Shown piece by piece: positions 1 through 34,896 of a stretch of DNA of 34,896 bases; the first letter of the stretch is position 1, and the number at the start of each line of letters is the position of its first letter. The notes under the pieces were generated by a model that saw only the letters and a list, made by a program, of their open reading frames with translations, had not been told where the DNA came from and did no database searches. Origin of the DNA: Desulfonema limicola (lineage in GTDB: Bacteria > Desulfobacterota > Desulfobacteria > Desulfobacterales > RPRI01); NCBI GenBank assembly GCA_020723255.1, contig DYJH01000020.1, positions 1 to 34,896 on the forward strand, in the 5' to 3' direction. The position numbers and the translations under genes are program-made.

Positions 1-53
1 ATCCCATCAAGTCCCACCAAAAAACACCCCAAAATCATTTTTCTCAAATAGCG

Positions 54-103
54 TGTGTAATTTTGCACGCTATCTCAGAAATATTTGCACGCTATCTCAG
101 AAA
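54..103. other. Putative phage terminus (mom-side end) with two direct-repeat transposase-binding-like sites
   Basis: 20-bp identical repeats TTTGCACGCTATCTCAGAAA at 62-81 and 84-103 (22-bp period), just inside a TGTGTAAT that could be the 5'-TG end; located beyond the last phage gene. Confidence 0.55.
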
Positions 104-128
104 AATCTAAGTTAGAAATTTAAAATGC

Positions 129-148
129 AAAAATCCTGTCGGATTTTT
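129..148 (-). terminator. Hairpin terminator-like element after the methyltransferase gene
   Basis: AAAAATCC-TGTC-GGATTTTT perfect 8-bp inverted repeat downstream of the minus-strand ORF ending at 208. Confidence 0.45.
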
Positions 149-207
149 ACCGCCATTATAGGGCTTATTGTTCCGTCAGGATTTTTTATTTATTGTAACA
201 AAACTGT

Positions 208-981
208 CTATTTAAAATTTTTAATTAGCAGCTCTGTTACTTTCTTTTTCTTATCTGCACCACCGGCGCTGTAAGAAGTTGTAACTTCCTCAATATAAAA
301 ACTCTTATAAAATTGCCGAATCTCAGGCGTATTATTTATAGACATAATGAACTTGCCTTTAACTCCAACCAAAATGTCCTTCAGCTTCATGAAGTCTTCA
401 CGGCTGAATATCCCCTTACCGTAATAATCTTCGCATCCCAAATAGGGCGGATCTATATAAAAGAATGTGTTTATCTTATCGAAGCGGGACAGAATTTCGG
501 AATAATCTTTATTTTCAATATATGCTCTGGAAAGACGCAAATGCACAGCGCTCAATTCTTCCTCAATTCTTAAGAGATTCAATCTCGGTTTCGCTGTCGT
601 AGCTATTGAAAACGACGGATTGTTTATCCGTGCCGCAAATCCAAGCTTTAATAAATAATAAAACCTTGCTGCCCTCTGAATATCAGTCAATGTATCCGGA
701 GCTTCCTTTTTGAGCCGCTCGAATTCGTCTCTTGAAATAAGCGCCCATTTAAAATATCTAATAAATTCTTCCAGATGATTTTTTATCACCCGATATAAAG
801 TCACCAAATCCAGATTAATATCATTAATGATCTCAACATCCGACATAGACTCGTCCTTCTTAAATAATAGCCAGGCAGCACCGGCAAATACCTCCACATA
901 ACATTTGTGTTCAGGAATCTTTAGGATGATCTTATTTGCCAATAATGATTTCCCGCCCATATAAGCCAAAAAACTATTCAT
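208..981 (-). CDS. DNA adenine N6-methyltransferase, D12 class (Dam-like)
   Basis: N-terminal YMGGKSLL, VEVFAGAAWLLF, DPPYLG motif; 257 aa. Confidence 0.88.
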   Translation of the reverse strand: MNSFLAYMGGKSLLANKIILKIPEHKCYVEVFAGAAWLLFKKDESMSDVEIINDINLDLVTLYRVIKNHLEEFIRYFKWALISRDEFERLKKEAPDTLTDIQRAARFYYLLKLGFAARINNPSFSIATTAKPRLNLLRIEEELSAVHLRLSRAYIENKDYSEILSRFDKINTFFYIDPPYLGCEDYYGKGIFSREDFMKLKDILVGVKGKFIMSINNTPEIRQFYKSFYIEEVTTSYSAGGADKKKKVTELLIKNFK

Positions 982-1030
982 TGCAGCTCTCCTTTATTTC
1001 TTTTTATGTCAGGATCTGCTATTATCCACT

Positions 1031-1044
1031 TGGCCGCGCGGCCA
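1031..1044. repeat. 14-bp perfect palindrome TGGCCGCGCGGCCA
   Basis: Self-complementary sequence abutting the cloverleaf element. Confidence 0.8.
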
Positions 1045-1128
1045 TAGGAGTAGATCCTTTAATGGATTGATCCGATGTTAGCGCATCGGGTCGGCGGGGA
1101 GGCCGTAATCCTCCTCGCTTACTCCTAT
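1044..1128 (+). ncRNA. Candidate structured RNA / cruciform element with four-way junction
   Basis: Four helices account for nearly all nucleotides: 1044-1052/1120-1128 (9 bp), 1053-1057/1064-1068 (5 bp), 1069-1077/1084-1092 (9 bp), 1094-1102/1110-1118 (9 bp); the three wobble pairs are G.U only on the + strand. Confidence 0.55.
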
Positions 1129-1373
1129 TATATTAATATTAAAGTCGCCTGAGATGGAAAAGCCTTGCGCGATGACTCTATAATCAACCAGGATTTATCC
1201 TGGTCGTTTTTTGCCAGAACAACCGTATCGCCAGCCTTCAGCGTTATCATTGTTTTGATACTTACAGCGGATTCTCCTATCTGCACCACAGACTTTCCCT
1301 CGGCTGCACTATATGATACAACTTTTCCGTATCTGAATGTTTTTGACTTTACCCGGAATATTTTTTCAATCAT
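1128..1373 (-). CDS. Small phage tail-region protein
   Basis: 81-aa ORF, contiguous with upstream tail genes. Confidence 0.5.
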   Translation of the reverse strand: MIEKIFRVKSKTFRYGKVVSYSAAEGKSVVQIGESAVSIKTMITLKAGDTVVLAKNDQDKSWLIIESSRKAFPSQATLILI

Positions 1374-1945
1374 CGTTTTAACTCCAGATATTTCCGGATC
1401 TCTATCTCGCTCACAAGGCTATCGGGCGTTCCAATAATTGTGTGTTCAAAAATCTGGCCATAATCATCCAAACCGCGCCGCGTGCTGATCAGGCGGGCGA
1501 CATCACCTATCTCAAGCTCCGGCAAATGCGTTCCCAGGCTTATCTGCCTAATAATCGCCGCATGTGTATGGGCGTTGATCTCAGCCATTGCCCGGGCCGT
1601 TATTAAACTGCTGTTGCGGTATATGGCATGTGATATCTCGTCCAGATCCACGAATTCTTTGACCTTAAAAATTTTTGTGCTGTCGCTGGCTGCGCCGGAT
1701 ACTGTTAAATGCCAGGCATAATCATCTCTAAACAACGCTACCGGTTCTGTGGCTCCAACCTCATTGGTTAATGTTACCTCCACAGACCCGTATCCGCTTG
1801 ACTCGCCGCTTGCCTGCATGTTTGTTTGAGCCTCGGCGTCGGACTGCGTTAAATAAAGCTCAACAGATATTGTGCTTCCGGCATCTGCCAGCCTCACATA
1901 CCAGATAATATTTTGAGCTATATTCCAATTCACAATCGATAGCAT
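1370..1945 (-). CDS. Hypothetical phage tail-region protein
   Basis: 191-aa ORF, start/stop overlaps with neighbours. Confidence 0.6.
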   Translation of the reverse strand: MLSIVNWNIAQNIIWYVRLADAGSTISVELYLTQSDAEAQTNMQASGESSGYGSVEVTLTNEVGATEPVALFRDDYAWHLTVSGAASDSTKIFKVKEFVDLDEISHAIYRNSSLITARAMAEINAHTHAAIIRQISLGTHLPELEIGDVARLISTRRGLDDYGQIFEHTIIGTPDSLVSEIEIRKYLELKR

Positions 1946-3024
1946 TATGCCACCTCATGAATCACAGAGCTAACCCTATGCGCCGTCACCGATCTGAAAA
2001 CCGGGATAGCGCCTATTACCTGCAGGTTCGTTCCAAAATCCTTTAAAACATTCCCATCTGTTACAGACAGAAATGCTGCAAAATCGTTTATCGTGAAATT
2101 TGTTGCGGATAAAAACGCTGCAAAATCGCTATGTTTGTCTTTAGCCGCAAACAGATGCATTTTAAGTGCCTCGAGGCTTTGCCCCGTTACGTATAGACCA
2201 AGAGGCATATCAACTCTAACGAGCGTAGCGCTTATCGCATCCAGCAACGCCCGAAAGTTTCTAAGCTCAAGTCCATCATGGACCTGCAGCCAGGCTTCGA
2301 AATCCGAAAGGTTTTGTCCGTATACCTGGAGGTTTAGTGCGACATCTTTTAAATGATAATATAAACTTTCAACTTCCGATGCAGATAATGCTTTTCCGTT
2401 GAAAAGGAATAAATCGTCAAGAGAGCCTGTCAGGAAATTAGCGTTTGTTCCTGTATTACAGTTAACCCCGATTCGCACGTAATTGGTTGCCTGATAGGCA
2501 GGGGCATACGACCACGTAACGGTATTATTTAATCTGCCGTCTATATATAGGCGTAAATAGCTCCCATCCCATGTTGCTGTTAAAAAATGCCAATTCCCAT
2601 CGTTGACGGTTATGGTAGAGGCTACAAATTCATAGTCAGTATGTAATGTTTGCCCCGTGTTTCTGGCCGACACTGTGAGTGCCGTTCCGTCTGAGTTTAC
2701 ATGTAAAGATATTCCTCCTAATTTGGAACTTGCCCATGCCCTTGATTGAAATAACCAGGAAGCAGTCGCTGTAGTAGTTTTTACCCACGTACCTATTGTA
2801 AAATTGCCAGTAGGTTTAAAATCCGCATGATCAACGGCGGAATAAGCATCGTTTCCATCGAGATCGACAGCGCCGCCGAATCTGCCCGTTGTTAATGCCG
2901 GGTCTGATATAGCAGTAAGCGTATGGCCATTGCCGGATTCGTCTGTGGTGAGCGCTCCGCTTTCAAATCGGTAATATGCGGCCAATGCGGCATCATTAAA
3001 TAAAGCTTCTTCGTAAAGTGACAT
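1945..3024 (-). CDS. LamG/concanavalin-like domain tail protein
   Basis: ALAAYYRFESG...DESGNGHTLTA...GNDAYSAVDHADFKPTGNFTIGTWVKT...LRLYIDGRLNNT: LamG-like; repeated DFxAxL segments at C-terminus. Confidence 0.75.
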   Translation of the reverse strand: MSLYEEALFNDAALAAYYRFESGALTTDESGNGHTLTAISDPALTTGRFGGAVDLDGNDAYSAVDHADFKPTGNFTIGTWVKTTTATASWLFQSRAWASSKLGGISLHVNSDGTALTVSARNTGQTLHTDYEFVASTITVNDGNWHFLTATWDGSYLRLYIDGRLNNTVTWSYAPAYQATNYVRIGVNCNTGTNANFLTGSLDDLFLFNGKALSASEVESLYYHLKDVALNLQVYGQNLSDFEAWLQVHDGLELRNFRALLDAISATLVRVDMPLGLYVTGQSLEALKMHLFAAKDKHSDFAAFLSATNFTINDFAAFLSVTDGNVLKDFGTNLQVIGAIPVFRSVTAHRVSSVIHEVA

Positions 3025-3027
3025 AGA

Positions 3028-3468
3028 TCAAACCTTAACTATATTAGATTCAGGATTATTGCTAACTCCTTGCTTCCATCCGCGCGTCGGCCCGCCGCCC
3101 CATTCCTGCCCCCAGGGCTTTCTGTCCCGAACGACCTTGCTGTCGCCGATCCGCCACATGACAACGACATCCGCACACGGCATTTTCCCGCAAAGCCAAA
3201 ATGCTTTAATTTCGGCTCGCCCACGCGACCCTGTTGATTGAACAGCCTCTATAAAAAAATTATATTGCTCCATACCGCTCATAACAATTTTGTGTCCGGT
3301 CGGGAGAAAAAATTCCATTTGCTCAATTGGCCTGTTAAACACTTCACTTGCCCATCCAGGGTCATTTTTCCGGATATCGGGAGTTATATACTCTTTAAAC
3401 GGCAATTTGCCTGCAAATATAACCCGGATACGCCATGCGAGATTATTTTTTTGTGTGTTAATAATCAT
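3028..3468 (-). CDS. Hypothetical phage tail-region protein
   Basis: 146-aa ORF in operon. Confidence 0.5.
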   Translation of the reverse strand: MIINTQKNNLAWRIRVIFAGKLPFKEYITPDIRKNDPGWASEVFNRPIEQMEFFLPTGHKIVMSGMEQYNFFIEAVQSTGSRGRAEIKAFWLCGKMPCADVVVMWRIGDSKVVRDRKPWGQEWGGGPTRGWKQGVSNNPESNIVKV

Positions 3469-3470
3469 TT

Positions 3471-3508
3471 ACCCTCACCCAGACCCTCTCCCCAAATGGG
3501 AGAGGGAG
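3471..3508. repeat. Dispersed palindromic repeat family B (ACCCTCACCC...CTCTCCCC-GGGAGAG)
   Basis: Same element at 4199, 23264, 28797, 30606. Confidence 0.8.
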
Positions 3509-3510
3509 GA

Positions 3511-4167
3511 TTACGAATATAAAAACCTCAACGTTAGCACGATATCGCTGTTTGTCTCAGGTGTAAATGTGCTTGCGATAACCTGCTTTATATTGAAATA
3601 CAGGTTTTTGCCAGTGCCCAATGCCGCAGTATCCAGGCTGATTCTGCTGGATGTCCCGGCAAGCGGGGTCCCTGCCCATGTCGCAGATCCGGGAGCTGCG
3701 TTCGTTGTTGTAATAGCCTTTAGCGTTGAGTTCGCAGGCGTCCCGTCTCCGAGAAACGGATCATCTACAGCAGCATGCGTATTATCATCCCATGCCTCCA
3801 GATATGGTATTCCTGCCGTTGCCCCATCAAAATAAATTGCGAAAACATAACGCTTGTCCCCTCCGCTTTGGCCTCCGGCAGTCGTTCCGGCCAGCGGAAC
3901 CTGGTCAAAAATACCCGCTGAATTATCTTTTACAAATGTTTTGGGCGCTTCCAGGCTCCCGGACTCCGGAATGATAATCGGGTATTTCGTCCCGGAGCTG
4001 CTATCGCCGTCTGTCTGCTGATCATCAAGAAAAAGAATTGCATCATTAACCAGATCGATCACAACCCAGTTTGACGATGCGCCACCGGCACCGCCTGCGG
4101 CGTTGCCTGTATTCGCGCCGTCGTTTGCTGTGTTATTGTAAAGCCAGTAGGTATTGGGAAGCGCCAT
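3511..4167 (-). CDS. Phage tail/virion structural protein
   Basis: 218-aa ORF, Gly/Ala/Thr-rich beta-type composition, operon position. Confidence 0.55.
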   Translation of the reverse strand: MALPNTYWLYNNTANDGANTGNAAGGAGGASSNWVVIDLVNDAILFLDDQQTDGDSSSGTKYPIIIPESGSLEAPKTFVKDNSAGIFDQVPLAGTTAGGQSGGDKRYVFAIYFDGATAGIPYLEAWDDNTHAAVDDPFLGDGTPANSTLKAITTTNAAPGSATWAGTPLAGTSSRISLDTAALGTGKNLYFNIKQVIASTFTPETNSDIVLTLRFLYS

Positions 4168-4198
4168 CGCACATCTCCTTCTTTGATAGTGTCATGTT

Positions 4199-4231
4199 TA
4201 CCCTCACCCTATCCCTCTCCCCGAACGGGAG
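4199..4231. repeat. Dispersed palindromic repeat family B copy
   Basis: ACCCTCACCCTATCCCTCTCCCCGAACGGGAGAGGG; forms the C-terminal codons of the ORF ending at 4204. Confidence 0.8.
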
Positions 4232-4557
4232 AGGGCAGTAGTTTCCTCTTTTACGGTTTTGGTCGAAAATTGCTCGTAGAAACACCCCCGGCAAATCCAC
4301 ACAGACCTCGAATCATCTCCTGTTTGTGTCGCGGGGGAATTGTTGACGGGGAGAAGCTGAAGTTGCGCCCCGCATTCGGGGCAATTTAACCGTTCGGCAG
4401 CAAATGCTGTTTTGTTCCTTGCAGTAGCTTTCAGATATAACTCAACATCATCCCACGATCTGCCTGTATTGGCCAAATGCTTGTGGATGTTGAGCGCCTC
4501 ATTAATTGTTTTTAAACTCCAGGCAGCGAGTACTTTATCCACTATACGCACTCCCAC
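4204..4557 (-). CDS. Zinc-ribbon-like small protein
   Basis: CPEC...CRGC cysteine pairs; 117 aa. Confidence 0.5.
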   Translation of the reverse strand: MGVRIVDKVLAAWSLKTINEALNIHKHLANTGRSWDDVELYLKATARNKTAFAAERLNCPECGAQLQLLPVNNSPATQTGDDSRSVWICRGCFYEQFSTKTVKEETTALSRSGRGIG

Positions 4558-7232
4558 TCAGAATAGGTAAATCCTGCATATCCTGCCGGGCCCTCGCATT
4601 GTGGTGCAGGCAGGGCGCATGGATCACAAGAACAGCTATCCATAAACGCATTTGGCCATCCATTGTCATAGCTAATCCCAGCCGATCCTAATATCCAGCG
4701 TTTATTCCCGACAATGCATTCAACGGGGGTAATAGCGGTGGTACCCGTACAATCTTCCCCGCCCATCCCTTGACATGTTCCGCAGCAAGGCAAACACCCC
4801 CCTTTCAAAACCCACTGCCCGACAGTGTTTCGTATACTCACAGACACCTCGTTGCCGCAAGCATCTGTACAAGTGATGCTTGCCACGGCATCAAAAGCTG
4901 CCCCGCAAGTGCCGTTCACGCAAGATATGCTGTTGGTTCGCGCCTCGGTTTTGACACTCCCCGTCAAGCTATAGCCTTTGCCGCTGACCTGCCACATGAA
5001 CGGGGCCAGTCCATATAGAACGACTATAGATGCAGATCCGCCGGCGACTATTGTTTCCGATGTGCTTTCGTCATCAACCGAAAGTGCATCAAGGTTTTCG
5101 CATGTTTCACACTGTTCTTTACATGCATCAAGCGCCGCCTGTTTTAGTTCCGCATGTTTTTCCCAATATGCCGGGCTGCCTGCGGTTAATCCGTAATCAT
5201 CAACTACAATTTTGGATATGCTTCGCCCGCTTCCGCCGTCGTAATTTTGCGTAGTATTATAGATATAATATTCGGTATCGCACATTTCTTCGCATGCGCA
5301 GTCATGCTCCAGCCCTACGCCGAACCGTCCCTGTAAATTTGCCGGAGACGGGTCGCCCGATACACTATCAGGCACACACCAGTTATACAGCCCGCCGGAT
5401 TTTGACGATCCTATGTCGGACATATCAAAATCATCGTCATCTCCGCCCGGATCTTCTTCATCCCCGTCTTCCTCGTCTTTTTCGAAATCATTCGGGTAAT
5501 CGTCTGTAGTTTCTGTATTATCCTCAATGCTTATATTCTCCTCGGCCTCAAGGCCGGCTTCAAGAGTAGTATTAATATAAGCCTTTACTTTTGCCTTGCC
5601 TATTTCAATGCCGGTGAAATGATTCAGCACGGCGCCCTGCGCAACATAGTTGATAAGCAGATCGGTATCGTTATCTATCTGAGACGTCAGGTTTATAATC
5701 TTGCCGCCATAAGAATCGTAAAGATTGTCACCGTAAGGCTCACCGTTTCCGTCGGCAAGATATACAGATGACACGCTTGCCGGAAACATGGATATTTCGC
5801 ACTGGGTTAGTCCGGCAATTTCGTTAATTGCCGTGGATTTTTCGTTTGTTATGGATACCGTACCGAGCCTGGCGCGTGTCCAGTTGAGCGTTCCTTTTTT
5901 CTCTGCGCTTTTGTCGGACATGAACACATATCGCCCGGATGTAACCGGCCCGTTTTCTTCCACATAAACAAGAAGAGCGGATTCGTCACCGGCATTGATA
6001 CTGGTTGGCGCTGCTGTCAGTTCGATGGTCGGCGGACACTGACAGGGATTGTCGATATAAACGATCCCGGTATCTTCCTGCCCTTCGACATCGGCAGTCA
6101 CAGTCACATCTTCGGCCTCAATCCCGGCCGTCAGGTAATTAACGGCCGCTCCTGCGCAATAATAAGATATAACCAGCGTTTGATCGCAATAGGCGAGCTT
6201 GCCGGATAGTGTGATTTTGTTGCCGTCCAGCTCATAACCGGCTGAGGCGAGATTGGTCGCTCTGGCCGTGTCTGATGCAGCCCAGACGCCCAAAACGCTG
6301 CCCGGCTTCAAATCTACTGAGACAGTATAAAAATTGGAGGCTTTTTGCTTTTCATTCCGGATTAAAACTTCCTGCGCATTCGATTGCATGAAATCCAGGG
6401 CGGAGTTTTCGCTGTCAATCGACCAATCCACAACAATGCCGTTAACAGGCTCATCGGTTGCATCTTTTACCTGCGCGTATAATTTTGTCCGGGATTCCCC
6501 GTCAGCCGAGAGACATTCGTCTGCAATTGTCAGCGTTACGGAATAGCCGGACATGGAGCCTGTCGGCGTAATGCTTATGCGGTTACCGAATGTGGGCCAT
6601 TCAGGACTCTCGGAAATCTCTGCGATATCGGCATCGGTAATGGTTACATCGGGTGTGACAGGAGAATAATTAATTTGCCTGATGCATAAATGACCGTCTT
6701 TGTCTGTTGTGACCAGCGCACCGGCGAGATGGGCAAGTTCAGTGATAACATCAATAGGATAAGCGTTTTCGGCTTCGTATGTATAAGGGAAAACAACAAA
6801 ATCTGAAATATCACTATAATCAGGGTTCCACGTGAACCCGGCCAGGTCGCACATCTCTTCGCATATGGCATATAATGTCGTCTGTGTTTCCCAGGTCTTT
6901 GTGACTTTTGGGGCAAACGGTTCGCCAAGCATGGCTGTAAGTGATCGGCCCCACACTCCCTGCATGAGATCCGAATTTATTGTTGTAGCAAGGGCAGGGC
7001 GCTCAATAAAGAATGTTCCCTGGCTTATGTAGCTTGCGCCGGTTTTTGTGAGGATCTCGATCTCCGGAGCCTCCGAAATCTGCGAAAAGTCAAGGCTGTC
7101 ATACAATGATCGGTCGGCAATATCCAACGACATTTCCCGGCAATAGCTGTCCAGCGAACAGGTTATCGAGAATCCGGAAACCTTGTCCGATATATCTGCG
7201 CCGTTTAATTTTACTTGCCAGCCGTATGGCAT
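4542..7232 (-). CDS. Phage distal tail / hub-like protein with Ig-like segments and Cys-rich C-terminus
   Basis: 896 aa; N-terminus typical of a baseplate-hub/late-control-like protein, IELTAAPTSINAGDES invasin/Ig-like segment, acidic linker, Cys-rich tail. Confidence 0.6.
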   Translation of the reverse strand: MPYGWQVKLNGADISDKVSGFSITCSLDSYCREMSLDIADRSLYDSLDFSQISEAPEIEILTKTGASYISQGTFFIERPALATTINSDLMQGVWGRSLTAMLGEPFAPKVTKTWETQTTLYAICEEMCDLAGFTWNPDYSDISDFVVFPYTYEAENAYPIDVITELAHLAGALVTTDKDGHLCIRQINYSPVTPDVTITDADIAEISESPEWPTFGNRISITPTGSMSGYSVTLTIADECLSADGESRTKLYAQVKDATDEPVNGIVVDWSIDSENSALDFMQSNAQEVLIRNEKQKASNFYTVSVDLKPGSVLGVWAASDTARATNLASAGYELDGNKITLSGKLAYCDQTLVISYYCAGAAVNYLTAGIEAEDVTVTADVEGQEDTGIVYIDNPCQCPPTIELTAAPTSINAGDESALLVYVEENGPVTSGRYVFMSDKSAEKKGTLNWTRARLGTVSITNEKSTAINEIAGLTQCEISMFPASVSSVYLADGNGEPYGDNLYDSYGGKIINLTSQIDNDTDLLINYVAQGAVLNHFTGIEIGKAKVKAYINTTLEAGLEAEENISIEDNTETTDDYPNDFEKDEEDGDEEDPGGDDDDFDMSDIGSSKSGGLYNWCVPDSVSGDPSPANLQGRFGVGLEHDCACEEMCDTEYYIYNTTQNYDGGSGRSISKIVVDDYGLTAGSPAYWEKHAELKQAALDACKEQCETCENLDALSVDDESTSETIVAGGSASIVVLYGLAPFMWQVSGKGYSLTGSVKTEARTNSISCVNGTCGAAFDAVASITCTDACGNEVSVSIRNTVGQWVLKGGCLPCCGTCQGMGGEDCTGTTAITPVECIVGNKRWILGSAGISYDNGWPNAFMDSCSCDPCALPAPQCEGPAGYAGFTYSEWECV

Positions 7233-7248
7233 TTATCTCTTCCTTTTT

Positions 7249-7342
7249 TACAACCCCCTGGCCCCCTTTTCTAAGGGGGAATTTGAAGCGATTGATCTTT
7301 TCCGTTTGATTCCCCCTTAATAAAGGGGGTTAGGGGGTTGTC
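7249..7342. repeat. Two copies of dispersed palindromic repeat family A
   Basis: ACAACCCCCTGGCCCCCTTTTCTAAGGGGGAATTT and TTCCCCCTTAATAAAGGGGGTTAGGGGGTTG. Confidence 0.85.
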
Positions 7343-7344
7343 TT

Positions 7345-7794
7345 TTAAATCGCCTTTGTAATTATTATTAAATCTACCGAATAACTATAAATCACCGTGC
7401 TATGTTGCGCCCAAAACAGGTTTTTTCGATATACAAATCCGTTTGGCCTTGCAAACTGTACCTTCCAGCAGCTTGCTCCGTCCGTGAGATAATACTGCCC
7501 GTCAACAGTCTCGTGAATTGTTTTTAATGCCGCTATTGCGGTAGCTCCCAGAGCATCAGTGTCAGAAAACACAATATGCCCGTCGCTCACTATAACGCCA
7601 AAATCCTGAACAACCACGCCGCCCAGAGTCTGGATCACGCTGCCCCGGCCATGCTCGCCGGCCTGCTCATCAAAGGCAGCATCGCCTAATATGGGCAATT
7701 GCTCCAGCTCAATTAACGTAGTTGGCGCCGGATCAAGCGTTTTCGGGGTGATGCTCGCCCCTTTATCGGTTGAAAAAAATATTAAATTAGGCAT
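7345..7794 (-). CDS. Hypothetical phage tail protein
   Basis: 149-aa ORF between tape measure and tail hub-like gene. Confidence 0.6.
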   Translation of the reverse strand: MPNLIFFSTDKGASITPKTLDPAPTTLIELEQLPILGDAAFDEQAGEHGRGSVIQTLGGVVVQDFGVIVSDGHIVFSDTDALGATAIAALKTIHETVDGQYYLTDGASCWKVQFARPNGFVYRKNLFWAQHSTVIYSYSVDLIIITKAI

Positions 7795-7811
7795 TTACTT
7801 CTCAAGTTTCT

Positions 7812-7881
7812 ATATTCCGGCCTTCGCCGGAATGACGGTTTTTATTCCCCCTTATCAAAGGGGGATAAAGGGGGTTGTTTT
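7812..7881. repeat. Family C (ATTCCGGCCTTCGCCGGAATGACGG) followed by family A repeat
   Basis: Family C recurs at about 28545-28570; family A TTCCCCCTTATCAAAGGGGGATAAAGGGGGTTG. Confidence 0.85.
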
Positions 7882-7927
7882 TTATCTCCTCGCCAACCCC
7901 ATCCTTATTATTTCTTTTTCAATTCCT

Positions 7928-10507
7928 TTAACCCATATCCCTTGTTACTTTATTATTGCCGATCACGGTCAAAGGCGCTTCAGCATTGCCTGCCTGCAAG
8001 CGCAGAGTCATTGTTTCGGCTCCGCCGCCGAAAACAGGCCCGCCGGTTGCGTATGCAAATCTCGGAGCCGGGATTGACGGCATTGATATATTGGATATCA
8101 ACCCGCCGACTCTGGCCCGAACCGTATCAGACAAATTCGCCTTCATTGAATTTAATGCGGCGAATAACCCAGCGCCGTATTTTTTTACAGCCTCTTTTCT
8201 CACAACAAATTCACCGGCTTCAAGCAGCGCACGGATGTGATCTCCTCCGCCGTAACCGGGAAGCTTGCCCCCCGTGGCGTATCCGGAATCTTCATCTGAC
8301 GATGAGGATGACCCTGTTTTTACCGTCCTGATATATATGGTTTTATATTCGTCTTTAATCAGGGATGCGATTTTGCTTTCCGCTGTCTCAACTCCGCTTA
8401 ACGTTATGGCTATGTCCGCCTCACGCTGCTTTGCTATTTCATCAAGCTGCTTTTTTATGCCGTCTGCTGTAGCCTGCCATTCGGCCTGTGCGGTCGCAGC
8501 TGCTTCTTTTTGTTTGACATAGAGTTTTTGGACAAAATCCCCAACAGCCTGCACACCTCCGATGGCGATCTCTTTCGTATCCTCAAGGGACTTAACCACA
8601 ACATCTTTACCGTCTTTCGTCCCTTTTACCTCTTTCGCAAGATCGGCATACAAACTCTCAGCGTCTTTAGCCAGCTTCTCGGCAAGTTCATAGTCTTTGT
8701 TGGCCAATGCTTCTTTTGCTGCATAGAATTTTTCTTCAGCCTGGAGCTTATTATCTGCCCATATCTGGGCGTCAGTCATTCCTTTTTGACCTAATTCACG
8801 GATTTTGTCTCCAGTGGAAAGCTTTGCATATTTGATCTTTTCTTCCCACTCTATTACTTTTTGTGCATATTCCTCGGCAGATTTTTTGGCGCTTTCATAT
8901 GCGGCCTTTGCTGCTTTCTCAAATTCATCAAGTTGCTCTGTGGATGCCCTCACAGCCTCCGCCGGTTTTTTCATCTCAACGGCAGCATCGGATGCCGATC
9001 CGCCCAGTTTTTTAAAATCACCGGTGATTTCCTGCAGCCGGTCATTTACGGTTTTAAGTTCTTTTTGGGCTGCAAGCGCTTCAAAAGTTGCAGTGCCAAA
9101 AAATGTAGTTTCTTTGGATTTTTGTTGCAACTGTATTTTGAGCGCATTGTAATAGCCACGGGCCTTCCGGAGACTTACGCGGAATTTTTCCAGGTCATCC
9201 TGAGCCGCCCCGGTTATATCGCCTGGCAGCTTGAAATCTTTAAAGGATTCCCAAGCCTTCATCTGTTGTGTGGTTTTTTGGGTAAGAGCTTCCTGTTGAG
9301 CCTGCACTTTCTTTGCCTCCGCCCGCCAATCCATAAAAGCTTTTATTGCTTCGATAATTTTAAGCGTTCCCCAGGCAGCGGCTAAGGCAAGCCCTCCCAT
9401 CAGAGCAGTACCGGCAATTGTTGCCTGTGTTGCGACAGCCGTGATTGCGGTTTTTAAACTCCCAAGCCACGAAATAATAGATGTGCCGGTCAGAACCTTA
9501 AAAGCGGCATTAAGGCCGTTTACCAATGTGAACAGCTTTGTTATTACGCTGATCGCAGCAGCAGTACCCGCAAGCGTCAGAAGCAAATCCTTCCATTTTA
9601 CAGCCATCTCGATTGTTTTTGCCGCAAATGTCACAAGATCGGCAACGAGCGCCCCGATTTGCCCGGAATTACTCTTAAGTATTGCCGCCACTCCCTGTAA
9701 TGCATCTTTAAAATCAGTGCTATTTGCGATTGAGTTTTCTATCTCTTTTTTGATTTCCTGCAAGGATCCGGCAAAAGTATCGCCACTTGCAGCGGCCCTG
9801 CCCAAAAACTGCTCGCTTTGCTGCAAAAAAGCAGTATAACGTGCCTGCGCCTTTTCAAGGTCTGTCAGATCCTTCCATGCGATTTTGTTGGCTTTGTTGG
9901 CCTCGTATTGAGCCTTAACGTAGTTTTCGTTCAGGGTTAAACCCAAGTACTCGGCAGATTCGGCTTCACCTCGCAAAGCCGCTGTCACGCGCTCAATAGC
10001 CCCTTCAAGATCCACCTTGCCGGCGCCGAGATCAGCCGATCTTTTGATAACTTCGGTCATCTGGTCTTTAGACAGCCCCAAACGTTTGGTCATATCTGTT
10101 GTGCGTGATATTGCCCCCTTAAGCGCCGTATCCGAATAGATTTTTAATTCTTTTGATAAACTCGCAACCGTGTTTTCCCAATCCTTAACCGATCCTGCAT
10201 TTTTAAACTCACGGTTTGCTGCGGCTATACTTGTCTGCATATTAAATGCAGCCTGGTCGGCGCCCTGCATTATCTCGGTCGCCTTCCTTAACGCCTGGAA
10301 GCCGGCTACGCCTGCAAGCATCGTTTTGATGCCGTCCTTCAGCCTGGCAACCGCTTTATGTCCGTTCCCGATTGTGTCATTGAACGCTTTAGCAGCTTCC
10401 TTGCCCTTTCCGAATCCGGATCGTATCGATGAACTTGTAGCGCTCATGGCTTCCGATACGCCTTTTGCTGCGGCGGAAATTATTATCTTGAGGATTTTAT
10501 CTTGCAT
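7928..10507 (-). CDS. Phage tail tape measure protein
   Basis: 859 aa, long helical/coiled-coil N-terminus, central hydrophobic segments, typical tape-measure composition and position. Confidence 0.85.
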   Translation of the reverse strand: MQDKILKIIISAAAKGVSEAMSATSSSIRSGFGKGKEAAKAFNDTIGNGHKAVARLKDGIKTMLAGVAGFQALRKATEIMQGADQAAFNMQTSIAAANREFKNAGSVKDWENTVASLSKELKIYSDTALKGAISRTTDMTKRLGLSKDQMTEVIKRSADLGAGKVDLEGAIERVTAALRGEAESAEYLGLTLNENYVKAQYEANKANKIAWKDLTDLEKAQARYTAFLQQSEQFLGRAAASGDTFAGSLQEIKKEIENSIANSTDFKDALQGVAAILKSNSGQIGALVADLVTFAAKTIEMAVKWKDLLLTLAGTAAAISVITKLFTLVNGLNAAFKVLTGTSIISWLGSLKTAITAVATQATIAGTALMGGLALAAAWGTLKIIEAIKAFMDWRAEAKKVQAQQEALTQKTTQQMKAWESFKDFKLPGDITGAAQDDLEKFRVSLRKARGYYNALKIQLQQKSKETTFFGTATFEALAAQKELKTVNDRLQEITGDFKKLGGSASDAAVEMKKPAEAVRASTEQLDEFEKAAKAAYESAKKSAEEYAQKVIEWEEKIKYAKLSTGDKIRELGQKGMTDAQIWADNKLQAEEKFYAAKEALANKDYELAEKLAKDAESLYADLAKEVKGTKDGKDVVVKSLEDTKEIAIGGVQAVGDFVQKLYVKQKEAAATAQAEWQATADGIKKQLDEIAKQREADIAITLSGVETAESKIASLIKDEYKTIYIRTVKTGSSSSSDEDSGYATGGKLPGYGGGDHIRALLEAGEFVVRKEAVKKYGAGLFAALNSMKANLSDTVRARVGGLISNISMPSIPAPRFAYATGGPVFGGGAETMTLRLQAGNAEAPLTVIGNNKVTRDMG

Positions 10508-10553
10508 AAATTTGTAAAAGCGTTAGAATTGTTAATAGGCTCACCGTTTTTAT

Positions 10554-10585
10554 TCCCCCTTAACAAAGGGGGTAAAGGGGGTTGT
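10554..10585. repeat. Family A palindromic repeat
   Basis: TTCCCCCTTAACAAAGGGGGTAAAGGGGGTTG. Confidence 0.85.
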
Positions 10586-10718
10586 AATATGTTTGCTATA
10601 TTTAAAATTCTCGTTGGCGTTATTTTTTTTGTTTTTCCGTTCGAGTACGGGATCACTCTGTTCAATGTTGTTTTGTGTGTGATAGGGCTTTATTTAATAA
10701 CAACCGGCCTTGCCAATT

Positions 10719-10841
10719 TTATTGGGTCTCTTTCAGAAAGCCTTTCCAGCTCTCGGCATCCGCAAACCCGGCCCTGACAGCAATCGCAAGGTTTCTGATT
10801 CTCTCTGATTCAAGCCTCTCGTGTTCTTTAAGCGCTGTCAT
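10719..10841 (-). CDS. Small ORF, possible second tail-assembly chaperone
   Basis: 40 aa MTALKEHERLESERIRNLAIAVRAGFADAESWKGFLKETQ; ATGA overlap with stop of upstream chaperone gene. Confidence 0.55.
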   Translation of the reverse strand: MTALKEHERLESERIRNLAIAVRAGFADAESWKGFLKETQ

Positions 10842-11209
10842 AAAGAAACCCCATCCATACTCCCAGGCTCCGGAGTGTCCGTGCTCGATAAGCCTGCAAG
10901 CGCTTCGGTCAAGTGATTTTTGATCAAGCTTCCGAACGTCTTTGTTATTCCCAGACGCTCGATCACTTCCAAAAAATCGGCATTAACCTCCTTAAAATCT
11001 TCCCAAAGCAGCTTGATTTCGCTCGGAGCCATTTCTTCCAATTCTTCAGGTTTTATATCTGAAGCATAAGGAAGCAATCTTTCAATATCCGCCAGGATAT
11101 TTTCACCCGCCTCTTCTCCGGCAATAAGGATTTCCCGGATATCCTTAACCCTTAACTCTTTTACGGTAATTTCCTTATCATCAATCTTTACAATTTTTAT
11201 CTTTCGCAT
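10838..11209 (-). CDS. Tail assembly chaperone-like protein
   Basis: Position between tail tube and tape measure; GGAGGG SD before MRKIKIVKIDDKEITVKELRVKDI; start refined from 11236. Confidence 0.6.
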   Translation of the reverse strand: MRKIKIVKIDDKEITVKELRVKDIREILIAGEEAGENILADIERLLPYASDIKPEELEEMAPSEIKLLWEDFKEVNADFLEVIERLGITKTFGSLIKNHLTEALAGLSSTDTPEPGSMDGVSL

Positions 11210-11222
11210 GCACCCTCCGGCA

Positions 11223-11250
11223 ATTTCAAATTTCAAATTTCAAATTTCAA
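11223..11250. repeat. Heptanucleotide tandem repeat (ATTTCAA)x4
   Basis: CAATTTCAAATTTCAAATTTCAAATTTCAAATG. Confidence 0.9.
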
Positions 11251-11254
11251 ATGC

Positions 11255-11274
11255 GGGCGAATAGTCATTCGCCC
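11255..11274. repeat. Family D palindrome GGGCGAAT-NNNN-ATTCGCCC
   Basis: Perfect 8-bp inverted repeat, recurs at 30114-30133. Confidence 0.8.
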
Positions 11275-12237
11275 TTACATCGTCTCAACCTTATAATATT
11301 CCTGCCCGCTCGCCTGCGCACTATCCTTTAACACTGTGCCCGTGACGGCCAATATCGCAGCTCCATCGCCAATAAGCGGAAAATCACCATTCAGCAGCAC
11401 GTTCACCTTGTGGAATGTCCATCTTTGGCGGACTCCGTTATCATCCTTATCGCTCACGAATATGATTTTCTTTTCAACGGATGCCGCACTCATGCCATGT
11501 ATAAGAGATTTCGTAACGGCTTCGTAATCGTAGCTTACCTTGTCGCCCGCAACTATGCTTCCGGCACTCAGTGCCCGGATAAAACCGTAATCCGGGTCAA
11601 GATCGTAATCGGCTCCCTGGACACGCCTGCTTGCCCCTGTGGTGTCTGTTACTACTACATCCTCCTGCACGGTTATGGCTGTCGGAATAATATAGTTGGT
11701 ATCCTGGGTCTCATAGACCTGGTTGGTAACCACAAATGTGCCGGACACATTGCATAGCTCGATAAAGCCAGCGCCCACAAATGCAATTTTGCCGGTTGCT
11801 CCCGATGTCACCTGCGTTACAGTATCACCGACTGCCAGTGATCCGGTGATTGTGCCCGTAAGTTTCGTGCTTTTGACATTGAGTTTGCCCAGATCAATGT
11901 AAAAATCATCAACCCATGTCGGCGCCGCCTGGTATGTATATGACGCAGCCTGATTATCCGCAGCAGCAGCGGAAGAAAGCAACGCGATCTTCAAATTCTC
12001 GTTTGTCATTTCACGCAGGCCGAATGTAATCTTGGCTTCGCTTTCCGTAATCTTTTCAATGATTGTGCCGCGTGCGGCGTTTCTTGTGCTTTTGAGCTTT
12101 TCAGTTGACACAGCCAAACTGAAATTAAAATTTTCCAGCTCGCCCATGTCATCAAAAGAAGCCCCGCCAACCGGCCCCTGATAAGCCCTGCCCGTGCCGT
12201 AATATCTGATATTGTCCGCATCTGATGCTAATGGCAT
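11275..12237 (-). CDS. Major tail tube protein
   Basis: 320 aa; N-terminal ...RAYQGPVGGASFDDMGELENFNFSLAVSTEKLKSTRNAARGTI typical of phage tail tube proteins. Confidence 0.7.
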   Translation of the reverse strand: MPLASDADNIRYYGTGRAYQGPVGGASFDDMGELENFNFSLAVSTEKLKSTRNAARGTIIEKITESEAKITFGLREMTNENLKIALLSSAAAADNQAASYTYQAAPTWVDDFYIDLGKLNVKSTKLTGTITGSLAVGDTVTQVTSGATGKIAFVGAGFIELCNVSGTFVVTNQVYETQDTNYIIPTAITVQEDVVVTDTTGASRRVQGADYDLDPDYGFIRALSAGSIVAGDKVSYDYEAVTKSLIHGMSAASVEKKIIFVSDKDDNGVRQRWTFHKVNVLLNGDFPLIGDGAAILAVTGTVLKDSAQASGQEYYKVETM

Positions 12238-12332
12238 TGTTGATTCCCTCCTTTGTCGTATTCGGTTTACAGTTTACAGTTGACAGTTCACGGCTTGCTG
12301 TTAACCGTAAACCGGTAACCGTCAACCGCTTT

Positions 12333-12791
12333 TTAAGCCTTTCGTTTTTCCATCTCTTCAGCAGAGATTATTATCTCTGCATAATGACATAACACCTTGC
12401 CGAACATCCTGTGTCCAACCGTTTCAACCGATGGCGCAGAGCAGTATCTAACAGTGCCGTTCAACGTTCGCTTTGCTCTGAGCGCAGAGCAGATCCCATC
12501 GACTATGCTGTCCTGAAAAAATATCTCTGACTGATCTTCATCCTTCAAACCATAAACACAGACAATTTTAAGCTCGTGTTTCCGGACATTCTGTCCGCTG
12601 CCTCCAGATTCATCTTCCGGAGTCCGCGTTCGGGTTATCATACAGCCGTTGATCTTGTTGTTTGCATCCTTAAACAGCTCTAAAAATTTTTCCCAGGTGT
12701 TAGTCCAGCGCTGGTATTCATATACAGGGCCGACCGCAGAAACTTCCCTGATAATTGTTGCAGCAGCGGCTCTTATGGCTGTTAAACTCAT
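12333..12791 (-). CDS. Head-tail joining / tail terminator-like protein
   Basis: 152 aa; gene order upstream of tail tube. Confidence 0.5.
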   Translation of the reverse strand: MSLTAIRAAAATIIREVSAVGPVYEYQRWTNTWEKFLELFKDANNKINGCMITRTRTPEDESGGSGQNVRKHELKIVCVYGLKDEDQSEIFFQDSIVDGICSALRAKRTLNGTVRYCSAPSVETVGHRMFGKVLCHYAEIIISAEEMEKRKA

Positions 12792-13279
12792 TGGATTCTC
12801 CGCAGTATTTCATCCGGTATCTGATCGAGAATGCCGATAATCGCAGATTTATAGTCATCCCAGGCATTGCCGAACATGTATGCGCCTTCCGTGCCTTTTT
12901 TGGATATCTTTCTGGCTATCAGAAACGCTACGCTATCGGCTTCTTTGCCTTCAATGCCAAGCTTCTTTTCTACCCAGAATTTTATCGGAGCAATTGGCGG
13001 AAAATGCGGTTTTGTGCCCAGTTCCACTGGTTCGCCGTATTCGGCTGGCGTTCCCAGCAGTCCTTCCACACCTTCTCCGTTTATATCGACATTATGAAAT
13101 ATGGTATCTCTCAGATGTATAGGCCCTGCGCCTAAAGGCGTTTCTGTTTTTACAATTCTTTCGAGAAAAAGCAGAGCCTCTGTGATCTTGGACTCCATTG
13201 CATCTCTTGACGCAACCGGAAACTGAACAATCAGCTTATCAATATCACCGGTATCATACGAGTATTTAATATCTATCAT
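12788..13279 (-). CDS. HK97 gp10-like / head-tail connector protein
   Basis: 163 aa; ETPLGAGPIHLRDTI...EYGEPVELGTKPHFPP resembles gp10-type tail component. Confidence 0.6.
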   Translation of the reverse strand: MIDIKYSYDTGDIDKLIVQFPVASRDAMESKITEALLFLERIVKTETPLGAGPIHLRDTIFHNVDINGEGVEGLLGTPAEYGEPVELGTKPHFPPIAPIKFWVEKKLGIEGKEADSVAFLIARKISKKGTEGAYMFGNAWDDYKSAIIGILDQIPDEILRRIQ

Positions 13280-13971
13280 CAGCGGTGCCTTTGATTATGC
13301 GTTATCCTGCTGCCGCCCCAGCTTGCACGGCTGTCCTGGTCGTAAGTCACGCTGGCAGGCTTTGTTTTGCCGTCCTGTATGCCCATATGCGTTAAATATA
13401 TATTTCTCAAAGCCCTTGCCCTGGCTGCATATTCCGAAGCCCTGCTTTTATGTTCGACGCTGTCGGCATTTATCGTGCTGTCGTTGGCCTGAGCGTAATA
13501 AGTGGCAAGCATCTCGCAGAAATTAGCGGCAGCCAGCGCCTGCACCGCTTCTTCATCGAAAGCGCTTATGGTGCAGCCGGTTTCATCGCATGTGTGCAGT
13601 CCGGTATATGTTACCCGGAAACTTTCCGTCGCTGCAGGAGAATCGTTTACAAACCGCAGATATTTGCCGTCCGGCTTCTCATAGATAATCCATTCATCAT
13701 CATCGATGATGGCCGGATCCGGATCGTCGTCATCAACAGGATATTCCACCTGGCCGATAACGGAAAAACCGTCAAGCCAGGCTACGAATGTGTTTATGGC
13801 ATAATCAAACCCGCCGTCTCCGTTAAAATCCTCAATGATTCTCAAGGGTTTATTTTTGGAATACATTTTAACGGCCATATTGACAGCAAGTGTTTTGTCG
13901 GCATCTGCGAGAGGAATTCCCCCCTGTACCAACTGCCCGACTGCGTCAACATAATCCTGCCGTATGCTCAT
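13279..13971 (-). CDS. Head-tail connector (adaptor) protein
   Basis: 230 aa, gene order after capsid genes. Confidence 0.5.
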   Translation of the reverse strand: MSIRQDYVDAVGQLVQGGIPLADADKTLAVNMAVKMYSKNKPLRIIEDFNGDGGFDYAINTFVAWLDGFSVIGQVEYPVDDDDPDPAIIDDDEWIIYEKPDGKYLRFVNDSPAATESFRVTYTGLHTCDETGCTISAFDEEAVQALAAANFCEMLATYYAQANDSTINADSVEHKSRASEYAARARALRNIYLTHMGIQDGKTKPASVTYDQDSRASWGGSRITHNQRHR

Positions 13972-14047
13972 ATTCTTTCCCTTATATTTTCATGGTTTAC
14001 ATCAGGGCACGGACATAATCCATGCCCCGGATAAAACCTGAAAAAGT

Positions 14048-14962
14048 TTATATTGTAATTACAGGCGCAGCGGCAACTCCGGCCAGGCCTATAAGAACCC
14101 AGCCAACTGTGTCGTCAACATAAAGCAAAGTAGCTGCCTGGCCGGCTGCAGAGAAAACAATGGTGGCAAAACCGGATTTGGTTGTAGGCGTAAGGGTTCC
14201 GTCACCGCCGCCGTCAACAACCAGCGAAACGGTTAGTATCTGCCCGTTTTCTCCGTTTGCCAGCGTGAGCGCCTCCGCATCGGCTCCAGTTGTTTTGGCT
14301 ACATAGGCGTGAGTCACAGGGATGGCCAATACATCCGCCGCTACCGTAGTTCCGACTCCAGGCGAATATGATATTGCGCCCGAATCATCCGGAAGTGTTA
14401 TTGTGTTGTCTGCTGTCGGGTTTGTAGGCGTTATGGTTGTTTCATAGTCATCAGCCGTAGCCCCTTCCATGATAATCGGAGTTGCTCCGGAAAGCACTCC
14501 CATAGCGGTCAATGCGCTGCTGTCGAAATAATTATGGCAGTTGAAATAAATAGTTGTAGTCGAGATTGCTACGCCTATGGGCTGGCTATATGAGGGGGCT
14601 GACTGGGTAATGGCGCCTGCAGTCTCTGATAAATAGACGAATACCCCTTCCGAAAGCCCTGTCCAGCCAGTCAATATCCCATTTGTAATAATTTCAATTG
14701 CAGCGCCGCTTGCTCCGGTTTTACTACCCACGATTCCCACAGCAGGCCTTAGTGCCGCATCGTTGGCATCGGCTTTATATGCATATCCGTTAGCGTCTTT
14801 AATGCAAACAACCTGCCCGACAGTTACCGTCTCGCCTGCAGTGGCCGATATCCTGGCAAATACCTGCTTTTTGCTATATGCTTCGGCATTGCCGATAAGC
14901 ATCAAAACCATAAATAAGGCGATGAAAATCACCCCGAATTTTCTGAAATTTTCAATATTCAT
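14048..14962 (-). CDS. Capsid-associated (DUF2190/decoration-like) protein with N-terminal signal peptide
   Basis: GGAGGGAATATG start; MNIENFRKFGVIFIALFMVLMLIGNAEA signal-like; VGQVVCIKDANGYAYKADANDAALRPAVGIV. Confidence 0.55.
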   Translation of the reverse strand: MNIENFRKFGVIFIALFMVLMLIGNAEAYSKKQVFARISATAGETVTVGQVVCIKDANGYAYKADANDAALRPAVGIVGSKTGASGAAIEIITNGILTGWTGLSEGVFVYLSETAGAITQSAPSYSQPIGVAISTTTIYFNCHNYFDSSALTAMGVLSGATPIIMEGATADDYETTITPTNPTADNTITLPDDSGAISYSPGVGTTVAADVLAIPVTHAYVAKTTGADAEALTLANGENGQILTVSLVVDGGGDGTLTPTTKSGFATIVFSAAGQAATLLYVDDTVGWVLIGLAGVAAAPVITI

Positions 14963-14999
14963 ATTCCCTCCATTGCTTGTTATTGTTATTTTGTTCCCC

Positions 15000-15045
15000 C
15001 CCTGTATCCCCCTTATCAAAGGGGGATACAGGGGGTTGTTGGGGA
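15000..15045. repeat. Family A palindromic repeat
   Basis: CCTGTATCCCCCTTATCAAAGGGGGATACAGGGGGTTG. Confidence 0.85.
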
Positions 15046-15062
15046 TAAAAAGGGTTGTTGTT

Positions 15063-17459
15063 TTATGTTACTATCGCTTTGTATCCGCTCTGGTAAGCCA
15101 CAACGGCTCCGGCATATTCATGTCGTATTTTGTGCCGGATTTTGTCGGCGACGAAAACCTGCTCGCTCTGGGGCGTGTCAGCAACGAACATCTCGGGTTC
15201 CTGGCGTCCGTTCAGATATCCCATTTCCACCATGTCAACTACGGAGGGAGGAAGCAGCATTCCCCAGTCGTTTGCGTCGGTTAAAAGGCTGACCATTTTG
15301 CCTGTTATTTTGCCCTTAAGCGGGTTGCGGGTCTTTGTCGTCAGGTCGTTTGAGGTAAAATATTCGTCGTCGTTTACTATCGATTCCCCGGTAGCTATGA
15401 GATCAACGGGATAAACCAGCACAGGCTTTATGCTCGGATCATCCAGAAGTGCGATCCGTTCGCCGGAATCTTTCTCTGTCATTTTTGCGATCGCCTGATA
15501 GGCAGCCAGTGCGTAAGTGAAAGACAAAGCGTTGGCACCCAGGTTCCCGTGTCCGCTAGTAAACCATGCAGTGCCATCCGAACAGGTTGCGTTTCCTGTA
15601 TAGAAAGCCCATACGTATTTGCCGTGTGTCCTGCGTGCAGCGCGGCCCAATCTGTTTATCAATCGCTGAATCAGGGTGATGTCATCGTTGATTATCGTTT
15701 TGCGGGTAATCGTGAGAAGATTGCCTTTCTGTAAAATCGTGTAGGTGCTCTCTTCATCTGTAACGGCAGAAATCTCGTCGTAATCGGAGGTTTCCGGGTC
15801 TATTGTATCCAGATCTCCAAAATACCCGACATTCACCGCTTCCTGCTGTCTGAAATCAGATACAGATTTACGGACGCTGATCAACAGATCTTCATGATAA
15901 TTTACTGCGTTATAGTCTTTGACCAGCCTGCGTGCCAGCGTATTGCCCAGCACGTAGGAAAATGTGGAGCTTGTAATGTCCATCTTTGCGCGCAGATCGG
16001 CGGGCATGTTGTTTCTCATAAAACGCCCGGTAACTTCCTTGTCCCCGGTAAAAAAGGTGTACATGTCACGCAGGCCCTTGAATGCCGGGACATCCTCAAA
16101 TCCGCTGTAATCCATGCGGGATCTCATGTCCAGGAAAAAAGGCTCGTGATCCAGACGCTCCATGCGGGAGAATCCAACCATCTCGTCTTTGGTAAGGCCA
16201 AACATCCTGTCAACCGCCATCTGAGCGCGTTCGATGGTGCCGATACCAACCGCAATGCTCGATCCGGGGATAGGGGTGTTTCCCTGATCCTGCTCCGCCA
16301 TCTTTGCAATATAATCCATCTCGGCATTTATTGCTGTTGTAAGATCTTCGGTTTTAAAAGTTCTGTCCGTAAACGCAGCTCTTATTCTGTTTTTTGCCAG
16401 ATCCGGGAGTTTGCATTTGTCCCCGAGCGCCTGATCCAGAGCCATGCCGCAACGTAATATTTCGAGATCTTCTTTTGTAACCTGAACCGCAAAATTCTGC
16501 GCAGTTGCCGCAGGCTCTGCCGGTTTATCCATTGCCATTCTTGCCAATGCTTCGACTTCATCATCGGTGACCTTTTCAAGCTCTTTGCCCTTGAGCAGGT
16601 CCGGCCTTTTGCTGAAAATCAAATCCCATATTTTTTTCTTCATACCGACCTCCTGATTATTTTGGGCAGACATGGAAGCCACCGCCCTGTTAAATTTTCC
16701 CCCGGCTGCAGGCCGGGTTACTATATCCACACTGTCGGCTGCCAGGAATTTCAAAACCTTGAATACCTGCCTGCCGTCTACTTCCGCTTTTGTTGCCCTT
16801 ACCGGGCAGTCATATGACAGTCCGTAAACCTGTTTTCCGGTTTTCATTGCAGCCAGAAGATTTTTCCCCAGCCATTTTGCGCTGTCTAAAAAATGCAATA
16901 CGCCGTTTAGCCCTTGACCTGCCTGGTGTTTTACGCCGTCTATCCAGCCCGCTTTGTTTTTCACCAGAAGGTTTTTGACGTCAAAGAGCGGGTCGGATAT
17001 ATGGCTTGCGCCGTACGGCATCTCATAAAGATTTACGTCCACATTTTCAAAAAGAGCGGCTCCCGTCCGAATTGCTTCATCCGGAATATACCAGCCGTTT
17101 TTTGTAAATCCCGGCTCGCATATTGTCACATCCCAGGCGCTGCCTTCCGGATCAGCCGACATTTTTAAAGTTGCGGTAATCTCGATGGATTCATCCGTTT
17201 CGGCTTGCTGCGATCTTGTTTCCACCCATACACGCTCAACTTCTTTCGTGTCGCTGCCAAGCGTTACGTTGCCGTCTATAATGCCCCAGCTCTTCTGGTA
17301 GCATTTCCCGTCAAGCTCATAAACCAAATAGGAGGGAAATACTTCTCTTATCCATGCATTAGCATCAACGGACTTCAGTGAAGCACTCAGCAGGTCTTCA
17401 ATTTTAGACAGGCTCAATTCCCCTGCCCCGGCTCTTTTTTTGTCTCCTTCCGGTTTCAA
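15063..17459 (-). CDS. Prohead protease-scaffold-major capsid fusion protein
   Basis: 798 aa; N-terminal protease-like region (ASHIS, GLSYDC), scaffold-like middle, capsid-like C-terminus (EDVPAFKGLRDMYTFFTGDKEVTG...). Confidence 0.75.
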   Translation of the reverse strand: MKPEGDKKRAGAGELSLSKIEDLLSASLKSVDANAWIREVFPSYLVYELDGKCYQKSWGIIDGNVTLGSDTKEVERVWVETRSQQAETDESIEITATLKMSADPEGSAWDVTICEPGFTKNGWYIPDEAIRTGAALFENVDVNLYEMPYGASHISDPLFDVKNLLVKNKAGWIDGVKHQAGQGLNGVLHFLDSAKWLGKNLLAAMKTGKQVYGLSYDCPVRATKAEVDGRQVFKVLKFLAADSVDIVTRPAAGGKFNRAVASMSAQNNQEVGMKKKIWDLIFSKRPDLLKGKELEKVTDDEVEALARMAMDKPAEPAATAQNFAVQVTKEDLEILRCGMALDQALGDKCKLPDLAKNRIRAAFTDRTFKTEDLTTAINAEMDYIAKMAEQDQGNTPIPGSSIAVGIGTIERAQMAVDRMFGLTKDEMVGFSRMERLDHEPFFLDMRSRMDYSGFEDVPAFKGLRDMYTFFTGDKEVTGRFMRNNMPADLRAKMDITSSTFSYVLGNTLARRLVKDYNAVNYHEDLLISVRKSVSDFRQQEAVNVGYFGDLDTIDPETSDYDEISAVTDEESTYTILQKGNLLTITRKTIINDDITLIQRLINRLGRAARRTHGKYVWAFYTGNATCSDGTAWFTSGHGNLGANALSFTYALAAYQAIAKMTEKDSGERIALLDDPSIKPVLVYPVDLIATGESIVNDDEYFTSNDLTTKTRNPLKGKITGKMVSLLTDANDWGMLLPPSVVDMVEMGYLNGRQEPEMFVADTPQSEQVFVADKIRHKIRHEYAGAVVAYQSGYKAIVT
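16641..16654 (-). promoter_or_regulatory. Internal ribosome binding site and ATG for nested scaffold-capsid product
   Basis: AGGAGGT-CGGT-ATG in frame at codon 273 (ATG at 16643). Confidence 0.6.
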
Positions 17460-17461
17460 AA

Positions 17462-17731
17462 TCAGGCCTCCTTTCCTTTCGGTTTTCCGGCAATTACTTT
17501 GCGTTTTGCCGCTTTAGGGTTAATACCCGTAACTGCGATCTCATCGAGCTTCTCGACTTTGTCGCCAGGCTTATATCGCACCCGGATGCCGCCGTTTGTT
17601 ACGATGCTGACCTCGCCGGAAACTTCATCATATCTGCTCGCAAATATGCATTCCTTCGTGATTCCGTGAGCCTGAGCAGCCTCGGCAATAAGCAAATCTC
17701 CTTTTTTTACTTTTTCTTTTTCTTCCGGCAT
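17462..17731 (-). CDS. Small head-region hypothetical protein
   Basis: MPEEKEKVKKGDLLIAEAAQAHG..., GGAGG upstream; start refined from 17776. Confidence 0.5.
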   Translation of the reverse strand: MPEEKEKVKKGDLLIAEAAQAHGITKECIFASRYDEVSGEVSIVTNGGIRVRYKPGDKVEKLDEIAVTGINPKAAKRKVIAGKPKGKEA

Positions 17732-17776
17732 GATTTTATCCTCCAAATTATGTGGTTTTATGGTTACCCTCTTCAA

Positions 17777-17811
17777 TTCCCCCTTATCAAAGGGGGCCAG
17801 GGGGTTGTTTC
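17777..17811. repeat. Family A palindromic repeat
   Basis: TTCCCCCTTATCAAAGGGGGCCAGGGGGTTG. Confidence 0.85.
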
Positions 17812-18666
17812 TTATATCGCCGCCCTATACTTCCTGCTTTCAACCTCATCTATTGCAGCCTGCCAATCCGGATGATACGGCGCCGAATAGCACTGGCATT
17901 TTATTGTGTTCTTCGCCGATCCGGCGGGGTCTTTCGGATACATCAATTTTTCACCGCCCACATCAAACGGTTTGTTTACGTCCCTGGTTTGCCCGTCAGC
18001 GGCTATGTGCGAAATCCTGGGCATTTTTCTAGGAGCGCTGCCGTGTATCCACTGTTTTTGCAGCCCTGGCACTACATGTGCAGCTTTTTCGTTTCTTGCC
18101 TGTGTAGCAGCTTCAAGCACCCGCCCGCATTCCGTTCGCGTAATAACCTCCGCCCGTTCGGCAATCGAGCGGAATATCGATTTGTCTTTCAGGTTCGTTC
18201 CGATAGCTTTCATCACCTCAAACGGAGACTTATTACCCATCAGACCCATAGTCATTTCGTTTACAATTTGCCGGTTTGCGCTCGCAGACAAACCACTTAC
18301 CAGATCGGCTCCATAGCCCTGCATGATGCCTAAGACCGTACTGTCAATTGCCGGTATTGCTGCGGTTATCCCGACCGCAGACAAGGGCAGATCAACCATG
18401 TTTATGCCCTCACCCCAGAATTGCAGCTGGGCATCCCTTAAATCGATGCCATATTTCATAGCAAACTGCTGCATAGCCCTTTCTACGGCGTTTTTCAGTT
18501 TTGGCAGGTGATATGCCTGCCAACCGGTCGAAGCCACCGCAGAAGCGATCTCCTTGCGGGCATCGGCCAAATGCTTAACGACCTTCCTGACCTCGGCGTC
18601 CTCAAGATTGTTCGCTTTTTTTACAAGCTCTTTTACTTTTTTATTAAAAAGCTGCTCTTTGGTCAT
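17812..18666 (-). CDS. Phage head morphogenesis protein (Mu F / SPP1 gp7-like)
   Basis: RAEVITRTECGRVLEAATQARNEKA, KQWIHGSAPRKMPRISHIAADGQ, NTIKCQCYSAP. Confidence 0.75.
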   Translation of the reverse strand: MTKEQLFNKKVKELVKKANNLEDAEVRKVVKHLADARKEIASAVASTGWQAYHLPKLKNAVERAMQQFAMKYGIDLRDAQLQFWGEGINMVDLPLSAVGITAAIPAIDSTVLGIMQGYGADLVSGLSASANRQIVNEMTMGLMGNKSPFEVMKAIGTNLKDKSIFRSIAERAEVITRTECGRVLEAATQARNEKAAHVVPGLQKQWIHGSAPRKMPRISHIAADGQTRDVNKPFDVGGEKLMYPKDPAGSAKNTIKCQCYSAPYHPDWQAAIDEVESRKYRAAI

Positions 18667-18676
18667 TTGCGCTATA

Positions 18677-18713
18677 ATTTCCCACTAACAAAGGGGGATA
18701 AAGGGGGTTGTAT
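18677..18713. repeat. Family A palindromic repeat
   Basis: CACTAACAAAGGGGGATAAAGGGGGTTG. Confidence 0.8.
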
Positions 18714-18714
18714 A

Positions 18715-20118
18715 TTACTCCTCATAATCCACTTCATCCTCAGGAGGTTTTTTTCCGGCAGCCTCAATCTCCGCATCCACGTCGATTTCGTATCCCAGCT
18801 GGCTTGTTATAGCTGCGAATATTCTTATGGCAGTGTCCCTGCTGATCCACCTGCTTGTCTCCGCAACTGCCAGAGCCGAAGCAATTTGCGGAACTCCGTT
18901 CATGCTCTTTGCCAGGTCTTTCTTTGAAATCTCGGGCATATTCGCCGTAAAACCGGCTTCCGCGTCTTTCTCCGATAAACGCCCGGCAAGCACGGACTGA
19001 TCAATCTGAAACTGACAGATATTTTCAAGGATCTCCTTACAAAAAAGCTGTCTGTCATCAAGGTCTTTGATCGGTACCTGGCCGAGCTGATCGGCCTCCG
19101 TCTGGTATGCTTTCCCCCCGGAGCCGAACCAGGAGTCCGGTCTGCCATGCGCTCCCATGATAAAGCCTTTTATCATCTCAAACCCGGCAGAAACATCTGT
19201 GCTTTTGAGATCCGGAGCGACCGCATCCCATTCCACACTTTCGTTATGCGCACGGACAGAGCCAGGCTGCGGGGGAGGATTGTTTTTGAGCCATTCCTTT
19301 ATCTGCTCTTCGGTAAACCCGGAGAGTTTCACATCCCATACAAAATTATTTATGAATTCGGAGCGGTCCAGATGATTATAGCCATATCGTTCAAGTCCGT
19401 CGATCCAGTCAAACAATGTTAGAAAATCAGATCTGCCTCTTGGGTCGTTGGGAGGATTGTTTATTGCAAAATAAAACACTTCGCCCACAAGCCTGCCATA
19501 TGTTTTTGACCTGGCATTTCCGTCTTCACGAACAGCGGCAAGTCTTTTTGCGGGCCGTGAGCTGCTGCCTCTCACCTCAACCTGTATTACTGTCTCAGGG
19601 TCATAGCCCAGCACATACACCTCAGCCACGTTGACTGGATCAGCGTAATAAATGCTTACATCGCCATTTACAGGGTTTATACCCACCGGCCAGCACTGAT
19701 CACCCAGGATTGACATCCACATCATCCTGTCCGGAAAGCGGCGGTTTAATTTGTTTGTTTTAATAAACCTGTCCAGGATCATCTGGACATTTTCGTTGTC
19801 GGAAGTAACTGTAAAAGGCTCGGCAAAAATAAATGTCTTATCCATCCTGGCCAATCTCCGGAACATAGCCGACATATCCCACATGAAATATGCCACCTCA
19901 TACATCCGGTCACGGTCCAGATGGGCGATCATGCGCCTCTGTCCCTGCTCGCCCATAAGAGGGCGGTATCCCTCGTTTTTAGGATCATAGCTCGCAGTAA
20001 CAGGCATGCTCGCCTTCGCCCTGGTGATTTCTTCCTGGACAATAGTCCGCACTTCCTCGGAGTTGAGTAGATCCGGCGACAGCCTTTTTGCTATCTTTTG
20101 TCTCAATGACATTACCAT
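18715..20118 (-). CDS. Phage portal protein
   Basis: 467 aa; position between terminase and head morphogenesis; portal-type sequence. Confidence 0.75.
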   Translation of the reverse strand: MVMSLRQKIAKRLSPDLLNSEEVRTIVQEEITRAKASMPVTASYDPKNEGYRPLMGEQGQRRMIAHLDRDRMYEVAYFMWDMSAMFRRLARMDKTFIFAEPFTVTSDNENVQMILDRFIKTNKLNRRFPDRMMWMSILGDQCWPVGINPVNGDVSIYYADPVNVAEVYVLGYDPETVIQVEVRGSSSRPAKRLAAVREDGNARSKTYGRLVGEVFYFAINNPPNDPRGRSDFLTLFDWIDGLERYGYNHLDRSEFINNFVWDVKLSGFTEEQIKEWLKNNPPPQPGSVRAHNESVEWDAVAPDLKSTDVSAGFEMIKGFIMGAHGRPDSWFGSGGKAYQTEADQLGQVPIKDLDDRQLFCKEILENICQFQIDQSVLAGRLSEKDAEAGFTANMPEISKKDLAKSMNGVPQIASALAVAETSRWISRDTAIRIFAAITSQLGYEIDVDAEIEAAGKKPPEDEVDYEE

Positions 20119-20127
20119 TTTCCTTAT

Positions 20128-20160
20128 TCCCCCTTAACAAGGGGGGCCAGGGGGTTGTTA
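20128..20160. repeat. Family A palindromic repeat
   Basis: TTCCCCCTTAACAAGGGGGGCCAGGGGGTTG. Confidence 0.85.
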
Positions 20161-20188
20161 ACCGTGAAACGTGACCCGCTTTTACCCA

Positions 20189-22612
20189 TTACGCCGCCCT
20201 CCCGAATCTTCCGAAAAACCCGCCACTACCAGCCATCGCACCCGGCCTATGCCCTGTCATGCTGGCTTTTTTTTCCGGATCAGCTCCTAAAGAATACGCT
20301 TTTACATTCGATGATGCCGCATGAATCGCCAACGCCAACGACCAAAATCGGTCTGAGTTCCCACACCAGCAACATTTACCGTTTCTTCTCACATAAATTA
20401 TTCCTGATGGTACTGTACAACAATATACCTCCCCGGAATAATCCGCTGCCGATACACTCTTTTTTCTCTTATTGATTTGAGGGGTAAGTCTTTTGCGATT
20501 GATGTTGATGTTATAAATTTCTCGTTTATTCTTGCCTTTCAAACTCATTTGCGGAATTGTGATTGATCCGCACATTCCGAGTTTCAACAATAACTCCTGG
20601 ATATCTGATGCAAGTCTATAACTAGTAGTCATATAATTCCATGACGTCTCGCCAAATCTTCCATTTCCAAACATCAGAGCGTCAAACAGTATCCGTAGTC
20701 TGTGCGGAGGCAAGTCAAGCAAATCTCTGGGGATGAATCGTTGATATGACCTGCCCTGAGATACAAGAGATTCATGCAGATCATGCTTTTTGTTGCGGTA
20801 TGAACTTATCTCTGTAATTTTGTTTTTCTCAAGCCAGAATTTGAACGGCAACTTTTCAATGCAGTTACGAATTGGCGAATATTCTATTTGTTTTGCATAA
20901 ATACCGCTTCTGTATTGCGTGCCCACAAACCCTTGAGAAATAAAATACCCCATAAATTCCAGCCAAATATCAATATCTATAATTTCTTGCCCTATCTTTA
21001 TGCTTTGCCGATCTATTCCCTTCCATAGCGCATTCTTTTTAAATTCAACTCTTCCTCTTTTTTTGATATCTTTTGCATATATAAACTCCCATTGATCTTT
21101 TTCTTTTATATAAAGCCTGTGTTTGGGAGTAACGAGCAGATCAATTTGCTTGTTTGCAATACGAACCATTTCACCAACATAGAATTGCTGCTGGATATCT
21201 GTGGGCTTTTCATAATCCAGTTCGTCTCCCTTTAAGACAGCCATATGGTCGTCTTTTGAAAGATCACTAAAAAATTTCCAGCCGGCTTTTGTTAGAACTT
21301 CTGTATGTTTGTCGTAGCAATGCCCGTTCTCCGAGCGTTCAGCAGTAAACCGAATATTTCCCGCTGCCGTGGTTTCTTTTGTTACTGCCCGTAAATCTGC
21401 ACGGACATGGTGGTCATACGGTATGCGAAGCTTTTTGTCTTCCATTTTTCCGCGCACAGGATAGGCCAACGCTTCTTTCACGTGAGACGTAAACGTCACG
21501 CATTCCATGCGATATTCGCCGAACTGCTTTTTTGCATCATCCCCCCAGCCTATGCCCAAACCCGTATAATCTATGCAGCATCTGTCAAGCAGAGCAAGCC
21601 AGGGCCAGAGTACTTTTTCCTGATCCGGTTTGCTCATGTTTTTTAGTGTTATTATCTTGCGGGTGTAGAGCACATCACCTGCAAGTTCCAATATCCACAA
21701 AACCGTAAGATCTTTTTTGCGTCCGATATCAAGTCCTGCATATAGCCTGCGTCCGGCCTTTTCCGCATATTCCATCTCCCATTTTTCTGTGGACGGATAT
21801 TCGCAACCGGCTATCAGATCGTATTCCAAAAATGCGACCTCATCATCACCGGGGATGCACATATATTCCTGCTGAAAGGATTCCTCATCGGAGCATCCGG
21901 ACTTTATAAAATCAAAATATTCTTTTTCATCCATTTCCTGCGCTTCGTGATCGGCAGGGATGGACTGTTGTAGTTTATAGAGAAAACCTTCATTCAGCGC
22001 ATCTTCGAGAGTCACGCGGTGATGGCTGATTTTTTTCGGATTGTTGTGTTCCTTGATTTCTCTTATCAGTAAATTGAAAAAGTTACCGCTGCCACGGTGA
22101 GTGGATATAACCTCAAGATTGCCTCCCCAGGTGATACCGGGATATGCGATAGTCCAAAGTTTGCGCGGATCGGGATGAAGGGCAAACTCATCAAGAGCGC
22201 GGCTTCCTCGTTTTCCTGCCTGAGCATCTGGGTTTGAGCTCATTGAATGTATGCGTTTTTTTGATGCAAAATTCAGCACATATGCGGATATTTTCTTTTT
22301 ATCATCAAGGACTATCTCGCCGAGATCCTCGGCGGCGGCGTGCAAAACATTAGCCCACATCTTGCAATCTTCTATAAAAAGTCGAGCCTGAAGATCATCG
22401 CGTGACGATACCCATTGATCCCATTTTGCGCCTGCCTCCGCTGTGCGTTCCGTGCAGGCATAAGCCGTGCCCCACGAAATGCCGATCTGCCGCGCTTTCT
22501 CCATCAGCTTAAGGCGGCTGCGATCGTTTATCCAGCGCTCCTGATAGCCCAAAAAAAGGCTGTCAGGATTTACGGGAATCATTTTGGCTTTTACTGTTCT
22601 TTTGCCTGTCAT
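20189..22612 (-). CDS. Terminase large subunit (Mu gp28-like), intein-containing
   Basis: EKARQIGISWGTAYA Walker A-like; GLDIGRKKDLTVLWILE nuclease motif; ENGH|intein|SDRFWSLALAIHA. Confidence 0.85.
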   Translation of the reverse strand: MTGKRTVKAKMIPVNPDSLFLGYQERWINDRSRLKLMEKARQIGISWGTAYACTERTAEAGAKWDQWVSSRDDLQARLFIEDCKMWANVLHAAAEDLGEIVLDDKKKISAYVLNFASKKRIHSMSSNPDAQAGKRGSRALDEFALHPDPRKLWTIAYPGITWGGNLEVISTHRGSGNFFNLLIREIKEHNNPKKISHHRVTLEDALNEGFLYKLQQSIPADHEAQEMDEKEYFDFIKSGCSDEESFQQEYMCIPGDDEVAFLEYDLIAGCEYPSTEKWEMEYAEKAGRRLYAGLDIGRKKDLTVLWILELAGDVLYTRKIITLKNMSKPDQEKVLWPWLALLDRCCIDYTGLGIGWGDDAKKQFGEYRMECVTFTSHVKEALAYPVRGKMEDKKLRIPYDHHVRADLRAVTKETTAAGNIRFTAERSENGHCYDKHTEVLTKAGWKFFSDLSKDDHMAVLKGDELDYEKPTDIQQQFYVGEMVRIANKQIDLLVTPKHRLYIKEKDQWEFIYAKDIKKRGRVEFKKNALWKGIDRQSIKIGQEIIDIDIWLEFMGYFISQGFVGTQYRSGIYAKQIEYSPIRNCIEKLPFKFWLEKNKITEISSYRNKKHDLHESLVSQGRSYQRFIPRDLLDLPPHRLRILFDALMFGNGRFGETSWNYMTTSYRLASDIQELLLKLGMCGSITIPQMSLKGKNKREIYNININRKRLTPQINKRKKSVSAADYSGEVYCCTVPSGIIYVRRNGKCCWCGNSDRFWSLALAIHAASSNVKAYSLGADPEKKASMTGHRPGAMAGSGGFFGRFGRAA
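20357..21319 (-). other. Intein (321 aa) within terminase large subunit
   Basis: Starts CYDKHTEVLTKAGWKFFSDL, block B-like LLVTPKHRLYI, LAGLIDADG-like motifs, ends VYCCTVPSGIIYVRRNGKCCWCGN followed by S; extein halves join to ENGHSDRFW. Confidence 0.88.
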
Positions 22613-22621
22613 TTGACCTCA

Positions 22622-22655
22622 TTCCCCCTTTAATAAAGGGGGTTAGGGGGATTTA
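22622..22655. repeat. Family A palindromic repeat
   Basis: TTCCCCCTTTAATAAAGGGGGTTAGGGGGATT. Confidence 0.85.
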
Positions 22656-23264
22656 ATTCATCATCATCACATCGCGCCTGATTTTTTTAATCGTTTCCGG
22701 CGACACGCCTTCCTGTTTGTCGGCACTTTCATTGTTGCCATATTTTGCTTTCATCCCATCCAGCAATTCCATCGATTGCTTCAGCTCTTTAATCGCATTT
22801 AAAGACAGCGCATCCGGCTGGCCGAGCATTACCCTTAGTTTTAATTCGACCGCTTCCTGGAGTGCCTGTATGGCCTCCTGCGGAGTGTTTATTTGCCTAT
22901 TTAAATCCCCCTGGCCCCCTTTTTCTAAGGGGGAATTTTCCGGTACGCCTTCCCCCTTAGCAAAGGGGGACAAAGGGGGTTGTTTCGACGTCGCCCTTTC
23001 CAAAGCCGAAAACGCATAAACCTTTTGCGGATCAAGGCTTGTCATGGCGTCCTTGATCAACTTCAATTTCGTCAGAGTTGTGTATCTCCGGATCTCGGCA
23101 GCGGCGTTTCTATATTCACGGCGCTTTGCAAGCCAGCCGTCTTCAACAGACCAGTTTTGGATTGTCCGTTCGCTGATAGCGGTTTCAACCGCAACGGCTT
23201 CGAGGGTCATTCCGTCGATGACGTAAAGTTCCTCGGCTCGCTGTCTTAATTCCTGGTCAATCAT
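22653..23264 (-). CDS. Small terminase subunit (DUF1804 / Mu gp27-like)
   Basis: N-terminal HTH LRQRAEELYVIDGMTLEAVAVETAISERTIQNWSVEDGW; adjacent to large terminase. Confidence 0.75.
   Translation of the reverse strand: MIDQELRQRAEELYVIDGMTLEAVAVETAISERTIQNWSVEDGWLAKRREYRNAAAEIRRYTTLTKLKLIKDAMTSLDPQKVYAFSALERATSKQPPLSPFAKGEGVPENSPLEKGGQGDLNRQINTPQEAIQALQEAVELKLRVMLGQPDALSLNAIKELKQSMELLDGMKAKYGNNESADKQEGVSPETIKKIRRDVMMMN
22906..22983. repeat. Two family A repeats inside the small terminase coding sequence
   Basis: Encode QPPLSPFAKGEGVPENSPLEKGGQGDLN. Confidence 0.85.
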
Positions 23265-23302
23265 ACCCTCACCCCGGCCCTCTCCCCGGACGGGAGAGGG
23301 AG
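23264..23302. repeat. Family B palindromic repeat
   Basis: ACCCTCACCCCGGCCCTCTCCCCGGACGGGAGAGGGAGA. Confidence 0.8.
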
Positions 23303-23305
23303 ATA

Positions 23306-23554
23306 TTAATCCCGCCCCAACAGTTCCTTTGCCTTCTCTATTTCCTCGAGCCTTGCGACATATTCGGTATGTTTTGAGCCGAACTGCAGCGCCTGAGTCA
23401 CGATACGGTCCGCTGGGAGTTTCCGTGTCGTCTGCAGAGGATCAAGGTCGTTTCGTAAAGAATTAATAAGACCATTGATTTGCAACTCAAGCTCTTTTGC
23501 TTCGCGTCTCAACATCGCCAGGCGTCCCTCAAATTTAATCCGTTCACTGTCCAT
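23306..23554 (-). CDS. Small Mu-like structural-region protein
   Basis: 82 aa coiled-coil-like ORF upstream of terminase. Confidence 0.5.
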   Translation of the reverse strand: MDSERIKFEGRLAMLRREAKELELQINGLINSLRNDLDPLQTTRKLPADRIVTQALQFGSKHTEYVARLEEIEKAKELLGRD

Positions 23555-23582
23555 TATTCCCCTCCCGCTTGGATTCTCCCTA

Positions 23583-23617
23583 ATTCCCCCTTAACAAAGG
23601 GGATACAGGGGGTTGTT
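23583..23617. repeat. Family A palindromic repeat
   Basis: TTCCCCCTTAACAAAGGGGATACAGGGGGTTG. Confidence 0.8.
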
Positions 23618-23960
23618 ACTCCCCGCTTTTCTGATAAACTATTTCTTTTTTAACCCTGATCAACGGACAATACTGATTTTGTTTGATTTCTTCAGACAAC
23701 ACTGTGGATTGTTGCGTATTTAACATGACTACCTCGCGCAAATCTTTCGCTATGTCCGTAACCTGTTCACATAACTCCACATTGTTCTTGTACATTATTA
23801 CTACGGATTCAAATCGTTTTTGCTGGCCCACGTACAAAAGTAACGCCATGAGCCACGGGCCTATGATCAGCATAAATAGCAATCCCATAAATGGCCAGGC
23901 TGATAAAAGTTTTACTATTGCTGCGATGCTTGTTATCATTGATACCTGGTCTGGTGTCAT
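23616..23960 (-). CDS. Membrane protein with coiled-coil tail (holin/spanin-region)
   Basis: Strong TM segment AWPFMGLLFMLIIGPWLMALLLYVG then helical region; lysis cluster. Confidence 0.55.
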   Translation of the reverse strand: MTPDQVSMITSIAAIVKLLSAWPFMGLLFMLIIGPWLMALLLYVGQQKRFESVVIMYKNNVELCEQVTDIAKDLREVVMLNTQQSTVLSEEIKQNQYCPLIRVKKEIVYQKSGE

Positions 23961-23992
23961 GGAATCTCCTTTTTTTACTTACGAGCTTCTTT

Positions 23993-24439
23993 TTATTTAT
24001 CCGTCCCTTTTAATTTACCGTATTGCCGTGCAGCCGTGTATCCCAGGTAGCCTGTGGTGAACGTCCACCACATCTCGGTTGGGACTGCATCAAAACCCGA
24101 TTTGACATTAGCGTAAAACACAGTCATGGCGGCGGGTGAAAATACGCCGACCGCCGGAGCGACAATGGTCAGCGCAAGGATTACTGCATAAAAAAGATAA
24201 AGGAAGCCAGGCCGCGCCCGGGATGTCCATTTGTCGGCGCTTGATGCTTCTGCAACCATGATTGACAGACGGGTAGTTTCAAGAGCAGCTTCAAGCTCCT
24301 GCGCCTTCATAAGCAGCTCAGCTTTTTTGTTGGGATCAACAATCGCCTCCCCCGTGATCGCCTCGCGGATGCTTTTAGCGAGCGTGCCTATCCCGGAAAT
24401 CGCCTGCCCGAAATCAACGTTTAATCCTGCCAGATTCAT
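23993..24439 (-). CDS. Holin, 3TM family-like
   Basis: KWTSRARPGFLYLFYAVILALTIVAPAVG...EMWWTFTTGYLGYTAARQYGKLKG. Confidence 0.75.
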   Translation of the reverse strand: MNLAGLNVDFGQAISGIGTLAKSIREAITGEAIVDPNKKAELLMKAQELEAALETTRLSIMVAEASSADKWTSRARPGFLYLFYAVILALTIVAPAVGVFSPAAMTVFYANVKSGFDAVPTEMWWTFTTGYLGYTAARQYGKLKGTDK

Positions 24440-24483
24440 TTTTGCGTTCTCCTTACGCCTTTAACCTTGCGCCTTGAGCCCTT

Positions 24484-24620
24484 CCCCTTTTAACAAGGGG
24501 CCATCCTCCCCCTTAAATTCCCCCCTTTAAAAGGGGAACCCTCCCTTCAAATTCCCACCTTTAAAAGGGGAACCCTCCCTTCAAATTCCCCCTTTATCAA
24601 AGGGGGGCAGGGGGGATTTC
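24484..24620. repeat. Cluster of family A repeats and partial duplicates
   Basis: Repeated CCTCCCTTCAAATTCCC(C/A)CCTTTAAAAGGGGAA units. Confidence 0.8.
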
Positions 24621-24622
24621 TT

Positions 24623-25081
24623 TCACGCCGTAACCGGCGGAATCTCGTATTTGTTGCCGTCAAATGTCGGGTATTCGATAGTTTTTTCCGCAACATCATC
24701 ATTCTGAAAATGCGGATAGTCCGCCGGGCTTTTCCAGCTTCCGCCCCATGTGAGTCCGGCAGATTCGCCGATTTTGCCCGCTTCTTCATAATCCGGGATC
24801 TGGTCTTCGTTAACATCGGCTTTGATATTCCAGCATGGTTTGCCGTCTTGCAAAATTGCAATATCGAACGCTGTGCGTTTCGTATGCCGGGAATGTTTTG
24901 TCCATGTAATGATTTTACCGGGTTTTGTTCTGCCAAGTTTATACAAAGCGTCCTGCTCTTCCTGGGATCTGTATGTGCATGTGATCATAAAAGGGATACC
25001 GGCCTCATGCATTTTGGCGGCAAATTCGATATATTTTTTTTGAGTGCCTGGTGTGAGATCTTCAATTTTTCGGGATGGCAT
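24623..25081 (-). CDS. Endolysin-like M15 peptidase (L-alanyl-D-glutamate peptidase-like)
   Basis: FMITCTYRSQEEQDALYKLGRT...WTKHSRHTKRTAFDIAIL ... YPHFQ. Confidence 0.85.
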   Translation of the reverse strand: MPSRKIEDLTPGTQKKYIEFAAKMHEAGIPFMITCTYRSQEEQDALYKLGRTKPGKIITWTKHSRHTKRTAFDIAILQDGKPCWNIKADVNEDQIPDYEEAGKIGESAGLTWGGSWKSPADYPHFQNDDVAEKTIEYPTFDGNKYEIPPVTA

Positions 25082-25097
25082 TTATAACCTCTTATTA

Positions 25098-25132
25098 TTC
25101 CCCCTTAACAAAGGGGGATAAAGGGGGTTGTT
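25098..25132. repeat. Family A palindromic repeat
   Basis: TTCCCCCTTAACAAAGGGGGATAAAGGGGGTTG. Confidence 0.9.
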
Positions 25133-25137
25133 TTTAT

Positions 25138-25169
25138 GGTCGGCGGGTGCCCTTATTCACCCGCCGACC
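25138..25169. other. 12-bp perfect hairpin
   Basis: GGTCGGCGGGTG-CCCTTATT-CACCCGCCGACC. Confidence 0.85.
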
Positions 25170-25242
25170 GGCCATTTGGCCTCATCAGTTCCTTTTGCCA
25201 CAAAGTGGCTCCTGATTTAATCAAATGAAAAACAACTGGTTA

Positions 25243-25288
25243 CAAAATAAAAAAAGCGGATGCCGGTCACTCAGGACCAACATCCGCT
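25243..25288 (-). terminator. Rho-independent terminator for the minus-strand early/middle transcript
   Basis: Minus strand AGCGGATG-TT-GGTC-CTGAGT-GACC-GG-CATCCGCT followed by TTTTTTATTTT. Confidence 0.8.
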
Positions 25289-25344
25289 CAGGGATGATAA
25301 ACACGCCTCCCTTTTTCAAGGGACCCCGCTCAGGGGGACGTCGC

Positions 25345-25578
25345 TCAGGAAACGGCGTTTAGATTTTCCGCAACTATACCAGATGTTGTGGCTTTGTCAA
25401 TAATTTTATCAAGCGATTGGGCATTAATATATCGAATTTTGCCACGGCATTTTTTACTTTTACATTGAAATCTTAACTGGCCTTTAGTGGAAAGATATTC
25501 ATCGCAACCCATTAAAAATTCACCGCATACCGGGCATCGGATAATTATCTCATCGATATTTTTATGCTCAACAACCAT
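25345..25578 (-). CDS. Zinc-ribbon protein, possibly Com-like
   Basis: IIRCPVCGEFLMGCDEYLSTKGQLRFQCKSKKCRGKIRYIN; 77 aa. Confidence 0.5.
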   Translation of the reverse strand: MVVEHKNIDEIIIRCPVCGEFLMGCDEYLSTKGQLRFQCKSKKCRGKIRYINAQSLDKIIDKATTSGIVAENLNAVS

Positions 25579-26039
25579 TATTCTGAATCCTCTTCATCCG
25601 GTATTGCGTTTATTCCAATGATATCAAACTGTAAATTGTACTCCCATTCCATATCTTGTTTTTCCTCAAAAACAGCTCGATCCGCTTCCGGCAGAATCTC
25701 TCTAAGCGCTTCATATATTTTCTTTGCATGTTCTCTTGAGAAGATATGTTCGGGTAAAAACATTTCTATTCTAAAACGAAGGCCTCCGTCAGCTTCGGTG
25801 CCCGGGCAAATAACTTCAGACTCTGACAGTACCGTGTAAGCATTGTGTGGCAACAAGCTATTTATTCGGTAGCGCAATTCTTCTTTTGTCATTTTTTTCT
25901 GGGTTCCGGCTTTCCCTACATGCCGGTTTTGTGATATCGGTGAATAATGCTTGCACGCATCTCCCGTGCAGACACAAATGTCGGCAGGACATCCGTCTGT
26001 AAACAAAAACCTGCATTGATCTGCCCTGATCTTCATCAA
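25578..26039 (-). CDS. Hypothetical protein
   Basis: 153-aa ORF overlapping the start of the zinc-ribbon gene; Cys-rich N-terminus. Confidence 0.55.
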   Translation of the reverse strand: MMKIRADQCRFLFTDGCPADICVCTGDACKHYSPISQNRHVGKAGTQKKMTKEELRYRINSLLPHNAYTVLSESEVICPGTEADGGLRFRIEMFLPEHIFSREHAKKIYEALREILPEADRAVFEEKQDMEWEYNLQFDIIGINAIPDEEDSE

Positions 26040-26087
26040 AACACCTCCTTTTACTTATGAATGAATTTCATTTCGCCGAGAATGTTT

Positions 26088-26336
26088 TTATCCTCCAATC
26101 TCCGTGGCGATCTCAATTGCATTATCAACCCTCTCCCGGAGATCCAGCATCCACATTTCGAGATCATTATATGGCGGCGCCAGGGAGTTGGCGCTTCCGC
26201 CCATCAGAAAGAATATTGCGCCGAGCTGGCCCTGGAGACGGTAAAGAATATTAAGCATGTCCTCTCGTTTTTCGAAAAAGGTTTTTTCGCTCCGGCCTTC
26301 GGGGTCAACGATTCTTATTGCTTTTTTATCAGACAT
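26088..26336 (-). CDS. Hypothetical small protein
   Basis: 82-aa ORF overlapping the end of the Rha-like gene (26329). Confidence 0.5.
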   Translation of the reverse strand: MSDKKAIRIVDPEGRSEKTFFEKREDMLNILYRLQGQLGAIFFLMGGSANSLAPPYNDLEMWMLDLRERVDNAIEIATEIGG

Positions 26337-27468
26337 GGGTCACCTCCTGATTTACAACCCCCTGGCCCCCTTTGTTAAGGGGGAATCCTGGGCCGGATAC
26401 TCCGAATAGGCTATTAAGATTATCAAGATCCTTCTTTGCCTGCTTGTTTGCTATTACCGGAGAAAAGCTGATGCCGATTTCCCTGAGAAGCCGTTCGATG
26501 GCCTGGATTTTTTCTTTGCCGATACCGAAAATAGCGGCGCAATCGGCTTGTGTGGCATATGCCCGGCGCAGGCGGCAAAGCTTTGCAAGCCCGTCCATGT
26601 CCATCCCCAGAGCATTTAATTGCTTGCCGAGATCAATGCCTTTATAGATCAGGTTGCGCGGATCGGGCAGGGCAAGCTGGGTGCGGAGTTTCTGCTCTAT
26701 GCCTGCATAGGCTTGTTTTTTGAGAGCTTCTTCCATTTTGTTGAAAGCGTCTATGTATGCCAGCTTGAATTCGGTCGCCCGCGGGCCGGTAAAGCCCATA
26801 GCAAGAAAGGTAAAACCGTCACGGGTGATCTGGTACATGGGCCGCATTTCGCCTTTTGCGTCCCGATAATCAACGGCAGCAAAATTTCTTGCGTTAAAAT
26901 CTTCAGGCGTATCAAGGGTTTTGATCGCTTTCAGAACATCAAAATGATTTTTCCCGAAAGCCGTTGCGATTGCAAGGCTGGTTGTGATCGGCCTGGTGCC
27001 TATAATGGCTACGACCGGTTTCAGAGATGCAAAATCTTGCGTCTCTACGGGATGAACCGGCTCTGCAGAGATTAAATCCCCCCCGCCCCCCTTTAGTAAA
27101 GGGGGAACGGGGGATTTAAGGGAATCCGATTCTGCGCCGATAACGAGTTGATTTGTGATGAATTTGCGGAATGCTTTCTTGTCGGGATAATCGGATACGA
27201 TAATAATGGAATACGCTCCCGATCTGTTTACCAATACCCGGTTAAATTCAAAATCTATCACATCATGCTTGAATTTGTCTATCCTGATTTCGTCATCATC
27301 TAAAATAGAAACAGCATCGTTTGTTTTCAAATCCAAAACCTCGCAGATATCCGAGGCGAGCCACCAGGGCTCACCCTCTTTGTCTATGACAATGCGGACA
27401 AGATGTTCCTTGAAATACTTTAAGATTGGATCGGAATAGGTGTGACTGTTGACGTGTTCTTTACTCAT
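26329..27468 (-). CDS. BRO-N / Rha-type phage regulatory (antirepressor-like) protein
   Basis: BRO-N-like EGEPWWLASDICEVLDLKTN...; Rha-like MYQITRDGFTFLAMGFTGPRATEFKLAYIDAFNKME. Confidence 0.8.
   Translation of the reverse strand: MSKEHVNSHTYSDPILKYFKEHLVRIVIDKEGEPWWLASDICEVLDLKTNDAVSILDDDEIRIDKFKHDVIDFEFNRVLVNRSGAYSIIIVSDYPDKKAFRKFITNQLVIGAESDSLKSPVPPLLKGGGGDLISAEPVHPVETQDFASLKPVVAIIGTRPITTSLAIATAFGKNHFDVLKAIKTLDTPEDFNARNFAAVDYRDAKGEMRPMYQITRDGFTFLAMGFTGPRATEFKLAYIDAFNKMEEALKKQAYAGIEQKLRTQLALPDPRNLIYKGIDLGKQLNALGMDMDGLAKLCRLRRAYATQADCAAIFGIGKEKIQAIERLLREIGISFSPVIANKQAKKDLDNLNSLFGVSGPGFPLNKGGQGVVNQEVTHV
26353..26386. repeat. Family A repeat encoding C-terminal tail of Rha-like protein
   Basis: Encodes GFPLNKGGQGVVN. 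Confidence 0.85.
27080..27115. repeat. Family A repeat inside Rha-like gene (interdomain)
   Basis: Encodes KSPVPPLLKGGGGDL. Confidence 0.85.
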
Positions 27469-27763
27469 TTTGTGCCTCCTGAGAATTTAGTAGTTTCGTC
27501 GCATTTATGAGGCGACGGGTCTCAACTACCGTTCTCAGACGGCTGGGCTTATTCACCTTTCGGTTGTTGTATTCGGCCCTATTGACCCGCCAGAAATGCG
27601 GAATTACCCTGATTTTAGGCACAAAAAAACCGCTTCTGTCGGGGCGGAATAGGCCGCTGAGAATAATAGTGCCTATATAATAATTCAGGGTGTTTATGTT
27701 TGTCAAGGAATTTTTCATGAAACTTCTTGATTTGTTAATTGTCTTCGTGTTAAAAAGATCATT

Positions 27764-28186
27764 ATGTTTACTGCAATTAAAAATACCGGCGATTCTAATC
27801 CCGGCCGCAGATATGCGCTTGAGCTTGAATACACGGTTAAGCTCACGGGGTTTTTTCTGTTTATTCTTCCCACAATGTTTTACCGGGTACTCTGGCATAC
27901 ATGGCGAAGCCGCAGGGAAATGGAACTTATTCGCACGTCTATGGACGTGTGCATAGAGGCTTGTGAGTCCGCCAAATGTGTTAACAATTACTATCCTCTT
28001 GTCAGCCGCATCCGTGACAATTTTCTTAAAGTGCTTGATATCGTTTCCCAAACACCTGCCCTGCGCATACTCAAACCTTATGTCCGGGAGCATGTTGCTC
28101 TCTGGGATGATCTGGCAGAGGATTGCATGATATCCGGTGACGATGAATTCCGCAGCCTTATCAACAAAATCGCCGCCAATGCCTGA
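27764..28186 (+). CDS. Hypothetical partner protein upstream of RelE/ParE-like toxin
   Basis: 140 aa; stop/start overlap TGATG with the next gene. Confidence 0.55.
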   Translation: MFTAIKNTGDSNPGRRYALELEYTVKLTGFFLFILPTMFYRVLWHTWRSRREMELIRTSMDVCIEACESAKCVNNYYPLVSRIRDNFLKVLDIVSQTPALRILKPYVREHVALWDDLAEDCMISGDDEFRSLINKIAANA

Positions 28187-28533
28187 TGACATATATTGTC
28201 CAATACACCCGGTCATTTAACGCCAGCCTCAAAAAGATAACCGGTAAATTTCCCAAAAGCGAAGAAGGCGTTAAAAAGACGATCAGCCTTCTTGCCAACA
28301 ATCCGGATCAGGGCGATAGATATCCCGGATTCGGAGATAATTCCGTGCGCAAGCTGCGACTCCCTTTGCCCGAATATCACATCAGTAAAAGCAGCGGCCT
28401 GCGATTGATCTTCCTTGTAACGATTGATAAAATCATTCCTCTTCATATTTATTACAAACCTCAATTCCGCTCGGAACGCACTGTCCGAGAAGAAATCAAA
28501 ACGGCTCTGAAAGAGATTCTGTCGGAACTTTAA
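28186..28533 (+). CDS. RelE/ParE-like toxin family protein
   Basis: YTRSFNASLKKI...VRKLRLPLPEYHISKSSGLRLIFLVTIDKIIPLHIYYK. Confidence 0.65.
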   Translation: MTYIVQYTRSFNASLKKITGKFPKSEEGVKKTISLLANNPDQGDRYPGFGDNSVRKLRLPLPEYHISKSSGLRLIFLVTIDKIIPLHIYYKPQFRSERTVREEIKTALKEILSEL

Positions 28534-28544
28534 TCTCTTTCTGG

Positions 28545-28570
28545 ATTCCGGCCTGCGCCGGAATGACGGG
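28545..28570. repeat. Family C palindromic repeat
   Basis: GGATTCCGGCCTGCGCCGGAATGACGG. Confidence 0.8.
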
Positions 28571-28792
28571 TTATTTATGTTCCGAAAAATATTCATTCAA
28601 TATTGCAGCCCAAACACTCAGCTCTCTGATCCGTGTCTCCGTAGGCGCTCCGGGCACAGCTATCGTGAGTCGCGTTTCTACCTCTATGTCTGTTCTCCAC
28701 GTATTTTTGATCGTTTTAAACAACCAGCGCCATGATGCGCCTGTGACGGCGCCCAGGAAGAAAGTCATCAATGTTTTGATTGAATCATCCAT
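28571..28792 (-). CDS. Small membrane-associated hypothetical protein
   Basis: MDDSIKTLMTFFLGAVTGASWRWLFKTIKNTWR...; start refined to exclude family B repeat. Confidence 0.5.
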   Translation of the reverse strand: MDDSIKTLMTFFLGAVTGASWRWLFKTIKNTWRTDIEVETRLTIAVPGAPTETRIRELSVWAAILNEYFSEHK

Positions 28793-28796
28793 AGCC

Positions 28797-28834
28797 CTCA
28801 CCCCGGCCCTCTCCCCGAACGGGAGGGGGAGAGA
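28797..28834. repeat. Family B palindromic repeat
   Basis: CCTCACCCCGGCCCTCTCCCCGAACGGGAGGGGGAGAG. Confidence 0.8.
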
Positions 28835-28868
28835 TTTTTGTTTTTTCTCCCTGAACGTGAGAGAGAGA

Positions 28869-29135
28869 TCATATTGCCGGCCCCGGCAAAGTGATAGTGT
28901 TTTCCGACAGCACTGTAACCACACAGAACCTATCGACCTTTAAAAATATTCTTCTGTCTTTGTGCCAGTACAGGGCCAGTATTTTGCATTCTCGCCCTCT
29001 CGGCGTATATAAAACCCTGCGATTCTGCACCATGATGCATTCGCTGATTAATTTTGTTGCATCAGCCGGCGGATTATCGTCAACCCGTTTCCGCCACTGC
29101 TCAATCGCATGTTTTGTCATCAGGATTTTGTTCAA
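28869..29135 (-). CDS. Hypothetical protein
   Basis: 88-aa ORF in operon, overlaps end of upstream gene. Confidence 0.5.
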   Translation of the reverse strand: MNKILMTKHAIEQWRKRVDDNPPADATKLISECIMVQNRRVLYTPRGRECKILALYWHKDRRIFLKVDRFCVVTVLSENTITLPGPAI

Positions 29136-29413
29136 ATTTTTTTACCAATCAGATCCGTTAGTTTTGCAATTCCCTGACGTTTTTTGAATTCTGCCAGGGT
29201 TATGTTTTCGCTATCCGAATCCCCCCCGCCCCCCTTTGCCAAAGGGGGGTAGGGGGGATTTGCATTTGACAAAGGGGGAATGGAGGATGGAAAATATTTA
29301 TCCAGGATCATTTTATAGGTGTCTTGCTTATGTTTGATCCTGCACTGACACCACCAGAACAAATCAATCAGAATTACTGCCACAGCGATTGCAAGTACGA
29401 TTATAGTTCTCAT
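29132..29413 (-). CDS. Small membrane-anchored hypothetical protein
   Basis: MRTIIVLAIAVAVILIDLFWWCQCRIKHKQD; start refined from 29461. Confidence 0.55.
   Translation of the reverse strand: MRTIIVLAIAVAVILIDLFWWCQCRIKHKQDTYKMILDKYFPSSIPPLSNANPPYPPLAKGGGGDSDSENITLAEFKKRQGIAKLTDLIGKKI
29220..29282. repeat. Family A repeats inside the small membrane protein gene
   Basis: Encode NANPPYPPLAKGGGGDSDS. Confidence 0.85.
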
Positions 29414-29429
29414 TTTTTGCCCTCCTATG

Positions 29430-29475
29430 CGGCGGGGTGTAAAACCCCGCCGTACGGGCACGATGCTTCGTGCCC
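29430..29475. repeat. Paired palindromes (family E)
   Basis: CGGCGGGG...CCCCGCCG and GGGCACGA-TGCT-TCGTGCCC adjacent hairpins. Confidence 0.8.
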
Positions 29476-29482
29476 CTGCGGT

Positions 29483-30127
29483 TCAACACCCCGCAATATC
29501 CAGCGGAATTACTTCCCAGTCATTACCCTTCTTTTCCCAGAACCGGATATAGGTACGTGTTCCTACAATCCGGATGCTCTCGTTTATAAGGTGCATAGCC
29601 TGTTTCCATTCCGGCTCTTTGATATCGATGTTGCGCAGATCAAGTATCCGGTCCCGGTCCAGCTTGCCCTTGTTATCAACCGCAAATGCCCTGTCCACGA
29701 TCAGCTTGATTTTATCATCGCTTCCTTCGCCCCACGTCTTCAAACAGACGTCTATTATCCCCTTTGCCATTTGCAGCCGGTTATCAAAATCGATGATCTT
29801 GTTTACCTTGATCTCGATCTTTATCGTGTTGGAAAAGTTTGTCAGTACCTTGTTGCCCTCGGCGGTACGCACGGTCATGCCGTAAATTTTTTCCGCATCG
29901 CTTATAAATTTTTCGATATCGTCAAAAGCCTGTTTTTTCAGAGATGCAATAGCAGCGCTTGTCCGCCTGGCTTTTTCCGCAAGGCCGGTAACAACCTTGT
30001 CAAGCGTCTTGTCATATTTTTTAATATATTTAACCGGGATAGCATTGCCCGCAGCATCAATCCAATGCCCCTCTTTGTTTTTTATCGCCATTGCTTTTCT
30101 CCTTTTATCGTACGGGCGAATAATCAT
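29483..30127 (-). CDS. DUF3164-like Mu-phage early protein
   Basis: 214 aa; DxxGNAIPVKYIKKYDKTLDKVV..., position upstream of gp16 homologue as in Mu-like phages. Confidence 0.65.
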   Translation of the reverse strand: MIIRPYDKRRKAMAIKNKEGHWIDAAGNAIPVKYIKKYDKTLDKVVTGLAEKARRTSAAIASLKKQAFDDIEKFISDAEKIYGMTVRTAEGNKVLTNFSNTIKIEIKVNKIIDFDNRLQMAKGIIDVCLKTWGEGSDDKIKLIVDRAFAVDNKGKLDRDRILDLRNIDIKEPEWKQAMHLINESIRIVGTRTYIRFWEKKGNDWEVIPLDIAGC

Positions 30128-30133
30128 TCGCCC
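30114..30133. repeat. Family D palindrome
   Basis: GGGCGAAT-AATC-ATTCGCCC. Confidence 0.8.
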
Positions 30134-30606
30134 CTATCATTTGCTTGAACCCTCGAATCCTTGACCCCTTGAACCCTCTTTTTATGATACATCAACGCCG
30201 CAACGATCCGGCGCAGCTGATCCGCATGCAGCCATTTATACGAGGCAATCGGCTCGCCATCATCGTTTTTAAACATCTTTGCTGACATGCCGTTGACATA
30301 CGCCTCTGTAAGATTCAAGTCTTTGCAGATCGCATCTATCTTGGATAACAACAATTGTTTGCTGCTTTTCGAATCCCTCCTTCCCCCTTTGCCAAAGGGG
30401 GTGTAGGGGGATTTCTTCCGGGGAGGATATTTTTTAAATCCAAGCTTTTCAAAATGCTTCATCACCGCATCGAATTTTTGTTCCGTCAGATCAGCCGATG
30501 ATTCGACCCCGAAAGACAGCAGCATGTCCCGGTATTCTAACTCACTCATACCGCACCGGGCCTTTGCTACGTGGATAAGGGATTTTTTCTTGTTATTTAT
30601 CGTCAT
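30124..30606 (-). CDS. Mu gp16-like protein (DUF1018)
   Basis: KKSLIHVAKARCGMSELEYRDMLLSFGVESSADLTEQKFDAVMKHFEKLGF. Confidence 0.8.
   Translation of the reverse strand: MTINNKKKSLIHVAKARCGMSELEYRDMLLSFGVESSADLTEQKFDAVMKHFEKLGFKKYPPRKKSPYTPFGKGGRRDSKSSKQLLLSKIDAICKDLNLTEAYVNGMSAKMFKNDDGEPIASYKWLHADQLRRIVAALMYHKKRVQGVKDSRVQANDRGE
30380..30415. repeat. Family A repeat inside gp16-like gene
   Basis: Encodes KKSPYTPFGKGGRRDSKS. Confidence 0.85.
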
Positions 30607-31244
30607 CGGCCCCCCCCCCCGCCCTCTCCCCGGACGGGAGAGGGAGCGTTTTCGGTATCTCCTGTCGAGGAAGAGTCTATATCTTCCATCAGCATCCTTG
30701 CTGACATAAACGCCTGGGTAGCATCTACCAAAGCTTTGCCCGCTTCATCCATTTTCTGAAGCGCCTCTTTTTTTGCCGCCCGGATCCGGCGAAGCCTTTC
30801 GGCATTAGCATCGTTTCTGACCAGTCCAGGGCCAGGATCGTATATCATCTGATACTTAGAATGCTGCTGGGGTATGTCAATCCTGCGGCAAATCCCGCGA
30901 TTTACAAGCATTCCAAGATATTCTATTGCGGTTCTTTTAGATACGCCACAGTTCCCGACAAGATCGTTGGCTGTTATCGTACCGTTTTTATTTGCCCGGA
31001 TGAGTCGGTACATGCACGATGCTTTTTGAGCCGGATGCGGGTCCGTCTTTATATAGCTGATGGTGCCGCATCCAACCTTTACGCATTCACCGCGTTTTAT
31101 AAAATCAAGCAGGATTTTATATAGTGGACGCTTGTCCTCATTTGATACAAGATCCAGCTTCAACGCTATATCCTCATATCTAACGTTTCCCTGCGGAGCC
31201 AGCTCCTGCAAAGCCCTGCGAACATCTATTGCCGATAATTTCAT
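30603..31244 (-). CDS. Winged-helix-like hypothetical early protein
   Basis: 213 aa; NGTITANDLVGNCGVSKRTAIEYLGMLVNRGICRR. Confidence 0.6.
   Translation of the reverse strand: MKLSAIDVRRALQELAPQGNVRYEDIALKLDLVSNEDKRPLYKILLDFIKRGECVKVGCGTISYIKTDPHPAQKASCMYRLIRANKNGTITANDLVGNCGVSKRTAIEYLGMLVNRGICRRIDIPQQHSKYQMIYDPGPGLVRNDANAERLRRIRAAKKEALQKMDEAGKALVDATQAFMSARMLMEDIDSSSTGDTENAPSPVRGEGGGGGR
30606..30648. repeat. Family B repeat with 11-nt poly-C tract
   Basis: C11 at 30610-30620 then GCCCTCTCCCCGGACGGGAGAGGG. Confidence 0.85.
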
Positions 31245-31260
31245 ACTCCTTGCGCCTTCT

Positions 31261-32010
31261 TTATTTATTCGCCCACCTGATTGCCGACTTTATCGCCATC
31301 TCTGCGATCTTGACCGTGATTTCTTCCGTTTTTGCCGCATTGGCATATGCGATCGCATATAATAGCGCCCGTTTCACCAGCCGGAAATTGCCGTTTGCCG
31401 TTTTTTTGGTTTTGGTCTGGTGTAATATTTTGGCAACTTCGAGAGGTATCTCAACGCCTGCGGAGTCCTGTGCATAGATGATAACGTCCGACTCTTTCAT
31501 TGGAGTAAACAGAACCGGTTCAAAAGTCCTGGTCCAGACACGCTCGTTTTGCTGCATCATGGGAAGCAGGCCGGGCTCGCCGATTAAGACGACAGGGCAA
31601 AGGGTAATCCTTGTGATATCGCGCACTATCTCCAGGAAATTGTTTTTCATGCGGTCTGCTTCATCAATAAAAAGGATGGTGTCCGGATTCTGGTAAAGGC
31701 TTTCAACAATAGCTCTGAAACACCATTCCCGGTTGCGTTTCGGATTTTCAATGCCGAGCTCGCGGCACAGGTCGGCCAGAAATGCCAGGTCGCTGGTTTT
31801 CCAGATAAGAGTCGATTCTATGTAAATACTGCTCTCGTTATTCGCATGATACCATTTGACCGTCCGTGACTTACCCAGGCCTGCTCCTCCGCATACACAC
31901 GCAAACCGTCCCTCGCCCACGTCCATGCGCAGATCGTCTATCATGAGGGTGAAATTTCTTGTGTTTGCGGTCTGTATATATAAGGATTCATCAAATTGTA
32001 ATTCAGGCAT
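31261..32010 (-). CDS. MuB-like AAA+ ATPase (transposition target selection)
   Basis: Walker A GGAGLGKSRTVKW, Walker B TILFIDEADRM; immediately downstream of MuA homologue. Confidence 0.85.
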   Translation of the reverse strand: MPELQFDESLYIQTANTRNFTLMIDDLRMDVGEGRFACVCGGAGLGKSRTVKWYHANNESSIYIESTLIWKTSDLAFLADLCRELGIENPKRNREWCFRAIVESLYQNPDTILFIDEADRMKNNFLEIVRDITRITLCPVVLIGEPGLLPMMQQNERVWTRTFEPVLFTPMKESDVIIYAQDSAGVEIPLEVAKILHQTKTKKTANGNFRLVKRALLYAIAYANAAKTEEITVKIAEMAIKSAIRWANK

Positions 32011-32027
32011 TTTAGCTCCTTATTAAT

Positions 32028-32072
32028 TCCCCCTTAACTTCCCCCTTAAAAAGGGGGATACAGGGGGTTGTT
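32028..32072. repeat. Family A palindromic repeat
   Basis: TTCCCCCTTAAAAAGGGGGATACAGGGGGTTG. Confidence 0.85.
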
Positions 32073-32073
32073 C

Positions 32074-34638
32074 TCAACCGTTAACCGTCAACTGTGAACC
32101 GTTAACCGATTTCCGGTTCATTATAATTTCCGTGGTTCTCACGTTTTCCCAATATCCGGATCTTTCAAGCTGTATATATTTTGATGTCTGTTCGTAATAG
32201 CGCATCCATGCCCGGTGTTCTTTCGGGATGAAAATACCGCGTGCATCATGCCGCACTAACTGTTCGTATTTATCCGCCTCGGATAGTTTATCGAGACCAT
32301 CCCATATGTCTGCGACATCGGATTTCTTGTTTTTGCGGTATTCTTCTACTTCCTTCAGAATCTGCTGTTCGTCGGCCGGTGTTAATTTTTTCGGCGATGA
32401 TTCCCCCTTATCAAAGGGGTTACAACCCCCTTCAATTCCCCCTTTGTTAAGGGGGAAAGGGGATTGTTCCGGCGCCCCTGCCGCTGTTATCCCGTCCATT
32501 TCAAGCCGCAGCAGATGAGCCGGAAGTATTTCGCTTTCAAGCAGATGCCGTCCGAGTGCGCTTGCTTCTTTCTTCTGGCGGTTCTTGTTCTCCAGTTGTG
32601 TTTCAAGACGCTCCATATCCGCATCGGTGCCGAGCTTTGCCATCGGATGCACCTTGTCCTGTTCGGGTGCGATACAGAGGAATTTGCCGTCTTCAAAAAC
32701 TGCGATATATCCCGGGTCGGCAAGATCGTAGCGGATCTCGACCTTATGATGCCGGCATTCAAGCTCCTGGTGATAATAAAACCTGCCGTTGAAACTGATA
32801 CGGCTTCCACGGATCATGACGTCTTTTTTCGACCACATAAGATAGGTAAGCATTAAAGGATCGATGCCCTCGCCGCGTCCCGGCTCAAAAATGTCTATCG
32901 GAGCATATCCCATAAGGTATTTGCTTTTATCCTGCGGGCGCCTGGAATATTCGTCGAACCATCCGGCGATTGTCCGGTGTGCCATCTCTATGGTAACGCA
33001 TTTACCGTCCATTACTTTTTCATAGATTTTACGGTGCAGGCGCTCGCCCCTTTTCATGCGGGGAGGTTTTTTGTCTATGCAAGTGCCGGTGTAGGTAATA
33101 GATTTGCGCTCTATTTCTGCGAATGTGCCGAAAAACCGTTCTACCGTTTTTGATTGCCCGTGATATGCCCACGCGAAAGTCGTTTGGATGCCGAGCTGTT
33201 CATACAGGCCGGAAAGGCCGGAACCTTCAAGATCTGTTTGCGTGAAGTATTTGGCTTTAAAAGCTTTGCCGTTATCCAGGTAAACCACACGGGGCATTTT
33301 GCCCAGGGTGATTATTGCTCTTCTGAGAGCAGCCGATATTGCAGCCGTATCTTCTGTGGGCATGATCTCCCAGCCGCAGGGAAAGTTTGAACGCATGTCG
33401 TAAAACACAATGAGTGTCATGCGTTGCGGCTTGCCGGTCCAGGGATTTATAATATCGAAATTAAGAGTGTGGCCGTCTGCAACAAGCACGTCGCCGACAT
33501 TAAGCAGTTCGGGATCACGATCAACAGAAAGAGCGCATTCGTCGTTCCAGCGCTTTTCTCCTCCGCGCTGCCAGCACCAGAGGTCATAATTATGTTCCTT
33601 GAAATCTATCAGCCAGCGCCGGTAAGTTGCATCAGAGTGGCCGTTGTCTATGCCTTTTAAATGCATGCGGCGCTTTGCTTCCCGGATAACTTCGGATATC
33701 AGCAGTCTGTTCGGATGCAGTGCGCACTGGACAATGATTGATGCCTGTTCTGCCGTTACTTTTGTTTTGCCTTTGGCCCATTTCCCCCGCCTGTCGCTAA
33801 GGTCGGTAATATTGCCGCCGGCCCGCAGGATTCGTTTCCAGCCCTCGATTGTTTGCCAGGATACCGGGCCGAGTATTTTATAAATAGCCGGGTAAGCATA
33901 TCCGCTGTTGTAAGTTAATATAAAATCATCCCGCGCCTGTGCTTTCCGGCCGTGGCCGGATGCCTTCAGGGCAGCAAGGTAATGCCGTACCAGGTCGATC
34001 TTCGCCCCGCCTGTGGCATATTGTTTGTCTGAAAGGATTACCGGAGTACCGGATTTTTGTGCTGGCAAATTCCCCTTTAAATTCCCCCTTTGGCAAAGGG
34101 CTGGCAAATTCCCCTTTAAATTCCCCCTTTGGCAAAGGGGGGCAGGGGGGATTTGTTGAGATGCAAAATCTTGCGCCTGTCCCTTAACTTCCCCCTTAAA
34201 AAAGGGGGATACAGGGGGTTGTGGGTATATAGGGTTGTTAAAAGGGGTGACACCCCCCCCGGAGAGAGTAAGGGGGGTGTCTGGGCGGGAGGATAGGAGC
34301 AAGCTTTTATTCCCGCCTGAATTTCCACTACTAAATTCCCCCTTAGTAAAGGGGGCCAGAGGGTTGTCTGTGCGGCAAGGGTTGTTCAAATTCCCCCTTT
34401 GGCAAAGGGGGGTGGGGGGGATTTGTTGAGACGCAACATTCTGCGCCTCTGCCTTATAATATAAAAGCCGGATATCGTCGGGAAGAGAAGAGATATAGAA
34501 TCGCTTTTGAACGCCTCCGCGAACAGATACGGTATCATACGGCCAGCCTTCTTTTTCCGCACGCTTCCTGGCAGCACGAATGCTGATCCCTATTAACTCC
34601 GATATATCTTCACTTGATAAAGCAATCTCTCCGCTCAT
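32074..34638 (-). CDS. MuA-like DDE transposase with repeat-encoded insertions
   Basis: N-terminal HTH; catalytic core VLVADGHTLNFD, VVYLDNGKAF, KTVERFFGTFAE; Mu C-terminal region. Confidence 0.9.
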   Translation of the reverse strand: MSGEIALSSEDISELIGISIRAARKRAEKEGWPYDTVSVRGGVQKRFYISSLPDDIRLLYYKAEAQNVASQQIPPTPLCQRGNLNNPCRTDNPLAPFTKGEFSSGNSGGNKSLLLSSRPDTPLTLSGGGVTPFNNPIYPQPPVSPFFKGEVKGQAQDFASQQIPPAPLCQRGNLKGNLPALCQRGNLKGNLPAQKSGTPVILSDKQYATGGAKIDLVRHYLAALKASGHGRKAQARDDFILTYNSGYAYPAIYKILGPVSWQTIEGWKRILRAGGNITDLSDRRGKWAKGKTKVTAEQASIIVQCALHPNRLLISEVIREAKRRMHLKGIDNGHSDATYRRWLIDFKEHNYDLWCWQRGGEKRWNDECALSVDRDPELLNVGDVLVADGHTLNFDIINPWTGKPQRMTLIVFYDMRSNFPCGWEIMPTEDTAAISAALRRAIITLGKMPRVVYLDNGKAFKAKYFTQTDLEGSGLSGLYEQLGIQTTFAWAYHGQSKTVERFFGTFAEIERKSITYTGTCIDKKPPRMKRGERLHRKIYEKVMDGKCVTIEMAHRTIAGWFDEYSRRPQDKSKYLMGYAPIDIFEPGRGEGIDPLMLTYLMWSKKDVMIRGSRISFNGRFYYHQELECRHHKVEIRYDLADPGYIAVFEDGKFLCIAPEQDKVHPMAKLGTDADMERLETQLENKNRQKKEASALGRHLLESEILPAHLLRLEMDGITAAGAPEQSPFPLNKGGIEGGCNPFDKGESSPKKLTPADEQQILKEVEEYRKNKKSDVADIWDGLDKLSEADKYEQLVRHDARGIFIPKEHRAWMRYYEQTSKYIQLERSGYWENVRTTEIIMNRKSVNGSQLTVNG
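32400..32470. repeat. Two family A repeats in C-terminal MuA coding region
   Basis: Encode EQSPFPLNKGGIEGGCNPFDKGESS. Confidence 0.85.
34061..34138. repeat. 39-bp tandem duplication in MuA coding region
   Basis: GCTGGCAAATTCCCCTTTAAATTCCCCCTTTGGCAAAGG at 34061 and 34100. Confidence 0.9.
34064..34436. repeat. Cluster of family A repeats in MuA interdomain linker
   Basis: Encodes about 120 aa rich in PPxPLCQRGNL / PFxKGE peptides. Confidence 0.85.
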
Positions 34639-34666
34639 TTATCCTTGTGCCTCGCACCTGTTTTTA

Positions 34667-34698
34667 TTCCCCCTTAAAAGGGGGATAAAGGGGGCTGT
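34667..34698. repeat. Family A palindromic repeat
   Basis: TTCCCCCTTAAAAGGGGGATAAAGGGGGCTG. Confidence 0.85.
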
Positions 34699-34705
34699 TC
34701 TCTTT

Positions 34706-34858
34706 TCATCCCAGCTTTTCAATACAGGCTATAAATTCAAGCCTTTCTTTTAACCAGGTAAAAAAGCATTCGTCGCTTTGACCGTTTGCAAAATTATGGC
34801 GGTAATAATTTCTTATTCTTTTAACCTCTTTAAGCTCCGCTTTTTCTTCTTCATTCAT
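34706..34858 (-). CDS. Small early phage ORF, hypothetical
   Basis: 50 aa MNEEEKAELKEVKRIRNYYRHNFANGQSDECFFTWLKERLEFIACIEKLG; GAGGAG upstream. Confidence 0.5.
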   Translation of the reverse strand: MNEEEKAELKEVKRIRNYYRHNFANGQSDECFFTWLKERLEFIACIEKLG

Positions 34859-34896
34859 TTTTAATACTCCTCTCAGTTCTGCCCGGATCAGGCCGG

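Follow-up and report, generated by a model that had tools for sequence, protein, structure and literature searches.

A putative divergent small-RNA gene coupled to DNA-modification operons of prophages

Described systems and the prophage locus

Phage DNA modification, be it Dam-like, Mom or C5, protects phage DNA and needs timing, and to our knowledge this timing is largely open in phages besides Mu. Cis-encoded antisense RNAs of the RNAI/RNAII, CopA/CopT and Sok/hok type are known from phages and plasmids, and the metagenomic D12-methyl RNA motif, from the 2017 survey of candidate structured RNAs by Weinberg and colleagues, is said to lie upstream of D12 methyltransferase genes. The C4 antisense RNA (RF01695), of about 90 nt, is also a phage-encoded structured antisense RNA. 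In the com-mom control of Mu, an RNA hairpin located where mom starts is the binding site of Com (PMC9369418).

The window, i.e. the whole stretch of 34,896 nucleotides analysed here, is one whole contig and carries most of a Mu-like prophage, with a MuA-type transposase (32074-34638), a MuB-like ATPase, GemA and a DUF3164 protein at one prophage end and with centrally placed head and tail genes. At the end opposite to the transposase lies the gene of a D12-class N6-adenine DNA methyltransferase (Dam-like; 208-981, minus strand; PF02086, E 1e-30; phrog_56, E 2.7e-88), and this site corresponds to that of com-mom in Mu. The structured element described below sits between the methyltransferase, from which it is divergent, and an upstream 81-aa ORF (1128-1373, minus strand), which with its stop codon just reaches the RNA 3' end; 62 nt containing no ORF separate the element from the methyltransferase, and the strand of the RNA (+) is opposite to that of every neighbouring gene. 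A protein search with the 81-aa neighbour returned no relatives, and a relative of the ORF was seen in locus L128. The locus has in common with Mu com-mom the position at the right end of a Mu-like phage and the type of cargo, and many homologues have Com (PF10122) first, while the enzyme can be Mom (PF25680). In contrast, Mu itself carries no such element upstream of com and the RNA of the element is on the opposite strand; furthermore, unlike in Mu, no com lies between the RNA and the methyltransferase of the window. A PF10122 search of the window's own genome gave no match, and neither did the controls of that search.

Elsewhere in the prophage, positions 27506-27591 (minus strand) match the Rfam family sRNA-Xcc1 (RF02221) at 62.6 bits, above gathering, next to a Rha/Bro-N-type regulator gene; the ORF overlapping this match (27461-28216) could not be assigned to a family and is perhaps spurious. 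The terminase large subunit (807 aa, 20189-22612, minus strand) apparently contains a LAGLIDADG intein. At the right end, two exact 20-bp direct repeats TTTGCACGCTATCTCAGAAA (62-81 and 84-103) may be end sites to which the transposase of the Mu-like phage binds, and the palindrome CCCCCTTTGGCAAAGGGGG with its variants occurs in about ten copies between 22624 and 34411, far above chance.

Fold, homologues and coding strand of the element

Positions 1031-1128 of the + strand fold at a minimum free energy of -54.9 kcal/mol in RNAfold (z -6.64; none of 200 dinucleotide shuffles folded equally well), and the fold of the minus strand is weaker (-43.9, z -4.41). The sequence-only reading had proposed a near-perfect four-way junction at 1044-1128 with a 9-bp stem and three hairpins, which RNAfold reproduces: the outer stem (1044-1052/1120-1128) closes hairpins at 1053-1057/1064-1068, 1069-1078/1083-1092 and 1093-1102/1110-1119. 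Two nucleotides of the junction, 1093 and 1119, had been regarded as unpaired; the junction is indeed near-perfect, but these two pair with each other in the RNAfold output, leaving zero unpaired junction nucleotides. We refer to the cloverleaf core (1044-1128, + strand) as stem P1 closing P4', HP-A' and P2'; it is backed by the fold, by covariation and by covariance models. The palindrome TGGCCGCGCGGCCA (1031-1044, + strand), already noticed as abutting the junction, forms a separate 5' hairpin in the window fold and corresponds to hairpin P5 of the homologues.

No family of Rfam 15 was found at gathering score for the window copy or the homologues of all three clades, relaxed thresholds included. 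ARAGORN found no tRNA in the window and Rfam had no tRNA-like match at the element, in agreement with the view of the sequence-only reading that it is not a tRNA. The C4 family likewise gave no match at the element, and two sub-threshold C4 matches were seen elsewhere in L200. Literature searches revealed no description of the element. It is single-copy in its own 3.67-Mb assembly, and blastn with the element was negative for 58 relatives, phages or plasmids; its relatives were reached solely via the neighbouring gene and covariance models.

When relatives of the methyltransferase, taken from viral contigs, genomes, same-phylum genomes and named phages, were read upstream, most had a similar structured element, in some of them with a three-way instead of a four-way junction. 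These homologues, which adjoin related D12/Dam methyltransferases of many prophages, fall approximately into three groups: clade 1 with about 30 sequences, clade 2, which includes the window, and a broad type 3 with phages VP882, phiHAP-1, KS9, B3, AM106 and KP12. Since this first set was gathered through the methyltransferase, its link to that enzyme holds by construction. In the sequence-based alignment of clade 2 (11 members including the window), 17 of the 28 pairs of the window fold changed on both sides, and compensatory changes back all four helices; the covariation score was 0.399, compared with 0.121 for shuffled alignments, none of 500 of which scored as high, and with 0.07-0.13 when the structure was slid. 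In clade 1, 90% of cells were paired, with 38 double changes versus 14 in shuffles. Homologues within a clade are related and therefore these shuffle counts are not probabilities. For type 3 the sequence alignment backs P5 and one further hairpin by compensatory changes, and scoring was limited to these two because MAFFT left P1 and HP-A out of register. The compensatory changes on which the sequence-only reading had staked its fold are hence present in both clade 1 and clade 2.

The covariance-model search which that reading had suggested as a check gave the same picture: a clade-2 model built without the window found it on the + strand at 80.4 bits (E 5.6e-17), and the clade-1 model reached it at 20.8 bits (E 0.0095). 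No match was obtained in the negative control of 687 kb of unrelated viral contigs, the unrelated output of a DNA pattern scan of viral contigs. The homologues with compensatory changes, together with this independent model match, lend weight to the earlier suggestion of a phage non-coding RNA.

The coding strand was derived from wobble pairs and fold energies. Read on the methyltransferase strand, the helices contain 50 A.C versus 10 G.U juxtapositions in clade 1 and 34 versus 5 in clade 2, summing to 84 A.C and 15 G.U. The strand corresponding to the window + strand was the more stable one in 41/41, 37/38 and 23/23 members of three sets, i.e. in 101 of 102 homologues overall. In addition, P4 loops of the type C(UUCG)G were observed in 7 of 18 cases on the RNA strand (+) and in none of the 18 on the opposite strand. 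The preference for a + strand RNA, proposed from three wobble pairs of the window, thus extends to the homologues as a G.U bias opposite to the methyltransferase and as better folding of the + strand.

Putative promoter and association with DNA-modification operons

Between the RNA and the methyltransferase start, the + strand carries features of a sigma-70-type promoter. The extended -10 element TGCTATTAT (1017-1025) of this putative promoter predicts a start near 1031 (1031-1033), exactly at the 5' hairpin, and TGNTA is found here in nearly all clade-1 and clade-2 homologues. Spaced 17 nt from it, the -35 position (996-1002) reads ATTTCTT and is weak in the window, while it is TTGATT in most clade-1 homologues, which follow the pattern TTGATT-17-TGCTAnnn. 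The motifs TAGCA and ATCAA of the sense strand, which resembled invariant leader signals, are, when read on the opposite strand, this extended -10 (TGNTAnnnT) and this -35 (TTGATT), 17 nt apart. Among the loci of the genome survey described below, TGNTA was at the -10 place in 19 of 23 versus about 22% expected by chance. A consensus promoter scan of the window did not list the small-RNA promoter, and the -35 of the window is poor. Past the junction, the RNA strand is T-rich in homologues; the terminator-like U-rich 3' flank TTATATTAATATT (1129-1141, + strand) is weak in the window, and T runs occur in many homologues. The small RNA thus appears to have its own extended -10 promoter and a U-rich 3' end, both weak in the window copy, and we infer that it is transcribed.

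To detect the element independently of the methyltransferase, covariance models were used in a genome survey that spans one phylum. Model R1 matched in 13 and model R2 in 7 of 396 genomes of the phylum, and in the order of genome G445, 75 matches (E up to 1e-5) were distributed over 54 of 347 genomes; a model of a wider set, R3, was discarded because P1 was lost. In all 27 newly fetched survey loci the first divergent gene encoded either a D12 methyltransferase (10 loci) or Com (17 loci). Of these 17 com genes, 7 were followed by the gene of an N4/N6 methyltransferase, 5 (plus 1 weak match) by that of a C5 methyltransferase, 3 by that of Mom and 1 by that of an ABC-GNAT protein. Among earlier survey matches, com was followed by Mom in L256 and L258 and by a C5 methyltransferase in L267, and L264 has a ParB-like ORF and Mom. 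In the full-length survey loci, 25-70 nt lay between the gene start and the 5' end of the covariance-model match. Three matches had a different surrounding: L277 (50.4 bits) has a Zn-ribbon/HTH ORF 265 nt away and no modification gene within 1.5 kb, the match in L260 is at a contig end, and the weak match in L275 (24.8 bits) has no modification gene beside it. Among the homologues gathered through the methyltransferase, a Com-type Zn-ribbon ORF (PF10122) lies between the element and the methyltransferase in 24 loci.

Hence, the link is one with DNA-modification operons in general, beyond one methyltransferase; this link, the promoter, the U-rich tail and the Mu-like context were all absent from the sequence-only reading. 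Comparison of sequences gives good support to the interpretation of the element as a + strand gene for a small RNA of about 100 nt, which is divergent from phage DNA-modification operons and coupled to them irrespective of the chemistry involved.

The ABC-GNAT protein mentioned above (L303, 2007-3137), encoded behind the RNA and com, combines ABC ATPase and GNAT domains and is possibly another DNA-hypermodification enzyme. At com/methyltransferase junctions (e.g. L196, L199, L168 and L194) we observed short hairpins ACGC-N5or6-GCGT with a covarying stem, which resemble the Mu Com binding hairpin ATGC-CTGCGA-GCAT.

Candidate functions of the small RNA

Antisense regulation of the methyltransferase leader was among the functions named by the sequence-only reading, and it is now the best reading, with a proposed mechanism. 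On balance we lean towards a cis-antisense regulator that represses modification of the phage DNA up to the late stage of infection. In the lysogen and in early infection, its own promoter would drive synthesis of the small RNA, and the leader of the modification gene on a late read-through mRNA (minus strand) would be the exact complement of the RNA; most of the operons have no mapped promoter and therefore the read-through is an assumption. The RNA might then oppose or pair with this leader, through antisense pairing and RNase III cleavage or through transcription collision, and the modification enzyme would stay off until late transcription overwhelms the small RNA. As the RNA is clear of the Shine-Dalgarno sequence and the start codon, an antisense effect must use the upstream leader or transcription. 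A fixed fold with drifting sequence fits a cis-antisense RNA, because the target changes along with the RNA, and a cis role is favoured by this free drift together with the unvarying divergent location at the head of the operon. Like the antisense RNAs of the RNAI/RNAII, CopA/CopT and Sok/hok type, the element is short and structured, has a putative promoter of its own opposite the mRNA leader and drifts in sequence; unlike them, it is off the Shine-Dalgarno sequence and start codon and precedes many unrelated enzyme genes, and its pairing and effect are predicted ones.

A conserved divergent RNA before unrelated modification enzymes in many proteobacterial prophages might represent a shared layer of control or protection. 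The homologues in B3, VP882, KS9 and phiHAP-1 offer a sequence handle in well-known phages, and the element would add a new family to RNA annotation and could mark modification islands.

Alternatively, the element might be a trans-acting, tRNA-sized structural RNA that binds a protein, for instance a factor of host defence, of restriction or of tRNA targeting, or else the machinery of modification, and co-travels with the enzymes as both protect the phage. We hold this as a tentative second explanation: the RNA is highly structured with no obvious seed region, it shows a strong association with modification enzymes from unrelated families and one copy (L277) stands without a modification gene, but its fixed divergent place at the operon head and its very poor sequence conservation point to a role in cis, and no conserved unpaired core was seen across the clades. 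The broader proposition that it forms a widespread undescribed class of phage structural RNAs, a standard partner of D12, C5, N4/N6 and Mom operons working in trans on anti-defence or on the modification machinery, is a little more doubtful still.

It is rather unlikely that the element is the already known D12-methyl motif of 2017. The motif shares with the element its reported position upstream of D12 methyltransferase genes and could be related to it; against identity, none of the clades has an Rfam 15 match and the name was not found in the literature searched.

A slightly poorer prospect is a sense-strand 5' leader of the methyltransferase mRNA, riboswitch-like or protein-bound, that gates access to the Shine-Dalgarno sequence. 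Such a leader would suit an element that is always just upstream of the start codon, and the complement of the -10 region can pair with the Shine-Dalgarno region, with a slight advantage when both come from one locus over combinations of different loci (6 of 5000 permutations, among related sequences). However, on the mRNA strand A.C exceeds G.U about 5:1 and the fold is worse in 101 of 102 homologues, while the antisense promoter accounts for the invariant leader motifs. A sense leader with a Shine-Dalgarno-sequestering switch was our initial reading and was dropped on the wobble asymmetry, the fold energies and the promoter motifs.

Finally, the cruciform mobile repeat raised by the sequence-only reading is suggested by the extended inverted repeats, but we consider a DNA cruciform or mobile repeat very improbable for a single-copy element with a conserved promoter and a constant gene neighbour that is tied to DNA modification, and a DNA cruciform is further disfavoured because it would lack the strong strand asymmetry of G.U versus A.C.

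Several carrier loci have further features around the element. In L124, L125, L127 and L141, the tail gene just before it resembles the variable repeat of a diversity-generating retroelement and is followed by a hairpin, and RT-14 RNA matches just below threshold are located downstream of the methyltransferase in L124 and L127. In L123, L127, L132 and L139, the methyltransferase is followed at a distance of about 400-2000 bp by a tRNA gene, suggesting integration of some carriers at tRNA genes.
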